Positions 1-64,000 of a stretch of DNA of 64,000 bases are shown one piece after another. The notes beneath the pieces were generated by a model. The model was not told the DNA's origin. It made no database searches and saw only the letters and a list, made by a program, of their open reading frames with translations. The stretch's first letter is position 1. Every line of letters starts with the position of its first letter. The stretch comes from an uncultured Clostridia bacterium (GTDB lineage: Bacteria > Bacillota > Clostridia > UBA1212 > UBA1255), in contig CAJFUB010000043.1 in NCBI GenBank assembly GCA_904420095.1, positions 1 to 64,000 of the forward strand, read 5' to 3'. A program made the position numbers and the translations under genes.

Positions 1-1
1 A

Positions 2-322
2 ATCTGCAAGTCTTCGGATTTAGTTGATATACAAAAATATATCAACGATGTATTGGAACTAAGAGGGTTTAATTCTCAAAGTGCGCAAGATAAAATGCTC
101 CTTTTAACTGAAGAAATTGGCGAATTGGCAAAAGCAGTTCGAAAATCAGCTACGTCAATGCCTATTGATTATGAGAAAATGCAAAACTACGATACAGTCG
201 AGAGCGAAGTTGCAGATGTATTTATCGTTTTATTGTCATTATGCAATGTTTTAAAGATCGATATTTATGAGGCTTTCATAGCAAAAGAGAAAGAAAATAC
301 AGAAAGGGCATGGAATCCATAA
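2..322 (+). CDS. MazG-like nucleotide pyrophosphohydrolase, 5' partial
   Basis: The frame is open to the left window edge (106 codons visible), so the true start lies outside; a TTG at 53 is internal and not a convincing start. MazG-type enzymes hydrolyse nucleoside triphosphates to monophosphates and pyrophosphate and form all-alpha dimers. The typical acidic motifs are visible: TEEIGELAKAV (EExxE) early and SEVADVFIVLL (ExxD) about 35 residues later, both metal ligands in the family. The C-terminus ends soon after the second helix, as expected for a short MazG-like protein rather than full MazG. A hairpin terminator follows at 383-415. Confidence 0.8.
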   Translation: MCKSSDLVDIQKYINDVLELRGFNSQSAQDKMLLLTEEIGELAKAVRKSATSMPIDYEKMQNYDTVESEVADVFIVLLSLCNVLKIDIYEAFIAKEKENTERAWNP

Positions 323-382
323 TGTAGTCAACAATATTTTTAACTTATTTCCAAATGAATAAAATAAGCATTTTAATAAGAG

Positions 383-415
383 AAGGCAAAGCCCATGGTT
401 GACGCTTTGCCTTTT
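383..415 (+). terminator. Hairpin terminator after the MazG-like gene
   Basis: A perfect 10-bp inverted repeat (AAGGCAAAGC at 383-392, GCTTTGCCTT at 404-413) with an 11-nt loop ends in a short T run on the plus strand. It lies between the MazG-like gene and the convergent gene at 460-1122. In the other direction the T run is poor, so it serves mainly the plus strand. Confidence 0.65.
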
Positions 416-459
416 CGTATCCTGTCTTTGATGTTTTTTCTTCTAAGGGTGTAAAACGA

Positions 460-1122
460 TTATTTCCTCTGATGCTTTCGTGCAACTAAGACTGCAACAA
501 TGATTCCGACTGCTGCGACTGCTGCAATACTAATCCAGATTATCCAAACAGGAGCATTTTCTTCCTCTGCATGATTGGAAGCATCTGTTGGCTGAAGAGT
601 CGGTTGTTTTGTAGGCTGATGTGTAGGTAACAGTGTTTTTTCGATTTCTGTCGTCTGCGTAGATTCAGCTTCCGGAGTAGCTGTAGGAGGCAAAGTTGGC
701 GTAGGTGTTGGAGTAGGGGTAGGCGTCGCTACAATTTCCTTTACCTCAAAATAAACCGGTTCGACAAAAACCTCGTTGTGTTCATCAAAAACTACGGCAC
801 AATATGTTCCGGGATCCAATTTGTTATGCTCTCCCCAATTAATTTCTTTCTCCCATTCTGGATCGGTGGGTACCCACTCATAGATAATGTAATCATTATC
901 GTCGCCAGTATAGATGATAGGATCGCCAGCTTTAATAACAGCAATTGTTCCCAGTTTATGTATGAAACCATATGTGTGGAGAGTTACTACTCCGGTATTT
1001 TCATCTACCGACACTTCTAATCTGGTTTTTTCTTCTCCGAAAGAAACAGTAGTAAAGAGGCAGATACAAATTGCAGTACAACATATTAGTTTTGTTATAA
1101 TTCCTTTCATTGGCTTCACCAT
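460..1122 (-). CDS. Secreted Pro/Thr-rich protein with C-terminal membrane anchor
   Basis: Function is not recognised. The 220-residue product has an N-terminal signal peptide (hydrophobic core KLICCTAICICLFTTVSFG, about residues 11-29), an extracytoplasmic region of about 100 residues with many aromatic and acidic residues, then a low-complexity stalk of TP repeats (about residues 132-180). It ends in a transmembrane helix (WIIWISIAAVAAVGIIVAVLVA) and a short basic tail. This layout is that of a wall-spanning surface protein held by a C-terminal helix; there is no LPXTG sorting signal. A promoter lies just upstream at 1146-1174. Neighbours are island genes and give no functional hint. Confidence 0.6.
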   Translation of the reverse strand: MVKPMKGIITKLICCTAICICLFTTVSFGEEKTRLEVSVDENTGVVTLHTYGFIHKLGTIAVIKAGDPIIYTGDDNDYIIYEWVPTDPEWEKEINWGEHNKLDPGTYCAVVFDEHNEVFVEPVYFEVKEIVATPTPTPTPTPTLPPTATPEAESTQTTEIEKTLLPTHQPTKQPTLQPTDASNHAEEENAPVWIIWISIAAVAAVGIIVAVLVARKHQRK

Positions 1123-1145
1123 TTTTAAAGATTACCTGTGAATAA

Positions 1146-1174
1146 ATTATAAATGAATTATCATTTAAGAGCAA
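1146..1174 (-). promoter_or_regulatory. Candidate sigma-A promoter for the surface-protein gene
   Basis: Read on the minus strand: -35 TTGCTC, 17-nt spacer, -10 TATAAT. The gene start at 1122 is about 24 nt downstream of the -10 box. Confidence 0.5.
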
Positions 1175-1264
1175 CCAGAAGTTTTAATATGGAGCTCTGC
1201 TTTTTGCAATTCCTTTTTATGATAATAGATTTTTGCATCAATTTTCTTCAAAAAATCCGATTAA

Positions 1265-1602
1265 TCACTCTGTGTCATTCAGTGACATATCCAACAAGGC
1301 TGTAATCTGATCTCTCCGCCCGTAAATTACTGCCGTAACCCATACAGTTACCTTTTCTTCGTCAATTAAATAGTAACAAGAAAATTCTTTACGAGCATTT
1401 TCCGAATTCCTTTTGTGCGGTACGGTTCTTCCTCCGTAAAGGGATCTCTTGAGGGCATAAAAACCAGCTTCCCAATTTCATATTGCAAAATATCTGCCCA
1501 TTTTCATGCAATTTCTGGCTCCAACAGAATTTTGGAGAGATACTGCACCGTTTCTTCAATTGGCTCAATTGCCTGTGCGGTCAGTTTCACTTCGTACCGC
1601 AT
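1265..1602 (-). pseudogene. RelE/ParE-type toxin, broken by a nonsense codon and a frameshift
   Basis: The frame starts with ATG at 1602, two nucleotides past the antitoxin stop, as expected for the toxin of a RelBE-type pair. It opens MRYEVKLTAQAIEPIEETVQ, reaches an in-frame TGA at 1504-1506 after about 33 codons, then continues with readable toxin-like sequence (KGIRKMLVKNFLV). Near 1371-1378 one nucleotide must be skipped to continue into YYLIDEEKVTVWVTAVIYGR and on to the natural stop at 1265. The YYLIDE and VxAVIYGRRD blocks are typical of RelE-family mRNA interferases. Two separate lesions make sequencing error unlikely. The toxin should be inactive. Confidence 0.8.
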
Positions 1603-1604
1603 TC

Positions 1605-1901
1605 TCAAATACCCTCTCGGATTTTGGTAAAAGCTTCATCAATGGACAGCCCTTCGCCAGACTTCGCCTGATTATATCCTTTTTCCATCATTGCATCGAA
1701 CTGTCCGTCAGCTAAGCCGTCTCTTGTGGGAAGTTTTGGTAAAGCGAGGGAATACGGAACGCTGCCCGTCATAATGATTTGCCGATACAGGGTATCAATC
1801 AGCACCGAAACAGGAAGTCCGATTTTATCCAAAATCTCTTCCGCCTGCTGTTTGATTTCCGGTTGAACACGAGCTGTTACGTTTGCGCTTTTTCTCGCCA
1901 T
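1605..1901 (-). CDS. RelB/DinJ-family antitoxin
   Basis: A 98-residue protein beginning MARKSANVTARVQPEIKQQA, the ribbon-helix-helix N-terminus typical of RelB/DinJ antitoxins that bind DNA as dimers; the C-terminal half would wrap the toxin. Start chosen at ATG 1901 because an AGGAAG ribosome site lies 9 nt upstream; the in-frame codon at 1910 would touch that site. The toxin frame begins 2 nt after this gene's stop but is broken. An almost perfect palindrome (1937-1965) sits just upstream and is a likely autoregulatory operator. The antitoxin itself is intact, so it is now an orphan here. Confidence 0.8.
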   Translation of the reverse strand: MARKSANVTARVQPEIKQQAEEILDKIGLPVSVLIDTLYRQIIMTGSVPYSLALPKLPTRDGLADGQFDAMMEKGYNQAKSGEGLSIDEAFTKIREGI

Positions 1902-1936
1902 CACAAGCACCTTCCTTTCACTTTTTACAGTATGCC

Positions 1937-1965
1937 ATATTGTATCGCAATTTGCAATACAATAT
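1937..1965 (-). promoter_or_regulatory. Palindromic operator upstream of the antitoxin
   Basis: Two 14-nt arms (1937-1950 and 1952-1965) around one central base, with a single mismatch. Its position about 35 nt before the antitoxin start fits the autoregulatory site bound by a ribbon-helix-helix antitoxin. Confidence 0.6.
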
Positions 1966-2000
1966 GCAGGATTGTCCGGAAATTTACTGATGTATTTTTC

Positions 2001-2292
2001 TTAAAGGGAATAACAACCAAATATTCTATTAACAAAAAGCTGAAGAACGGTTATACAACGTATGACTGGGTAAAAAGGCAAAAATGCTTTCCCGCCTTTT
2101 GTATGAGAACACTTAGCGGTGAAAATAAAATCACTGCCGAGGAAATTGAGTTCTTAAAGGCAAAGGATTGCAAAATCGGTTTGGTTATTCGTGGATATGC
2201 ACCTTTGGTCTTGCAGTACTACTACCTTTGATTTTATTGTGGTAGAAGACGTATATGCCAAGGATCAAACGGTTCTTGAAAATATGTGGTAA
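2001..2292 (+). pseudogene. Remnant of a glycoside-hydrolase-like (DUF1906 type) protein
   Basis: An open stretch without a proper start contains KKLKNGYTTYDWVKRQKCFP, then KITAEEIEFLKAKDCKIGLV and ends at a TGA at 2229-2231. A further piece (DFIVVEDVYAKDQTVLENMW) runs in another frame to a TAA at 2290. The block with a charged helix followed by LKAKDCKIGLVIR resembles the GH25-related TIM-barrel family DUF1906, where the equivalent reads roughly 'E.. .LKs.G.ki.piy'. No start codon, loss of the N-terminus and a frame change show decay. The family assignment is tentative. Confidence 0.45.
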
Positions 2293-2309
2293 AGGAGGTA
2301 TGATAAAAA

Positions 2310-3172
2310 ATGAACAAGAAACAGTATAATAATGTATAATAAAACACATTAAAACACGAACAGACAGAAGATTCCATTAGTACTGTAAGAGCTATATCTG
2401 ACAATAGGGATATTGCATTGCCGCAAGGTGATATTAAGACTGTTTATGAAACTATCAAAACTGATAACCATATGGGTTGGAAGTCTTGCACTATGCAGGA
2501 AGCACAAGCTGCGGCTGACCGGGGTGTATCTGCCATTGGCATCAGCAAAGACAGAATTGTAGTTCTTTCAGCAAACAATGAGGAACAACCTGTAGAACAA
2601 ACTGCATCGGTAATGACACTCGATGAAAACGCTTCCGCTTTTGCAGCGGAAGGTATGCGATATTATTCGTATAGTTGTGGCGGTAACGTTGATATTGGCA
2701 ACTATAACGATAGAGATACATACGAATTAGTTCAAACTTTCGGTTTTATGAATGAGGTCGCAATGCTAATCCGTATGACGATACCACAACCCCCGATTTT
2801 GCTCATATGCAAATAACCTTATCGGCACGGTTGGCTTATAAATTAGATTTAGATGGTTTTGCATCAAATATTGGCACATTCTCGTCAGCTGAAAACGTAT
2901 CGTATTTAGCTGGTTGGTTAGGAGACGCCACATTAAAAAACGACGACGGAGTTACAACTTTTGGCAATGACGATTATTGTGCAGATTTAGATGCGGAGAA
3001 TATCTATAGAAAAATCATTCAGTGATATTCGTCTGTCAATGCGATTAACTCTTATTATTCTAATTTGTCGACATGCTGCAACAGGGCTGATATATTTCTA
3101 AATCATATTAGTTATAAGGTTGTTAAAGAAAAAGTTTTCTATGAGCTGATTGATAAAAAGCTCTTGTCCTGA
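2310..3172 (+). pseudogene. Decayed gene of unknown function (nonsense codons and a frameshift)
   Basis: A strong ribosome site (AAAGGAGGT) precedes ATG 2310, but after nine codons (MNKKQYNNV) there are two consecutive TAA codons. The same frame continues with NTLKHEQTEDSISTVRA and runs to about 2757. There one nucleotide slips, and the sequence continues in another frame as NANPYDDTTTPDFAHMQ up to a TGA at 3023-3025. Beyond it the frame is open again (YSSVNAINSYYSNLS) until TGA 3170-3172. The reassembled product of roughly 285 residues would have a GWKSCTMQEAQAAADRG block that loosely recalls wall-hydrolase domains, but I do not recognise the family. Three lesions mean it is not expressed as one protein. 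Confidence 0.65.
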
Positions 3173-3261
3173 TACGTATGATTTTTTGAAGAGTTTGCAA
3201 AACAGACTGCCTTATATTGCAAATTATTAATAATATTTTTATCAAAAAAGGGGCTACCATA

Positions 3262-3675
3262 GTGAAACAAGTTATCAGAATTATTTTTATAGCGGTATTT
3301 TTTGTGACTATTCTTTTTGGGGGCTTGATTTTATTAAATCAACCGAATGACGATATTCTAAATAATAAGATGGATTGTATTGTGGCTATTTTGATGTTGA
3401 CCCCGGTTTTGATTACAGAAATTGAAATTTACAGTATATGCATTTATGGATTTACAAAAGAAAAAAATAAAACAATAACATTTTTAAAAATCCTCTCATT
3501 GGCTATAGCATTATTGTTTTTTGGATTTTTTACGCTTTCGTTTTATACTGCAACAAACAAAATTGAAACAATATTACTTGTTGTTTTTTTGGTATATGTA
3601 TTATTAAAGCTGTTGCTGTTGGTATTTCAAAAAAGATTTGAAATTCAAAAAGTCGCAAAAACCATTTTGCCATAG
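3262..3675 (+). CDS. Small membrane protein of unknown function
   Basis: Not recognised. The 137-residue product is almost entirely hydrophobic, with four predicted transmembrane helices (about residues 5-27, 42-63, 75-95 and 102-122) and a short basic C-terminal tail. I chose GTG 3262 because an AAAGGGG ribosome site precedes it by 7-8 nt; an upstream in-frame TTG at 3217 has none. The coding sequence is very AT-rich, in line with the rest of the island and unlike genes after 4.2 kb. A hairpin follows its stop at 3679-3706. Confidence 0.5.
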   Translation: MKQVIRIIFIAVFFVTILFGGLILLNQPNDDILNNKMDCIVAILMLTPVLITEIEIYSICIYGFTKEKNKTITFLKILSLAIALLFFGFFTLSFYTATNKIETILLVVFLVYVLLKLLLLVFQKRFEIQKVAKTILP

Positions 3676-3678
3676 CAC

Positions 3679-3706
3679 CAGGACGGATGCAAAAGCATCT
3701 GTCCTG
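3679..3706 (+). terminator. Hairpin after the small membrane protein gene
   Basis: A 12-bp stem with one G-T pair (CAGGACGGATGC / GCATCTGTCCTG) around an AAAA loop starts 3 nt after the stop codon. The T run after it is interrupted, so termination may be weak. Confidence 0.5.
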
Positions 3707-3801
3707 ATGTTTACTTAATGATATGCCGCAAATCATGCCAAAATCATTTTCGATGAATTAGCGGTATTACTTTCCTTCTTACTATTTAAATAAACAGTTT
3801 T

Positions 3802-3833
3802 CCGCCTGCATTTTAATCATGCAGGCGGTTTTT
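3802..3833 (+). terminator. Strong rho-independent terminator
   Basis: A perfect 10-bp stem (CCGCCTGCAT / ATGCAGGCGG) around a short AT-rich loop is followed by five T on the plus strand. With the hairpin at 3679 it closes the island's plus-strand transcription. The region 3676-3991 otherwise holds no gene that I can support. Confidence 0.75.
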
Positions 3834-3930
3834 CATTTTAAAAAGTCCTTTCAATCTTATATTGAAAGAACGATGGCAGTACAGGAGAGGCCTTCCATAC
3901 TGCCACAAGCAAAGACTTATTTAACATCTT

Positions 3931-3980
3931 TAAAAAAAACAACAAACCCGAACGTTTCACCGATTGGTAAAAGGTTCGGG
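3931..3980 (-). terminator. Terminator of the tRNA-Leu gene
   Basis: Read on the minus strand, a 7-bp stem (CCCGAAC / GTTCGGG) with additional inner pairing is followed by a T-rich tract ending in eight T. It begins 11 nt after the CCA end of the tRNA. Confidence 0.65.
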
Positions 3981-3991
3981 CTTGAATGCTT

Positions 3992-4078
3992 TGGTGCGGA
4001 TAGCAGGACTTGAACCTGTACGAGGGAACCCTCACTAGTACCTGAAACTAGCGCGTCTGCCAATTCCGCCATATCCGC
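3992..4078 (-). tRNA. tRNA-Leu (anticodon CAG)
   Basis: The 87-nt minus-strand sequence folds as a class II tRNA. The acceptor stem is GCGGATA/TATCCGC with encoded A-CCA, the anticodon stem CTAGT/ACTAG closes the loop TTCAGGT (anticodon CAG), there is a long variable arm (GAGGG/CCCTC), and the T-arm reads AGGTTCAAGTCCT. The CCA is encoded. It reads CUG leucine codons. A near-consensus promoter (4090-4118) lies 11 nt upstream and a terminator follows. Confidence 0.96.
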
Positions 4079-4089
4079 ACGGCGTGTAT

Positions 4090-4118
4090 ATGATAGTCAA
4101 AAAAGACCGGCTTGTCAA
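4090..4118 (-). promoter_or_regulatory. Promoter of tRNA-Leu
   Basis: On the minus strand: -35 TTGACA, 17-nt spacer, -10 TATCAT, with the tRNA 5' end 11 nt downstream of the -10 box. This is close to sigma-A consensus, as usual for stable RNA genes. Confidence 0.8.
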
Positions 4119-4152
4119 GCCCGGTTTTAATAAAATTTCAAAAACCCTCCGT

Positions 4153-4181
4153 TTGCCATGCTTCCCCGATCCGCGTATAAT
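4153..4181 (+). promoter_or_regulatory. Promoter of the GNAT gene
   Basis: -35 TTGCCA, 17-nt spacer, -10 TATAAT, ending 25 nt before the GNAT start at 4207. Confidence 0.65.
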
Positions 4182-4206
4182 TAACAGCGCAGAAGGAGTG
4201 CTGTGT

Positions 4207-5019
4207 ATGGCGGAAATCATGCAGTATCAGAAAAAACGCGACGACAATCCGGCTTTCCGGGAAGCGCTTCGTAAAATATGGCTTTCCGGCTTTGACGACG
4301 CGCCCGGTTATTTTGATTTTTTTTACGAGAAGAGGGTGCGGACAGGACAAGCCGAAATTTTCTGCGCCCTGTCCGGCGCGCAGGCAGTGGGAGCCGCGTA
4401 TTTTCTGCCCGCAGAAATCCGCCGCCCCGGCGTGACGCCGCAAAAGGCATATTACGGCTACGCCTTTGCCATTTTACCGGAGTACAGAGGAACGGGCATA
4501 TACCAGAAGCTGGCGCATGCCTTCTTCCGGTTTGCGGACGCGGAAAAAGCCGGAATCCTTTTCTGCCCGGAGAACGAAAAGCTGCTCCGATACTATACCG
4601 CAAACGGCACCGTTCAGAATTATATCGCGCAGCAGGCAGTATTTTCGGAGGCCGCGTTTGCACGGATGACCGCCGCCGGCGCGCTCCGCGAGCTCCTGCC
4701 GGAAGAATCGGAGCTCTACGGGGAAATTCGTGACGCCGCTTTTCAGGAAAATGACTTTTTACGCTGGGATACGGACGCAGTAAAATACGCGCTGGAAGAA
4801 AACCGTTACTGCGGCGGCTTCTGTAAAATATGGAACATCGCCGGCAAAAATTATCTTCTTTTCGGGAAAAAAGAGAAGGACGGATCCGTTCGGATCAGCG
4901 AAACGACGCTTCCGCCTTGTTTTCTGATCCGAAACGGCGCAAGGCTGTCGGAGAAGCCGCTCGTGACGTACGGAATCCTCCCCGCTCCGCGCGGCAGAGC
5001 CGGGCTGCTGCTGGACTAG
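4207..5019 (+). CDS. GNAT-family N-acetyltransferase
   Basis: A 270-residue protein whose residues 75-115 carry the acetyl-CoA binding core: a beta strand (YYGYAFAILPEY) then RGTGIYQKLAHAFFRFA, the Q/RxxGxG/A loop of GNAT enzymes followed by the pyrophosphate-binding helix. It should transfer an acetyl group from acetyl-CoA to an amine; the acceptor cannot be read from the sequence. The C-terminal 130 residues form an extra domain, as in longer two-domain GNAT members. Start ATG 4207 is preceded by AAGGAG at 8 nt; upstream in-frame codons back to 4084 overlap the promoter. It is the first gene of the GC-richer backbone. Confidence 0.8.
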   Translation: MAEIMQYQKKRDDNPAFREALRKIWLSGFDDAPGYFDFFYEKRVRTGQAEIFCALSGAQAVGAAYFLPAEIRRPGVTPQKAYYGYAFAILPEYRGTGIYQKLAHAFFRFADAEKAGILFCPENEKLLRYYTANGTVQNYIAQQAVFSEAAFARMTAAGALRELLPEESELYGEIRDAAFQENDFLRWDTDAVKYALEENRYCGGFCKIWNIAGKNYLLFGKKEKDGSVRISETTLPPCFLIRNGARLSEKPLVTYGILPAPRGRAGLLLD

Positions 5020-5024
5020 CCGAA

Positions 5025-5053
5025 TTGACAAAACACCCGTTCCGTTATACTAT
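5025..5053 (+). promoter_or_regulatory. Promoter of the dlt-like wall operon
   Basis: TTGACA at 5025-5030 with TACTAT at 5048-5053 (17-nt spacer) or TATACT at 5046-5051 (15-nt spacer). It lies just after the GNAT stop and 38 nt before the lipoprotein start, so the six genes to 12818 probably share it. Confidence 0.6.
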
Positions 5054-5090
5054 AAGAGCGTTAATCCTCAGTCAGACAGGAGCATGTCTC

Positions 5091-6056
5091 ATGCAGAATA
5101 CATACGCGAGAAAAGCAGGAAAAATCCGCAAAAGAGCCGCAGCGTTTCTGATCGCTGCCCTTTTGGCCGGTACGGCAGGCTGCGGAGAAAATCCAGCGCC
5201 CGGCCAGGGCGTACCCTCCGCTTCCGCGGAGGCCTCGGCCGCGCCCGTCTCAGGCGCAGCGCCAACCGCCGTTTCCACGCCCACCCCGCCGCCGGATCCG
5301 ACGCCTACTCCCGTTCCCGACTTCGATCCTCCCGTACTCACGGGCGTCGTAAACAGGCAGTTTTACGTCGGAGAAGGAATTTCGTACCTGAAAGGCGTTA
5401 CCGCAGTGGACGCAGTCGACGGAGAAGTGGAAGTCACCGTAGACCGCTCCAAAGTGGATCCGAAAACGCCGGGCGAATACGAAGTCACATATACGGCGCG
5501 CGACAAAGCCGGTAACGAAACCTCCATGACGGCGGTCATCACGCTCAGCGAGGTCAAAATCACGGAGGAGCAGCTTGACGAGGCTGCGGATCAGGTGCTC
5601 GCGGAAATTATCACCGAAGAAATGACAATGGAGGAAAAAGCGTGGGAAATTTATAAATATGTGAATACCCACGTCAGATACTGGGATTCCTCCGATAAGA
5701 AGGACTGGCGCGCAGAAGCCTACCGGGGCATTACGGAGGGCTGGGGCGACTGTTTTACCTATTTCTCCGTCAGTCAGATTCTGCTTACAAAGATCGGCGC
5801 GGAAATTCTTCCCGTTGAACGCGTCGGCGGCGTTTCGCGCCATTACTGGCATATTATCAATCTGGGCGGAGGCTGGTATCACTTCGACGCCTGCATCCAC
5901 ATTCCGAAGTTTGTTTCCTTCATGCGGACAGATGCGGAGCTCGACGCGTTTGCCGCAACGCAGAGGCCCGGATATAATTACTATACTTACGACAAAACAA
6001 AATATCCGGAAGTATCCACGGTTCCCTTTGAATGGGACCGGTCCTCCATGGAATAA
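5091..6056 (+). CDS. Transglutaminase-like lipoprotein with Ig-like domain
   Basis: A 321-residue predicted lipoprotein: signal peptide with lipobox GTAGC (lipidated Cys31), a Pro/Ala/Thr-rich linker (about 32-80), an Ig-like domain (about 82-153, with the TPGEYEVTYTARDKAGN strand typical of DUF5011), then a transglutaminase-like core. The papain-type triad is visible: Cys221 in GWGDCFTYF, His254 in RHYWHIIN, Asp267 in WYHFDAC. Such domains act as amidases, peptidases or cross-linking enzymes outside the cell. Start ATG 5091 has CAGGAG at 8 nt; an ATG at 5084 is out of frame. It opens the dlt-like operon, 17 nt before dltA, suggesting a wall-related role, but the substrate is unknown. Confidence 0.8.
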   Translation: MQNTYARKAGKIRKRAAAFLIAALLAGTAGCGENPAPGQGVPSASAEASAAPVSGAAPTAVSTPTPPPDPTPTPVPDFDPPVLTGVVNRQFYVGEGISYLKGVTAVDAVDGEVEVTVDRSKVDPKTPGEYEVTYTARDKAGNETSMTAVITLSEVKITEEQLDEAADQVLAEIITEEMTMEEKAWEIYKYVNTHVRYWDSSDKKDWRAEAYRGITEGWGDCFTYFSVSQILLTKIGAEILPVERVGGVSRHYWHIINLGGGWYHFDACIHIPKFVSFMRTDAELDAFAATQRPGYNYYTYDKTKYPEVSTVPFEWDRSSME

Positions 6057-6073
6057 AGAAAGGAGGAAGCAGC

Positions 6074-7606
6074 GTGAACCGAATCAGCGTTCTTTCCTAC
6101 CTTGACGAAACATATTTAAAATATCCTGACAAAACCGCCTTTTTTTCAGAGGCCGGAAATATGACCTTTCTGCAGCTCTATCAATATTCCCGCTCCGCCG
6201 GGAGCTATCTGGCCGACTCTGGATATTACAGAAAGCCAATTGTGGTTTTTATGCGGAAATCTTCCGAAATGATCGCCGCCTTTCTCGGCGTCGTCAGAGG
6301 GGGCTGCTATTATGTACCGATCGATGAGGAAATGCCGGAGCACCGCATCGCTTTAATTTTCGAAACGCTCAGACCTGAGCTCGTCATCTGCGACGGCACG
6401 ACGGCGCGCGCTGCACAGGAGCTTCAAAGCTCCGCCGCCGCGCCGTTCCGGATCGTAAACAGTACGGAGCTTCGCGGCTATCCGGTCAACGAGCCGGCGC
6501 TCGCGGCCGTAGAGGAAAAAGCCATCGATACGGATCCGATCTATATCGTGTTTACCTCCGGCTCCACGGGGATTCCAAAGGGCGTCGTTGCCTGTCACCG
6601 CTCCGTGATCGATTATATCGAAAACCTTTCGGAAATCCTGCAGATTTCTGACGACACCGTGTTCGGGAACCAGGCGCCGCTTTATGTGGACGCCTGTCTG
6701 AAAGAAATTTATCCCACTCTGAAATACGGCGCCTCGACCTATCTGATTCCGAAACAGCTTTTTATGTTTCCGGTAAAACTCGTAGAATATTTAAACGAGC
6801 ATCAAATCAACACGATTTGCTGGGTCGTGCCGGCGCTCACCCTGATATCGAGTCTCGGCACATTTAAAACGGTCGTGCCGGAAGCTCTGCGGACCGTTGC
6901 GTTCGGCAGCGAGGTTTTTCCGGTCAAGCAGTTCAATCTTTGGAAACGGCAGCTTCCAAAGACGCGCTTCATTAATCTTTACGGTCCTACGGAGGCGACC
7001 GGCATGTCGTGCTATTACGAGGCAACGCGGGAATTCGGCCCGGAGGAGGCGATCCCGATTGGCAGGCCCTTTCGGAACACAGAGATCCTGCTCCTGGACG
7101 AGGAAAATAAGCCCGCCGCGCCGGGACAGGCCGGAGAAATCTGTATTCGCGGCACCTCTCTTACGCTTGGGTATTACAGAGATTTTGCGCGGACGGACGC
7201 ATCATTCGTTCAGAATCCGCTGAACGATTCGTATCATGAGCTGATTTACCGGACGGGGGATCTCGGTCGGTATAATGAACGCGGCGAACTGATGTTCCTG
7301 TCACGCAAAGATTATCAGATCAAGCATATGGGCCACCGCATCGAGCTCGGAGAAATTGAAATGCTCGCAAACAGGAGCGCGGGAGTAGAATGCTCCTGCT
7401 GTATTTTCGACAAGGAGCGGAGCAAAATCATTTTATATTACGTCGGTGCCGCCGAGGAATCGGCTTTGCTTGCGGAACTAAAATCACGCCTGCCGCGCTA
7501 TATGCTGCCGGGCGCGATCCGGCGCATATCCGCCGTTCCTCTTACGGCGAACGGTAAAATAGACAGACTCGCGCTGATGGCACTTTATCAGCAGGAAGGA
7601 AATTGA
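6074..7606 (+). CDS. dltA: DltA-like amino-acid adenylating enzyme
   Basis: A 510-residue adenylate-forming enzyme that should activate an amino acid (D-alanine in classic DltA) with ATP and load it onto the carrier protein encoded next door. The ATP loop is YIVFTSGSTGIPKG (157-170), with NLYGPTEATG (301-310), TGDLGRY and the C-terminal catalytic lysine in NGKIDR. Asp206 fits the residue that binds the substrate amino group. By my alignment from memory, the pocket Cys that favours D-Ala in Bacillus DltA is Ser259 here, so the substrate is less certain. GTG 6074 is chosen because AAAGGAGG lies 7 nt upstream. It is followed within 3 nt by dltC. Confidence 0.82.
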   Translation: MNRISVLSYLDETYLKYPDKTAFFSEAGNMTFLQLYQYSRSAGSYLADSGYYRKPIVVFMRKSSEMIAAFLGVVRGGCYYVPIDEEMPEHRIALIFETLRPELVICDGTTARAAQELQSSAAAPFRIVNSTELRGYPVNEPALAAVEEKAIDTDPIYIVFTSGSTGIPKGVVACHRSVIDYIENLSEILQISDDTVFGNQAPLYVDACLKEIYPTLKYGASTYLIPKQLFMFPVKLVEYLNEHQINTICWVVPALTLISSLGTFKTVVPEALRTVAFGSEVFPVKQFNLWKRQLPKTRFINLYGPTEATGMSCYYEATREFGPEEAIPIGRPFRNTEILLLDEENKPAAPGQAGEICIRGTSLTLGYYRDFARTDASFVQNPLNDSYHELIYRTGDLGRYNERGELMFLSRKDYQIKHMGHRIELGEIEMLANRSAGVECSCCIFDKERSKIILYYVGAAEESALLAELKSRLPRYMLPGAIRRISAVPLTANGKIDRLALMALYQQEGN

Positions 7607-7609
7607 TTT

Positions 7610-7834
7610 ATGGAAGAACTCATTCGGATTCTGCAGTCGATTCATCCCGATGTAGATTACAAAACAAACGACAGACTGATCGAGGACAAAATCCTCGATT
7701 CCTTTGATATCATTACGCTGATCTCCGAAATCAACGAAGAATTCGGCGTTGCGATCCCGGCGGAGGAGATTGTGCCTGAGAACTTTAATTCCGCCGAAAA
7801 GCTATATGACTTGATCCTGCGTCTCGAAGAATAA
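7610..7834 (+). CDS. dltC: DltC-like acyl carrier protein
   Basis: A 74-residue acidic carrier protein with the phosphopantetheine site in KILDSFDIITLI: Ser in DSF takes the prosthetic group (classic DSL/DSx motif). Helical and length features match carrier proteins of the Dlt pathway. It would receive the activated amino acid from the DltA-like enzyme and deliver it to the DltB-like membrane acyltransferase. It starts 3 nt after dltA and ends 5 nt before dltB, so the three are translated from one message. A weak AAGGA ribosome site overlaps the end of dltA. Confidence 0.88.
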   Translation: MEELIRILQSIHPDVDYKTNDRLIEDKILDSFDIITLISEINEEFGVAIPAEEIVPENFNSAEKLYDLILRLEE

Positions 7835-7839
7835 CCGGC

Positions 7840-9393
7840 ATGCTGTTTACCTCGCTTTCCTTCATCTGCTTTTTAGCGCTGCTTTTTCTTGTATACTACT
7901 TCGTGCCGCTGCGCTTTCGCTGGATGCTCCTGCTGCTGTGCAGCGCCGTGTTTTACGCGTTCGCCGGACTCAGCGGGTTTCTGTTCCTTGGGGCTACCGT
8001 TCTTTCGACCTATGCAGCCGGTTATTGGATTGGTAAGGTCCAGGAAAAGCAGGCGGGATGGCTGTCGGCAGACGGCAAAGCGGCGTCCCGCGAGGAGCGG
8101 AAGGCTTATAAGGAAACCTGCAAGAAGCGGATGCGGCTGTTTCTGGTTCCCTGCCTGCTCTTCAACTTCGGCATTCTTGCCGTGCTGAAGTATCTGCTGA
8201 TCGGCTCCGGTCTTACCGGCACGGAGCTCGTTCTTCCGATGGGAATCTCCTTCTATACCTTCCAGACAATGGGCTATCTGATCGACGTGTACCGCGGAAA
8301 AGCCGCGGCGGAAAAGAACATTTTCCGGCTCGCGCTGTTTACGTCGTTCTTCCCTCTGCTCGTTCAGGGGCCCATTTCCGATTATAAGTATTTGACGGAA
8401 ACGCTGTATACGCCCGAGCCGTTCTGCGCAAAAAATCTTCTCTTCGGGATCGAGCGGATCCTATGGGGATATTTCAAAAAGCTTGTCATTGCGGACAGGC
8501 TGCTTGCGGCGGTCCGCGTGCTCATCGGAGATCCTTCCGTGTATACAGGCGCATATGCGCTGTTTGGAATGGCGCTGTATGCGGTTCAGCTGTACGCGGA
8601 TTTTACGGGCGGAATCGATATCACCATCGGGATCGCGCAGGTGCTTGGAATTCGCGTACAGGAGAACTTCAACAGGCCGTATTTTTCCAAAAACATTACG
8701 GAATACTGGCGCCGCTGGCATATTTCGCTCGGCGAATGGTTTAAGGAATATTTATTTTATCCCGTTTCCGTGTCAAAGCCCATGCTGCGCCTTTCAAAAA
8801 ACGCGCGGGCCAGGCTGGGCGATGCCGTTGGAAAACGGATTCCCGTTTATCTCAGTACGATTCTGGTGTGGCTTACTACGGGAATCTGGCACGGACGGGG
8901 CTGGAACTTTGTCGTCTGGGGCCTGGGAAACTGCGTCATCATTTTAATTTCACAGGAGCTTTCGCCGCTGTACCGAAAATTTCACGCACGGTTTCCGTCG
9001 CTGAAAAATACCGCGCCCTATAAATCCTTTGAGATCCTGCGAACGGTATTCCTGCTGAGCAGTCTGCGCATGCTCGACTGCTACCGCGACGTCCCGCTGA
9101 CGTTCCGGATGTTCGGAGGGATTTTTACGGAAGGCAATTATGCGGAGCTGCTTGGCGGCGGCTTTTTAAAGCTCGGCTTATCCGGCTGGGATTATGCTGT
9201 CGTTTTGGCAGGCGGATTGCTTTTGTTTGGCGTCAGCATGCTCCAGCGAACGGGCAGCGTGCGGGAACGGCTGTACCGCCGCTCTTTTCCGCTGCAGGGC
9301 GCGGTCCTCGCACTGCTGCTTATTTCGATTCTCATCTTTGGCGCGTACGGGATCGGCTATGATTCCAGTCAGTTTATATACAATCAATTTTAA
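7840..9393 (+). CDS. dltB: DltB-like MBOAT membrane acyltransferase
   Basis: A 517-residue polytopic membrane protein of the MBOAT family. The family core is plain: YADFTGGIDITIGIAQVLGI, then NFNRPYFSKNITEYWRRWHI and GIWHGRGWNFVVWG, which holds the conserved His of MBOAT enzymes. In the Dlt pathway DltB passes the acyl group from the carrier across the membrane for transfer to teichoic acid. About ten hydrophobic segments are seen. It sits between dltC and dltD; the ribosome site is weak, suggesting coupling to dltC. Related MBOATs acylate other polymers (alginate, for example), but neighbours favour a Dlt role. Confidence 0.88.
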   Translation: MLFTSLSFICFLALLFLVYYFVPLRFRWMLLLLCSAVFYAFAGLSGFLFLGATVLSTYAAGYWIGKVQEKQAGWLSADGKAASREERKAYKETCKKRMRLFLVPCLLFNFGILAVLKYLLIGSGLTGTELVLPMGISFYTFQTMGYLIDVYRGKAAAEKNIFRLALFTSFFPLLVQGPISDYKYLTETLYTPEPFCAKNLLFGIERILWGYFKKLVIADRLLAAVRVLIGDPSVYTGAYALFGMALYAVQLYADFTGGIDITIGIAQVLGIRVQENFNRPYFSKNITEYWRRWHISLGEWFKEYLFYPVSVSKPMLRLSKNARARLGDAVGKRIPVYLSTILVWLTTGIWHGRGWNFVVWGLGNCVIILISQELSPLYRKFHARFPSLKNTAPYKSFEILRTVFLLSSLRMLDCYRDVPLTFRMFGGIFTEGNYAELLGGGFLKLGLSGWDYAVVLAGGLLLFGVSMLQRTGSVRERLYRRSFPLQGAVLALLLISILIFGAYGIGYDSSQFIYNQF

Positions 9394-9404
9394 GGAGGGC
9401 GTGC

Positions 9405-10919
9405 ATGACCAGGAAAACGAAGCTTATTCTTACGATCACAGTTACCGTTCTGGCTACGCTGCTGCTCCTGTGGCTGCTCCAGATGCTGCTGATGCCCAAA
9501 TATATGACGGAAATCCGGGAGGGCGCGCTGATTTCCGAATATTACGACGAGATCAAAAACCACGATATCATATTCGTAGGAGACTGCGAGGTCTACGAAA
9601 ACATTTCACCCGTCACACTATGGGAGCGCTATGGAATTACCAGCTATATCCGCGGCAGCGCGCAGCAGCTGATCTGGCAGTCGTATTATATCCTCCAGGA
9701 CACCTACCGCTATGAGACGCCGAAAATCGTGATTTACAACGTGCAGTCCATGATTTACGCAGAGCCGCAGAACGAAGCGTACAACCGGATGACGCTGGAT
9801 GGCCTGGCTTTTTCCTCTGTTAAAATCGACGCGATCCGCGCCTCCATGACAGAAGAAGAAAATCTGGCCAGCTATCTCTTTCCGCTTCTCAGATATCACT
9901 CCCGCTGGAGCGATCTTTCCGCGGAGGATTTCCGATATTGGTTTCACCGTGATCCCGTGTCTCACAACGGATATCTGATGCAGACGGCAGTTCGTCCCAT
10001 GGAATCGCTGCCCGCCGTCAAACCGCTCGACGATTATACGCTGCCCGCCATTTCATTTGAATATCTGGATAAAATGGCAGAGCTCTGCCGAAGCAAGGGG
10101 ACGGAACTGATCCTGGTAAAATCTCCGAGTCTCTATCCGCACTGGTATGACGAGTGGGACGCGCAGATTACGGAATACGCGCAGAAAAACGGGCTCAGAT
10201 ATTACAACTTTCTGGAAGTATCGGACGAAATCGGCATCGACATGCAGACGGATACGTACGATATGGGGATGCACCTCAACGTATACGGAGCGGAAAAATA
10301 TACGGACTACCTCGGCGGCATTTTACAGGAAGAGTTCGGCAGCCGCGGTCTGTTCGACCATACCGGAGACGAAGCGCTCGCGGCCGTCTGGGAAGAAAAA
10401 AAGGAGCGGTACGAGCAGGAAAAAAGAGAGGGAACGAACGCCGGGCAAACGGAGCCTCCCGGTTCGGCAGACAATACGCCGGATCCAGGCGGCGAATACG
10501 AGGAGCATCCGCACGACGGATATTATTTTGAGGCCGGCGGCGTAGAGATCAGCGTCCTGTGCGACGCGCGGCTCCTGGATCGGATGAAAGAGGCCGGTCT
10601 GGACTATAAATATTATGAAGCGCAGAGCTGCGCCTATCAGGGATTGGATCAGTTTTACACCTTTGACAGCTTCGAAGTGCTTGTCAATACGATAGACGGC
10701 CGGAATGTCATCACCAGCATTTCCATATTGGACGATATGGTGGAAACTCCGGAAGGCTTGCGAATCGGAGACTCCTATGATACCATGGTAAGCGTGCTGG
10801 GAGACGGCTATACGCAGTCCTCGGATCTGTACAGATACGTCCGGGACGGCACGATGCTGACAGTCCTGATAAAAAATAATTCCGTAAGTTCCATTGAATA
10901 TACAATCAGTGAAACATAA
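9405..10919 (+). CDS. dltD: DltD-like SGNH-fold protein with C-terminal extra domain
   Basis: A 504-residue protein with one N-terminal membrane helix (about 7-29) and an extracytoplasmic SGNH-type domain (about 50-315). Block I reads IFVGDCEVYENISP, with Cys61 where SGNH hydrolases and DltD have the Ser nucleophile. Block V, TYDMGMHLNVYG, supplies the Asp286/His290 pair. A charged, Pro/Gly-rich linker (about 330-370) leads to a C-terminal domain of about 130 residues ending in GLRIGDSYDTMVSVLGDG, resembling small SmpA/BamE-like folds. In the pathway DltD helps place the acyl group on the polymer. GGAGGGCGTG precedes ATG 9405. Domain choice is good; chemistry with Cys is untested. Confidence 0.75.
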   Translation: MTRKTKLILTITVTVLATLLLLWLLQMLLMPKYMTEIREGALISEYYDEIKNHDIIFVGDCEVYENISPVTLWERYGITSYIRGSAQQLIWQSYYILQDTYRYETPKIVIYNVQSMIYAEPQNEAYNRMTLDGLAFSSVKIDAIRASMTEEENLASYLFPLLRYHSRWSDLSAEDFRYWFHRDPVSHNGYLMQTAVRPMESLPAVKPLDDYTLPAISFEYLDKMAELCRSKGTELILVKSPSLYPHWYDEWDAQITEYAQKNGLRYYNFLEVSDEIGIDMQTDTYDMGMHLNVYGAEKYTDYLGGILQEEFGSRGLFDHTGDEALAAVWEEKKERYEQEKREGTNAGQTEPPGSADNTPDPGGEYEEHPHDGYYFEAGGVEISVLCDARLLDRMKEAGLDYKYYEAQSCAYQGLDQFYTFDSFEVLVNTIDGRNVITSISILDDMVETPEGLRIGDSYDTMVSVLGDGYTQSSDLYRYVRDGTMLTVLIKNNSVSSIEYTISET

Positions 10920-10943
10920 AATTCCAAGACGGTGGGGTTACGA

Positions 10944-12818
10944 ATGACAAGAAAGACGAATCGATATCATCAGAAAAAGAGAAATGAACGAATTGCTTTA
11001 ATAATACTGCTGCTGATCATTGCGGTGCTCGTGTCGCTTCTGGTATACCAGCATTTTAACGATAAAAAGGACGACGCCTTGGGCGGCGCCTCCTCTGCGC
11101 CTTCCGGAAGCGCGGAGGGAACGGCCTCTCCCGCTCCAACCGAGGATCCGGTATGGTTTGAAAACAGCGCGCCCGCGGACAATACCATCAGCTATACGCC
11201 GCCGGAGGGCGTGGAATATCCGTATTATATCAAGGTGAACCGGGCGCTGTGCACCGTTACCGTTTACGGAATCGATGAGAATGGCGAATATACCATACCG
11301 GTCAAGGCCTTCGCCTGTTCCGTCGGAAAAGAGGGCGACGAAACGATTCTCGGAGAATACAGCATCCACGAGCCGTTTGGCACCACGTGGTGCTATATGG
11401 TAGACGGAACATGGTCTCAGTACGCTTACCGGATCGAAAGAGGCTATATGTTCCATGTAGTGCCTTATTTCGAGCAGAGCAAGGACTCCCTAGAAACGCT
11501 GGAATACAACAAGCTGGGCTCTCCGGCCTCCCTGGGCTGCGTCCGTCTGACGACCGCAGATGCGAAATGGATTTATGATAACTGCAAGGCCGGCACCAAG
11601 ACGCTGATTTACGACGATACGGAAACGCCCGGGCCGCTGGGAAAACCGGAAACCATTAAAATCCCGCCCGAGCACGAGTGGGCCGGCTGGGATCCTACCG
11701 ATCCCGATGAAAACAACCCCTGGCATCAGGCATCGCCGCGGATCGACGCCGCCGATCTCAGTGTATCCGTCGGAACAGAAACCGACATTTTACAGAACGT
11801 AAAGGCTTACGACACCTGCGGGAACGACATTACGAGCAAGCTGTACTGGTACGGAAAATATACCTTAGATGTCCCGGGACAGTATGAAATAACGCTGGGC
11901 GTGACCGATGCGATCGGGAAAAACACGGAGAAAACAATCACAATTACGGTGACAGACGCACAGGGAAATCAGGCGCCTCCTTCCCAGGCGCCTGCGGCCG
12001 CTCCCGCGTCCGTCACCGTAGACGGAAATTCCCTTACAAGCGAATATGCGCTCCTCGTCTGTATCAATGACGGAAGCGTACTGCTTGACAAGAATGCCGG
12101 GCAGCGCGCTTATCCGGCGTCCATCACGAAAATCATGACGGTTCTTCTTGCTGCAGAGCGGCTTACGGATCTGGAGGAACGTCTCGTGATCACGCAGGAG
12201 ACCGTTGACGCCCTTGCCGCCAGAGACGCATCGATGGCAGACTTCCCCGTCGGGGAGGGGATTCGCGTGATCGATCTGCTCTACGGCGCGTTTATGCCCT
12301 CCGGAGCCGATGCAAGCGTGACGCTTGCCATCAGGATCGCAGGAAGCGAGCAGGCCTTTGCGGAGCTCATGAATCAAAAGGCCGCGGAAATCGGCATGAA
12401 AAATACAAATTTCGTAAACGCAACGGGCCTTCATGAGGAAAATCAGTATACCACCTGTCAGGACGTGGCGCTTCTAATGCAGTATGCCTTTCAGAATCCT
12501 CTGGTTAAAAAAATTTTTACCACCGTCACGTATACGACCGAGGCCCTGTCGGGGCATCCGCAGGGAATGACGTTTACGAGCACGATGTTCAACGTGCTGC
12601 CCAGCGCGGAATTATCAAACGGGATCCGGATCTCAGGGGGAAAAACGGGCTTTACTAACGCCGCCGGCCTGTGTCTGGCCAGTCTTGCCGAATCGTCTCT
12701 GACATCGAATCAATATATTCTCATTACAATGAAAGCTCCCGGAAGCTATTGGGACGAGCCGTATCCGAACCACATAAAGGACGCTCTGTCCGTCTATGAA
12801 TCCATTAAAGAGGGCTGA
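10944..12818 (+). CDS. Fusion of L,D-transpeptidase and D-Ala-D-Ala carboxypeptidase
   Basis: A 624-residue membrane-anchored wall enzyme (helix about 16-35). Domain 1 (about 92-225) is a YkuD L,D-transpeptidase with His171 in YMFHVVPY and the catalytic motif SLGCVR (Cys199). An Ig-like domain (about 265-340) and a Pro/Ala linker follow. Domain 3 (about 360-620) is a peptidase S11 carboxypeptidase: SxxK in PASITKIMT (Ser393, Lys396), KTG in SGGKTGFTN, while the usual SxN motif reads SGA (453-455). The two activities would trim pentapeptides to tetrapeptides and cross-link through them. It follows dltD by 24 nt. ATG 10944 has GGTGGGG at 6 nt. The 3' end overlaps the convergent gene by 14 nt. 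Confidence 0.85.
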   Translation: MTRKTNRYHQKKRNERIALIILLLIIAVLVSLLVYQHFNDKKDDALGGASSAPSGSAEGTASPAPTEDPVWFENSAPADNTISYTPPEGVEYPYYIKVNRALCTVTVYGIDENGEYTIPVKAFACSVGKEGDETILGEYSIHEPFGTTWCYMVDGTWSQYAYRIERGYMFHVVPYFEQSKDSLETLEYNKLGSPASLGCVRLTTADAKWIYDNCKAGTKTLIYDDTETPGPLGKPETIKIPPEHEWAGWDPTDPDENNPWHQASPRIDAADLSVSVGTETDILQNVKAYDTCGNDITSKLYWYGKYTLDVPGQYEITLGVTDAIGKNTEKTITITVTDAQGNQAPPSQAPAAAPASVTVDGNSLTSEYALLVCINDGSVLLDKNAGQRAYPASITKIMTVLLAAERLTDLEERLVITQETVDALAARDASMADFPVGEGIRVIDLLYGAFMPSGADASVTLAIRIAGSEQAFAELMNQKAAEIGMKNTNFVNATGLHEENQYTTCQDVALLMQYAFQNPLVKKIFTTVTYTTEALSGHPQGMTFTSTMFNVLPSAELSNGIRISGGKTGFTNAAGLCLASLAESSLTSNQYILITMKAPGSYWDEPYPNHIKDALSVYESIKEG

Positions 12819-14961
12819 GCGGAATCAGTACCTCATGACGCTTTCCGTCGTTTTCCAGCCGGATGACACGCGGCTCCTGCGCAAAGGTGTCTTCCGTTTC
12901 CTTTTGTCTTCGCAGCGTAATCACATAGAGCGTTTCTTTATAGAGAAATTCAATCGTATATTCATTCCATTCCTGCGGCACGGACGGATTCAGCAGCAGT
13001 TCGGCCGAGCCATCCTTTCCGTAGTTTCTGACGGAAAACCCAAGAAATTCTTCCAGAATCACAAGATACAGCCAAGCGGCAGAGCCGGTATACCAGCTCC
13101 AGCCCCCGCGTCCGAGATTGCTTCCGCTGTAGACGTCGGCGGCAACGGCGTACGGCTCTGTTTTATACCGCGCCGCTTCCAGCCGCGTACGCGAATGATT
13201 CACGGGATTCAGCATTTCCAGCAGCCGCCTTCCCTTCTGCGCAAATTCGGGATCTTTTCTGCCGATCTGAAAAAAAGCCTTTGCCAGCCAGATTGCGGCA
13301 TGCGTATACTGCGCGCCGTTTTCCCGGATTCCCGGAGGATAAGAGGCGATATAGCCGACGTCGGCAATGGAATCTTCCGTAAAGGGCGGCGTCAGCAGCT
13401 TGATGACGCCGTTCTCGGCATCAACAAGAAAGCGTTCCGCGGACAGCAGAGCGGTTTTACTTCGCTCCGGATTGCCGTATCCGCTGAGCACGGACCACGA
13501 CTGCGCGATGGAATCGATCATGCATTCCGAGGAGGACGAGCTGCCAAGGATTTTCCCGTCGTCACAAAATGCGCGGACATACCAGTTTCCGTCCCAGGCA
13601 TTGTTTTCAATAGCATCTGCAATTTGATCGGCCTCCGATAAAAGAGCGCGCCGATCCGCATCACACTCCGGAACGAGCAGGGAAAGCTTGCAGACGGCGC
13701 GAAGGCAGCAGCACAGAAACCAGCCCAGCCATACGCTTTCGCCCTTTCCCTTGATCCCTACGCGATTCATGCCGTCGTTCCAGTCTCCCCCTTTCATAAG
13801 CGGAATTCCGTGCTCTCCCAAGGACAGGGCGTGCCTGCACGCAAGAAGGCAGTGGGCGAGCAGCGTGTCCGTGCGCTCGGTTGTTTCCGGAGCTTCATAG
13901 CGGTCGATTTCATTTGCTTCCAGCGGCTTGCTGTGCAGAAACGCTACCTGCTCGGTAAGAATACCGCTGTCCCCCGTCGCTTCCGTATACCGGTATGTGA
14001 CGTAAACGAGCCATAACAAATCGTCGCTGTATCTGCTGCGGATACCGGCATTGCCCGGCGGATGCCACCAGTGCTGGACGTCACCCTCTTCGTATTGGCG
14101 CGAGGCATGCAGCAGGATTCTGCTGCGCACCTCTTCCGGCTCCGTATACAGAAGGGCAAGACTGTCCTGCAGCTGATCCCGAAAGCCATACGCTCCTCCG
14201 CACTGGTAAAACGCCGTCCGGCCGTTGATTCTGCAGCTGATGGTCTGATACTGCAGCCTTCCGTTCATCATAACGTTGATGCTGTCGTCCGGCGTTTTTA
14301 CCCGGATTCTTCCCAGCCTTCGGCTCCATTCCGTTTTGATTCGTTCCAGCTCAGAAAGGCAGGCGTGGTAATCCGTTACGCCCTCAAAGGCCGCCTCCGT
14401 TTTTGCCAGCAGAAAGACAAACCCGCATGTATCGCCTTTTTTTATTTTATAAACGCGTCCTTCCTCTGCGGAAGAAAACGTACGATGCTCGTAAACGGAA
14501 TCGACCGTATACGCAGCCGATACCTCCCGGTCCTGCTCCTGTGCCGTCAGGGAAAGTACGGATACCTTAACAGGCTTTCCATACGGTACAAACACCGTAA
14601 GCTCCCATCGCAGACCGGAGCGCGTCCCTGTGAAAACAGAATATCCGAAGCCGTGGCGCGCCGTACAGCCGTCGAACGGCGAGAAGCCGGCCGCCTCGCC
14701 ACGGAGCAGAATTTCATACCGCTCATCCGACGGATCGGACGCCGGATCACAATACCACTGTGTGAGTGGATTTTCTCTGCTGTTCTCCTGCCACACATAC
14801 CCGCCGCCCTTCTCCGAGATCAAAAAGCCAAACGGCTCGCCGGCCAGCGACGCGACGCAGTTAATCCACGGAAGCGGCGTATTTTCACAGATTACATACT
14901 CGCCGCGTTCGGCGTCGAATCCCCCATATCCGTTATAAAATTTTAAAGATTCGATATCCAT
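12805..14961 (-). CDS. Cyclic beta-1,2-glucan synthase, C-terminal (GH94) part
   Basis: A 718-residue protein that matches the C-terminal GH94 phosphorylase-like part of NdvB-type cyclic glucan synthases. It begins at the typical LKFYNGYGGFD block, continues with VWQENSRENPLTQWYCDP and RHGFGYSVF, and contains the GH94 core GGDWNDGMNRVG with the catalytic acid region. In full-length enzymes this part trims or releases glucan by phosphorolysis. Start ATG 14961 has GGAGG at 8 nt; the open frame upstream overlaps the previous gene and is not used. It lies 17 nt after the stop of the N-terminal part, so the enzyme is made as two chains. Confidence 0.82.
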   Translation of the reverse strand: MDIESLKFYNGYGGFDAERGEYVICENTPLPWINCVASLAGEPFGFLISEKGGGYVWQENSRENPLTQWYCDPASDPSDERYEILLRGEAAGFSPFDGCTARHGFGYSVFTGTRSGLRWELTVFVPYGKPVKVSVLSLTAQEQDREVSAAYTVDSVYEHRTFSSAEEGRVYKIKKGDTCGFVFLLAKTEAAFEGVTDYHACLSELERIKTEWSRRLGRIRVKTPDDSINVMMNGRLQYQTISCRINGRTAFYQCGGAYGFRDQLQDSLALLYTEPEEVRSRILLHASRQYEEGDVQHWWHPPGNAGIRSRYSDDLLWLVYVTYRYTEATGDSGILTEQVAFLHSKPLEANEIDRYEAPETTERTDTLLAHCLLACRHALSLGEHGIPLMKGGDWNDGMNRVGIKGKGESVWLGWFLCCCLRAVCKLSLLVPECDADRRALLSEADQIADAIENNAWDGNWYVRAFCDDGKILGSSSSSECMIDSIAQSWSVLSGYGNPERSKTALLSAERFLVDAENGVIKLLTPPFTEDSIADVGYIASYPPGIRENGAQYTHAAIWLAKAFFQIGRKDPEFAQKGRRLLEMLNPVNHSRTRLEAARYKTEPYAVAADVYSGSNLGRGGWSWYTGSAAWLYLVILEEFLGFSVRNYGKDGSAELLLNPSVPQEWNEYTIEFLYKETLYVITLRRQKETEDTFAQEPRVIRLENDGKRHEVLIPLSPL

Positions 14962-14978
14962 AGGAACTTCCTCCGGTT

Positions 14979-17900
14979 TCAAAGCCAGAATACAATATTC
15001 GACGCTTCTATTAAAGGCTTGGCGCTTTCGCCATCCTTCGGCACGACTACGTAAATATCTCCCCGGACCGGGAAGCAGCCCCACATGGCTTTCAGGGAGA
15101 GGCTGTCCGCAAGCTCATGAATCGGACTGATATAGTCCGCATTATCAAAAACGGCAAGCGCCAGGTCGATTTTGATCCCGCGGAAGCTGTAGAAGCACCA
15201 TAGCCTGACAAGCTTTTCCAAATGCGAAGCATTTTCGATATGGCGGATCATCACCGTTACGATCGGATGATCCCCGGAAATGCCGAAGCTCCAGAGCTTC
15301 CTCTGCAGCTGCTGAGAATAATGCTTTTTCCCGTATAGCAGCTTAGACGAAAAGCTGCGGAAATACTGCAGGTCTCCTTCGCGGAGTGAAATATGCTCGC
15401 GCTCGATCAGGCTCCGCGTCCGCGCCAGCTCAAATACCCGTTCTGTGTTTTTCAGACGTTCGAGCTTCTCCGTCAGAGCTCCGCCGTTTTCTTCCGCGCC
15501 CAATATATAGCAGATTTCCACTGTGGAGCCGGCCTCTACGCGAATTTTCGTATTTACTGCAAAACAGGGATTCAGTACGATTCCTGAATTTTCCGCCAGA
15601 AGCACGTCACTGTGCGAGCCCTGGCTCCGGAAAACGGCCGGCTCCGCAAGCCCGCAGTTTCTGCCCTGAAAGGTCAAGACGTCCGTGTCATACATTTCAG
15701 ATTCCACTGCTTCCTTATATTTATCTGACACGCTCATGGCGCAGTAAGCCATGAGCTGCGGCTCGGAGGGCTGGTGCCTGCGCCGCTTGGCGGACAGGAA
15801 TACCGTACGGTTCTCCCGGTCCGTCTGCGCTTCCGTCGTAACAAACATGCCAGTATAAGACGGATGATCCGCATAAGCACGCGGTTTTGCCAGCATCAGC
15901 TCGCAGTACAGCGTAAGATTTACGCTGCGGGCCTCCTTTTCCTTGTTGGTTATGCGAACCAGGCGGAGCTCGGCGTTTTCATCCGATGCGACGCAGATGC
16001 TCTGCTGGACGTCCGCCTCATCCGTAAAATACGTATATTCCGCTTTACCAGAAGAAAGCTCGCATTTTACCGGGACAAGCAGCCTGCCGTTGAGATAGAA
16101 AACAATGCCGTCTGGCGCTTTGTTTTCACGCCGCACGGTAATTCCGATCTCTCCAAGGGTTGAATAGCCTCCGCCCAGCCCGTTTAAAACGACGCTGTAT
16201 TTGCCGTTCGAAAGGACCTCCGCATCGCGGCCGGAAATGCAGACGGGCGGATCCTCCTCTTTTTCAGGCGCGCGGTTCGGGAGCCTTACGGTTTTCAGCG
16301 CTCTTCGCTCCGATGCGGCCGGCTTCCGCGGCGTGCGCCGGCGGCGCGGCATTTTCCCTGTCAGCATTACGTTTACTGCCGCCATCATCGGCATTTTTCC
16401 AAAGGCTTCCGTAAGCATGCCGTCAAACAGCAAATTTGCGGCCGCACAGAGCGACATTCCCAAATGATGCGCCATGAAGCTTTCTACCACGCCTCTTCTG
16501 CCTGGCGTATAATCGATCGCTTCGTAAAATCCGTACTTTCCCGCTGCGCCCGCCTTTGTCAGCTCCTCCATATTCAAAAGCACGGCGTCGGGGATATGCC
16601 CGCATGCCATGAGGGAGGCGTACGGAGCAACCACGGTGTCATTTTCCCGCATCCGTTTCACGGCAAGAGCTTTGAGCCCAAACGCTTTATATTTGTAGTT
16701 CATGTTAACATCCAATACGTTGTAGCCCGATTCGGAAACGCCCCAGGGCTTGCCCTGTGCCTGCGAAATTTCCGTCTTGAGCATGTTCCGGACCGAACCG
16801 CGCAGAAGAGATCCGTGCGGGGAGGCCAGAAACAGCTCCGGTAAAATATATTCAAATACGGTTCCGGACCAGGAAAGCAGCAGCGTATTGTCGTCATTCC
16901 ACCGCCTTGCAAGCGCGGTAAAATGCTCCGCGCCGATATCGCCTTTTCCCATAGCTACATAAGAAGTCAAACGAGCCTCTGACATGAGCATATCGTAATA
17001 GGACGGGGAAAATTCCCCCGTTGTATGATTATATCCGATGTGAAGGTGCCTGCACTGCTTTCCGTATAAAACTTTAAAATCCATGCGGAGCGCCGCGCGC
17101 GTCAGGCGATCTGCCAATTCGCGCGCCTTGCTTTCAAAGCCGCAATTTTCTTCGGCGCCGTTCAGGCTCTCCCACAGCCGCTGCGTCATTTTAAGCAGCT
17201 TGCAGCGGAAGGAATGCGCGTCGGCCTTTTCCTCCGGGATGATATGGAGATTCTCCTGATAGTACCTTACGATGCGGAGAAGCTCGCCCTCGTTCTCGTC
17301 TTTTGCCAGATAATCTTCCAGAAGCGCCGCTTCCACGCGGTGCTCCGGCAGCGCGATTTCATTCAGGCAGTAAATTGTGTCAAGAAGGCCCTCCGCTGCT
17401 CTGCGCCGCGGATTTTCCTCGCGTGCGTTTTCCGTCCTGCTTCTAAGCAGCGAGGCGGCGGTAAGCAGGGCCGCCGCAAGGTTTCCGCTGTCTACGCTTG
17501 ATACGTATCTGGGCTCGAGCGGCTGCAGCGTAATCGTATCGTACCAATTATAAATATGGCCGTTCCACCGCTCCATTCTGTCTATCGTATCGAGAATGGC
17601 GGAAAGCCGCTCCGTCATTTCTCCGGAGGAAAGATAGCCAAGGCGTTCCGCAATCAGCACGCTGACAATCAAAAAGCCGATGTTTGTGGGGGAAGTGCGA
17701 TGGGCAACACAGTACACGGGCGAGAACTGCACATTATCAGGCGGAAGATAATTTTCATTTTCCACGGCATAATCATCATAAAAGGCCCATATTTTCCGTG
17801 CAAGAATCCGGAAGCTCTTGCGTGCCGGACCGGATACGGAAACTGTTTCAGGCCCTTTCGCGCGGACCGACAGAAAATACGCCGCATAGGGCGCCGCAAT

Positions 17901-20588
17901 CCAGAGCAGACTGGGGATCCCAAATAAAAACGGGGCAAACAGTACGGCCGCCGCGAAGCTGAACCACATCGTTTTACAATAATAGGAAGGCGTATCGCCG
18001 ATGCTGCGCTCTGCATCCGAGGAAACGACCCATTCCAGCATCTTCTTTCTGCTGACAAAGGTTCTCCAGACTGCCCGCACCGCAGCGTCGCAGTGGTAAT
18101 AGGCCCGGTGCGGCAGAAAAAGAAACTCAAAAAATGCGCGGAGCAGTCGGCGCGGTCCGGTTCCTCCCGCCGAGAAAAAAACGGCCAGAACGGTAATCAG
18201 CACCCACAAAAACGCGTATTTTCTGAGGAAAATCATCCCGATCGCAAACAGCAGAAAGATAGCGGCGGGCAGCAGGCTCCGAATCAGGTTCATATCCATT
18301 TTAAACAGAGAATAATAATTCAGCGGATTGTTTTTCATCGCGCCCGAACCGTCTTCAAACCGTTTTCTGCGGAACGGAAGAAGCTGCCAATCCCCGCGTA
18401 CCCAGCGGTGCTGCCTTTTTACAAAGCTTCCGTAGCTCCGTGGGAAATGATCATACAGATGTACGTCGGAGACGAATGCTGTACGCAGGAACGAGCCCTC
18501 GATTAGATCGTGGCTCAATATGCTATTTTCGCGGAAGCGCCCCTCCAGAAGTCCGTTGAATACGTACGGGTCATACATGCCCTTCCCCGTATAAATCCCC
18601 TCATTGCAGATGTCAAAATAAAAATCCGATGTTTTGCATTGATAGGAGTCATAGCCTTCGTCATCACAATATATTTTTTCAAACGGCGTTGCATGCTGCC
18701 GGTCCAGGCCGGCGGGCGTCACCGCAGGCTGAAGCAGCGCATAGCCTTTCGTAACGACGGGTTCCGAGCGTACGTAGGAAATCTGCGGACGGTTCAGCGG
18801 ATGATGCATGATCTGTGCCATTCTAATGGCCGTATCGATCGGGATAATGGTGTCGGCATCTACGGTCAGTACATAATTGACGCGCGGGAGCCTGCCTTCT
18901 ATGATTGCGCGGTTCAGCTCGATCAGCGCACCGCGCTTCCGCTCCGCGCCCATCCATGTACGGTCTCCCTCGTAATATACCCGTTCTCTAACCATCACAT
19001 GAAATTTTTCGGTTTCCTCCCGGCGCGGAAAGCTTTTCTCCAAATTCCGCACGGCCCGCCGCGCATATTGTATGAGCTCCTCGTCTCCCGGCCGCGTCTT
19101 GCTTTCACTCTCCGGCAGATCGCCGAGGATGGTAAAATAGATTCCCGTCTGCGGGTTGGCCCAGGCAGCGGCTTCCAGCTGTTTTACGATTTCATCGACA
19201 CGTTTTTTGGAATTGAGCAGGCAGGGGATTACGATCATGATTTTGCAGTCCTCCGGCAGGATTCCCTGAAAATCCAGTTCCGGCAGTGAAAATGGCATTC
19301 GTTTCTCCAGATACATATTTTGTGCGATCGTAAGCGCAAGATTCAGGCCGATCAGGAGGATCAGCCCGACGGTAATGAGGATCAGCGGAAGCCCTGCCCA
19401 TCCGTACCGGGCGGCCGAAAGCCGGATTGTATAAACCGCCGGACAAAACGCCAGCACCGCCGTAACGAAAAAGAGCATGAACAGAAACGATCGAAACTCG
19501 TTTTTTCTGGTATATTCCTCATAAATGTATTTTCCGACGTGGGTTCCTTCTTTTTCCGCCTGTTCAACGATTTTCAGCGCAAACGCTTCCGGCGTTTCTC
19601 CGCGGCGCCGCGCGCATACGCGCACGAGCCGGACGTACTCCCCTCTTGATTTGGAGGTCATTTTTCTGAAAATTCCGGAGGGATCCCGATTCAGGATCTG
19701 TTCCGTCACGCATAGGACAGATGTAATTTTATCCCAATCCAGAGAATTCAGCCCATGAAGGCTTTTAATGGCGTTCCCTGCGGAAATCCCCATAGAAATG
19801 CGCGTACTGTGCTCGCGTGCGATCAGCTCTTCAACCGTAGTCCCCTTTGCAGCCAGCTTTTTAGACAGCGCCGCGCGGATCACGGCGCTTCCCGCGCCGC
19901 TGCTCTGCTCGCTTCCCTCATATTCCGCAGAAATTCGCAGTATGGTTTCCGCAAACACGGGAGAAAGCAAATCCTCGTTTTCAAACAGCACATCCGCCGA
20001 ACGTCTCCGCCCGTTTTCCATGTCTCCCGTATAGGAGAGAAATTCCCGGAAAATGCGCTCGGCCTCTTTTCGGTCTTTATAAATGGAGTCCGAAATTTCG
20101 CAGATTTCGGCGAGTCTCTTAAGCAGCGCCACCTTCAGCATATGGCAGAGGCAGGCAAGCTCGTTTGTTGTAAGCGGCTTTACCTTTTCATAATGAGAAA
20201 CAAAATCTATGATTTCCGTTTCTCCTATGCGGCCGTCCGTATGCGCAGCAATTTCGGCCGCGATCTCGTACACGCTGAAAGCGCTGCTCGTTTTCCCAAT
20301 GCTTTTCACCAGTTTCCTGCTTTCCTCGGAATCGGCGGATTCAGCGGCCTCGTTAATCAGGTGGAAATTATCTCCGATCCATTCGTCGGAAGGAATCGAA
20401 TGGATGCCGCCGGCTGCGGCTTCGCCGCCGGATATAATGCGCGTATACGTATCGGCAATCATATCTGCGCACTTTGCCACATTCGGCACGCTTTTGACAT
20501 CGTATTTCCCCATGCGGTGCTTTTCCGCGATATTGGCCGCATGACGGATATATTCACTTCTTGTTAACAGCGTATCCTCAAGAATCAT
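14979..20588 (-). CDS. ndvB: Cyclic beta-1,2-glucan synthase, N-terminal (GT84) part
   Basis: A 1869-residue membrane protein. After about 370 mainly helical residues come two membrane helices (about 375-435) and a GT84 glycosyltransferase with VLTVDADTIIPID (metal-binding DxD), SHDLIEG and QHRWVRGDWQ. More membrane helices follow (about 770-910), then the middle cyclisation domain (starting near SPVYCVAHRTSPTNIGFLIV) and a beta-sandwich belonging to the GH94 region. It ends where full-length NdvB-type proteins pass into the GH94 catalytic part, which is encoded by the next gene. The enzyme makes cyclic beta-1,2-glucan from UDP-glucose. GAGGTGG precedes ATG 20588. Together the two chains (about 2590 residues) equal a normal enzyme. 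Confidence 0.88.
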   Translation of the reverse strand: MILEDTLLTRSEYIRHAANIAEKHRMGKYDVKSVPNVAKCADMIADTYTRIISGGEAAAGGIHSIPSDEWIGDNFHLINEAAESADSEESRKLVKSIGKTSSAFSVYEIAAEIAAHTDGRIGETEIIDFVSHYEKVKPLTTNELACLCHMLKVALLKRLAEICEISDSIYKDRKEAERIFREFLSYTGDMENGRRRSADVLFENEDLLSPVFAETILRISAEYEGSEQSSGAGSAVIRAALSKKLAAKGTTVEELIAREHSTRISMGISAGNAIKSLHGLNSLDWDKITSVLCVTEQILNRDPSGIFRKMTSKSRGEYVRLVRVCARRRGETPEAFALKIVEQAEKEGTHVGKYIYEEYTRKNEFRSFLFMLFFVTAVLAFCPAVYTIRLSAARYGWAGLPLILITVGLILLIGLNLALTIAQNMYLEKRMPFSLPELDFQGILPEDCKIMIVIPCLLNSKKRVDEIVKQLEAAAWANPQTGIYFTILGDLPESESKTRPGDEELIQYARRAVRNLEKSFPRREETEKFHVMVRERVYYEGDRTWMGAERKRGALIELNRAIIEGRLPRVNYVLTVDADTIIPIDTAIRMAQIMHHPLNRPQISYVRSEPVVTKGYALLQPAVTPAGLDRQHATPFEKIYCDDEGYDSYQCKTSDFYFDICNEGIYTGKGMYDPYVFNGLLEGRFRENSILSHDLIEGSFLRTAFVSDVHLYDHFPRSYGSFVKRQHRWVRGDWQLLPFRRKRFEDGSGAMKNNPLNYYSLFKMDMNLIRSLLPAAIFLLFAIGMIFLRKYAFLWVLITVLAVFFSAGGTGPRRLLRAFFEFLFLPHRAYYHCDAAVRAVWRTFVSRKKMLEWVVSSDAERSIGDTPSYYCKTMWFSFAAAVLFAPFLFGIPSLLWIAAPYAAYFLSVRAKGPETVSVSGPARKSFRILARKIWAFYDDYAVENENYLPPDNVQFSPVYCVAHRTSPTNIGFLIVSVLIAERLGYLSSGEMTERLSAILDTIDRMERWNGHIYNWYDTITLQPLEPRYVSSVDSGNLAAALLTAASLLRSRTENAREENPRRRAAEGLLDTIYCLNEIALPEHRVEAALLEDYLAKDENEGELLRIVRYYQENLHIIPEEKADAHSFRCKLLKMTQRLWESLNGAEENCGFESKARELADRLTRAALRMDFKVLYGKQCRHLHIGYNHTTGEFSPSYYDMLMSEARLTSYVAMGKGDIGAEHFTALARRWNDDNTLLLSWSGTVFEYILPELFLASPHGSLLRGSVRNMLKTEISQAQGKPWGVSESGYNVLDVNMNYKYKAFGLKALAVKRMRENDTVVAPYASLMACGHIPDAVLLNMEELTKAGAAGKYGFYEAIDYTPGRRGVVESFMAHHLGMSLCAAANLLFDGMLTEAFGKMPMMAAVNVMLTGKMPRRRRTPRKPAASERRALKTVRLPNRAPEKEEDPPVCISGRDAEVLSNGKYSVVLNGLGGGYSTLGEIGITVRRENKAPDGIVFYLNGRLLVPVKCELSSGKAEYTYFTDEADVQQSICVASDENAELRLVRITNKEKEARSVNLTLYCELMLAKPRAYADHPSYTGMFVTTEAQTDRENRTVFLSAKRRRHQPSEPQLMAYCAMSVSDKYKEAVESEMYDTDVLTFQGRNCGLAEPAVFRSQGSHSDVLLAENSGIVLNPCFAVNTKIRVEAGSTVEICYILGAEENGGALTEKLERLKNTERVFELARTRSLIEREHISLREGDLQYFRSFSSKLLYGKKHYSQQLQRKLWSFGISGDHPIVTVMIRHIENASHLEKLVRLWCFYSFRGIKIDLALAVFDNADYISPIHELADSLSLKAMWGCFPVRGDIYVVVPKDGESAKPLIEASNIVFWL

Positions 20589-20616
20589 TTACAATTCCAC
20601 CTCGTTATGCTATTAT
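20589..20616 (+). promoter_or_regulatory. Candidate promoter of queT
   Basis: TTACAA, 16-nt spacer, TATTAT, 44 nt before the queT start. It overlaps the ndvB ribosome site region on the other strand. No preQ1 riboswitch fold is visible in the short leader. Confidence 0.4.
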
Positions 20617-20660
20617 TTACGGGAATTGCAGCATTTATTCAGTAAGGAGTCATTTTCGGA

Positions 20661-21173
20661 ATGTCGTTATATTCATCAAACAGCAAAGTAAAATTTCTGG
20701 TCCAGGCCGCTTTGATCGCCGCCGCCTATGCGGCGCTTACGTATTCCGGCTTTGCCTTTGCCTACGGCCCCATCCAGTTCCGATATTCCGAAGCGCTGAT
20801 TGCTTTTGCGGCGCTTACGCCGGCAGCGATCCCCGGCTTGACGATCGGATGCGTCCTCTCCAATCTGGGGAGCGCTCAGCTCGGGATCTACGATATTGTT
20901 TTCGGATCTCTCGCAACGCTGCTTGCCGCGCTGTTCGCCTATCTGTTCCGCAAAATCCGCGTGCGCGGAATGCCGCTGCTTTCCCTGGCCGGCAACGTCG
21001 TTTTTAATGCTTTTATTATTGCCGGAATGATCGTGCTCGTCGCAGGAACGCCGGAGCTGTTCTGGATCAACGTCGTCCAGATTTTCGTCTCGGAGCTGGC
21101 TGCGACCTATGCGCTTGGTCTTCCTCTGTTTCTGCTTATGGACAGGCTGAATCGGAAATACCATATGTTCTGA
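20661..21173 (+). CDS. queT: QueT-family queuosine-precursor transporter
   Basis: A 170-residue, six-helix membrane protein of the QueT family, the substrate-binding (S) component of an ECF transporter thought to import queuosine precursors such as preQ1. The family pattern is clear: AALIAAAYAALTYSGFAFAY, then GPIQFRYSEALIAFAALTP, and GCVLSNLGSAQLGIYDIVFG. The shared ECF energising module is not encoded here. Start ATG 20661 has AAGGAG about 11 nt upstream. The gene is transcribed away from the glucan synthase and ends 7 nt before the convergent deacetylase gene. Confidence 0.9.
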   Translation: MSLYSSNSKVKFLVQAALIAAAYAALTYSGFAFAYGPIQFRYSEALIAFAALTPAAIPGLTIGCVLSNLGSAQLGIYDIVFGSLATLLAALFAYLFRKIRVRGMPLLSLAGNVVFNAFIIAGMIVLVAGTPELFWINVVQIFVSELAATYALGLPLFLLMDRLNRKYHMF

Positions 21174-21180
21174 AGCCGTT

Positions 21181-21963
21181 TTATATTCCGGTCTGCTTGA
21201 GCCGCGATTTGTCGTCGGGCTTCATCGTGCAGTAAATCCGCATCGGATCCAGCTCCCAGCCGTCTCCGGTGTTCCTGTTTAAAAGCTCGTCGACCGTGAC
21301 GAACCGGTACCCCTGCCCGGCAAGGAGATCCATCGCCCGCAGCGCCGTATCTACCGAGGTCTCGTAATTGTCGTGCAGTAAAATGATATCGCCGTCAAAC
21401 GTGTTTTCCACAATCGTCTGAACCATTTTATCAACGTTGCGGCACTCCCAGTCCCTGGTATCATAATATCCCCAGCAAACCGTGATCATGGGCGCCGCCA
21501 GCTCCCGCACCCAGGGAGCCGTCAGAGCGCTTCCTCCCGGCGGTCTCATGTATTTCGGCGTGCTGCCCGTGATCTCCCGGATCAGCTCGTTTGTTTTGGA
21601 AAGCTCAAACGCGGCTTTTTCCCTGGAGATTTTACTCAGCCAGCAGTGAGAATACGTATGATTCCCGATTTCATGGCCCTCGCGGGCCATCCGTTCCAGT
21701 AGCGCTCTGTTTTCCGCAACGTTCGGTTTGTCCGACGCATAGTCAAGCTTCTCGCCGACCACAAAAAACGTCGCTTTTGCGCCGCGCTCCTGCAGACCGT
21801 CCAGGAGACGGCTCGTCTGTACGGCATTGGGTCCGTCGTCAAACGTAAAAGCGATCATAGGCGGCTCGCCGTCTTCCGCCTTCACTGCGAAAGGAACCAA
21901 AAGCAGCACCAGTATAATGAGCCAGATTACAAATATGATTTCCAACAAATATACTTTTCTCAT
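21181..21963 (-). CDS. Polysaccharide deacetylase (NodB domain)
   Basis: A 260-residue secreted or membrane-anchored protein: N-terminal helix (about 6-28), then a NodB deacetylase domain with TFDDGP (metal-binding Asp), HTYSH (His102 and His106), RPPGG and LLHDN. Enzymes of this kind remove acetyl groups from peptidoglycan or other N-acetylated glycans. All catalytic residues are present. A GAGGAG ribosome site precedes ATG 21963, but it lies inside a stable hairpin (21967-22011), which may control translation. It is the last gene of the minus-strand group tldD-tldE-punA-hydrolase-deacetylase, separated by 92 nt from the previous one. Confidence 0.88.
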   Translation of the reverse strand: MRKVYLLEIIFVIWLIILVLLLVPFAVKAEDGEPPMIAFTFDDGPNAVQTSRLLDGLQERGAKATFFVVGEKLDYASDKPNVAENRALLERMAREGHEIGNHTYSHCWLSKISREKAAFELSKTNELIREITGSTPKYMRPPGGSALTAPWVRELAAPMITVCWGYYDTRDWECRNVDKMVQTIVENTFDGDIILLHDNYETSVDTALRAMDLLAGQGYRFVTVDELLNRNTGDGWELDPMRIYCTMKPDDKSRLKQTGI

Positions 21964-21966
21964 AAA

Positions 21967-22011
21967 AATAACTCCTCACATTTTGGTTTCGTTTCATGTG
22001 ACGGAGTTATT
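21967..22011 (-). promoter_or_regulatory. 5'-UTR hairpin covering the deacetylase ribosome site
   Basis: On the minus strand AATAACTCC(G)TCACA pairs with TGTGAGGAGTTATT across a 16-nt loop, with one bulged base. The second arm contains the GAGGAG ribosome site and is followed by five T. It could hide the ribosome site or act as a weak terminator between the two genes. No known riboswitch is recognised. Confidence 0.5.
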
Positions 22012-22055
22012 ATCTGCATTTTTTTTAAAAGCACACTGCTAATTATTACTAAAAT

Positions 22056-23273
22056 TTATTTTGTCCGGATCAGAACCATGTCGCCGGGGCCGATCTCAAT
22101 GCGCGCGGTGTCAAGCGGCGCAAATCTGCCGGTTTCCGCGTCAAGCCTTTCGGCTTCGCCGTCAAAAGGCATCGCGAATACAGCCGGTTTTTCCGTATTT
22201 TTGTTTGCAATTGCGGTATATCCGCCTTCAAATGTGCCGATCGTAAGCTGAACCGGAGAATCTGAAGATATTTTGCCGGTGAAGCGCTTCACCTTTTCCC
22301 CTATTTCTCCGTAATGCGATACGTCGACGGACTTTTTCCCGTCCAGATATGCGGCATACGCGTGGAGCTCCCGATTGATCTTGCTGACATCGTAATAGTG
22401 CTGGAGCTTTTCCCCCTCGCAGCTGACGCAGCCGTTTCTCCAGTTCCACCAGGAGCCCGGCTCAATCACCGTCCAATATGTAAAATAGGAAAGCATAGAA
22501 GCGCCGTATGCCAGCGTCTGAAAGGCCTCGAAGCGAAGCTCGGCCTCCGTCACATTTCGATACGGACCGTGCTCGATCAGAAGCACGATTACCATAAACG
22601 GAAGTCCGTACTGCGCGCAAAGCGTTCTGACAATTTCAAGATTTTCAAAGAAGCCCGGCCGGTCGATGCTGATCATGGCGGAACGGCGGATTGCGTTTTC
22701 GCGTTCGTCATCCGTTTCTTCGATTTCGTAGCCCTGCGGCAGCGTATCGTGGGTAAAATGCAGGAAATGGTAATGGTCGTAGCTGACAAAGGCGGGCCGG
22801 ACCGTTTCGATATAATCTTTGACATGATCATAATAGGTCGGACTGCCAAGCTGCTCCGCGGTAGCGTAATTGGGTAATAAATTAATATAGCCAGGATGCT
22901 CCGGATCGTATTCTTTTAATTTTGCGATGATGTCTCCCAGCATGCGGAACATGCCCGCGGATGGTTCGTCGATAACGTAATAGCAGGCAAGCGCCGGATG
23001 GTGCTTGTAATCCTCTGTCATGCTCTTCAGCGGCGCGTCCCAGTCGGCCTCGCCGTTTTCGTATTTCCGCAGCGCATGATGCATGCGCCTGTCATGAACG
23101 CAGGCCTTCAGGCCCTTTTCCCTGCAAAGGTCAAGAAATTTGAGATTGTCCTCTGTATTTACGCCGGCGCTGCCCATCGGGCCGGCAAGCGTGAAGCCCG
23201 CGTTTTTCACATCCTCATAGGTTTCCGCATTTAAAAAGGTGCGCGGCGGGCCGTACCAATACGTAATTTCCAT
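22056..23273 (-). CDS. TIM-barrel glycoside-hydrolase-like protein
   Basis: A 405-residue cytoplasmic protein without a signal peptide. MEITYWYGPPRTFLNAETYE, CYYVIDEPSAGMF and FVSYDHYHFLHF fit a TIM barrel resembling beta-galactosidase/GH42-like or related families; the Asp-Glu of YYVIDEP is a candidate acid/base site. The C-terminal 90 residues form a small beta domain (YTAIANKNTEKPAVFAMPF), as in many hydrolases. I cannot name the substrate. Start ATG 23273 has GGAGGTG at 6 nt; an upstream extension in the same frame lacks one. It follows punA by 76 nt and may be cotranscribed. Confidence 0.55.
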   Translation of the reverse strand: MEITYWYGPPRTFLNAETYEDVKNAGFTLAGPMGSAGVNTEDNLKFLDLCREKGLKACVHDRRMHHALRKYENGEADWDAPLKSMTEDYKHHPALACYYVIDEPSAGMFRMLGDIIAKLKEYDPEHPGYINLLPNYATAEQLGSPTYYDHVKDYIETVRPAFVSYDHYHFLHFTHDTLPQGYEIEETDDERENAIRRSAMISIDRPGFFENLEIVRTLCAQYGLPFMVIVLLIEHGPYRNVTEAELRFEAFQTLAYGASMLSYFTYWTVIEPGSWWNWRNGCVSCEGEKLQHYYDVSKINRELHAYAAYLDGKKSVDVSHYGEIGEKVKRFTGKISSDSPVQLTIGTFEGGYTAIANKNTEKPAVFAMPFDGEAERLDAETGRFAPLDTARIEIGPGDMVLIRTK

Positions 23274-23349
23274 ATAAACACCTCCAAACGCTGTCATAGT
23301 AGCATGCCGCCGGAATCCCGTCAAGCAGGCGCATACCGGATTCCGAATT

Positions 23350-24207
23350 TTATTTTAGCGGCCGAAGCTTTGCCAGCCTTCCGAGCAAAGCCGTCATCAG
23401 CTCCTGAAAGCATTTCTCCGCCCGGTCCGCCGTCTTTTGTACCTCCGTATGGGAAAGCGGCGCTGGATTCCGTCCTGCCGCCAAATTTGTTATGCAGCTG
23501 ATCCCGCATACGGGCATCCCCATGTGCCGCGCCGCAATGGCCTCGCAAACCGTGCTCATACCGACGGCATCGGCCCCCAAGAGCTCCATCATGCGGATTT
23601 CTGCCGGCGTCTCATACTGCGGACCGGGCGTTTGCAGATAAACGCCCTCCTTCAGCACAAGCCCGACCTCCTCTGCGGATTCTTTTGCCGCAAAAGCGAG
23701 CTCCGGTGAATAGACGGCCGTCATATCCGTAAAACGGCTGCCCAGCTCATCCAAATTTTCTCCCCGAAGCGGAGACGGTACAAAGCTCGAGATATGATCT
23801 CGGATCAGCATAAAATCTCCGGGGCGAAAATCGCGATTGATCCCGCCCGCGGCATTTGTCAAAATCAAATTTTCCGCGCCGAGCAGCCGCATCACACGAA
23901 TCGGCAGAACCGTATCTGCCGCCGAGTATCCCTCATACATGTGGATGCGTCCCTGCATCAGAACCACCGGAACGCCCTGTACAACTGCAAAAACAAATTT
24001 TCCCGCATGTCCGGGAACGGTCGACACGGGAAAGCCCGGGATTTCCGAATACTCGATTTCAAATTCCGCTAAAACGGATTGGCTCTTTGCATAGCCCCCA
24101 AGCCCCGATCCAAGCACCGCCGCGGCAGCCGGGCGGAACGTTCCGATCTTTTTCTTCAGATACGCCGCGGCAGAAGCCGCACGTCTGTATTCACAACTGT
24201 CAAGCAT
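23350..24207 (-). CDS. punA: Purine nucleoside phosphorylase
   Basis: A 285-residue trimeric-type (PNP/MTAP family) phosphorylase that splits purine nucleosides with phosphate into base and ribose-1-phosphate. Family landmarks are in order: AAVLGSGLGGYA, VPGHAGKFVFA, GRIHMYEGYSAAD, LTNAAGGIN (purine site), TPGPQYETPAEIRM and the GADAVGMSTVCE motif. ATG 24207 lies 7 nt after the tldE stop; an AGGAG sits 12 nt upstream, inside the end of tldE, so translation is probably coupled. An upstream in-frame GTG at 24231 also exists but would lack a ribosome site. Confidence 0.93.
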   Translation of the reverse strand: MLDSCEYRRAASAAAYLKKKIGTFRPAAAAVLGSGLGGYAKSQSVLAEFEIEYSEIPGFPVSTVPGHAGKFVFAVVQGVPVVLMQGRIHMYEGYSAADTVLPIRVMRLLGAENLILTNAAGGINRDFRPGDFMLIRDHISSFVPSPLRGENLDELGSRFTDMTAVYSPELAFAAKESAEEVGLVLKEGVYLQTPGPQYETPAEIRMMELLGADAVGMSTVCEAIAARHMGMPVCGISCITNLAAGRNPAPLSHTEVQKTADRAEKCFQELMTALLGRLAKLRPLK

Positions 24208-24214
24208 TTTACAT

Positions 24215-25534
24215 TCACACTCCTGCCACACTCACGCCGTCTAAACGGACGGCATACGGTCCCTCGTACGTATGATCCTTATAGCGCTCCTTGGAAAAAG
24301 CCAGTGTTTTCTGCGCCTCCAGAATGTTTCCGCTGATCGAGCCTCCGGTGAAAAGACGGACACGGGACGTTCCATCCTCCGACGTTTCGTATAAATAAGC
24401 GAGACGAATTTCCCCGCAGAACTGTCCCGACAGCGCGTCCATCTGAAAATCAGAAAATGCTGCCACAGAAAGGACCGCGCTTCCCGGCAGCCCCGTTCCC
24501 GCCTTTAACTCCTCCAAGGACATGGAACCGTTCCGGCACTCCAGCGCAGAATACTCTCCCGTGGCCGGAATCCCGAGATAATACGCATAGCGCGCGCCGC
24601 AGTGGATCGTTTTGAGAACGCCCCCCTCTGAAAGGACCTTGTCCTGCATGCGGATTCCCTCCGCGCTGCAGGGCTCCGTTGCTTTCAGAAGCAGCTCCAG
24701 CTTTTCTCCTTTCACGTCCGCCTCGTCTCCCTGAAGAAAACAGCCTTCCCGGAACGAGGAATAGCCTGCGTAAATCATACCGCCCTGTGTTCTCGCCGTG
24801 TAATAGCGAAGCAGCTCCCCTACCTGTGCGCCCGACAGGATTACGGCGTATCGCCCAGCCGGAGGAGGCGCGCAGGCGGCTGCGCGGTCCCGCGCATTTT
24901 TCAGCGCGGCGCGCGCCTTCTCTGCAAGCTGCCCGTATTCCGGAGCGCGATAGGAAAACGACGTATGCAGCTCGATATCCTGCCCGTCGGCAATACACTG
25001 CGTAACAAATTCCCCGTGAAAGGAATACTTCACATAACTGATATCAATCCCAGTTGAGCAAAGCACACGGATCGCGCGACGTTCCGCAAAAATTTCCGCA
25101 GAGTTCAGAAAGCTTCCCGGAGCGCCCGCCTCTGCCGTAAAAAGCGCGTCCGCCATTTGAAAAGCTTCGGAGATCAGATCATACGCCTCCGCGGCAGCGC
25201 CGCAGCCCGCGCGCTTCTCTGCATCCGGCAGCTCATAAAATTTATTTTTCACATACAAGGCTGCGTCGTATGCCTTCCGCAGCGCCGCTCCGATTTCTGA
25301 CTCCGTCATGTCGGGATAAATCATCGCCGCGGCCGAGCCGCGCATTTTTACTCCGCCGCTTTCAAAATCTCTGTAAACCGTCACCGTACAGTCGGCAACA
25401 TCCGTACTTCTTACGATGTCAAGGTCCTTTTTGATATAAAATAACTCTGCCGACTGTTTCCGGCTTTCGTTGATTCTGTAGTGTTCGATCCCTGCGCCCT
25501 GCAGCTGCGTCCGGATCCGTTCCGTTATGTTCAT
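24215..25534 (-). CDS. pmbA: TldE/PmbA-like subunit of a TldD/E protease
   Basis: A 439-residue member of the TldD/PmbA family. The family fold is seen at the N-terminus (TVTVYRDFESGGVKMRGSAA) and C-terminus, but the zinc-binding HExxxH is absent, as in TldE/PmbA, the non-catalytic partner. TldD/E heterodimers degrade unfolded peptides and process some ribosomally made peptides. It lies 40 nt downstream of tldD and shares its operon. No small peptide precursor gene is seen beside it. Start ATG 25534 has AAGGGAGG about 10 nt upstream. Confidence 0.82.
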   Translation of the reverse strand: MNITERIRTQLQGAGIEHYRINESRKQSAELFYIKKDLDIVRSTDVADCTVTVYRDFESGGVKMRGSAAAMIYPDMTESEIGAALRKAYDAALYVKNKFYELPDAEKRAGCGAAAEAYDLISEAFQMADALFTAEAGAPGSFLNSAEIFAERRAIRVLCSTGIDISYVKYSFHGEFVTQCIADGQDIELHTSFSYRAPEYGQLAEKARAALKNARDRAAACAPPPAGRYAVILSGAQVGELLRYYTARTQGGMIYAGYSSFREGCFLQGDEADVKGEKLELLLKATEPCSAEGIRMQDKVLSEGGVLKTIHCGARYAYYLGIPATGEYSALECRNGSMSLEELKAGTGLPGSAVLSVAAFSDFQMDALSGQFCGEIRLAYLYETSEDGTSRVRLFTGGSISGNILEAQKTLAFSKERYKDHTYEGPYAVRLDGVSVAGV

Positions 25535-25574
25535 TCCGCCTTGCCTCCCTTTCTCCTTTTCCGATCAACTCACA

Positions 25575-27077
25575 TCAGCCGAGGCGAATGCGCGCTTTGA
25601 TATACGGGCCGCCGTCGGAAACCTTTACCCATTCTTTATAGCCCTTTCCGCAATAACCGCTTCCGCTGAGCTCCGCCCGATCGGAAATCATGGAAATGGA
25701 CTTCAGCAGCGTGGGAACATAACCGGTCAGCACAATCGGAGAAAAAATTTTCCCCGTCAGGGCGCCGTTCCGAATTTCCCGCGCCACATTCACCATGCAC
25801 TGGATCCCCCAGTTTTTGGGATCCTCCATGCCGCTTCTGGCGTTTTCCAGCAGGAAACCGTATGAAACGGATGCGATCATATCCTCAAGCCGATCCGTCC
25901 CCGGCTCGAAAAACGTATTTGTCATCCGGGTATATGCTTTTCTCCTGTAGCTTTCACGCCTTCCGTTTCCCGTCGGCTCCGTGCCAAGCCGCGCCGCGCT
26001 TCGGACGTCGCTGATTCCGCGTTTTAAAATGCCCTTTTCTATGATAACCGTGTCGTGAGCGGCCGTTCCCTCATCGTCGAAAAGAAAAGAGGCCGTCTGC
26101 TGCGCGGCCGACGCGCCGTCATGCATGGTTACAAGCGGAGACGCCACGGATTTGCCGATATATTGTTCGGCGAGCGCCCGCTTTTTCACAAACATATCCA
26201 TCTCCACTCCGTGTCCGAACGCCTCGTGCGCGATCATCCCGGTCACGTCGGGCGCACAGATGCATTCGTATTCTCCGGGTGCGATCGGTTCGCTGTCCAA
26301 CAGGGCCACCGCGCCGCCGACAAGCGCAGCGACATCGCTTTCCATCCGGTCAAAGACCTCCGCGCCGCCGAGATTGGAATATCCTCTGTAATAATCCTTG
26401 AGCTCCTCGCCCTTTGCCGCAAGAACCGTCATTGCGCTCGTCATCCAAAGAATATTCTGCTGCTTCTGTATTGTAATTTTTCCGCCGCTCCCGCGCAGAA
26501 ACAGCTCCGCATGCCTGCGGTACGCGCAGGAAACGCTGCAGTCCGTTACGCGTTCGTCACAGGCAAGCGCTTTATTCCGAATTTTATCAAGCTGAGAAAC
26601 GATGGCCGCATCGCCCAGCTCCTCCGGATGAATCTCGTATTCCGTAAAATACTCCGTTTCCGGCTGCTCCTCTGCTTCGAGAATCCGTTCAGGCAAAATC
26701 CGCTTCCCGGCACGGCGCTTTGTTTCGGAAAGGATTCGCAAAAGCGCTCCCGCAATATCGGGGAAAATGGATTTTTCAAGCTCGCATCCGGAATATTCGG
26801 CGGACAGCTCTCCGTCATAAACACGGATCACAAAGCCGCGCGAGCCGCACAGGCGGTCGTCGGAAATACTTGTCCCCGCCTTGGAAATTCCGTACTTTTT
26901 CCCTGCTGAATTTACAAAAAGGATGGTTGCATCCCGGAAGCCGCAGCCCCGCGCCGTTTCACATCCGATTTCATACTCCTCCGAGCCCGTCAGATATTCG
27001 ATCAGCTCAGCGGCAAGCGGCCGAACCACGTTCAGATAATCATCCGCGGCCAGTCTTTTCTTTTTTCGTCCGGACAT
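25575..27077 (-). CDS. tldD: TldD-like metalloprotease
   Basis: A 500-residue TldD protein with the zinc-binding motif MIAHEAFGHGVEMD (HExxxH). A later GSGYCGKG block and a C-terminal region with DGGPYIKARI match the family. With the TldE-like protein encoded next it should form the active heterodimer, a zinc protease. It is the first gene of the minus-strand group; a near-consensus promoter (27113-27141) lies 36 nt upstream and AAGGAGG precedes ATG 27077 by 11 nt. It is slightly longer than typical TldD (about 480), with extra sequence in the N-terminal half. Confidence 0.88.
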   Translation of the reverse strand: MSGRKKKRLAADDYLNVVRPLAAELIEYLTGSEEYEIGCETARGCGFRDATILFVNSAGKKYGISKAGTSISDDRLCGSRGFVIRVYDGELSAEYSGCELEKSIFPDIAGALLRILSETKRRAGKRILPERILEAEEQPETEYFTEYEIHPEELGDAAIVSQLDKIRNKALACDERVTDCSVSCAYRRHAELFLRGSGGKITIQKQQNILWMTSAMTVLAAKGEELKDYYRGYSNLGGAEVFDRMESDVAALVGGAVALLDSEPIAPGEYECICAPDVTGMIAHEAFGHGVEMDMFVKKRALAEQYIGKSVASPLVTMHDGASAAQQTASFLFDDEGTAAHDTVIIEKGILKRGISDVRSAARLGTEPTGNGRRESYRRKAYTRMTNTFFEPGTDRLEDMIASVSYGFLLENARSGMEDPKNWGIQCMVNVAREIRNGALTGKIFSPIVLTGYVPTLLKSISMISDRAELSGSGYCGKGYKEWVKVSDGGPYIKARIRLG

Positions 27078-27112
27078 CGTAAAACACGCCTCCTTATCAA
27101 ATCAATTATAGT

Positions 27113-27141
27113 ATTATATGCTATTCTCTGTTTTTATTCAA
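27113..27141 (-). promoter_or_regulatory. Promoter of tldD
   Basis: On the minus strand: -35 TTGAAT, 17-nt spacer, -10 TATAAT. It is transcribed away from the glnN promoter 50 nt further on. Confidence 0.7.
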
Positions 27142-27192
27142 ATCTTTCAGCGCATCGGAAAACGCGTCCGCAAATTTTTTTCAAAAGAGGTA

Positions 27193-27221
27193 TTGACAAA
27201 ATGAGAAGCCGGGTATATTAT
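27193..27221 (+). promoter_or_regulatory. Promoter of glnN-asnB
   Basis: -35 TTGACA, 17-nt spacer, -10 TATTAT. The predicted transcription start is about 27228, right at the foot of the leader hairpin. Confidence 0.75.
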
Positions 27222-27229
27222 GGTGTCAC

Positions 27230-27285
27230 GAAACGGCAAAGGCGCCGCAGACGCAGGATCTGCGGCGCCTTTGCCGTTTCTTTTT
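27230..27285 (+). terminator. Perfect 22-bp leader hairpin with T run before glnN (candidate attenuator)
   Basis: Arms 27230-27251 and 27259-27280 are perfectly complementary over 22 bp, around a 7-nt loop, and are followed by five T. By structure this is a very strong intrinsic terminator, yet it lies between the glnN promoter and the glnN ribosome site (25 nt before ATG). Transcripts must therefore be released or read through here. There is no room upstream for an alternative antiterminator stem, so a protein or coupling mechanism would be needed. It does not serve the divergent tldD gene, since no T run follows on that strand. Confidence 0.8.
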
Positions 27286-27309
27286 ATAAAATGAAAAGGA
27301 GAAATTGTT

Positions 27310-29403
27310 ATGAGCATGGTAAGCGAAAAATTCGGCAGCATGGTATTCGACGACAGCGTGATGAGAGAGCGGCTCCCGAAAGAAACGTACAAGGCAATGA
27401 GAAAAACAATGCAGGACGGCAAAAAGCTGGATATCTCCGTCGCGAACGTGGTTGCAAATGCAATGAAGGACTGGGCCATCGAAAAAGGCGCCACGCATTT
27501 TACGCATTGGTTCCAGCCGATGACAGGCATTACTGCGGAAAAGCATGACAGTTTCATCTCTCCCGCTCCCGACGGAAAAGTCATTATGGAATTTTCCGGG
27601 AAAGAGCTTGTAAAAGGAGAACCGGACGCCTCCAGCTTTCCTTCCGGCGGTCTTCGCGCCACCTTTGAAGCCAGAGGCTATACGGCATGGGATCCGACGT
27701 CGTACGCGTTTATCAAAGAAGGGATTCTGTGCATCCCGACCGCGTTCTGTTCCTATGGCGGGGAAGCGCTCGATAAGAAAACGCCGCTTCTGCGTTCCAT
27801 GGAGGCTATTAACCGGCAGGCGCTCCGCGTGCTGAAGTTCTTCGGAAACGAAGACGTTACATCCGTCAAAACAACAGTAGGCCCCGAGCAGGAATATTTC
27901 CTGATTGATAAGGACGTCTATGAGAAAAGAAAAGATCTGATTTATACAGGGCGCACGCTGTACGGCGCAAAGCCTCCGAAGGGCCAGGAGCTGGAGGACC
28001 ATTATTTCGGAACGATTAAGCCGCGCGTGCTGGCCTACATGAAAGACCTGAACGACGAGCTGTGGAAGCTTGGGATCCTGGCAAAGACGGAGCATAACGA
28101 GGTGGCGCCGGCGCAGCACGAGCTCGCTCCGATTTTTACGACGACCAACATTGCAACGGATCATAACCAGCTTACAATGGAAATCATGCAGAAGGTTGCC
28201 AAAAAGCATGGAATGGTCTGTCTGCTGCATGAGAAGCCGTTCGCCGGAGTCAACGGCAGCGGAAAGCACAACAACTGGTCGATTTCCACCAACACGGGCG
28301 TAAACCTGCTGGAGCCGGGGGAAACGCCGTATGAGAACGCGCAGTTCCTGCTGTTCCTGTGCGCGGTCATCAAGGCCGTCGACGAGTATCAGGATCTGCT
28401 CCGGATTTCCGTAGCAAGCGCCGGCAACGATCACAGGCTTGGCGCAAACGAGGCGCCTCCCGCAGTCGTCTCCATGTTCCTGGGCGATGAGCTGAGCGAA
28501 ATCCTGAAGGCGATCGAGGAGGACGCGCCCTACGGCGCCAAAGCGGCGGAGCAGATGAAAATCGGCGTTCACGTGCTGCCCCGCTTCCCGAAGGACACGA
28601 CGGACCGGAACAGAACCTCGCCGTTTGCATTTACGGGGAACAAATTCGAATTTCGGATGCTCGGTTCCACGCTCTCCATTTCCGGACCGAATATCGTTCT
28701 TAACACCGCGGTTGCAGAAGCGCTTCGGCAATACGCCGACAAACTCGAGCAGGCGGATGATTTTGAAAGCGCCCTGCACGCTCTGATCAAAGAAGAAATC
28801 AAGGCGCATAAAAGAATTATATTCAACGGCAACGGTTATGACGACGAGTGGATCCGCGAGGCGGAGAAGCGCGGCCTGCTGAATCTGAAAACGACGCCCG
28901 ACTGTCTGCCGTATTTCTTGAAAGAAAAGAACGTCAAGTTATTCACGGAGCACAAGGTGTTTTCAGAAGCGGAAATCCACTCCCGATATGAAATTTTGAT
29001 GGAAAATTACTGCAAGGTTCTGCATATCGAGGCGGCAACCATGCTCGAGATGGCAAAAAGAGATATTCTTCCGGCTGTAAGCGCATATTCCGAAGAGCTG
29101 GCCAGAACGGCCAAGACGAAGAAGAGCGTATTGCCCGGCGCGGACTGTACTTACGAAGAAAAATCTTTAGAGAAGCTCTCCGCCCTTTCCGGCGCAATGT
29201 TTGTTAAAACGGATGCCTTGGAAGAAGCGCTTGCAAAAGCAGGCGGCCTGGAGGATGTCACCGAAGAAGCCATGTACTATAAGGACAGCGTAATTCCAGC
29301 AATGGCAGCGCTCCGCGCCGATGCCGATGCACTTGAAACGATTACGGCAAAGAAATACTGGCCGTATCCAAGCTACGGAGATCTTTTATTCAGCGTCAAA
29401 TAA
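27310..29403 (+). CDS. glnN: Type III glutamine synthetase
   Basis: A 697-residue GSIII, which makes glutamine from glutamate, ammonia and ATP; length and motifs fit the family (about 700 residues). Visible landmarks are [11 protein letters not shown] (metal ligands), NVATDHNQL-like [32 protein letters not shown] and [19 protein letters not shown] with the glutamate-site arginine. AAAAGGAG lies 8 nt before ATG 27310. asnB follows after 20 nt, pairing glutamine production with a glutamine-dependent amidotransferase. Expression is probably controlled at the leader hairpin just upstream. Confidence 0.96.
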
Positions 29404-29423
29404 CCGGTCGGAGGGAATGTATC

Positions 29424-31025
29424 ATGTGTTCAATCATGGGTGTCTGCGGAAGCGGCTATACAAAGGATTTTACAAAAGCCCAATTTGAAGAGTGCTTCGG
29501 CAGAACACTCTCGAGGGGGCCGGATATGAGCAGAGTGATCGAGACGGAATCAGGTCTGCTCGCGTTTCACCGGCTCGCAATCATGGATCTGAGCGAAACG
29601 GGAATGCAGCCGTTTGAACGCGACGGGAACGCGCTCGTCTGCAACGGAGAAATATACGGCTTCCGAAAAATCAAGAAAGAGCTGGAAAAAAAATACCGGT
29701 TCTGCGGCGATTCGGATTGTGAAATTCTCCTTCCGATGTACGAGGAATACGGACTAGAGATGTTCCGAATGCTAGACGCGGAATTCGCCCTGATCCTCTT
29801 TGACGGGAAGCGGAAAAAGTATGTTGCGGCAAGGGATCCCGTCGGGATCCGCCCGCTCTTCTACGGCTATACGAAATCAGGAACGATTCTGTTTGCCAGC
29901 GAGGCGAAAAACCTCGTTGGCCTCACGGAACGGATCATGCCCTTTCCGCCCGGGCATTATTATGTCGACGGAAAATTTTACTGCTACAACGATATTGCAG
30001 ACGTTCCGGCCGTCTGTCACGATTCGCTCGAAACGGTCTGCAGGAATATCCGGGAAAAGCTGATCCGTGGCGTAGAAAAACGGCTGGACGCAGACGCTCC
30101 GCTCGGCTTTCTCCTCAGCGGAGGCCTTGACAGCTCCCTTGTGTGTTCTATCGCTGCAAAAATTCTTCAAAAGCCGATCCGCACCTTTGCGATCGGCATG
30201 AGCGAGGACGCCATCGATCTGAAATACGCCAAAGAGGTGGCCGACTATATCGGCAGCGACCACACAGAGGTCATAATTAATAAAGATCGGGTGCTCGAAT
30301 CGCTGGAAGAGGTCGTCAGCATTCTTGGTACATACGATATTACAACAATCCGCGCCAGCATCGGGATGTATCTGGTTTGCAAGGCCATTCATGAAACGAC
30401 CGATATCCGCGTTCTTTTGACGGGCGAAATTTCCGACGAGCTGTTCGGCTATAAATATACGGATTTCGCGCCCTCTCCGGAAGCGTTCCAGGAAGAGGCC
30501 GTGAAGCGGATCCGGGAAATCCACATGTACGACGTGCTGCGGGCGGATCGCTGCATTTCGGTCAACTCCATGGAAGCCCGCGTACCGTTCGGGGATATCG
30601 ACTTTGTGCGCTATGTCATGGCAGTCGATCCGGCGCTGAAGGTGAACCGCTATGGGAAGGGAAAATATCTTCTGCGCCACGCGTTCGAAAACGCTCCGGA
30701 GGGCGATTATCTGCCCAGATCCATTCTGTTTCGCGAGAAGGCGGCCTTCAGCGACGCCGTCGGCCATTCCATGGTAGATTATCTGAAGGAATATGCCGAG
30801 ACGCTTTATTCAGACGAGGAATATGAGGCAAGGCGCTCGCGTTACTCCTTCGCACAGCCTTTTACCAAGGAATCGCTTCTTTACCGAGAGCTGTTTGAAA
30901 AATATTATCCCGGGCAGAGCGCCATGGTCAAAGACTTCTGGATGCCGAATAAAAGCTGGGAGGGCTGCGACGTAAACGATCCCTCCGCGCGCGTGCTGTC
31001 CAATTACGCCGCAAGCGGGATTTAA
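29424..31025 (+). CDS. asnB: Glutamine-hydrolysing asparagine synthetase
   Basis: A 533-residue asparagine synthetase B. MCSIMGVCG places the Cys2 nucleophile of the class II amidotransferase domain at the N-terminus, with EIYGF and the glutamine-site residues after it. The C-terminal synthetase domain has the ATP loop FLLSGGLDSSLVCSIAAK and GEISDELFGYKY. It makes asparagine and glutamate from aspartate, glutamine and ATP. It follows glnN by 20 nt behind a GGAGGG site and is closed by a strong terminator (31061-31087). Confidence 0.95.
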   Translation: MCSIMGVCGSGYTKDFTKAQFEECFGRTLSRGPDMSRVIETESGLLAFHRLAIMDLSETGMQPFERDGNALVCNGEIYGFRKIKKELEKKYRFCGDSDCEILLPMYEEYGLEMFRMLDAEFALILFDGKRKKYVAARDPVGIRPLFYGYTKSGTILFASEAKNLVGLTERIMPFPPGHYYVDGKFYCYNDIADVPAVCHDSLETVCRNIREKLIRGVEKRLDADAPLGFLLSGGLDSSLVCSIAAKILQKPIRTFAIGMSEDAIDLKYAKEVADYIGSDHTEVIINKDRVLESLEEVVSILGTYDITTIRASIGMYLVCKAIHETTDIRVLLTGEISDELFGYKYTDFAPSPEAFQEEAVKRIREIHMYDVLRADRCISVNSMEARVPFGDIDFVRYVMAVDPALKVNRYGKGKYLLRHAFENAPEGDYLPRSILFREKAAFSDAVGHSMVDYLKEYAETLYSDEEYEARRSRYSFAQPFTKESLLYRELFEKYYPGQSAMVKDFWMPNKSWEGCDVNDPSARVLSNYAASGI

Positions 31026-31060
31026 CGAAGCATACCTGAATTTCAAAGCGAAGAAGTTCT

Positions 31061-31087
31061 CCGCGCCCGCCGGGGCGCGGAATTTTT
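31061..31087 (+). terminator. Terminator of glnN-asnB
   Basis: A GC-only 8-bp stem (CCGCGCCC / GGGCGCGG) with a GCCG loop is followed by AATTTTTATT, 36 nt after the asnB stop. Confidence 0.85.
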
Positions 31088-31102
31088 ATTCCTGATTTTG
31101 CA

Positions 31103-31132
31103 TTGATATTTCAACTCGGTTCTGCATATAAA
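31103..31132 (+). promoter_or_regulatory. Candidate promoter of the YaaL-like gene
   Basis: -35 TTGATA, 18-nt spacer, -10 TATAAA, giving a leader of about 50 nt before ATG 31192. Confidence 0.45.
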
Positions 31133-31191
31133 TAAACCATGCGGTATACTTTTCCGTAAATTTTGGAACACTACCGGCGGTGATTATAATC

Positions 31192-31464
31192 ATGAGTCTT
31201 CGGAATTTATTCGGAATCCGGAAAAACAAGGAAGATCCCGAAGTTACGGCTATTATGAACGAAATCAGCGATCTGAAAAAATTAATCGATACTGCCCGCA
31301 TCAACTTCAACAACGTGACCGATTCGGACAGTATCGATTATTATACTTATATTCTGAAAGCGTATCAGGTCCGATACGACAAGCTCATAAAGCAGTTAAA
31401 ATGCCACGATTATTTCAACGGACCCACGCCGCAGATCCGGATCAAGGAGGAAAAGCCGTCGTAA
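31192..31464 (+). CDS. YaaL-like (DUF2508) small protein
   Basis: A 90-residue charged, helical protein (DPEVTAIMNEISDLKKLID then YYTYILKAYQVRYDKLIKQL), matching the size and pattern of the DUF2508/YaaL family found in spore-forming Firmicutes; its function is unknown. Start ATG 31192 follows GGCGGTG at 9 nt; a GTG at 31180 is in frame but sits inside that site. The last 55 nt overlap the convergent NlpC/P60 gene, so their transcripts would pair at the 3' ends. Confidence 0.55.
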   Translation: MSLRNLFGIRKNKEDPEVTAIMNEISDLKKLIDTARINFNNVTDSDSIDYYTYILKAYQVRYDKLIKQLKCHDYFNGPTPQIRIKEEKPS

Positions 31465-32789
31465 GCATCCTCCCGTACGTTCCCTCCGCCCGGGGCGTGG
31501 ATAATATAATGTACATCATTTAAAACGCCGAGATAAATCATAACGTGTCCCGACTGGTAGATCAGCACCGGCGTGTCCGCCTCCGCCAGCACGGAAAGCT
31601 TTTCAGCCTCTGACATGGCTTCTGTATTCGTGATATTCCCCACCGATCCGTTCTGCTGGCTCGTATTGCGCGGAAATACGAATCCGAATGTTTTGAATAC
31701 ACTCAAAACGTAGCTGGAGCAGTCCACGCCGTCCTTCATGCCGCCCCAACCGTATGGGGTTCCCACATATTTAAAGGCCTGAATATAGAAATTCCGGAAC
31801 GTATAGTCCAGATATCCGAGGCTCGCAGCCGCTGCGGATATTTCCTCTTCTGTATGTGTCAGCCTGCCGTCTGCATCTTTTCCCGGTAAAAGGATCCGGT
31901 ATGTCCCGCTCTGCGCGCTTTGCGTTTCCGACAGAAGCAGCGCCGTTCCCATATCCAGCTTTGTTCCTTTTATCTCAAGCAGCGGATCAGTAATGACTGC
32001 GAAGCGCAGATCCCGCGACGCATTTTCCGTCATATTCAAAAGCCTCGCATATGCGTCCCAATCGCTGCTGCCCTCCGCATCCGCAATGTCGTCGGCGTCT
32101 ACCCAGCCCACATAATAATAAGACTGAATAAAGCAGAACGCGCCGTCCCTGCTCGTGTGCAGAATCCATACCGCCGAACCTGCGGCAAGCTCGGACTCCT
32201 GCATTCTGTCATGATCCTGTACAGACGCCCGGTCATAAAACGCACGTGCAGTGGGCAGCGCGCGAATATCCGTTCGCTGTATGGTCACACCCCTCCGGAA
32301 GGAATTGGTCTCTTCCAGCGCGTCCAGATTGCGGTTCTCCCTGATTTCAGCAAGCTCTTCGGCTGTAATTTCGATTCCGTCCTCGTCGTATTTCGGAAGA
32401 CTCGGACCGGACGAGCCTTCAATCAAAGCGGTCAGCTCGCTTTTCGACATGCTTTCCGGATAGGAAGCGATGTCCGTGAGTGCCGTGCACTTCGCGCGGA
32501 TCGATGCGTTCATCGCTTGAATTTGCTCATATGTCATCAGAATACGCTGCGCGTCGCCGCACGCGTTAATCCATTTTTCCGCGCCGGAAGGGACTTCCGA
32601 AACGGCAGGAGGTTCGGTGCTTTCGGCCGGCGTCGCGTTTGCCGCGTCCGTCTTGACCGGCGCCGCGGTCTCCGGCGAGGAAGGCGTTTTCTGCGATTCC
32701 CCGCGCTCTGCCCCGCCCGAACAGGCCGAAGCCGTCACGGTACACGCAAGCAGCGCCGAGGCCAAAAGCAGTTTTACAAATCGATTCAT
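31410..32789 (-). CDS. NlpC/P60 cell-wall hydrolase lipoprotein with SH3-like region
   Basis: A 459-residue predicted lipoprotein (signal peptide, lipobox TASAC, Cys23), a Ser/Thr/Pro-rich linker (about 25-70), a middle region with SH3-like strands (FYDRASVQDHDRMQ, then VWILHTSRDGAFCFIQSYYY), and a C-terminal NlpC/P60 domain. The catalytic Cys lies in GVDCSSYVLSVF and the His in SGHVMIYLG, with a further His in IIHAPGGG. Such enzymes cut gamma-D-Glu-diaminopimelate bonds in wall peptides. The gene follows metG by 16 nt in the same operon and overlaps the convergent YaaL-like gene by 55 nt. All catalytic residues are present. Confidence 0.85.
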   Translation of the reverse strand: MNRFVKLLLASALLACTVTASACSGGAERGESQKTPSSPETAAPVKTDAANATPAESTEPPAVSEVPSGAEKWINACGDAQRILMTYEQIQAMNASIRAKCTALTDIASYPESMSKSELTALIEGSSGPSLPKYDEDGIEITAEELAEIRENRNLDALEETNSFRRGVTIQRTDIRALPTARAFYDRASVQDHDRMQESELAAGSAVWILHTSRDGAFCFIQSYYYVGWVDADDIADAEGSSDWDAYARLLNMTENASRDLRFAVITDPLLEIKGTKLDMGTALLLSETQSAQSGTYRILLPGKDADGRLTHTEEEISAAAASLGYLDYTFRNFYIQAFKYVGTPYGWGGMKDGVDCSSYVLSVFKTFGFVFPRNTSQQNGSVGNITNTEAMSEAEKLSVLAEADTPVLIYQSGHVMIYLGVLNDVHYIIHAPGGGNVREDAYDGFSSLIRICGVGPLK

Positions 32790-32805
32790 TTTTCAGCCGC
32801 CTTTC

Positions 32806-34368
32806 TCAAGCCTCAGGATCGATTCTCGGGAACAGCGCCTCCGCCTTCCGAACCTCCGCTCCGTCAGGATACAGTCCCCAGGAAGCGGCGTTTTCCCATT
32901 TCAGGATCTCGTCTCTTCCTTCGATTCCAAGCTGCGATTGGATCTTACGCGGCGTTTCCGGCATGAAGGGTTCAATCAGAATGGAAACGATGCGGATTCC
33001 CTCCAGAAGCGTATACAAAACGCCCGCAAGCCGCTTTCTGTCCTCCGGCTCCGCGCTTTTTGCAAGCACCCAGGGAGCCGTTTCATCAATATATTTATTC
33101 ATTCTGGAAATTCCCTTCCAGATTTCCGTCAGTGCCGTGGGAAACTGAAGCGCATCCATCGCCGCATCGACGCGCTCCGTGCACCCGGCCGTCAGCGCTC
33201 GCACATCCGCCTCGGGCCCGCAGGACAGGCGCTCGTCAAGAGGCGGCATTTTTCCTCCGAAATATTTCAGCTGCATCGATACCGTTCTCGATACGAGATT
33301 TCCCAGATCGTTCGCCAGATCGGCGTTGATTCTGGTAATCAGCGCGTCGTTGGAAAACTGGCCGTCCGCGCCGAACGGAACCTCGCGGAGCAGGAAATAC
33401 CGGATTGCATCCGCGCCGTATTTTTCCGTCAAAATAGTGGGATCTACGACGTTTCCTTTGGATTTCGACATTTTCCCGCCGTCCAGCAGCAGCCAGCCGT
33501 GTCCGTAAACCTTTTCCGGAAGAGGCAGGTTCAGCGCCATCAGGATCGCCGGCCAGATAATCGTGTGAAACCGCACGATTTCTTTGCCGACAAGATGCAC
33601 CTGGGCCGGCCAATATTTCCGGTACAGGCTGTCGTCCTCGCTTCCATAGCCCAGAGCCGTAATATAGTTAGACAGGGCGTCCACCCATACGTATACGACG
33701 TGCTTTTCGTCAAAGGTGACGGGAATACCCCAGTTAAACGTCGTTCTTGATACGCAGAGATCTTCCAGTCCGGGGCGCAGAAAATTGTTCAGCATTTCGT
33801 TCTTGCGGGAAACGGGCTGTATAAAATCCGGATGGCTTTCGATATGCTCTATCAGCCGTTCCTGATATTTGGAGAGACGGAAGAAATAGCTTTCCTCCTT
33901 CTTTGTATGCTCCACCGGTCTGCCGCAGTCCGGGCATTTTCCGCCGTCCAGCTGCGTTTCGGTCCAAAAAGCTTCGCACGGCGTACAGTACCAGCCTTCA
34001 TATTCGCTTTTATAAATATCTCCCTGATCGTATAGCTGCTTGAAGATCTTCTGAACGGCTGCGACGTGGCTTTCATCCGTGGTCCGAATAAAGCGGTCGT
34101 TGGATATGCGCAGGATTTTCCACAATTCTTTGATTCCCGCTACGATCCTGTCGACGTACTCTTTCGGAGAAATTCCGTTCTCCTCCGCCTTCCGCTGAAT
34201 TTTGAGGCCGTGTTCGTCGGTACCCGTAAGGAACATGACGTCATAGCCCTTAAGCCTTCTGTACCTGGCCTCGGCGTCGGCCGCAACCGTTGTATAAGAA
34301 TGTCCGATATGAAGATTGTCGCTGGGATAATAGATCGGAGTCGTAATATAATATGTGGGCTTCTGCAT
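32806..34368 (-). CDS. metG: Methionyl-tRNA synthetase
   Basis: A 520-residue class I synthetase charging tRNA-Met. HIGH appears in NLHIGHSYTT, KMSKS in GGKMSKSKGN, and a zinc knuckle in CTPCEAFW...CPDC. The C-terminal EMAP/Trbp111-like dimer domain found in longer forms is missing, as in several short bacterial MetG. I start at ATG 34368 because AGAAGGA lies 7 nt upstream; the ATG at 34374 is only one base from it. No T-box leader is seen. It sits 19 nt after the isomerase-like gene and before the NlpC/P60 gene. Confidence 0.95.
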   Translation of the reverse strand: MQKPTYYITTPIYYPSDNLHIGHSYTTVAADAEARYRRLKGYDVMFLTGTDEHGLKIQRKAEENGISPKEYVDRIVAGIKELWKILRISNDRFIRTTDESHVAAVQKIFKQLYDQGDIYKSEYEGWYCTPCEAFWTETQLDGGKCPDCGRPVEHTKKEESYFFRLSKYQERLIEHIESHPDFIQPVSRKNEMLNNFLRPGLEDLCVSRTTFNWGIPVTFDEKHVVYVWVDALSNYITALGYGSEDDSLYRKYWPAQVHLVGKEIVRFHTIIWPAILMALNLPLPEKVYGHGWLLLDGGKMSKSKGNVVDPTILTEKYGADAIRYFLLREVPFGADGQFSNDALITRINADLANDLGNLVSRTVSMQLKYFGGKMPPLDERLSCGPEADVRALTAGCTERVDAAMDALQFPTALTEIWKGISRMNKYIDETAPWVLAKSAEPEDRKRLAGVLYTLLEGIRIVSILIEPFMPETPRKIQSQLGIEGRDEILKWENAASWGLYPDGAEVRKAEALFPRIDPEA

Positions 34369-34387
34369 GCTCATATCCTTCTTTCTT

Positions 34388-35239
34388 TTATTTTATAAGG
34401 CTGTCAAGGAAATCCTTTGCCGTCCTGATATCCTGCTCGGGATTGTCTCCGACCTCCCGCTCGATGGTGAGGAAGCCGTGATAGCCTATGTCGTCAAGCG
34501 CTTTGAGATAGTTCTTAAAGTCTACCTCGCCCGTTCCGAGCGGAACCTCTATAAACGACGGACCCGTGGGCACCTCGCCTTCCTTCCCGGGCCTCACTCC
34601 GTACACGACCTCCGCGGGCGTAGGGAAAAGATTCCTGCCGTCTTTGGCATGCGTGTGAACGATATAATCCTTCAGCGTATATACCGCCTGTACGGGGTCG
34701 TCCTTTGTTACCATGACGAGGTTTGCCGGATCAAGATTGACCGCAACGCCCGTCGAGTGAAGGTCATCCAGAAATGCTTTGAGCGTCGCTGCGATCTCAG
34801 GGCCCGTTTCAATGGCGAAATGCGCGTTAAGAGAATCGGCGTATCTGCTCAGCTCGAAGCACGCTTCCTGCATAATTTTATAGCGTTCCTCGTTCTTATC
34901 GGCAGGGATGACGCCGATATGTGTCGTTACAATGTTCGTTTCCAGATCCAGCGCCAGATCGATAATTGCTTTGGAATGCTCGATCAGTTTCGGATTTCGT
35001 TCCCTGTTTGCAAAGCCCTCACCCAAATCTCCGCAGAGTGCGGAGAAACGGAGTCCGTGCGCTTTGACCTGCTTCAGAACTTCCTTCCTCTGCTGCGCAT
35101 TCAATTGATACGGAGACAGATCACCATATGTGGCATAGGCCTGTATGCCGTCCGCGCCGAGCTTCTCCGCCTTTTCAAGAGCTGTCTCCCGGTCGCAGCG
35201 GAAGGAATCCAATATAACGCCGATAGAAAATTGATACAT
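34388..35239 (-). CDS. Sugar phosphate isomerase/epimerase-like protein (xylose-isomerase-type TIM barrel)
   Basis: A 283-residue protein of the AP endonuclease 2/xylose-isomerase-like TIM-barrel family. Typical strands and metal ligands are visible: [30 protein letters not shown] (Glu), VNLDPANL (Asp), VHTHAKDG (His) and [11 protein letters not shown] (Glu). Members act on sugars, inositol derivatives or sugar phosphates with a divalent metal; the substrate cannot be read here. Start ATG 35239 has AAAGGAG at 8 nt. It opens the operon with metG, from a near-consensus promoter at 35279-35307. Confidence 0.75.
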
Positions 35240-35278
35240 ATTTATAAGCTCCTTTCCCAAGAAAGAAATTGCGAATGT

Positions 35279-35307
35279 ATTATAACATGCTTCCCCGCGA
35301 AATACAA
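35279..35307 (-). promoter_or_regulatory. Promoter of the isomerase-metG-NlpC operon
   Basis: On the minus strand: -35 TTGTAT, 17-nt spacer, extended -10 TGTTATAAT. It is one of the best promoter matches of the window. Confidence 0.75.
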
Positions 35308-35333
35308 AACGTTTCCTTCCGTAAAATTCCGCA

Positions 35334-35361
35334 TGAAAATTTTCTGAATCCATGATACAAT
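35334..35361 (+). promoter_or_regulatory. Weak candidate promoter of trmB
   Basis: TGAAAA, 16-nt spacer, TACAAT, 37 nt before trmB. The -35 match is poor. Confidence 0.35.
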
Positions 35362-35397
35362 ACAGTCTGTTTATTTTATAAATGAAGGAGCAACGCC

Positions 35398-36072
35398 ATG
35401 CGTCCCAGAAATAAAAAACACCTGGAAGAGCGTTTTGAAAAATGCAGTTATCTCACGGAGCCTGATCCCGCCGCCAGAAAAGGGAGCTGGCGCTTTGCAT
35501 TCGAGCGGCCGGACGCGCCGCTCCATCTGGAAATCGGATGCGGGAAGGGCGCGTTTATAACCGGAATGGCCGCCGTCTGCCCCGAAATCAATTTTATCGC
35601 CCTGGAATGCGTGAAAAACGTCATTGTCACCGCACTTGAAAAAACGGAATGCGCCGGTCTGAAAAACATTCGTTTCATCAATGCAAATGCAAGTCAGCTG
35701 GCCGACTTTTTTTCGCCCGGCGAGATCGACCGCATCTACCTCAACTTCAGCGATCCCTGGCCGAGAAACAAGCAGGCGAAGCATCGTCTGACGCATCCCG
35801 CTTATTTAAAGGCATACGCAATGCTTCTCTCCCCGGGCGGCCGCATTATTCAGAAGACGGACAACAGGCCGCTTTTCGATTACTCCATCCAAAGCTTTAC
35901 GGAAAACGGCTGGACATTGTCCCATATAACTTACAATCTGCACGCTCCGGAAACGCCGTATGAAATTCTGCGGCAGAATATCGTCACCGAATACGAAAGC
36001 CGTTTTTTAAAGGAGGGCCTGCCCATCCACAGGCTGGAGGCCTGCCGGCCGGAAGGGCCAAGCTCCTCTTAA
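35398..36072 (+). CDS. trmB: tRNA (guanine-N7-)-methyltransferase TrmB
   Basis: A 224-residue SAM-dependent methyltransferase that makes m7G46 in t[15 protein letters not shown] at the start, the SAM site [31 protein letters not shown] and [11 protein letters not shown] are all TrmB signatures; the Asp of FSDPWP is catalytic in the family. AAGGAG precedes ATG 35398 by 8 nt. It is transcribed away from the metG operon, and the Nudix gene follows after 107 nt. Confidence 0.95.
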
Positions 36073-36179
36073 TCCTTGTTTGCATCGGATTTGCGTCCGC
36101 TGCAGATCATTTTCACTTTATCTTCCGCAAAAAAAATGATATGATTATACAGCATGACTTTTCTCGGGAGGCTTCGGAC

Positions 36180-37130
36180 ATGGCAGCGGACGGCAGAAAC
36201 ACAATTTGTACCATCTTTAAAGATCTTGCGCTCCCTCATAAAACAAAATACGTTACGGCAGCCGTCAGATTTCAGGGGCAATGGGTATTCATAAGAAGCC
36301 GGGGCGCCGTATCTTACGAAATGATCGGAGGGGCCGTTCGAAACAACGAGCCTCCCGAGACCGCGCTCCGGCGTCAGCTCTATGATAAGGCGGGGATCGT
36401 CGCCGGAAAAATTTATGAAATCGCGTCGTATTCCCTCTCCTCCGGCAGCGGAAAAGTAGGAACTGCAGGCCGTACGACTACATACGCCAAGCTTTACTAT
36501 ACGGAGTGCTCCTGTATGGGAACGCTTCCGAACAATAAAACGGAAGAGGTGCTCTGCAGTGCCTCCGAGCTTTCCGCGCAGCAGTATCTGCATCCGGAGA
36601 CAAGTCAGCCGCTGATGCGGAAGGCCATCTGCTGGCTGGCAGGCGGCGGCGCGGAACGGCAAGCTCCGTTCGCCTTTGAAAAGCTGTGCGGCGCCGTGAC
36701 CTACTGCCGGGAAAACGGGATCATAAAATACATTCTGATTAAAAACCTGTCCGGTCATATCGGCTTCCCGAAAGGTCACTCTGAAAACGGAGAATCGGAG
36801 CAGGAAACGGCGCAGCGCGAGGTTTACGAGGAAACGGGACTGAAGCCTGTGCTCCTAACAGATTTCCGACACACGTTTCAGTATGTGGCACCAAGTGAAG
36901 CAAACGGATCGCTGCCGGGAGCCGACATGCATAAGCTCGCCGTTTATTTTGCCGCGCGCTTCACGCCCGAGGAAATCCCTCAGATTACCATTCAGGAGGA
37001 GGAGGTCCTCAAATGGTGGTTCGTTCCGTACGCAGAGGCAATGAAGCTGCTCAATAAAAACGCGGATAAACGGATGCTCGAGCTGGCAAACCGCTGGATC
37101 GAACAGAATCGCAGGGAAACGGAGGCGTAA
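36180..37130 (+). CDS. Tandem Nudix protein (degenerate N-terminal, intact C-terminal domain)
   Basis: A 316-residue protein with two Nudix domains. The C-terminal box GHSENGESEQETAQREVYEE (199-218, followed by TGL) matches the consensus GX5EX7REUXEEXGU fully. The N-terminal box (from GAVRNNEPPE, ending DKAGI, about 51-73) keeps the glycine and first glutamate but reads RQLYDK where catalytic REUXEE is expected, so it should be inactive. Nudix enzymes hydrolyse nucleoside diphosphate derivatives; the substrate is not evident. ATG 36180 is preceded by GGGAGG at 8 nt. The next gene starts 4 nt after its stop. Confidence 0.75.
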   Translation: MAADGRNTICTIFKDLALPHKTKYVTAAVRFQGQWVFIRSRGAVSYEMIGGAVRNNEPPETALRRQLYDKAGIVAGKIYEIASYSLSSGSGKVGTAGRTTTYAKLYYTECSCMGTLPNNKTEEVLCSASELSAQQYLHPETSQPLMRKAICWLAGGGAERQAPFAFEKLCGAVTYCRENGIIKYILIKNLSGHIGFPKGHSENGESEQETAQREVYEETGLKPVLLTDFRHTFQYVAPSEANGSLPGADMHKLAVYFAARFTPEEIPQITIQEEEVLKWWFVPYAEAMKLLNKNADKRMLELANRWIEQNRRETEA

Positions 37131-37134
37131 GCAG

Positions 37135-37968
37135 GTGAGCTGGATCGAAGCGAGAGAATTTGCGTGGATTTTTCTGATATACGGCTTCCTCGGATGGTGT
37201 ACGGAAGTCATTTTTGCCGGTGTAAACAGCGGAAAATTCGTGAACCGCGGTTTCCTGAACGGTCCAATCTGTCCGATCTACGGATTCGGCGTGTTGACCG
37301 CGGCAAAGCTTTTGCAGCCGTTTGACGAAAATCTCCTGCTGCTGTTTATCGGCTCCGTTCTGATCACGACGCTGCTTGAATATCTCACCGGGTTTCTGCT
37401 GGAAAAGCTGTTTCACCAGAAATGGTGGGATTATTCCGCGCTTCCGTTCAATATCAAGGGATATGTCTGTCTGAAATTTTCGCTGCTCTGGGGGCTGGCC
37501 TGTCTGTTTATCCTGAAAATCATTCATCCGGCCGTTCTGAAATTTATTGAAAGCCTGCCAGGCACGCTCAGCACGGTATTGTGCATCATATTTCTGGCTG
37601 CCGTCGCCGCCGACTTTACAGTAACGCTGGTCAACGTCCTGAAGCTTCCCAAAAAGCTGCGCACGATTGTCGAGCTCGAAAAGGCGCTGACCTCCGTATC
37701 GGAGAATCTCGGCGAACGTCTTTCCGCACGCGCGATTTCACTCAATTCCCGCGCAGAGGAATTGAAAACAAAGCATGAAGCCGAACGGGAAGCGCTTCGG
37801 GAAAAATACAACCGTTTGACAGCAAAGCCCAATTTCGTTCAAAGGCGCATTATTAAAGCCTTTCCGAATATAAAAAAGGGCCACTATCAGGAAGCGCTGG
37901 AAAAACTTTTCAAAAAGCCGTCAAAAAGAAAAGAGCAAAAGGGAGCCGCGGAGAATCCCGAGCAATAA
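37135..37968 (+). CDS. PF06541-type membrane protein (putative ABC permease family)
   Basis: A 277-residue protein: five or six membrane helices in the first 170 residues, beginning with the family pattern FLIYGFLGWCTEVIFAG, NRGFLNGPICPIYGFG and a WWDYS block. A long cytoplasmic helical tail follows (about 185-277), rich in Lys and Glu and probably a coiled coil. The family is often labelled putative ABC transporter permease (CmpB), but no transport role is established. GTG 37135 has GGAGG 9 nt upstream. The gene ends 2 nt before the convergent PBP2 gene. Confidence 0.75.
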   Translation: MSWIEAREFAWIFLIYGFLGWCTEVIFAGVNSGKFVNRGFLNGPICPIYGFGVLTAAKLLQPFDENLLLLFIGSVLITTLLEYLTGFLLEKLFHQKWWDYSALPFNIKGYVCLKFSLLWGLACLFILKIIHPAVLKFIESLPGTLSTVLCIIFLAAVAADFTVTLVNVLKLPKKLRTIVELEKALTSVSENLGERLSARAISLNSRAEELKTKHEAEREALREKYNRLTAKPNFVQRRIIKAFPNIKKGHYQEALEKLFKKPSKRKEQKGAAENPEQ

Positions 37969-37970
37969 GT

Positions 37971-40166
37971 TCATTCGGCCGGCTCCGTCTGCGGGATGCT
38001 GGCCGCGACGAGATTCTGCCAGTCAAACCCCTTGTTTCTCGGAAGGCTATCTTCACTCAGCGTCTGTCCATAAAAATATTCTTCAAATATTCTTCCGGCA
38101 ATAGGAAGCGCGTTCGCGCCGCGCGCGCCATGCTCGATTACGATAGAAACGGCGATTTCCGGATCGTCAGCCGGCGCATAGCAGATCAGTACGGAATGCG
38201 AGCTCTGTCCAAATGCCTCCATGCCGGTTTCCGGAGTACCGGTTTTCGCTGCCACAAAGCCCTCCGGGAACGCGGCAAAGGCTTCTCTGGCCGCATCGCT
38301 TTCCAGAACCATCTGGACCATGCCGGACTTTACGGACGCCAGCGCGGACGCCGCCACGTCGATTTTTTCCGCATCTGCATTTTTCCCTGCATTATCCAGC
38401 ACGGACGTGCCGTCCGCCGTCTGCACGCTGCCAATCAGATAAGGCACGTTGAGAACGCCGCCGTTTCCGAGCGCCGCGGCGTAGCGCGCAAGCTGAATTG
38501 GCGTAAACAGCGTATACAGCTGTCCGATCGCCGTCTGTGCCGTGTCGGAATCGGTCCATTGATGGTAAATGTCCGTTTCTTTAATTTTCATCGTGTCCGG
38601 GTTGCTCCGGTATCCTGCGTATTCATTGATTTCGATCCCGGTCTTTTCTCCCAGGCCGAATTTTTTCGCCCATGCGTCGATGTCCTCGATTCCTGTTTCG
38701 ACGGCGATCTGCTGGAAATACACGTTGCAGGATTTCGCGATGGCCGACTGCAGGGAGATATTGCCATGATATCCCATGCAGGAATGCGTATGATTATTGA
38801 TCACAAGAAACCCGTTGCACCTGATTTCCCGGGAATCATCCGTCACATGCTCGGAAAGCGCCGCAAGCGCCGTAATCGGCTTAAAGGTAGAGCCCACGGG
38901 ATACAGCCCCTGCGTTGCGCGATTCAGGCTCGGCGAAGTTGCGTCATTGAAAAGATCCACGATCGCCTGCTGCGCTTCCTGATTGGAGGAGGGCTCCAGG
39001 AAAATACTGTTGTCATAATTGGGATAATTCGCCATTGCAAGCGTTTCTCCGGTTTTTGCATTGAGCACGACGATCGATCCTGCTTCTGCGTCGCCGAAAT
39101 TCTTAATATCATCCTTTGCTGCCTTGATATTTTCAATCTCCTCTTTTAGGATCTCGACGCATTTTTGCTGAAACGAATAATCGATCGTAAGATATACGTC
39201 GTTTCCCGGGATCGGCTCCGTATACGAATATTCCCGTACCACGCCGTCTGCGTCGATATAAACCTCGCGGATGCCGTCCACACCGCGCAGATATCCTTCC
39301 GCCACCTGTTCAATCCCGATTTTGCCGATAATATCGTCATTGGAATATCCCTGATCCTTCATTGCCGCATACTCTTCCTCGCTGATGGCTCTGACATAGC
39401 CAAGGATATGGCTCGCTTCTTCGGCATTGACATACTCTCTGAAATACGTTTCCTCCGTTGTCACACCGGGGAAATCGAGATAACGTGCCTCGATCACCTC
39501 CACCGTCTCTTCGCAGCAGTCCTCTGCAATAACGGAAGGCGTGATATAGCTCAGGCCGAAGGAAAACGTCTCATAGCGGATAATCATAATTTTATACGCT
39601 TCCTCATCCGTATAGCTTTCATCGATTTCAAAGCGTTCGTTCCGCAGATAATCAAAAACCTCCTGCGGTGTGTTCAAGCGGTCGCGATCCGATTTTCTGA
39701 TAGCAATGGTATTGATCCAGCTTTTTCGGTCCGCGCCTGCGTCCTCTCCGCTCAGAGCCGGTCCCCAGTCGATCGGGTAGGAAAGATACCGGCCAAACGT
39801 ATTCGTATACGTGTCGCCGTTTTCCATAAACAGATTGACCAGCTCCAGATACATCGCGTTTCGTTCCTCCTGGGGATTATCAATATTTACCATCTGCACC
39901 TTATAAGATTTTCTTGTGGTTGCAAGCAGGATGCCGTTTCGATCGTAAATATTGCCCCGCGGCGCGTCGACGGAGAGCTTTGTCGTACTGTCGATCGTAT
40001 TCATCGCTTTATTCCGATAGTCGCTGCCGTCTATGATCTGCAGCTTGTACAGCCTTCCGACCATGACCGTCATGACTATGAAAAGAAGCACGCCGACGTA
40101 AAAGCACCGGTTCTTCAGCAGGCGTTTTACTTTATCAGATATGTTTTCCCAATTCGGCTTGTTTAT
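37971..40166 (-). CDS. mrdA: Penicillin-binding protein 2 (elongasome transpeptidase), ATA start
   Basis: A 731-residue class B PBP that cross-links peptidoglycan during rod elongation. It has one membrane helix (about 22-38), the dimerisation domain (VDAPRGNIYDRNG), and transpeptidase motifs SxxK at Ser426 (PVGSTFKPITA), SCN (479-481) and KTG (641-643, in FVAAKTGTPETG). No ATG, GTG or TTG gives a full N-terminus with a ribosome site. ATA 40166 does: GGGTGG lies 6-7 nt upstream and it overlaps the mreD stop as ATAA. The first usual start codon, a GTG at codon 26, would remove part of the membrane helix. Last gene of the mre operon. Confidence 0.85.
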   Translation of the reverse strand: MNKPNWENISDKVKRLLKNRCFYVGVLLFIVMTVMVGRLYKLQIIDGSDYRNKAMNTIDSTTKLSVDAPRGNIYDRNGILLATTRKSYKVQMVNIDNPQEERNAMYLELVNLFMENGDTYTNTFGRYLSYPIDWGPALSGEDAGADRKSWINTIAIRKSDRDRLNTPQEVFDYLRNERFEIDESYTDEEAYKIMIIRYETFSFGLSYITPSVIAEDCCEETVEVIEARYLDFPGVTTEETYFREYVNAEEASHILGYVRAISEEEYAAMKDQGYSNDDIIGKIGIEQVAEGYLRGVDGIREVYIDADGVVREYSYTEPIPGNDVYLTIDYSFQQKCVEILKEEIENIKAAKDDIKNFGDAEAGSIVVLNAKTGETLAMANYPNYDNSIFLEPSSNQEAQQAIVDLFNDATSPSLNRATQGLYPVGSTFKPITALAALSEHVTDDSREIRCNGFLVINNHTHSCMGYHGNISLQSAIAKSCNVYFQQIAVETGIEDIDAWAKKFGLGEKTGIEINEYAGYRSNPDTMKIKETDIYHQWTDSDTAQTAIGQLYTLFTPIQLARYAAALGNGGVLNVPYLIGSVQTADGTSVLDNAGKNADAEKIDVAASALASVKSGMVQMVLESDAAREAFAAFPEGFVAAKTGTPETGMEAFGQSSHSVLICYAPADDPEIAVSIVIEHGARGANALPIAGRIFEEYFYGQTLSEDSLPRNKGFDWQNLVAASIPQTEPAE

Positions 40167-40699
40167 TTGAACCCACCCGGCTTTCTGTCTAAAAATTTTA
40201 AAACGGGTATCATAAATACCACGATGCAAATACAGTTGTAAAACGTTACGGGAAGGATCCTCGCCGCAACGTGCGTCCAGAATCCTCCCGCATACAGATC
40301 CTGTGCTTCTCCCGCATATACGGCAAGCAGCCGCACGAGAAAGCTTTCCACAAACGCATAAAGCAGGAGCGGAAGCGGAGCCGCCGCTGCCGGCCACCAC
40401 AGTTTCTCAGCATAATTGAACCTGGACGTAATCAGAACGATTCCCAGCGCAAGATATAGATACAGGAGCCCGTAGAGCCCGATATATCTTCCGTACACAA
40501 TATCTACAAACAGCCCTGTGGACAGGCCGTATACCATCGCCTCGGCATAGTCCATGCGGACTGCCGTAACGCAAAGCAGAGCCAGCGTCAGGTTCGGCTT
40601 GGCTCCGAAAATCCGCAGGTCGTTAAAGAACGCCTCTTGCACCAGAGCAAGGAACACAGCCGATAATATGTAGAATATTATATGCTTTCTGTCTCTCAT
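40163..40699 (-). CDS. mreD: Rod shape-determining protein MreD
   Basis: A 178-residue membrane protein with five to six hydrophobic segments, starting RKHIIFYILSAVFLALVQ and containing GAKPNLTLALLCVTAVRMD and GLSTGLFVDIVYGRYIGLYG, the typical MreD pattern. It belongs to the elongasome with MreB, MreC, RodA and PBP2. It lies 25 nt after mreC, and its stop codon shares bases with the ATA start proposed for PBP2. Confidence 0.9.
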   Translation of the reverse strand: MRDRKHIIFYILSAVFLALVQEAFFNDLRIFGAKPNLTLALLCVTAVRMDYAEAMVYGLSTGLFVDIVYGRYIGLYGLLYLYLALGIVLITSRFNYAEKLWWPAAAAPLPLLLYAFVESFLVRLLAVYAGEAQDLYAGGFWTHVAARILPVTFYNCICIVVFMIPVLKFLDRKPGGFK

Positions 40700-40724
40700 T
40701 CCGTTCTCCCTGCCCTGCGGCGCC

Positions 40725-41564
40725 TTAACCGGCCTGCTCCTGAGACGGCATCAGCACATAAACGTGGCTGACCGCAGTAAAATCCACCGCCGGTTCGATA
40801 TATGCCGTTCTCGTCCCCGATTCGGCATTTTCTTCGATCTGCACAACCGTTCCGATCACCAGGCCCTTCGGATATACGCCGCCGCTTTCCGCCGTAATGA
40901 TCGTATCCCCTACATACAGCGTCGTCTCGTCCGCGATCCTGTCCAGCTCGAGCATATGCTCGTAATTTTCATTGGACATGCCGCGGACGCGCACCAGCGC
41001 GTTGTTTCTTGAAATACGCGCCATAATGACATTCTGTTCATCCACGATGCAGCGAACCTTAGAGGAAGCCGGGCCAGCGTTATAAACGATGCCCACCAGC
41101 CCCTTCGAGGTTATTACGACGCAGCCGTTTTCCAGTCCGTCGGAGGTTCCCCGGTCTATGGTGAACTCATTGAACCAATCCGTAACGTCCTCGGAAATAA
41201 TATTGGCGGCAACCATGTTATAATCTTCAAAGTACCCCTTCAGCTCCAGCAGATCGCGAAGCTCTGCATTTTCTTCTTTCAGCTTTTCGTTTTCATTCTC
41301 CAGATTTTTAAGAGAATCGTTTTCCTCCTGAAGCTCGCTGATCCTGTCTTTGATCTCGCTGTAATCTCCTATTACAGAAAAGGCGTTTTTAATACTCCTC
41401 CCAAAAGAGGAAAACCCCCGCTGAATATATTGGAACGGCGTTCCGATTACTTTATAAACGGAATGCAGGCTGCTTCCCGGCCTGCTTGAAACCGCTATAA
41501 ATACCACAAGCAGCACCGTAATCCCCGCCAATATAAAAATAAGCCGTTTTGTTTTCTTGCTCAC
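40725..41564 (-). CDS. mreC: Rod shape-determining protein MreC
   Basis: A 279-residue MreC: short cytoplasmic N-terminus, one membrane helix (LIFILAGITVLLVVFIAVSS), an amphipathic coiled coil (about 68-108, IKDRISELQEENDSLKNLEN) and the extracytoplasmic double beta-barrel (VAANIISEDVTDWFNEFTID, GLVGIVYNAG). It scaffolds the elongasome outside the membrane and binds PBP2. It sits between mreB (15 nt) and mreD (25 nt). Confidence 0.94.
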   Translation of the reverse strand: MSKKTKRLIFILAGITVLLVVFIAVSSRPGSSLHSVYKVIGTPFQYIQRGFSSFGRSIKNAFSVIGDYSEIKDRISELQEENDSLKNLENENEKLKEENAELRDLLELKGYFEDYNMVAANIISEDVTDWFNEFTIDRGTSDGLENGCVVITSKGLVGIVYNAGPASSKVRCIVDEQNVIMARISRNNALVRVRGMSNENYEHMLELDRIADETTLYVGDTIITAESGGVYPKGLVIGTVVQIEENAESGTRTAYIEPAVDFTAVSHVYVLMPSQEQAG

Positions 41565-41579
41565 TGCGAATCAGACACC

Positions 41580-42599
41580 TCAGAACATTCCCGACGTACG
41601 GTTCTGATACAAAATTTTTCTTAGGTTCCCCTCTTCCAGGCATTTCCCCGTGCCAAGCGCAACGCAGTCCAGAGGATATTCCGCCACGCATACCGGCATA
41701 CCCGTTTCGATTTTTATGATTTTATCAAGCCCACTGAGCAGCGCCCCGCCGCCGGTCAGCATGATTCCCTTTTCCATGATGTCCGCCGCAAGCTCCGGAG
41801 GCGTTTCCTCCAGCGCTTCCTTAATGGCGTCCACGATTGAAGTGACCGGTTCGCGGATTGCTTCCACAACCTCGGAGGAAGAAATTTTGACGTTTTTAGG
41901 AAGTCCGGTCAGCAGATCCCTGCCTTTGATTTCCATGTACTCCTCCTGCGGCTTGGGATGCGCCGCGCCGATTGTCAGCTTAATATCCTCCGCCGTCCGT
42001 TCGCCGATCACCAGGTTATGCTCGCGCTTGGTATACATGGAAATGTATTCGTCAAGCTTGTCTCCCGCTACCCGCAGCGATTTGGAATTTACGATGCCGC
42101 CCATAGAAATAACGGCGACCTCGCTCGTGCCTCCGCCGATATCCACGACCATGCATCCTGTAGCCTCCTCGATCGGCAGCCCCGCCCCGATCGCGGCAAG
42201 CAGAGGTTCTTCAAACAGAAGCGGCTTCTTTCTGGCGCCGGCGCGCTCTGCAGCCTCCTCGACCGCCATATATTCCACCTCCGTCACTCCGGACGGGACG
42301 CATATAATCAGGTTCGGTTTTCCAATGCCGGCAACGGATGCCGCTTTTCTGATAAAATACCGCAGCATTTGTTCCGTCATATCGAAGTCTGCGATTACGC
42401 CGTCGCGCAGAGGACGGATGGCAACGACGCTTCCCGGCGTTCTGCCGATCATCCGTTTTGCGGCGTCTCCCACCGCAAGAACCTCATTTGTGTTCTTATT
42501 GATCGCCACGACGGACGGTTCCCGGATGATAATCCCCTTCCCGGACATATGAACCAGCGTATTCGCCGTCCCCAAATCGATTCCTATATCACGTGCCAT
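41580..42599 (-). CDS. mreB: Rod shape-determining protein MreB
   Basis: A 339-residue actin-like ATPase that polymerises under the membrane and directs wall synthesis. The nucleotide-site motifs are plain: MARDIGIDLGTANTLVHMSG (phosphate 1), GCMVVDIGGGTSEVAVIS (phosphate 2) and GIMLTGGGALLSGLD (adenosine). Start ATG 42599 lies inside the end of radC (11-nt overlap), with a GAGGG site about 11 nt upstream; the in-frame TTG at 42608 is too close to that site. Confidence 0.96.
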   Translation of the reverse strand: MARDIGIDLGTANTLVHMSGKGIIIREPSVVAINKNTNEVLAVGDAAKRMIGRTPGSVVAIRPLRDGVIADFDMTEQMLRYFIRKAASVAGIGKPNLIICVPSGVTEVEYMAVEEAAERAGARKKPLLFEEPLLAAIGAGLPIEEATGCMVVDIGGGTSEVAVISMGGIVNSKSLRVAGDKLDEYISMYTKREHNLVIGERTAEDIKLTIGAAHPKPQEEYMEIKGRDLLTGLPKNVKISSSEVVEAIREPVTSIVDAIKEALEETPPELAADIMEKGIMLTGGGALLSGLDKIIKIETGMPVCVAEYPLDCVALGTGKCLEEGNLRKILYQNRTSGMF

Positions 42600-43314
42600 A
42601 ATCTTCAAATCCCTCGTTTAACGTTTTTTCTTTAATTTTAATAAGATCGCCCTCGCGGTACATACTGTAATATTTCCCATTTCCGACAATCATATGATCC
42701 GCGACGTCGATCCCGACAAGCCGTCCCGCTTTTACCAGGCGTTCCGTCGTATCGTAGTCGGCCCGGCTCGGCCTGCAGTCTCCCGAAGGATGATTATGCG
42801 CCAGTACCACCGCGGACGCCAAATTTTTGATCGCGTTGTAAAATACTTCCCTCGGATGAACGAGCGTCCGGTCAACCGTGCCCGCCGAAATCCGGCAGGC
42901 GGAAATATAATTCCATTTCTTATCAAAAAAAAGTGCCTGAAAAACCTCCTGCCGCAGCCGGCCGATTTCCGATATCAGCATGTCGCCCAGATATTCATAA
43001 TCCGTAATTTTAATTTTATTCCTGCAGCGTCCGAATGCGATCCGCCTTCCCAGCTCCGCCGCAGCATGAAGACGGATAGACTTGACGCGTCCGATGCCCG
43101 CGCAGCTCTTCAGCTCGGAAAGCTCTGCGGTTCCAACATCGGCAAGGCTTCCGTGCTTTAAAAGAAGCTCTTCCGCTATAGCAAGCGCAGACCGTTCCCG
43201 CGTGCCGGATTTGATCAGGATCGCAAGCAGCTCCGCATCGCTGAGCGCCTCTGCGCCGCAGCGCTCCAGCCTTTCATAAGGCCGCATTCCTTCCGGAATT
43301 GTTCTCATAGTCAT
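42589..43314 (-). CDS. radC: RadC-family JAB-domain protein
   Basis: A 241-residue RadC protein with N-terminal helix-hairpin-helix (AELSELKSCAGIGRVKSIRL) and a C-terminal JAB/MPN domain with the metal motif LAHNHPSGDCRPSRAD. RadC function is unsettled; the former DNA-repair label is not well supported. It is the usual first gene before mreB in Firmicutes. AAGGAGGT precedes ATG 43314 by 7 nt, and a promoter lies at 43365-43393. Confidence 0.92.
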   Translation of the reverse strand: MTMRTIPEGMRPYERLERCGAEALSDAELLAILIKSGTRERSALAIAEELLLKHGSLADVGTAELSELKSCAGIGRVKSIRLHAAAELGRRIAFGRCRNKIKITDYEYLGDMLISEIGRLRQEVFQALFFDKKWNYISACRISAGTVDRTLVHPREVFYNAIKNLASAVVLAHNHPSGDCRPSRADYDTTERLVKAGRLVGIDVADHMIVGNGKYYSMYREGDLIKIKEKTLNEGFEDYGT

Positions 43315-43364
43315 GATTCGTACCTCCTTGAGGTCTGCTTCAGGCTATGAATACCGCATTTGTT

Positions 43365-43393
43365 AGTATACCTGTATTTGGCGTAAAATACAA
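43365..43393 (-). promoter_or_regulatory. Promoter of radC-mreBCD-PBP2
   Basis: On the minus strand: -35 TTGTAT, 17-nt spacer, -10 TATACT, 50 nt before radC. Confidence 0.7.
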
Positions 43394-43468
43394 GTTTTTT
43401 TGCGTTCGGCACACGGTTCTCTTTACGGTTCCATCGGACGCAAATCAGGAAATCCTCTCCTCAATACC

Positions 43469-43497
43469 TTGACAGGCGATGTATGTAATGTTATAAA
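43469..43497 (+). promoter_or_regulatory. Promoter of the first padR operon
   Basis: -35 TTGACA, 17-nt spacer, -10 TATAAA. The -10 region carries AT-rich dyads (ATGTAT, TATAAAGTATA) of the kind PadR regulators bind, so autoregulation is likely but not shown. Confidence 0.7.
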
Positions 43498-43546
43498 GTA
43501 TATTGTCTGCCAAATATACCGGCAGCTTTTGAGAGGAGGTCATCTC

Positions 43547-43891
43547 ATGCCGATATCCGCGGATCTGATCCGGGGCCATACCGACGCCATCCTGTTAGCG
43601 CATTTGATCCACAAAGACAGCTACGGATACGAAATCAATAAAGCGATCCAGCAAACCTCCGGCGGACTTTACGAGCTGAAGGAGGCCACCCTTTATACGG
43701 CGTTCAAAAGACTGGAAGACGCAGGATGCATCGCCTCATACTGGGGAGAAGAGGCGACAAACGCAAGGCGGAAATACTATAGAATTACGCCGCTTGGCCG
43801 GGAGCTGTTCGGCCGTCTGCTGGAAGAGTGGCATATCACACGCGATATCATCGATAAATTATTGAATACGGAGGCGGAAAATCATGCATGA
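43547..43891 (+). CDS. PadR-family transcriptional regulator (first)
   Basis: A 114-residue winged-helix regulator: LIRGHTDAILLAHLIHKDSY opens the PadR fold, then LKEATLYTAFKRLEDAGCI (recognition helix with the usual LYxxxxRLE) and ARRKYYRITPLGRE (wing). It probably represses its own operon. ATG 43547 has GAGGAGGT at 6 nt. The next gene overlaps its end by 8 nt. PadR genes followed by HAAS- and DUF4097-type proteins are a common Firmicutes arrangement responding to envelope conditions. Confidence 0.9.
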   Translation: MPISADLIRGHTDAILLAHLIHKDSYGYEINKAIQQTSGGLYELKEATLYTAFKRLEDAGCIASYWGEEATNARRKYYRITPLGRELFGRLLEEWHITRDIIDKLLNTEAENHA

Positions 43892-44573
43892 CAAATTAAG
43901 GGAGTATGTCGAAATGCTGTTTAAGGGAGCGCCGGCGGCAAAGCAGATCACGGAAATCAAAGAAGAAATCATCCAAAACACGATAGATCGCTATGACGAC
44001 CTGGTCCGCGCAGGAAAAACACCGGAAAGCGCTTTCCATATCGCCGTTTCCGGAATCGGAGACGTTTCCGAGCTCATCGGCAGCGTCTGCGGCGGCACCA
44101 CCGGCCGGGAGGAATTCCAGCGTCCGCCCGCATCCGCGGAACAAGAGATCGAGAAAAGCAGCAGAAAAAGCGGAATTTTACTGGCGATTAGCGTAATGCT
44201 ATATATTTTAAGCATAATTCCTGTAATACTCCTCAGCGGCACCCGATACGAAGACACGCTGGGTGTGTGTATGATGTTTCTCATGATTGCCGCCGCAACC
44301 GGGATCCTCATCGTGCGCGGAAAAACAAATCCGCAGGCGGAACGCGCGCAGCCAGACAGAGCCGCAGAAGAAGCATCCCGCATGCAGTCGCCGGAAATGC
44401 AGCGGCGAAAAAAGCTTCGAAAAAGAATCGAGGCGGCGCTGTGGTGCGTCACGATCGTACTGTATTTACTTTTGAGCTTTTACTCCGGGAAATGGTATAT
44501 TACCTGGGTTATTTTCCTCGTGGCAGCCGCAGTGGAAAATATCGTGCGGGCCTGCTTTGATTTAAAACGATAA
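43884..44573 (+). CDS. HAAS-type membrane protein (DUF1700-like)
   Basis: A 229-residue protein. The N-terminal 65 residues (MHDKLREYVEMLFKGAPAAK and the IKEEIIQNTIDRYDDLVRAG helices) form the alpha-helical HAAS/permease-prefix type domain often coupled to PadR regulators. Four hydrophobic helices follow (about 93-113, 125-145, 187-203, 207-226). The charged stretch 147-180 lies between them. It probably senses or relays envelope state to the PadR protein, an inference from gene order. The start overlaps padR by 8 nt, implying coupled translation. Confidence 0.7.
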   Translation: MHDKLREYVEMLFKGAPAAKQITEIKEEIIQNTIDRYDDLVRAGKTPESAFHIAVSGIGDVSELIGSVCGGTTGREEFQRPPASAEQEIEKSSRKSGILLAISVMLYILSIIPVILLSGTRYEDTLGVCMMFLMIAAATGILIVRGKTNPQAERAQPDRAAEEASRMQSPEMQRRKKLRKRIEAALWCVTIVLYLLLSFYSGKWYITWVIFLVAAAVENIVRACFDLKR

Positions 44574-44586
44574 GGAGAAGACGTTC

Positions 44587-45516
44587 ATGAATCGATCTGC
44601 AGTCGCAAGAATCATACTCTGGTCCGTCATCGCGATAGTCCTCGCGGGATTTTTGTTTGCCGCGCTGGCCTTTGACGGCATGGAAGACTTTTTAGGCCGC
44701 CTGGGACTGGGCTGGACCTCGTTCCGGTATGACGAAACAGGCTATTCTATAGGAAATTTTACTACAGAGAGCGAAATCACCTCGATAAAGATTTACTGGA
44801 CCGGCGGAAAAATTGATCTTTCCGTATGCAGCGGAAACGAGCTGCTGGCAGAGGAAGCCTCCGATTATGAAATCAGTACGGACGAAGCGATGCGTTATCT
44901 GATCGAGGAAGGCGTTCTCACAATCCGTGCAAGAAAATCCGGGATTTTCTTCCGCATCGGGAAAAGTCAGAATAAGCATCTTACTCTCAGGATTCCCGAA
45001 TCGATGGCAGGCCGTCTCTCTCTGATTCTGATCGACTCCGTTTCCGCAGAGGTCAGTATTTCAAAGTTATCCGCGGAGACGCTCCGATCGGACTGTGTTT
45101 CCGGAGACGTAGCTTTAGCCGATATGAAAATCGGTTCCGCCTTTATTGATCACGTCAGCGGGGATCTCCGGTGCAGCAACGTCACCGCAGACTATCTGAA
45201 GATGGACAGCGTAAGCGGCGCATGCCAATATACGGGTTCCGTCAAAAAACTCGACTTTGACAGTACGTCCGGCGACATTACGGTCGATTCGTCCGAATTT
45301 CCCTCAGAAATGAATACGGATACCGTAAGCGGGAATGCGTTCTTTACCATTCCGGAGGGCGCCGGCTTTACGGCGGAGCTCGATTCCGTCAGCGGAACGC
45401 TGAACTGCGGCGTTCCTGTCGTCAGCGATGGAAAAACGTTCCGATACGGAGACGCTTCCGCAATTTATCGCTTTGAAAGCGTCAGTGGAAACGTCACGAT
45501 CCGGCTTAAAAATTAG
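44587..45516 (+). CDS. DUF4097-type beta-helix membrane protein
   Basis: A 309-residue protein with one N-terminal membrane helix (about 9-29) and an extracytoplasmic domain made of a short repeat: VSGD, VSGD, VSGA, TSGD, VSGN, VSGT, VSGN recur about every 20 residues from residue 160 on. This is the pattern of DUF4097/DUF4098 adhesin-like right-handed beta-helices. Function is unknown; with PadR and HAAS partners an envelope-stress role is plausible. AAGGAG precedes ATG 44587 by 8 nt. The last 4 nt overlap the convergent second padR. Confidence 0.72.
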   Translation: MNRSAVARIILWSVIAIVLAGFLFAALAFDGMEDFLGRLGLGWTSFRYDETGYSIGNFTTESEITSIKIYWTGGKIDLSVCSGNELLAEEASDYEISTDEAMRYLIEEGVLTIRARKSGIFFRIGKSQNKHLTLRIPESMAGRLSLILIDSVSAEVSISKLSAETLRSDCVSGDVALADMKIGSAFIDHVSGDLRCSNVTADYLKMDSVSGACQYTGSVKKLDFDSTSGDITVDSSEFPSEMNTDTVSGNAFFTIPEGAGFTAELDSVSGTLNCGVPVVSDGKTFRYGDASAIYRFESVSGNVTIRLKN

Positions 45517-45887
45517 TTCGCCTTCCCGCGCGGCGGGGTCTCGGTTCCGCCGCGCATAATCTGCAGAGTGCTCTTGTGAAGGGCTCTGTATTCCTTTTCC
45601 ATAAAATTGAGATAATTTCGTCCTGTTTCCGTAATTCTGTAATACTTTCTGTAGCGTCCTCCCTTGATCGGCATTTTATACTCTTCCACAAAATGCCGCT
45701 GCGCCATCCTGTTCAGCGGAATATATAAAGAAACCTTGCTTACCTTGAAAACGCCATTTGACTTTTCTTCCAGATCCCGGGTAATCTGGTAAACGTATTT
45801 ATCCTCTTCTGTCAGAAGTTTCAGAATCAGCATATCTGTAATTCCGTATCTGAAGTTTTCTTTGATCGTCTCTTCTAAAGAAGCCAT
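45513..45887 (-). CDS. PadR-family transcriptional regulator (second)
   Basis: A 124-residue PadR protein with N-terminal FRYGITDMLILKLLTEEDKY, the helix KVSLYIPLNRMAQRHFV and the wing GRYRKYYRITETGRNYL. It differs clearly from the first PadR. I use ATG 45887 because GAGGA lies 9 nt upstream; the ATG at 45896 touches that site. A perfect 9-bp dyad just upstream (45911-45933) is a likely operator, so it may control itself and perhaps the divergent ABC genes. It ends 4 nt inside the convergent DUF4097 gene. Confidence 0.88.
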   Translation of the reverse strand: MASLEETIKENFRYGITDMLILKLLTEEDKYVYQITRDLEEKSNGVFKVSKVSLYIPLNRMAQRHFVEEYKMPIKGGRYRKYYRITETGRNYLNFMEKEYRALHKSTLQIMRGGTETPPRGKAN

Positions 45888-45910
45888 ATTTTTCATTCCT
45901 CATGTTTTTT

Positions 45911-45933
45911 ATATAATACAACGAGTATTATAT
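45911..45933. promoter_or_regulatory. Palindromic operator near the second padR
   Basis: ATATAATAC (45911-45919) and GTATTATAT (45925-45933) are perfect inverted repeats around 5 nt. The site covers a TATAAT-like -10 reading toward padR, about 24 nt from its start. Confidence 0.6.
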
Positions 45934-45990
45934 CTGTTTTTTCGAAAATGTAAATGCTTTTGATCTTTTAAAATCTATTTTGTACGAATC

Positions 45991-46030
45991 ATTGATATTA
46001 ATTTTAATATTTTTGTCTAATAATATCAAT
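45991..46030. repeat. 10-bp inverted repeat upstream of the ABC operon
   Basis: ATTGATATTA (45991-46000) and TAATATCAAT (46021-46030) are perfect inverted copies 20 nt apart, ending 22 nt before the ABC promoter. It could be an operator with the arms one to two helical turns apart, or chance in AT-rich DNA. Confidence 0.45.
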
Positions 46031-46052
46031 GTTTTATGTTGTTAATTTTTTA

Positions 46053-46081
46053 TTGAAACGGATAGATATTTGTGTTACAAT
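46053..46081 (+). promoter_or_regulatory. Promoter of the ABC-DUF1854-ABC operon
   Basis: -35 TTGAAA, 17-nt spacer, -10 TACAAT, 31 nt before ATG 46113. Confidence 0.65.
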
Positions 46082-46112
46082 TCGGATCACTAAATTAAGG
46101 AGAACGCTGTTA

Positions 46113-48395
46113 ATGCTGGAAATCGATTCTTATCATTCCGAACTGAACGGAATTTTAAGTGATCTTAAGATCACTACGGATGAAATCCTGCTTTTCGCAT
46201 CGTGCGACCTGTCTGCGGATCTGATGAAAAGCGATACGTTTCTGCTTCTGACAAAGGAGCTGCTCGTGATAACGGAGGGCCAGCTTGTCCTGACAGGACA
46301 GAGCCGGCCGTGCGTCCGAAGGAACAGGCTGCGTTCCTCTTACATAAAGAAAAACGTTTATACCTATCGGCTTTCCGAAATCACCGAGCTTTCTCTTGAA
46401 GCGCTCATTTCAACCGCGCGCCTTACCGCAAAATGCGGAGATCAGACGCGCTTCCTTGCAATGCTCACAAACGCCGCCAAAGAAAGCGTGCGTCTTTTTG
46501 TAAAGTACGCCAATCAATACATAAAAGACGGAAAAATCGAAAGAAACCCGGACGATTTCAAAAAAGAAGCCGTCTGCCCGACCTGTGGCTGCCGGTATCC
46601 CGATCCAAATCGAAAAATTTGTCCCAAGTGCATGGATCGCGGAAAGCTTGTGAAAAGAATGTGGATTTTTCTAAAGAAATACCGGAAAGAAATTTTTCTG
46701 ATTCTGCTTGCGCTGGTGCTGGTAAGCGCGCTCGGCGTCGTAGCTCCTTATTTTTCCTCAAAATTCTTCTATGATCAGGTATTAAATGAAAACGGCAGCT
46801 TCTATGGGCAGCTTCTGTTTGTGATTCTGCTGATCGCTTCCATGAACATATGCAGCGTACTCATCAATATGCTGTCTGCCATCATTACTTCGCGCGTTGC
46901 AGGAAAGCTCGTCTACGACATGAAGCGAACGATCTTCGACTGTATAAAACGCCTGTCCCTCAGCTTTTTTACCGGACGGCAGACCGGCGGGCTCATGACG
47001 CAGATCAACAACGACGCAACGTCCATATACTGGTTTTTTGTGGACGGCCTGCCTTATTTTCTGATTAATATCGTACAGGTGATTGCGGTTTTCATTATAA
47101 TGCTCACCATGAATCCCCTGCTTGCGCTGCTCTGTCTGATCGTGATTCCGCTGTTTTTGTTCGTCATCAGCAGGCTGTTCCGGCGTTCGGGGCATCTTCA
47201 CGCGAAAAACTATTCCTGCTTCCGTGCCATGAGCAGCGCGCTTACGGACGTTCTGTCCGGGATGCGCGTCATCAAAGCCTTCGCTCGCGAGAAAGAAGAA
47301 GGAAAGCGCTTCCGCCGGCATGCCGGAAGAGTCACCGATATGTATAAAGAAATTACGATATTCAACAATGTCGCCTTCCCGTTTGCATACGTCATTATGT
47401 ACATGAGCACGATCATCGTCTGGATCGTGGGAGGCTGGATGACAATGAACGGCCAGATGACCTACGGAACGCTCCTCACCTTCCTTTCTTATGTCGGTAT
47501 GATGAACGCGCCGCTGTTCATGTTCGTAGATATGACGTATTTCTTTTCCCAATGCACAAATGCGGTGCAGCGTCTGTTCGAGATTTACGATGCTGAGCCG
47601 GACGTGACCGAAGCGCAGAACCCGGTTCACAAAGAGACGCTGGAGGGCAGCGTAGAATTTCGTCACGTGGAATTTTCTTATGACAAAAGCCGGAAAATAA
47701 TCGACGACGTTTCTTTCGCGATCGAGCCGGGGAAAATGATCGGAATCGTCGGACATTCCGGAGCGGGGAAAAGCACGCTCGCAAATCTTCTCATCCGCCT
47801 TTACGACGTGACGGGCGGCGAAATTCTGATCGACGGAATCAACGTCAGGCAATATGCGTTTGCCGATCTCCGGCGGAACATCGCCATCGTATCACAGGAA
47901 ACGTACCTATTTATCGGATCGATTCTGGAAAACATCCGTTATGCGAAGCCGGAAGCAACCAAAGAAGAAATCATCGAGGCCGCCAAAATCGCAGGGGCCC
48001 ACGAATTTATCATTAAGCTCCCGGACGCTTACGATACAAGGATCGGATTCGGACACAAAGAGCTTTCCGGAGGAGAACGGCAAAGAATTTCCATTGCCAG
48101 AGCCGTACTGCTCAATCCGAAAATATTGATTCTGGATGAAGCCACCGCCGCGATGGATACGCAGACGGAGCGCACCATTCAATCCGCGTTGGAAAATCTC
48201 GTCGCCGGCAAAACGACAATCATGATCGCGCACCGTCTTTCCACGCTGCGTGACGCGGATCGGCTGATCGTCATCGAAAACGGTAAAATGCCTGAATACG
48301 GGACGCACGCAGAACTGATCCGTCAGAAGGGAATCTATTATAAATTATACACGCTGCAGATGGAAGCGCTGAAAAATATCGGCGTTACGGAATAG
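46113..48395 (+). CDS. ABC exporter with N-terminal zinc-ribbon domain (first)
   Basis: A 760-residue half-exporter. An unusual N-terminal cytosolic part of about 175 residues ends in a four-Cys ribbon (CPTC at 155-158, CPKC at 170-173). The six-helix export domain (about 190-480) and ATPase follow: Walker A GIVGHSGAGKST, Q-loop SQETYLF, signature LSGGERQRIS, Walker B KILILDEAT and the H-loop IAHRLS. In D-loop terms AAMDT replaces the usual SALDT/SxLD. It probably pairs with the second exporter (48952) encoded beyond a DUF1854 gene. Start ATG 46113 has AAGGAG at 8 nt. The substrate is unknown. Confidence 0.85.
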   Translation: MLEIDSYHSELNGILSDLKITTDEILLFASCDLSADLMKSDTFLLLTKELLVITEGQLVLTGQSRPCVRRNRLRSSYIKKNVYTYRLSEITELSLEALISTARLTAKCGDQTRFLAMLTNAAKESVRLFVKYANQYIKDGKIERNPDDFKKEAVCPTCGCRYPDPNRKICPKCMDRGKLVKRMWIFLKKYRKEIFLILLALVLVSALGVVAPYFSSKFFYDQVLNENGSFYGQLLFVILLIASMNICSVLINMLSAIITSRVAGKLVYDMKRTIFDCIKRLSLSFFTGRQTGGLMTQINNDATSIYWFFVDGLPYFLINIVQVIAVFIIMLTMNPLLALLCLIVIPLFLFVISRLFRRSGHLHAKNYSCFRAMSSALTDVLSGMRVIKAFAREKEEGKRFRRHAGRVTDMYKEITIFNNVAFPFAYVIMYMSTIIVWIVGGWMTMNGQMTYGTLLTFLSYVGMMNAPLFMFVDMTYFFSQCTNAVQRLFEIYDAEPDVTEAQNPVHKETLEGSVEFRHVEFSYDKSRKIIDDVSFAIEPGKMIGIVGHSGAGKSTLANLLIRLYDVTGGEILIDGINVRQYAFADLRRNIAIVSQETYLFIGSILENIRYAKPEATKEEIIEAAKIAGAHEFIIKLPDAYDTRIGFGHKELSGGERQRISIARAVLLNPKILILDEATAAMDTQTERTIQSALENLVAGKTTIMIAHRLSTLRDADRLIVIENGKMPEYGTHAELIRQKGIYYKLYTLQMEALKNIGVTE

Positions 48396-48405
48396 GAGAA
48401 ACAGC

Positions 48406-48933
48406 ATGGGAAATGAAGCTTTATCAAATATTGTAAAAACAACGTATTTCACCCAGGAAAACGCCCATTTTATCGACAAAGACGGTTTACTTGCATTAAA
48501 AATCCCTGCGGGAGAAAACGGAGAAGAAAAAGAATACGGCCGCGTATTTCTGCATCGGATGTTTCCATTTGAAGAAACAGAGCGGTATCTCAGCGTGCTC
48601 GACGAAGAGCAAAAAGAGCTGGGAATCATAACGGATCTATCCCTGTTCGGAGAAGACGAGCGCGAAATCCTGCGCCGCGAGCTGAAACGAAAATATTATA
48701 TAAAAAAGATCGTTACAATCGATCGCCTGAAGGACCGGTACGGCTTTACATACTGGGACGTTACTACGCCGGAGGGCAAAGCAAGCTTCACGCTTCAGGA
48801 CACGCAGCGCAGCATTTTAAAAATGGATGAGGATCGGCTCATGATCATAGACATCGACGGGAACCGATACGAGATCCCGAGCATCGAAGGGCTGGACCGC
48901 GCAAGCTATAAAAAAATCGAGCTTTACTTGTGA
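48406..48933 (+). CDS. DUF1854 family protein
   Basis: A 175-residue soluble protein, RVFLHRMFPFEETERYLSVL and KIVTIDRLKDRYGFTYWDV, matching DUF1854 in size and pattern. Members are usually encoded next to ABC exporters of the type flanking it here, and in some proteobacteria these occur with cyanophycin genes; no such genes are present in this window. It lies 10 nt after the first exporter and 18 nt before the second, so the three are one unit. Its role is unknown. Confidence 0.7.
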   Translation: MGNEALSNIVKTTYFTQENAHFIDKDGLLALKIPAGENGEEKEYGRVFLHRMFPFEETERYLSVLDEEQKELGIITDLSLFGEDEREILRRELKRKYYIKKIVTIDRLKDRYGFTYWDVTTPEGKASFTLQDTQRSILKMDEDRLMIIDIDGNRYEIPSIEGLDRASYKKIELYL

Positions 48934-48951
48934 TGGCAGAAAGGCATCGTT

Positions 48952-51204
48952 ATGCATATGGAAGAAGGATCTTATTACAGAACGGCTCTTCTGAAAAGGC
49001 TGCGCGATAATGGCTGCGGCTTGCAGGAGAACCAGATACTTTCCGTATTTTCTTATAATTTGGATAAAAACGGCAGCGCCGCGGACGGAATCGCCATTCT
49101 CACCGAAACAGAATTTATATTGTGGGAAGGGACGGCCGAAAGGGAGGCGCACGCGCTGTCCTCCATACAGAAATTCGTATATCGGCCGGAGGTCGGCTCC
49201 GTCGCAGTCGAATGCATATGGAAAGAATCCGAAGAACCGTATGTCTTCTGCCGCGGCAGCATGGATCGTCAGAAGCTCTTCGGTCTTCTGGTAAATAAAT
49301 ACAATCTTTTTCTTGAGAAAGGCATTTATCGCCAAGAAGGAGAAAACGCCTCTGAACGTGTTTGCCCCGTATGTGGAACGCCGTTCCAGCCGGGCAACAG
49401 TATTTGCCTGAATTGCGTAAACAAGAAAAAGCTTCTGGGCAGGCTCTGGGATATTCTGCGGCCGCATAAAGCAAAGCTGATCTGGTCCTCCCTGCTGTTT
49501 ATCGGCGTGCTCCTGATTGGACTGATCAATCCTTATATCAATAAAATTTTGGTCGATTCCTACATCAACAACCCTGAAATCGGAGCGGCAATCGCTTCCG
49601 ATCGAGGCCGCGTATTTATCAGCTTTCTGCTGGTTGTCCTTTTAATGCTGGCGGCATATATTCTGAACTTTATCATTTCGATTATCCGAAATCTGCTCAT
49701 GATGCAGGTTGGCGCCAAAGTCATCGTGCATCTGCGGATGATGGTGTTCGACAAAGTACAAGAGCTCTCGCTTTCCGGCATTTCCAAAAAGACGACGGGC
49801 GAGCTGATGAACCGTGTTGTCAACGACACTCAAGAGGTGCAGAATTTTATCAACTCGCAGGTTCCGAACGTACTCGGCGTATTCCTGCAGCTGATCGGCG
49901 TCAGCGTCATCCTGATCCTGTATGACTGGAAGCTTTTGCTGATTTTTCTCCTGCCCATGCCGATTGCAATTATTCCGACGAAAATTTTTTGGAATTATAC
50001 TCGTAAAATTTATAGCCGTCAGTGGAGCGCATCATCGAAATGCGGCACGATCCTGCATGATATTTTTTCGGGGATTCGCGTTGTAAAAGCATTCGGCACG
50101 GAAGAAAAGGAAACGAAGCGGTATGACGCCGCTGCCGCGCGCGAACGCGATATTTCGGTGAAAAACGAGACGATGTACGCGCTGCTCTCTCCGTTTATCC
50201 GAATCAGCCTCATGATTGGAAATTTCCTGGTGCTTTATTATACCGGCAGCAAAATCCTGAACGGCGCCATGACGATTGGCGAAGCCTCGATGCTTTCTTC
50301 GTATATCGCCATGGTTTACGCGCCGATCGATTGGCTGGTCAGCATTCCGAATGCGCTCACCCGCGTTTTCACCTCTATCGTGCGGATCTTTGATATTGTG
50401 GATGAAAAGACGGAGGTTGCCGACGCAGCGAACCCGGTCGACGTCTCATTGCGCGGAGAAATCGAATTTGATCATGTATCTTTCAGCTATGACCACATTA
50501 CAGATGTGCTGAAGGATATCAATTTAAAAATTCAGCCCGGCGAGATGATCGGGCTGGTCGGAAAATCCGGCGTCGGAAAGTCTACTCTCATCAATCTTGT
50601 CATGCGTCTGTACGATGTTACCGAAGGCAGCATCCGAATCGATGGGATCGATATCAGAGATATTTCGCAGCATTCTCTGCGAAGTCAGATCGGCGTGGTG
50701 CTGCAGGAAACGATCCTGTTTTCCGGTTCCGTATACGACAACCTGCTTTATGCAAAAGCAGACGCCACGCGGGAGGAAATCATCGATGCCGCCAAAATTG
50801 CCGGTGCGCATGAATTCATCATAAAGCTTCCGGACGGCTACAACACCGTCATCGGAGAACGAGGGCATACTCTTTCAGGCGGAGAACGGCAGAGACTGGC
50901 CATCGCACGCGCGCTGCTCCGCAACCCTAAAATTTTGATTCTCGACGAGGCTACAGCCTCTCTGGATACGGAAATCGAAAAGCAGATTCAGGATTCTCTG
51001 CAGATGCTGACGAGCGACCGCACAACGATTGCGATCGCTCATCGCCTGTCGACGCTGCGGAATGCTACGCGGATTGTGGTGCTCGACAAAAAGGGCGTCG
51101 CCGAGGTTGGGAGCCATGAGGAATTGCTGAAGCAAAAGGGCATTTATTACGATTTGGTCATGGCGCAGCGTCAGATGTCGAAAATGAGCAGAAACCGGCA
51201 ATAG
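48952..51204 (+). CDS. ABC exporter with N-terminal zinc-ribbon domain (second)
   Basis: A 750-residue half-exporter built like the first: N-terminal cytosolic domain of about 160 residues ending in a four-Cys ribbon (CPVC at 138-141, CLNC at 152-155), six membrane helices, then the ATPase with GLVGKSGVGKST, QETILFSGSVYDN, HTLSGGERQRLAIARAL, ILILDEATASLDT and IAHRLS. All catalytic motifs are canonical. With the first exporter it should form a heterodimer. AAAGG precedes ATG 48952. The stop lies 1 nt from the convergent spoIIID stop. Confidence 0.87.
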   Translation: MHMEEGSYYRTALLKRLRDNGCGLQENQILSVFSYNLDKNGSAADGIAILTETEFILWEGTAEREAHALSSIQKFVYRPEVGSVAVECIWKESEEPYVFCRGSMDRQKLFGLLVNKYNLFLEKGIYRQEGENASERVCPVCGTPFQPGNSICLNCVNKKKLLGRLWDILRPHKAKLIWSSLLFIGVLLIGLINPYINKILVDSYINNPEIGAAIASDRGRVFISFLLVVLLMLAAYILNFIISIIRNLLMMQVGAKVIVHLRMMVFDKVQELSLSGISKKTTGELMNRVVNDTQEVQNFINSQVPNVLGVFLQLIGVSVILILYDWKLLLIFLLPMPIAIIPTKIFWNYTRKIYSRQWSASSKCGTILHDIFSGIRVVKAFGTEEKETKRYDAAAARERDISVKNETMYALLSPFIRISLMIGNFLVLYYTGSKILNGAMTIGEASMLSSYIAMVYAPIDWLVSIPNALTRVFTSIVRIFDIVDEKTEVADAANPVDVSLRGEIEFDHVSFSYDHITDVLKDINLKIQPGEMIGLVGKSGVGKSTLINLVMRLYDVTEGSIRIDGIDIRDISQHSLRSQIGVVLQETILFSGSVYDNLLYAKADATREEIIDAAKIAGAHEFIIKLPDGYNTVIGERGHTLSGGERQRLAIARALLRNPKILILDEATASLDTEIEKQIQDSLQMLTSDRTTIAIAHRLSTLRNATRIVVLDKKGVAEVGSHEELLKQKGIYYDLVMAQRQMSKMSRNRQ

Positions 51205-51205
51205 C

Positions 51206-51496
51206 TTATCCGGTACAGTCTCTGCGTTTTCTTACCTCTTCATATTTCGCTTTCGTTGCCAAGCCTCCGCGGATATGGCGCTCGGCCTTGTTTCCATCCA
51301 ATACCTTTCGGACTTCTTCCGCAAGCGTGCCGTTCAGGTTCGGCAGGCGGTCTACGAGGTCTTTATGTACGGTTGATTTGCTTACTTCGAACTTTTTGGC
51401 CGCCGCACGGACCGTACAGTTTGTATCCAGTATATACTGCGCGACCTCGTAAACGCGGTTTTCTATGTAGTCCTTCAGAATTACAGAATGGTTCAT
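51206..51496 (-). CDS. spoIIID: Sporulation transcription factor SpoIIID
   Basis: A 96-residue DNA-binding protein of the mother-cell sporulation programme. It aligns with SpoIIID along its length: YIENRVYEVAQYILDTNCTV, the helix-turn-helix AAAKKFEVSKSTVHKDL, ERLPNLN-like DRLPNLNGTLAEEV and RHIRGGLATKAKY. It tunes sigma-E and sigma-K genes. Start ATG 51496 has AGGGGT about 10 nt upstream; the TTG at 51505 is too near. This and spoVM (63080) are the best evidence that the organism forms endospores. Confidence 0.95.
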   Translation of the reverse strand: MNHSVILKDYIENRVYEVAQYILDTNCTVRAAAKKFEVSKSTVHKDLVDRLPNLNGTLAEEVRKVLDGNKAERHIRGGLATKAKYEEVRKRRDCTG

Positions 51497-51620
51497 TTTG
51501 TACAAAACCCCTTTACGGCTGTTCTTTGTATAAAACTTATGACAGCCGGATCGGTTTTATGCATGCAGGAAATTGCATTCGGGAGGAAATCATAGTAAAA
51601 TGAACCGGTACGGAGGTGTT

Positions 51621-52526
51621 ATGCGCTTGAAACGAATCCTTTTCATGCTGCTGGCGTGTTTTACGCTTACGGCCTGTTTTTCAGCCTGCGGACGGGCGCA
51701 GCTGCCCGCGAGCGAAGAACTATCCGTCGTGGCGGCAAATTTTCCCGCATATGATTTTTCAAGACAGGTCCTGGGAAACGCCGGGCAGGTTACTATGCTC
51801 CTGCCTCCGGGAAGCGAGAGCCACTCTTACGAGCCGACTGCTCAGGACATTCTGAAAATACAAGGCTGCGATCTTTTCGTATATACCGGCGGCGAATCGG
51901 ACGCATGGGTGGATAAAATACTGAACTCGCTGGGCCGGGAAATCAATACGCTGAAAATGATGGATTGCGTCTCCGTATTAGAAGAAGAGGATGGGCATGA
52001 GCCGGACGAGCATGTCTGGACCTCTCCGGTAAACGCCATCCGGATCACAGAGGAAATCCGAAACAGACTGTGCGAAATCGATGGCGATCGGCGGGAGGTC
52101 TACGAAGAAAACGCAGCGGCCTATATCGCGGAGCTAAATGCTCTTGACGAAGCGTTCCGCAGCTTTTTTGAAACGGTGGAAAATAAAACGCTGATTTTCG
52201 GCGACCGATTCCCTCTTATCTATTTTACCGAAGAATACGGGCTTGAATACTACGCCGCGTTCCCGGGCTGCGCGGAGCACTCCGAGCCGAGCGCCGCCGC
52301 GATTGCCCTGCTGATTGAAAAAATTAAGGAAGAAAAGGTTTCCACCGTATATTATATTGAATTTTCGAATCACAATATTGCAGACAGCCTTGCCGATGCG
52401 ACGGGAACCGCAACCGCGCTGTTTTACACATGCCATAACGTATCGGAAGAACAGCTCTCCGGCGGCGCGACATACGTTTCTCTGATGCGTGAGAATCTGG
52501 CTACGCTGCAGGCAACCATGCGTTAA
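51621..52526 (+). CDS. znuA: ZnuA-like metal-binding lipoprotein
   Basis: A 301-residue predicted lipoprotein (lipobox LTAC) of the cluster A-I metal-binding family. VVAANFPAYDFSRQVLGN, then GSESHSYEPTAQDIL (first His), a short acidic His loop (EDGHEPDEHVWTSP), EHSEPSAAAIA and TALFYTCHNVSEE match ZnuA-type proteins that deliver zinc or manganese to an ABC importer. The His-rich loop is much reduced. No permease or ATPase genes are adjacent. ATG 51621 has CGGAGGTG 4-5 nt upstream; ATG 51600 has a site too far away. It ends 2 nt before a convergent gene. Confidence 0.8.
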   Translation: MRLKRILFMLLACFTLTACFSACGRAQLPASEELSVVAANFPAYDFSRQVLGNAGQVTMLLPPGSESHSYEPTAQDILKIQGCDLFVYTGGESDAWVDKILNSLGREINTLKMMDCVSVLEEEDGHEPDEHVWTSPVNAIRITEEIRNRLCEIDGDRREVYEENAAAYIAELNALDEAFRSFFETVENKTLIFGDRFPLIYFTEEYGLEYYAAFPGCAEHSEPSAAAIALLIEKIKEEKVSTVYYIEFSNHNIADSLADATGTATALFYTCHNVSEEQLSGGATYVSLMRENLATLQATMR

Positions 52527-52528
52527 GC

Positions 52529-53434
52529 TTACTGCTCGATCCAGATCGTAAATTTTTCCAGAATTTTAAGCGGATGATAGGAAAGCTTGGAGGTTCGCAA
52601 ATTGCTGTCTCCAGAATCGTCCTCACGGTTGATGTATTTTACCTCCGGCGTAACGAAGCGCTTTGCAAATTCATTTGAAAGGACCTGATAGACGCCCTCA
52701 TAATCCGTATCGCCCTTTTCAATATGTACGATCAGGGTGTCATAAACAATCTCGCCAACGGAAAATCCTACGATCTGTTCTTCCACATACAGGCAGGCGC
52801 CCAGCATCCCGTAAACCGCATAATTTTCCAGTACCTCGCGCGTCTTTGCCAGTTCCTCCAGTGCGATCGGATCGCTTTTGGTATTGCGCCGCGTGATCTT
52901 CTCCAGAAGCGAAAGGCAATCCGTCAGAAGCTCCGGTCCGATTTCTCTCAGAGTCCAGTTCGGATAGGTCGCCTTAAATTTATTCACATGATTACGCTGT
53001 CCGTGCATCCGCTTCCCCTTGAATTCCAGAAAGCTTTCTGCGGTGTATAAATAGTCGGCCCATTTGCGGTCGCTTCTGCACAGGACGGAAAAGCCCTTCC
53101 ACGAAAAATAGTCTTCAATGACGGAACGGTCCTCCGCGCTCGTCATGCAGAAAATCGGATCATAATGGTTTTGTGCTGCGTAGCCGCACAGCAGATCCAG
53201 ACCGCGGCGCACCGCTTCCTGACTTTCGGCCATAGGAATCGTAAAGGCGATCATATCGTTTACATATTTCACTTTAAAAAACAGAATATTTTCCTCAACA
53301 GCGTATTCCGTATAGAAAAAGTCGCGCCACATAAACAGACCGCCGATGCTGTAATCGCAGATTCTGCTTTTCTGAATTACGAAAAACGGTTTGATCAAGG
53401 GAATTTCATTTAACGTCAGCTTTTTGAATTCCAT
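52529..53434 (-). CDS. DUF2156 (lysyltransferase C-terminal-like) protein
   Basis: A 301-residue cytoplasmic protein with the pair of GNAT-like folds of DUF2156, the domain that transfers amino acids from aminoacyl-tRNA to lipids in MprF-type enzymes. KRMHGQRNHVNKFKATYPNW, VGFSVGEIVYDTLIVHIEKG and YINREDDSGDSNLRTSKLSY are typical. Unlike MprF it has no membrane part, so the acceptor is not known. ATG 53434 has GAGGG 5 nt upstream and overlaps ttcA by 19 nt. It is the last gene of the long minus-strand operon. Confidence 0.75.
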   Translation of the reverse strand: MEFKKLTLNEIPLIKPFFVIQKSRICDYSIGGLFMWRDFFYTEYAVEENILFFKVKYVNDMIAFTIPMAESQEAVRRGLDLLCGYAAQNHYDPIFCMTSAEDRSVIEDYFSWKGFSVLCRSDRKWADYLYTAESFLEFKGKRMHGQRNHVNKFKATYPNWTLREIGPELLTDCLSLLEKITRRNTKSDPIALEELAKTREVLENYAVYGMLGACLYVEEQIVGFSVGEIVYDTLIVHIEKGDTDYEGVYQVLSNEFAKRFVTPEVKYINREDDSGDSNLRTSKLSYHPLKILEKFTIWIEQ

Positions 53435-54156
53435 ATGTCCCTCTTTACCGCGCCGAATAGATTCGAACGCAAAAAATGATTTTCTTTCTCCAGCGTGCGG
53501 ATCAGCGTCTTCATTTCCGCCCGGCTGCTGGCCCTGTCCATCGGGCAGGGATTGTGGACCACGGGCAGAGAAGACGCACCAACAAACTGCCGAATTTCTT
53601 TTTCCTCTACATAAAGGAACGGGCGTATCACACGGACCTGAGCCCGTTCCAGCCAGGTTGCCGGCGCAAAGCAATAAAACCTGCCCTCATAAAAAAGCGA
53701 AAGCAGCGCCGTTTCGATCACATCGTCCTTATGATGGGCCAGCGCAACGACATTGCAGCCCATCTGCGCGGCCGCTCCATTGACCGCGCCGCGGCGCAGG
53801 TTTGCACAAAGCGCGCACGGATTCTGCTCATTGCGGATTTCGAAAACAATCTGTGCAATATCCGACTCCACGATGTTGAGCGGCACCTCCAGCGCATCAC
53901 AATATGCCTTGACCGGCGAAAAATCCATCCCCTCGAAGCCCAGTGCGACCGTCACAGCGGAAAGCTCGAACCGTTTCGGGTAAAATCGCTTCAGCGCAGC
54001 AAGCGTCGTCAGAAGCGCAAGACTGTCCTTTCCGCCGGAAAGACCGACGCATACGCGGTCGCCCTCGCGGATCAGATCGTAATCCTGCACAGCTCTGCGC
54101 GTCAGACTGAGCAGCCTGCGTAATTTTTCTTTCTCGTTCCTGCCCTCTCCAGTCAT
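53416..54156 (-). CDS. ttcA: TtcA-like tRNA 2-thiocytidine synthetase
   Basis: A 246-residue PP-loop ATPase of the TtcA family, which thiolates C32 of tRNAs using an iron-sulfur cluster. The ATP loop is CVGLSGGKDSLALL; CALCANLRRG supplies the CxxC and NPCPMD the third Cys; ALAHHKDDVIETALLSLFY is the family helix. The C-terminus is shorter than in Escherichia coli TtcA. It starts 1 nt after the glycosyltransferase stop (CTGGAGC at 7 nt) and overlaps the DUF2156 gene. No sulfur-donor gene is nearby. Confidence 0.85.
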   Translation of the reverse strand: MTGEGRNEKEKLRRLLSLTRRAVQDYDLIREGDRVCVGLSGGKDSLALLTTLAALKRFYPKRFELSAVTVALGFEGMDFSPVKAYCDALEVPLNIVESDIAQIVFEIRNEQNPCALCANLRRGAVNGAAAQMGCNVVALAHHKDDVIETALLSLFYEGRFYCFAPATWLERAQVRVIRPFLYVEEKEIRQFVGASSLPVVHNPCPMDRASSRAEMKTLIRTLEKENHFLRSNLFGAVKRDIWNSKS

Positions 54157-54157
54157 A

Positions 54158-56722
54158 TTAAAAGCTCCAGGTGCTGAACCATCTCAGGAAGTTGTCGATA
54201 TAGCTGCGTGAAACCTCGCGGCCTGTAAGGACCGGATAGAACATGATAAACAGGACCAATACCAGGGCAAGATAAATCCACAGGACGTGTTTGCTGATCA
54301 CGCCGTCCTCAATCAGATTTTTAATGACGTATACAATCATGAAAATCATAAACGGTACGGCGGTGAAATAGTGGTATATAAACGCAACTCTCGTTACGAG
54401 AATCCAGGGGAGGAACTGCGCCGCATAGCCGACAAACGCCACAAGAATTCCTTTATCCCGCTTCTTCCAGGCGTAAAAGGCCGCCGGGAAGATACACGCC
54501 AGACCCGTCCACCAGATAAGCGGGTTCCCCATGGAAACAATGGAGGTGCTCATTCCCTCTGCCAGATTGGCATTGGAACCGGAATAGTAATAAATCGGAC
54601 GCATGTTGATCGGCCACGTATACCAAGCCGAGCCGTACGGATGTCCCTCCGTCAGTCCGGAATGGTAATTAAACATATAGGTTTGATTATCCAGCACGAT
54701 ATCAATCAGGCTTTTATCCGGAGACGGCGCCATATATGGGATATACGACAGAATATAGATCGCCGCGGGTATAACAATGAAAAAGACAACACAGGCGCAG
54801 CAGGTCGGTATAAAATTGTGGGTAAACCAGGATTTTTCCTTGTTTGCAGGCAAGGCTCTGCCGGATGCGATATCGTCCGCCTCCAGATACTTCGCCAGGA
54901 AGAACAAAAACGCAAGTCCGACTCCTGCATACAGGCACACCCATTTTGTCGAGGCGCCGAGCCCGAACATAATACCGCAGAATAAAAGCGGGAGCAGGGA
55001 TTTCCAGAACGGTTTTTTCTCATAGGATTTCTGCGTAAAGTAGTCGTACATGAAATAGTACATGCACAGGATAAAAAACGCGGAATACGAATCGATCGTG
55101 GCAAGCCGCGTCTGCGCCAGACGCATAAAATCAAACATCATCAGGAATGCCGCCGTAAAAGCGTAAATTCGCTTCTTAAACAGTTTCAGGCCAAGCAGGT
55201 ACATTAAAGGCACAAGCGCCACGCCGAACAGCGTGCCCATAAAGCGCCATCCAAACGGATTCATTCCGAAAATGCGGATTCCGATCGACATGAGAATTTT
55301 CCCCATCGGCGGATGCGTGATCTCATAAACGGGATATCCGTGAATATGCTCATAGGCCGTGCGCGGGAAATAAATTTCGTCAAAGTACGTTGAACTCATA
55401 TAGCTGCTGTACGGCTCCACGGTATCCTGCTCATCGAACAGCATGGCGGGATTATGGTTTTCATTCAGCTCTTTATTGTAACTGGTTTCTGCCACGGTTA
55501 CGTTCAGCTTTTCATATTCCCCGCTGTCGTTTTTTCGAAAAAAGCCCATTTCGTTCACGCCAAGCCCAGAGCGCGTGGAAACGATCTTGACGCGCCGTGT
55601 CGTAAACGAGCTGTCTACGTGCTCCCATTCAAAAAACGCGCCTGCCTTGATGCTGAAAACACTTTCATACTCGCCGCTGCCGTCTTCCGTCTCATAATAT
55701 ACGGTATAGGAGACCGCATTATTGTTCGCCGGAATATTATTGGAATATACGGTGCGGGCCACCGTCTCGGTCTGGTCAAATTCCACAATTACATACTCGC
55801 CCGCTTCGGAAGCCTTCCAGTAAGAAGAAGCGGCGTATGCATTTCCGAGCTTATAAAAAGACATCGCAGAGCAAACAACAACCAGAACGATCAGAATGAT
55901 AAAATCCTTTTTATTCAGAAGCGGATTTTTTTGTGAAAGAGGGTTATTTTTTGCAGCGTTCTCTTTATCGGCTTTGAGAGAAACCACAATGACAAAGGCG
56001 ATAACGCCTCCCGCGAGCAGCAGGAAAAGGAGCTTCATCCAAATGCTTGCGCTTGGCGCATCCTGGCCGCCGGAAGAAGAGACAGCCGCGCTGAATGCGA
56101 CTTCCCCTTCGGGGACGCTGTCTACCTTCTCTATGCGGACATTATCGATATACGCCGTTCCGCTCGACTCCGCCCCGTATCCACCGATTCCGATCGTAAG
56201 CTCCACGCTTTTCTGATCGGCGACCGTTTTAAAATAGACGGTAACCGTCTGCCATTCGCTGACGCTGCCGTAAAGGCTCCCGGATCTTTCCAATCCATCT
56301 TTAACAGAAACGTTCAGGCCGGCGCCGCGTTCCGTCTCCGGTACATCGGCGTCGATGTTCTCGTACAGCGTATCGAATTTTACACAGTAATTCGACTCTG
56401 GCTGAACCTGGATCTCCTGATAAATCCTGGCGTCGTTCTGGTCTTGGCTCACAATCCTGACGCATTGCCCGCTGAACTCCATGCTCGTGAGCGTGATCTG
56501 CGTGCAATCCGTATTGCCCTCATAATCTTTTTTGTAATTATACTGACTCCAGCCGTCGATCGAAGCTCCGCTTCCACTCTCAAAGCCGCTGTTTTCAAGC
56601 TCTGTGCTTCCACCCTCCGAGCAGGCGGAGAAGGTAAGCATCAGAAGCGCCGTCACAGCAAGCACCGCAAGACCGAGGCGCCGCGACCGGTTCCTTTTCT
56701 TTTCGGAATTTTTATTTTTCAT
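54158..56722 (-). CDS. PMT-type (GT39) membrane glycosyltransferase with N-terminal carbohydrate-binding-like domain
   Basis: An 854-residue membrane protein. N-terminal helix with a lipobox-like TFSACS, then a beta-sandwich domain of about 180 residues (LENSGFESGSGASIDGWSQ ... SSGTAYIDNVRIEKV) like carbohydrate-binding modules. After a membrane helix and a further extracytoplasmic insert comes the PMT core: DEIYFPRTAYEHIHGYPVYE with the acidic DE pair, THPPMGKILMSIGIRIFGMN, and about ten more helices. PMT enzymes move mannose from a lipid carrier to proteins or glycans outside. ATG 56722 has AGGTGG at 5 nt and overlaps the previous gene by 11 nt. Confidence 0.8.
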   Translation of the reverse strand: MKNKNSEKKRNRSRRLGLAVLAVTALLMLTFSACSEGGSTELENSGFESGSGASIDGWSQYNYKKDYEGNTDCTQITLTSMEFSGQCVRIVSQDQNDARIYQEIQVQPESNYCVKFDTLYENIDADVPETERGAGLNVSVKDGLERSGSLYGSVSEWQTVTVYFKTVADQKSVELTIGIGGYGAESSGTAYIDNVRIEKVDSVPEGEVAFSAAVSSSGGQDAPSASIWMKLLFLLLAGGVIAFVIVVSLKADKENAAKNNPLSQKNPLLNKKDFIILIVLVVVCSAMSFYKLGNAYAASSYWKASEAGEYVIVEFDQTETVARTVYSNNIPANNNAVSYTVYYETEDGSGEYESVFSIKAGAFFEWEHVDSSFTTRRVKIVSTRSGLGVNEMGFFRKNDSGEYEKLNVTVAETSYNKELNENHNPAMLFDEQDTVEPYSSYMSSTYFDEIYFPRTAYEHIHGYPVYEITHPPMGKILMSIGIRIFGMNPFGWRFMGTLFGVALVPLMYLLGLKLFKKRIYAFTAAFLMMFDFMRLAQTRLATIDSYSAFFILCMYYFMYDYFTQKSYEKKPFWKSLLPLLFCGIMFGLGASTKWVCLYAGVGLAFLFFLAKYLEADDIASGRALPANKEKSWFTHNFIPTCCACVVFFIVIPAAIYILSYIPYMAPSPDKSLIDIVLDNQTYMFNYHSGLTEGHPYGSAWYTWPINMRPIYYYSGSNANLAEGMSTSIVSMGNPLIWWTGLACIFPAAFYAWKKRDKGILVAFVGYAAQFLPWILVTRVAFIYHYFTAVPFMIFMIVYVIKNLIEDGVISKHVLWIYLALVLVLFIMFYPVLTGREVSRSYIDNFLRWFSTWSF

Positions 56723-58868
56723 GCTGACCACCTATCTGTTCTATCGGATCGTTTCCCGCATCTTCCCAGATCCGGAAAGATTTTGCGCTGCCGATTTTTG
56801 TAAAAATCAATATGCATGCGGCTGCGAAGAGCGCCACCGCGCAAAGTACATTGAAAATCGTCATCGTCGCCCGCTGCGTATTCAAGGGCGGCCAATAGTA
56901 GTAGCTTGCCGTAGCATAATCGGTGTCAATCAGCTTTCCGCCGATAGAAAGGCCGGTCATTACTTCCAGGACCGTATAAAAATTCGAAATCGACATTACG
57001 GCATAGATTCCAAGCAGCAGCTTGTTATTCGAATGAATCACGGCAGCCAGCAGCAGTACGAGCGCCGGATAAAAATATCGTTCATGCATTCGCGGTCCAA
57101 ACGTCGCCACCATATAAATCAGCATTGCGGAAAGCAGATAAACGTACGGCTGTTTTTCTCTTTTCACAAGATACAGCACTCCGGTCAGCAGGCTGATTAC
57201 AACGATCGCAATCATTCCCCATGCAAAATACGTCAGTCCCATAAAAGGCGTGCTGTCATTTACCCAGTTTGCCCCAAGCAGGTAGAAGAAATTAAAAGAA
57301 TTTACGGTTGCATAGCTGTATCCGCCCGCCGTATTTGTATAGACGCCGAAAATCCAGCTGAAAAGATTCGGCTCCATCTTGATTCCAAACGGGAGAATAA
57401 TCACGAGCGCCGTGGCAAAAAACGCAGCCAGGCTGTATACGAACCGCAGCAGCCTTTTGGCCAGAGGCTGTTCCCTGTCCCATATAAGCTGCCGCAGCAG
57501 AGCGAAGCCCAATATCGGCACGAAAAAGATCCCCTGAGGTTTTAAAGTTACCGCAAACGCCAGCGCCACAGAGGCCCAAGCGTAGCGGTCCTTCTCAATG
57601 CAGTATGCGGACAGTAGCAGTGCCAGTGCCAGCAGAGAATCTACCTGTCCCCAGCATGCGGAATCGAGCAGTACCATCGGATTAAACAGCCAGATTGCGA
57701 CAAGAAACAGCGTCCAGTTCTTGCTCATGCGTCCCTTGGCCATTTTATAAAGGAGATATGCGATCACACAGTCCGCCAGCATCGAGGGAAGCTTCAGCAA
57801 GACATCAAACAAAAGCGTCTGACCGATGTTGCCGATCCTGCCAACAAGCCCGAGGAAATAAAGATAATATAAAAACAGCGGCGGATAGTCAAGATTCATC
57901 GCCTCGGCATATGAATAAAAATCAGGAATGCCTTTTTCCGCCAGATTTCTTGCCCAATACTGGAAAAGGCCGACGTCGATGTCGCACTGCGGCATGGTAA
58001 AAGACAGCACCAGCCTCAGCAGGAAGCCGGCAGCAATCAAAAACAGGACTGCGCTCCCGGCGGACAGGCCGCTGACCGAGGCAGAACCGCTCAGAAGATC
58101 AAGCTGCTGCGCCTCCGCATCGCGCTTTTTCGCATATTGGTAGGCAACGGCCAGATACAGTACAATGCACAGGACCATCACTGTCGCCGCAAGCATAGTG
58201 TCCTGGTGCTCCGACTCTGCCTGCGCCCTGCCCGAACCGCTTAAAGTATCTTCCATGGAGGTGCTGGATGCGCCGCTCGGGAGCGCATCGAGCTGCTCCA
58301 GCTCAAAATCGTCAAAATATACCGTTCCGGTATTCATGCCCCCGTAAAACCCGAGGCGGAGGCAAACGGTAAAATCTGTCTGTCCCTTTCCCGTTTTTCC
58401 GTAATATTCAATATAGGTCCAATCGCTGCTTCCCGTATAGGAAACGGAATGACTGTATGTGTTCAAAACCGAAAGATTGGCTCCTACCGCAGTATTATCG
58501 GTTCCGGAAGCGCTCGTCCCCACGTTTTCCGTTCGAACCCAGACGCTCATTCTGTAATACGTCTCTTCCAGAGCGGATTCATACCGGTATGTAAACCTTG
58601 CGTCGTTTTCGACGGAGGAATGTATGGTGACGCAGCCCGTTCCGTCAAGACCGCCCGTCGGATCATAGCCGAATTCCGTTCCGTCGGCCTGGTAACTGTC
58701 TGTCCGGAGTTCCCCATATTGCTCCGGCTCATTAAAGTCAAGCAGGCAGATCTGCAGATATTCCGCAGCTTCGCCGCTCTGTCGATTTACAAAATAAATG
58801 ACAGCAATTACCATAACAAGAACGGCCGCTGCCGCGGCAAATAGAATGGATTTCCTGTTTTGTTTCAC
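56712..58868 (-). CDS. Membrane glycosyltransferase with N-terminal carbohydrate-binding-like domain
   Basis: A 718-residue protein: signal-anchor helix (about 8-27), a beta-sandwich domain (about 40-195, ending TGTVYFDDFELEQL), a membrane helix near 225-243, then a polytopic GT-C-type catalytic part. QCDIDVGLFQYWARNLAEKG, LDYPPLFLYYLYFLG and LDSACWGQVDSLLALALLLS resemble lipid-phosphate-sugar-dependent GT39/GT87-like enzymes. It is built like the next gene and probably works with it in surface glycosylation. Start GTG 58868 shares GTGA with the stop of the bactofilin-like gene, so translation is coupled. Confidence 0.75.
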   Translation of the reverse strand: MKQNRKSILFAAAAAVLVMVIAVIYFVNRQSGEAAEYLQICLLDFNEPEQYGELRTDSYQADGTEFGYDPTGGLDGTGCVTIHSSVENDARFTYRYESALEETYYRMSVWVRTENVGTSASGTDNTAVGANLSVLNTYSHSVSYTGSSDWTYIEYYGKTGKGQTDFTVCLRLGFYGGMNTGTVYFDDFELEQLDALPSGASSTSMEDTLSGSGRAQAESEHQDTMLAATVMVLCIVLYLAVAYQYAKKRDAEAQQLDLLSGSASVSGLSAGSAVLFLIAAGFLLRLVLSFTMPQCDIDVGLFQYWARNLAEKGIPDFYSYAEAMNLDYPPLFLYYLYFLGLVGRIGNIGQTLLFDVLLKLPSMLADCVIAYLLYKMAKGRMSKNWTLFLVAIWLFNPMVLLDSACWGQVDSLLALALLLSAYCIEKDRYAWASVALAFAVTLKPQGIFFVPILGFALLRQLIWDREQPLAKRLLRFVYSLAAFFATALVIILPFGIKMEPNLFSWIFGVYTNTAGGYSYATVNSFNFFYLLGANWVNDSTPFMGLTYFAWGMIAIVVISLLTGVLYLVKREKQPYVYLLSAMLIYMVATFGPRMHERYFYPALVLLLAAVIHSNNKLLLGIYAVMSISNFYTVLEVMTGLSIGGKLIDTDYATASYYYWPPLNTQRATMTIFNVLCAVALFAAACILIFTKIGSAKSFRIWEDAGNDPIEQIGGQHEK

Positions 58869-59584
58869 GTTCTGGACAACCTTTCCACACGAGCGCCCTG
58901 CTCTATTTCAATGCTATCTCTGTATAAAATCTCATGAATCGTACAGCCTCTGCGAATTACGGCGCTGTCGCAGTAAAGCCGTTCGATATTGCAATACTCC
59001 AGGTCGGCGGAAAAACAATCGACAAAATCGCTGACTAATAAAAAGCTTCCGTCAGGAATCGGCTTCCCGGAGGCGGTATTGTACTTTACCAGAAGCTTGT
59101 CAGCACGGATTTCCTGAATCCGCGAGGTGCGGTCGCTCGAAATCAGCAGATTCTCACTGGTCAGCACGCCGGAGTTGTTCATTACGCCGTGGATCGTACA
59201 GCGCGAGGTTCGCAGCAGAGCGCTGCCCTTTACAAGCGAGCCGGAGCGGACGGACAGCGCCGCAGTTCGGAATGTGCTGCGGAATTTAAGCGCGCCGCCG
59301 ACAATCACGGTTTCGGAATGCAGCTTTCCGTAAACCGCCATCGCACCCAATACGCGTACGGACGTCGTCAGAAGGCTGCTTTTGCAGACGCATCTGTTGC
59401 GTACGGTCATCTTGTCGCAGGATACGTATACATCAAAGCAGGCCTCGCCTGAGATGTCTACATAATCCGCCTCCACCTCCGACATAAATTCAGCGGTGCC
59501 TTCAACGCTCAGATTGCGGCAGACTACCGCATCTTCTACTACCTGCCGGTCTTCGATTACAACACCGTCAAAATCATTTCTCAT
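58865..59584 (-). CDS. Bactofilin-like beta-helix protein
   Basis: A 239-residue cytoplasmic protein built of short beta strands with hydrophobic residues at regular spacing (VVCRNLSVEGTAEFMSEVEA, VDISGEACFDVYVSCDKMTV, TVIVGGALKFRSTF), as in polymer-forming bactofilins or related right-handed beta-helices. Cysteines are frequent (10 or so). Function unknown; such proteins form filaments that position envelope enzymes, which would suit its place before two membrane glycosyltransferases. It overlaps pepF as ATGA and the next gene as GTGA. Confidence 0.6.
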   Translation of the reverse strand: MRNDFDGVVIEDRQVVEDAVVCRNLSVEGTAEFMSEVEADYVDISGEACFDVYVSCDKMTVRNRCVCKSSLLTTSVRVLGAMAVYGKLHSETVIVGGALKFRSTFRTAALSVRSGSLVKGSALLRTSRCTIHGVMNNSGVLTSENLLISSDRTSRIQEIRADKLLVKYNTASGKPIPDGSFLLVSDFVDCFSADLEYCNIERLYCDSAVIRRGCTIHEILYRDSIEIEQGARVERLSRT

Positions 59585-61383
59585 ACTGAACCGGTCAGAG
59601 CCTCCAGCTGTTTTGTTTTCTCCTCGAAAAGATCCAGCGCGGCCTGCACCGGCTCCGGTCCGGACAAATCGACGCCGGCCTTTCGAAGCAGCTCCATCGG
59701 ATAATCGCTGGAACCGCCCTTCAGAAAGGCGAGGTATTTTTCAAGCTTTTCCTGATCGCCGCTTAGGATTCCCGCGGCGAGGATCGTTGCGGCCGAAAAT
59801 CCCGTCGCATACTTATACACGTAAAAGGCCGTGTAAAAATGTGGAATCCGCGCCCATTCCAGCGCAATCTCCTTATCTATTTTCATGACCTTTTTAAAAT
59901 ACTTCTTCTGCAGGCGGTAGTAAACAGAGGACAGCGCTTCGCACGTCAGGCTCTCGCCCTTTTCGTACATTTTGTGCGCGGTTTTTTCAAATTCCGCAAA
60001 CATCGTCTGACGGAATACGGTAGCCCGGAATTCTTCAAGATAATGATTCAGCAAAAAGGCTTTTTCCGTATCGTCCTTCGTATGCGCCAGCAGATATTCC
60101 ATCAGGAGATTTTCGTTTACGGTAGAAGCAACCTCCGCGACAAAAATTTTATATTCCGCATATTGCAGCGGCTGCGCCGTATTGCTGTAATACGTATGCA
60201 TGGCGTGGCCGAGCTCATGCGCCAGCGTAAACACATCGTTGATCGTTCCCTGCCAGTTCAGCAAAACGAAAGGATGGCAGCCGTAGCATCCCCAGGAATA
60301 AGCTCCCGTGCGTTTTCCTCTGTTTTCCTGCACATCGATCCATCCATCGGTGAACGCCGTTTTCAGTACGCTTCCGTATTCTTCTCCGAGCGGCTTCAGC
60401 GCTTCGATCACAATTTCGCGCGCTTCCTCGAACGAATACGTTTTCTGCGGCGTTTTGACAAACGGGACGTAAAGATCATACATATGAAGCTTCCGAACGC
60501 CCAGCATTTTCTTTCGCAGCTCCAGATACGGCGTCAGCTTTTTAATGTTCGCGTGTACCGTCTGAATCAGACCGTTGTATACCGTAGAAGGTACGTTGTC
60601 CTGATACAGAGCTGCAGAAAGGCAGGAGCTGTATTTCTGCGCCTCCGCATAGAACTTATCCGACTTCACGCTGCCGGCATATGCTGCGGCCAAAGTATTC
60701 CGATATGCCCCGTACGTGTCATACAGCGCTTTGAAGGCTCTTTTTCTCGTGTTTCTGTCAGGCGATTCCATGAATTTCAGATATCTGCCGTTTGTAAGCT
60801 CCACTTTCTTCCCGTTTTCGTCCGTTATGACCGGGAATTTAATGTCGGCATTATTAAACATCATGAACACGTCCTGGCCCGCGGAAGTCGCTTCCGCCGA
60901 CATTGCCAGCAGCCGTTCCTCTGCTTTGCTGAGCACGTGCGCTTTTTTCCGCATAATTTCTTCTATTGCAAAAGCATACTCCCCAAGCGCAGGCTCTTTT
61001 TTTATATATTTGGATATTTTTTCTTTATTTAATGTTAAAAGCTCCGGTTCGAAAAAGGATACCGCGGCGGAAAATTTTGTCGCAAGCATATCCGCTTTTC
61101 CTGCCAGGTCCTGGTAGAACGGTTTCGTACTGTCTTCGTCGCGGCGCATATATGCGTATACGTATAGTTTGGTTACAAGCCCGTTCAATTCATACAGCTT
61201 TCCGATGCATTCCGCCATGGACGCCGCATTCTTCGTAAATTTCCCGGAGTACTTGCGGATTTCTTCAATCTTTTCCTCCGCAGCCTGCGCGGTTTGCAGC
61301 CAAAGCTCGTCCGTTTCAAAAAGATCCTCCAGACGCCATTTATATCGGCTGTCGATTTCCTCCCTGTTTTTCTGCATATCCAT
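59581..61383 (-). CDS. pepF: Oligoendopeptidase F
   Basis: A 600-residue M3B zinc metallopeptidase that degrades oligopeptides in the cytoplasm. The zinc motif is in FTLAHELGHAMHTYYSNTAQ (HExxH), the third ligand Glu in FVAEVASTVNENLL, and the substrate-gate region in RIPHFYTAFYVYKYATGFSA. Length is normal for PepF. AAGGAGG lies 10 nt before ATG 61383. It follows folD by 68 nt and is coupled to the bactofilin-like gene. Confidence 0.95.
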   Translation of the reverse strand: MDMQKNREEIDSRYKWRLEDLFETDELWLQTAQAAEEKIEEIRKYSGKFTKNAASMAECIGKLYELNGLVTKLYVYAYMRRDEDSTKPFYQDLAGKADMLATKFSAAVSFFEPELLTLNKEKISKYIKKEPALGEYAFAIEEIMRKKAHVLSKAEERLLAMSAEATSAGQDVFMMFNNADIKFPVITDENGKKVELTNGRYLKFMESPDRNTRKRAFKALYDTYGAYRNTLAAAYAGSVKSDKFYAEAQKYSSCLSAALYQDNVPSTVYNGLIQTVHANIKKLTPYLELRKKMLGVRKLHMYDLYVPFVKTPQKTYSFEEAREIVIEALKPLGEEYGSVLKTAFTDGWIDVQENRGKRTGAYSWGCYGCHPFVLLNWQGTINDVFTLAHELGHAMHTYYSNTAQPLQYAEYKIFVAEVASTVNENLLMEYLLAHTKDDTEKAFLLNHYLEEFRATVFRQTMFAEFEKTAHKMYEKGESLTCEALSSVYYRLQKKYFKKVMKIDKEIALEWARIPHFYTAFYVYKYATGFSAATILAAGILSGDQEKLEKYLAFLKGGSSDYPMELLRKAGVDLSGPEPVQAALDLFEEKTKQLEALTGSV

Positions 61384-61451
61384 TAATTGTAAGCCTCCTT
61401 ACAAGTTTCCATCGAAACATTCCTGCATAGCTTGATCTCATTTTGATGAGT

Positions 61452-62303
61452 TTAGCATAATTTTCCGGCGCTGTCCACCGTATGCTTTAACAGGACAGAC
61501 GTCGTTACGGCGCCCACTCCCCCGGGGACCGGCGTAGCTGCCGCCGCCTGCCGGGAAGTGCTTTCATAGTCAAAATCTCCGCACAGCTTCCCGTCCAAGA
61601 AATTGATGCCGACGTCGATCAGTACTTGTCCTGCCGAGGTATGCTCTCTGCCGATCAGCTTTGCTTTTCCCGCCGCTGCAATAAGAATGTCCGCCTCTCT
61701 GCATTCTTTCCACAGATCCCGGGTCTTCGTATGGCATACTGTAACCGTAGCGTTTCTGTGCGTCAGCATTACGGCGAGCGGAAGGCCGACCACGGAGCTC
61801 CGTCCGACCACCGTGACCTTTTTCCCCGTAACGTCGATCCCGTAATATTCCAGCAGTTCCATTACCGCCTGCGGCGTACATGGGGCGTAAGCCTCCGCTT
61901 TTCCGTCTTTTGCGGCAAGCAGGCCGCCCAGACTTGCATACGACATGCCGTCGACATCCTTTTCCATCCGAATCAGACGTTTAATCCTATTTTCATCCAA
62001 ATGCGCCGGAAGAGGCCGGAACAGCAGGATGCCGTGAATCAAAGGATCCGCATTCAGAGCCTGAATCGCTTCCTCCAGCTGCTCCTGATTCGTATTTTCC
62101 GGCAAAACGAATTTCCTGATTTCAGCCCCTGCTCCTGCAAAGCGTTTTTCCGCGCCTTTTTCATATGCTTCGTCGTCGGCTCGTGCGCCAAGCCGCACGA
62201 TCGCAAGCGTCGGCACAATATTTTTTTCCTTCAAAGCCGCAAGCTTTTCCTTGCAGGCCTCCGTAATCGCGGCGGCCACAGGGGCGCCTCTTAATTCTGT
62301 CAT
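61452..62303 (-). CDS. folD: FolD-like methylene-tetrahydrofolate dehydrogenase lacking the cyclohydrolase lysine
   Basis: A 283-residue FolD. The C-terminal NAD(P) domain is standard (VTVVGRSSVVGLPLAVMLTH, VLIDVGINFLDG, TPVPGGVGAVTTSVLLKHT), as is KDVDGMSY with the Asp. In the N-terminal domain the family's YxxxK reads YEKGA: Tyr47 is present but residue 51 is Ala instead of the catalytic Lys, although spacing to LPE downstream is unchanged. That Lys is needed for the cyclohydrolase step in bifunctional enzymes. The adjacent fchA (4-nt ATGA overlap) encodes a separate cyclohydrolase, so this protein may act only as dehydrogenase. Confidence 0.9.
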   Translation of the reverse strand: MTELRGAPVAAAITEACKEKLAALKEKNIVPTLAIVRLGARADDEAYEKGAEKRFAGAGAEIRKFVLPENTNQEQLEEAIQALNADPLIHGILLFRPLPAHLDENRIKRLIRMEKDVDGMSYASLGGLLAAKDGKAEAYAPCTPQAVMELLEYYGIDVTGKKVTVVGRSSVVGLPLAVMLTHRNATVTVCHTKTRDLWKECREADILIAAAGKAKLIGREHTSAGQVLIDVGINFLDGKLCGDFDYESTSRQAAAATPVPGGVGAVTTSVLLKHTVDSAGKLC

Positions 62304-62926
62304 TCTCCGTTTCCTCCTGTCAAAGCTTCTTCTACCGCGGCGTAAACGCTTTCACAGCGGACGGCCTGTTCGCCGCAGAGCCGTTTCGTTTCTAGGTTAA
62401 TGTTTTCAGCATAAGCGCGGTCTTTCATCAGCTTCGTATTGATATATACGTTCAGCGCCGCGCTGCGCAGCGCCATGGCGCAGGCTGCCGCAGATACCCC
62501 GACGTCGCTGAGGACAAGCCGGGAGCCCTTAACCGCCAGCTCCTCCAGAAGGGGGACAAGTCTGCAGGCCTCGCGTAAAATTTCGAGGGGGGCAGTACAG
62601 GCGACTCTGAGCGCTTCTTCCAAAACCTGCTCGCGGTTGGGAGCCTCCTTCGGAATCCCATACGCTTTAGAAAGCGGCTCGAAGGCTTCCGCATCCTTTT
62701 CAATCAGGTTTTCCATGGTTTCGGTAATTTCAGCCGTCTCCCGCGCGATCCGATCGATATCCTCCTGATATTGCGCGTATTTCTTCTTCCCGGACGTAAG
62801 AGCCGCAACCATGGAGCAAAGCGCGGAGCAGAGCGCTCCCCCCAATGCCGCCGCGCCGCCGCCGCCGGGAACGGGCGCTGCGGAACCGAGTTTTCCAAGA
62901 AATTCCTTTATTGACAAATCTATCAT
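62300..62926 (-). CDS. fchA: Methenyl-tetrahydrofolate cyclohydrolase FchA
   Basis: A 208-residue all-helical protein of the formiminotransferase-cyclodeaminase C-terminal family. SIKEFLGKLGSAAPVPGGGG is the signature start, with AALGGALCSALCSMVAALT, the DAEAFEPLSKAYGIPK region and a C-terminal helix pair. It interconverts 5,10-methenyl- and 10-formyl-tetrahydrofolate (or deaminates formimino-THF) in one-carbon metabolism. AGGAG precedes ATG 62926 by 7-8 nt. It is the first gene of the long operon, behind the promoter at 62958-62986. Confidence 0.92.
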   Translation of the reverse strand: MIDLSIKEFLGKLGSAAPVPGGGGAAALGGALCSALCSMVAALTSGKKKYAQYQEDIDRIARETAEITETMENLIEKDAEAFEPLSKAYGIPKEAPNREQVLEEALRVACTAPLEILREACRLVPLLEELAVKGSRLVLSDVGVSAAACAMALRSAALNVYINTKLMKDRAYAENINLETKRLCGEQAVRCESVYAAVEEALTGGNGE

Positions 62927-62957
62927 ATTTTTTCTCCTATAATTAAATTTCCCGACT

Positions 62958-62986
62958 ATATTATCATAAAATTGCGAAAATCACAA
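62958..62986 (-). promoter_or_regulatory. Promoter of the fchA operon
   Basis: On the minus strand: -35 TTGTGA, 17-nt spacer, -10 TAATAT, 31 nt before the fchA start. Confidence 0.6.
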
Positions 62987-63079
62987 ATATGGATTCTATC
63001 CCTTTTCAGACTTTTAACCTTTTCCTCCGCTCCGGAATATAATGGTAGTAAATGCTGCCACAGAATTTGAGGTGTGACA

Positions 63080-63160
63080 ATGAAGATTGTTGTAATAAAA
63101 CCTCCGAAGCTCATCAGCGGCCTGCTCAGGACGGCGTTCGGAATGAAACGGACGGACTAA
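63080..63160 (+). CDS. spoVM: Spore-coat morphogenetic peptide SpoVM
   Basis: A 26-codon gene in an otherwise empty gap, with GAGGTG 5-6 nt before ATG 63080 and TAA at 63158-63160. It starts MKIVVIKPPKLISG and ends GMKRTD. Length and key positions equal Bacillus subtilis SpoVM (also 26 residues): MK at the start, IKxPK with the helix-shaping Pro at position 9, Gly at 14, Arg at 17, Gly at 21, and R-x-D at the end. SpoVM is an amphipathic helix that recognises the curved forespore membrane and anchors SpoIVA. It overlaps the convergent tmcAL stop by 3 nt. Confidence 0.88.
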   Translation: MKIVVIKPPKLISGLLRTAFGMKRTD

Positions 63161-63999
63161 GGAAGCGATACGTAAATCAGCGGGTGTGTCAATTCAGAGC
63201 AGCCGATGCGCTGATCCTGCGCAGGATATCCCAGCGCATACAGCTCTGCGGCCCGGTTTTCCGTCCGCAAAAACAATTTTGCCGGCGCGGTTTCCGGCAG
63301 ATCCGCGGCTGACTTCAGAAATTTTGCCTTCGAAGTAATCACCGGAACGCATGCGCGTTCCGTGAGCGCGTCCATGAGCGGGCCGCAGCCGCGGTTCATC
63401 CCCAAAATCCGGATATACGGGGCCGGCATTTTTATCATTTCACGCGTAATGCCCAGGATCGCTGCAAATACAATGCGGCGGATCCGCGACGCGGTATAGC
63501 GGAGCGACGTACACGTCCGGATCAGCGTTTCAAACGACGTAGCGGAACACGCCGCCGAATAAATCTTGTATTCCAGCCCTTCGGCCACAAACGGGCAACT
63601 CCGCAGTCCTTCTGCGCCTAAGAACCGAAGCGCAGCAAGCACGGTCTGATCAAAATGCTCCGATAATACGGGGCTTTTTCCCGTTTCCATCTCTTTTTCC
63701 AGTAAATTTGCCGCAGTCTCTGGCATCAGCGCTTTCCAGGAAGCCTGCTCTGCCGCAGAAGATGCGCTGCCGATCAGGCTGCGGATCTGTCCGGCGCTGC
63801 CGGGCTGATCATGTGCCGAGCCCTTACGCGTTACCGTGATCGGACGAATTTCAGAGGCATGCCTGTGCAGCGCCCGGATATATTCGGCTCCAAGGACATC
63901 GTTTGGCGCTGCGACGCCCGGTCTGTGCGCTGCGGCGGCATAGGATCGGCCGCCGCGCAGGCTGCCCCGATCAAGCTCCGGGCCATGAGGCGTCCGAAG
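63157..63999 (-). CDS. tmcAL: tRNA(Met) cytidine acetate ligase TmcAL, N-terminus outside the window
   Basis: The frame is open to the right window edge (about 280 codons). The visible part has APNDVLGAEYIRAL and ITVTRKGSAHDQPGS, then SAGQIRSLI, typical of the nucleotidyltransferase-fold TmcAL (YlbM) family, which makes the acetyl-cytidine at C34 of elongator tRNA-Met. The following 190 residues match the C-terminal domain (IKMPAPYIRILGMNRGCGPLM). The N-terminal nucleotide-binding HxGH region lies beyond 64000. Its stop is within the end of spoVM on the other strand. An internal ATG at 63726 is not the start. Confidence 0.85.
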   Translation of the reverse strand, partial: LRTPHGPELDRGSLRGGRSYAAAAHRPGVAAPNDVLGAEYIRALHRHASEIRPITVTRKGSAHDQPGSAGQIRSLIGSASSAAEQASWKALMPETAANLLEKEMETGKSPVLSEHFDQTVLAALRFLGAEGLRSCPFVAEGLEYKIYSAACSATSFETLIRTCTSLRYTASRIRRIVFAAILGITREMIKMPAPYIRILGMNRGCGPLMDALTERACVPVITSKAKFLKSAADLPETAPAKLFLRTENRAAELYALGYPAQDQRIGCSELTHPLIYVSLP

Positions 64000-64000
64000 C

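Follow-up and report, generated by a model that had tools for sequence, protein, structure and literature searches.

A predicted spoVM gene between fchA and tmcAL in the genome of an uncultured Clostridia bacterium

Results

The 26-codon gene and its identity

The window, by which we mean the whole 64,000-nucleotide stretch of DNA analysed here, comes from the 2.56-Mb genome of an uncultured Clostridia bacterium (G000) and carries near its end a frame (63080-63160, +) that translates to the 26 residues MKIVVIKPPKLISGLLRTAFGMKRTD* (Table 1). A preliminary description of this DNA had placed here a 26-codon spoVM gene with its own ribosome site in an apparently empty gap, and both parts of that claim stand: in the 230-nt gap that runs from the start of fchA (62926) to the stop of tmcAL (63157), spoVM is the only credible gene, and it is preceded by GAGGTG, with similar G-rich ribosome sites also found before most other spoVM orthologues. 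Compared with named genomes, the neighbouring tmcAL has distant relatives alone (26-38% identity). An Rfam search of 62000-64000 revealed no RNA, and a plasmid-origin search of the spoVM region gave no match.

Table 1. Coordinates of the spoVM gene, its surroundings and related loci. Positions refer to the window unless a contig is named.
Feature	Position	Strand	Remarks
spoVM	63080..63160	+	ATG-TAA frame, 26 codons plus TAA; profile match, conservation, PDB match
Ribosome site GAGGTG	63069..63074	+	5 nt before spoVM ATG
ATATAAT, possible -10 element of spoVM promoter	63037..63043	+	Recurrent ATATA[ACT]T motif
fchA-like methenyltetrahydrofolate cyclohydrolase	62300..62926	-	Divergent neighbour; NF045657, 170 bits, below curated cut-off
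tmcAL (3' part, runs past window end)	63157..63999	-	Convergent neighbour; stop overlaps spoVM stop by 4 nt
spoIIID	51239..51475	-	122.7 bits, over cut-off
spoIVA	C39:95877-97349		728 bits, cut-off 459.9, same genome
Loci of the observations on G004	L096 = G004:C58:6500-10893; G004:C68:4139-4933		Genus member without detected spoVM

NCBIfam contains a model made for SpoVM, SpoVM_broad (NF033436), and the profile search that the preliminary description had proposed gave 34.4 bits (E 1.5e-8; curated cut-off, 31 bits) over residues 1-26 of 26, the single SpoVM match in the genome. A search of all PDB sequences, up to E 10, returned 2mvh (stage V sporulation protein M) as its sole match; because the E value of 0.16 is weak alone, as expected at such short length, the assignment as SpoVM is carried by the profile match. 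No Pfam model matched the peptide. Compared with 2mvh, the B. subtilis SpoVM (MKFYTIKLPKFLGGIVRAMLGSFRKD), the window peptide has equal length and 11 of 26 identical residues (M1, K2, I6, K7, P9, K10, G14, R17, G21, R24 and D26), in agreement with the earlier statement that it has the exact length of SpoVM and its defining residues. Of the functionally required residues K2, I6 and I15 (PMC5607322), the first two are present and the third is conservatively replaced by Leu; Pro9 is retained as well. For residues 11-23 we calculated a helical moment of 0.35, a value reached by 33% of shuffles and weaker than that of B. subtilis SpoVM (0.41, reached by 6% of shuffles). Judged by its sequence, we take the 26-codon gene to be a real spoVM and an ordinary member of an established family; the peptide is new, and the family is known and already recognisable by an existing curated NCBIfam model.

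Conservation within the genus

Of the four further genomes available for the genus, three (G001, G002 and G003) also have spoVM in the gap between fchA and tmcAL, with an intact frame, 81-85% identity and no internal stop; the broken frame or stops in close strains that the preliminary description had raised were found in none of the genus members having spoVM. Changes between G000 and these three genomes at codon positions 1/2/3 number 2/2/15, 4/3/18 and 6/2/19, and pN/pS is 0.07-0.09, a rough value with synonymous sites near or beyond saturation. Such a pattern marks a peptide that is translated and under selection, and it points to strong purifying selection in the genus. With SpoVM_broad, the peptides of the three genomes score 15.8-22.3 bits, under the curated cut-off.

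The fourth genome (G004, 97% complete) has spoIVA, spoIIID and a spo0A match, and neither spoVM nor tmcAL was detected in it. Its fchA is adjoined by another gene, for a membrane protein that we take to be YitT-like, and no SpoVM-like peptide occurs in the 3.2 kb past that gene, up to the contig end. G004 shows no decayed spoVM frame because the neighbourhood of fchA is rearranged, and spoVM was either lost in the course of that rearrangement or lies on a contig that the assembly lacks. The best spo0A match of this genome contains one in-frame TGA.

Gene order around spoVM

As in the window, fchA lies upstream and tmcAL downstream of spoVM in G001, G002 and G003, with additional sequence carrying another gene between fchA and spoVM in G001. 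The sister genus (G005 and G007) has tmcAL downstream, again as a convergent neighbour; its upstream flank consists of nth and the gene of a small membrane protein (cluster c3). In other families of the order (G016, G019, G021 and G020) the order is nth, c3, spoVM, rpmB; in G018 and G029 the nth, c3, rpmB set flanks spoVM in opposite orientation. The cluster names nth, rpmB and recG were given by reading the sequences, without a family search, and presumably hold. Through the series fchA-spoVM-tmcAL, nth-c3-spoVM-tmcAL, nth-c3-spoVM-rpmB, the window gene is connected with the standard locus via intermediates; its flanks appear to have been replaced stepwise, with positional orthology running through intermediate genera. 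The usual reported clostridial neighbour of spoVM is rpmB (PMC5607322), which is kept in relatives of the same order and does not adjoin the window gene; the rpmB neighbourhood is common among carriers, not defining, and the window offers a clear example of a spoVM parted from it.

Upstream sequences

In 10 of 20 orthologous loci, among them related pairs (G000, G002, G003, G005, G007, G018, G019, G021, G029 and G044), the motif ATATA[ACT]T starts 37-44 nt upstream of the start codon. This frequency is no independent test, since we chose the motif by inspecting these very sequences; one more match, in G045, lies at -23. The -10 element of sigma-E promoters is CATACAMT, which this candidate element resembles. 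A scan for the sigma-E consensus upstream of the spoVM orthologues gave nothing above shuffles, G000 included, with G044 as the sole exception. Upstream of spoIVA in G000 we found CATATACT.

Partner genes and their co-occurrence with spoVM

The preliminary description had also reported spoIIID at 51.2 kb, and a match over the cut-off was obtained there (Table 1). In B. subtilis, SpoIIID is the mother-cell regulator needed for spoVM expression (PMC5607322). G000 further encodes SpoIVA and a spo0A match (214.6 bits, over cut-off). Its SpoIVA ends NEGSGGLICIIL; counting back from the alignment end, model position 486 is Gly. In B. subtilis, a genetic interaction links Gly486 to Ile6 of SpoVM (PMC5607322), and the window peptide retains Ile6. 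Among the 58 genomes compared, spoIVA occurs in 35 and spoIIID in 35, and the co-occurrence of spoVM with both is positive: neither gene, nor a credible spoVM, was detected in g4 (7 genomes of the same family) or g11 (6 genomes of the same order).

Within the order, G020 is the one exception to this joint absence. Here the c3 membrane gene and rpmB enclose a SpoVM-like frame (L061, G020:C1:71203-71283) that follows a good ribosome site, and the genome (92% complete) gave no spoIVA or spoIIID match; the frame is a relict, has another use or reflects an incomplete assembly.

N-terminal proline variants

The window peptide has Pro8-Pro9 (PP), the rest of the genus Pro8-Pro9-Pro11 (PPKP), and genus g7 (G018 and G029) Pro8-Cys9-Pro11 (PCKP), without Pro9. 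The Cys9 orthologues (L062/L063; G029:C15:41333-41410 and G018:C15:14368-14445) read IKPCKP and LKPCKP, and lie at the standard locus in genomes with spoIVA. They are noteworthy because Pro9 was the sole fully conserved residue among SpoVM sequences compared earlier (PMC5607322). Another SpoVM-like peptide, MKVVVFKASKLWSKLLKSIFKMNT (L024, G046:C5:51118-51186), has Ser at position 9 and scores below the family cut-off.

Discussion

We conclude that the gene is almost certainly the genome's single spoVM, and its product probably anchors the coat by holding SpoIVA at the forespore; within this analysis, the basis is the identity of spoVM, its coding constraint, its positional orthology and its co-occurrence with spoIVA and spoIIID. 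SpoVM occupies the mother-cell membrane that surrounds the forespore, where it favours convex surfaces and anchors SpoIVA (PMC12004969). By analogy with B. subtilis and C. difficile, the 26-residue, presumably amphipathic peptide would most likely be made in the mother cell during sporulation, insert into the convex outer forespore membrane with a similar preference for curvature, and bind SpoIVA, which would polymerise into the basement layer of the coat. An uncultured clostridial genome is confirmed to carry the coat-anchoring module. Counting against this interpretation are the below-cut-off scores of the three other genus members, the modest and unremarkable helical moment of the window peptide, the absence of a clear B. 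subtilis-type sigma-E promoter, and G004, which has spoIVA yet no detectable spoVM.

The frame is just 26 codons long and abuts tmcAL, as might be expected if it were a product of chance or a signal of a longer tmcAL on the opposite strand, but the profile score, the third-position bias and the persistence of the frame at loci with other genes on both sides leave this explanation with practically no probability. The tmcAL frame ends at 63157, and the two genes are convergent neighbours in G005 and G007 as well. The conservation pattern already refutes a tmcAL signal, and a chance open frame was rejected on the same grounds, the frame being kept in relatives with mostly third-position changes. 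An alternative that qualifies rather than replaces the assignment is that the peptide is SpoVM by descent but matters little, or only under some conditions, as in C. difficile, whose SpoVM is largely dispensable and whose spoVM mutants still form functional spores (PMC5607322). G004, which keeps spoIVA, spoIIID and a spo0A match without spoVM, is in line with such a role, although it may simply lack the contig bearing spoVM and tmcAL. Both the strong purifying selection on spoVM within the genus and the Gly486 of G000 SpoIVA, which C. difficile has replaced, speak against a minor role, a tentative reading that we hold to be less likely than not.

For the spoVM assignment, the loss of the rpmB neighbour and the proline-rich N-terminus are minor variations. 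We consider it unlikely, if conceivable, that this Clostridia order has a shifted SpoVM kink and that curvature sensing may rest on differently placed prolines; if true, such a kink would be the natural counterpart of the proline-shift variants of P9A made in the laboratory, according to the description of Kim et al. 2017 given in PMC12004969. The divergent natural SpoVM peptides of the order would in any event provide ready-made variants for curvature-sensing assays, and the use that the preliminary description foresaw for the window peptide in such assays is plausible.

Compared with B. subtilis SpoVM (2mvh), the window peptide has the same net charge of +5 and differs at 15 of 26 residues, bearing out the earlier remark that most other positions differ, with Pro8-Pro9 in place of Leu8-Pro9; the B. 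subtilis gene adjoins rpmB, whereas that of the window adjoins fchA and tmcAL. C. difficile SpoVM, likewise clostridial, shares Ile6 and Pro9 with the window peptide (PMC5607322). Its gene lies near rpmB, unlike the window gene, and in the C. difficile SpoIVA an Asn stands where B. subtilis has Gly486 (PMC5607322), whereas the SpoIVA of G000 keeps Gly.
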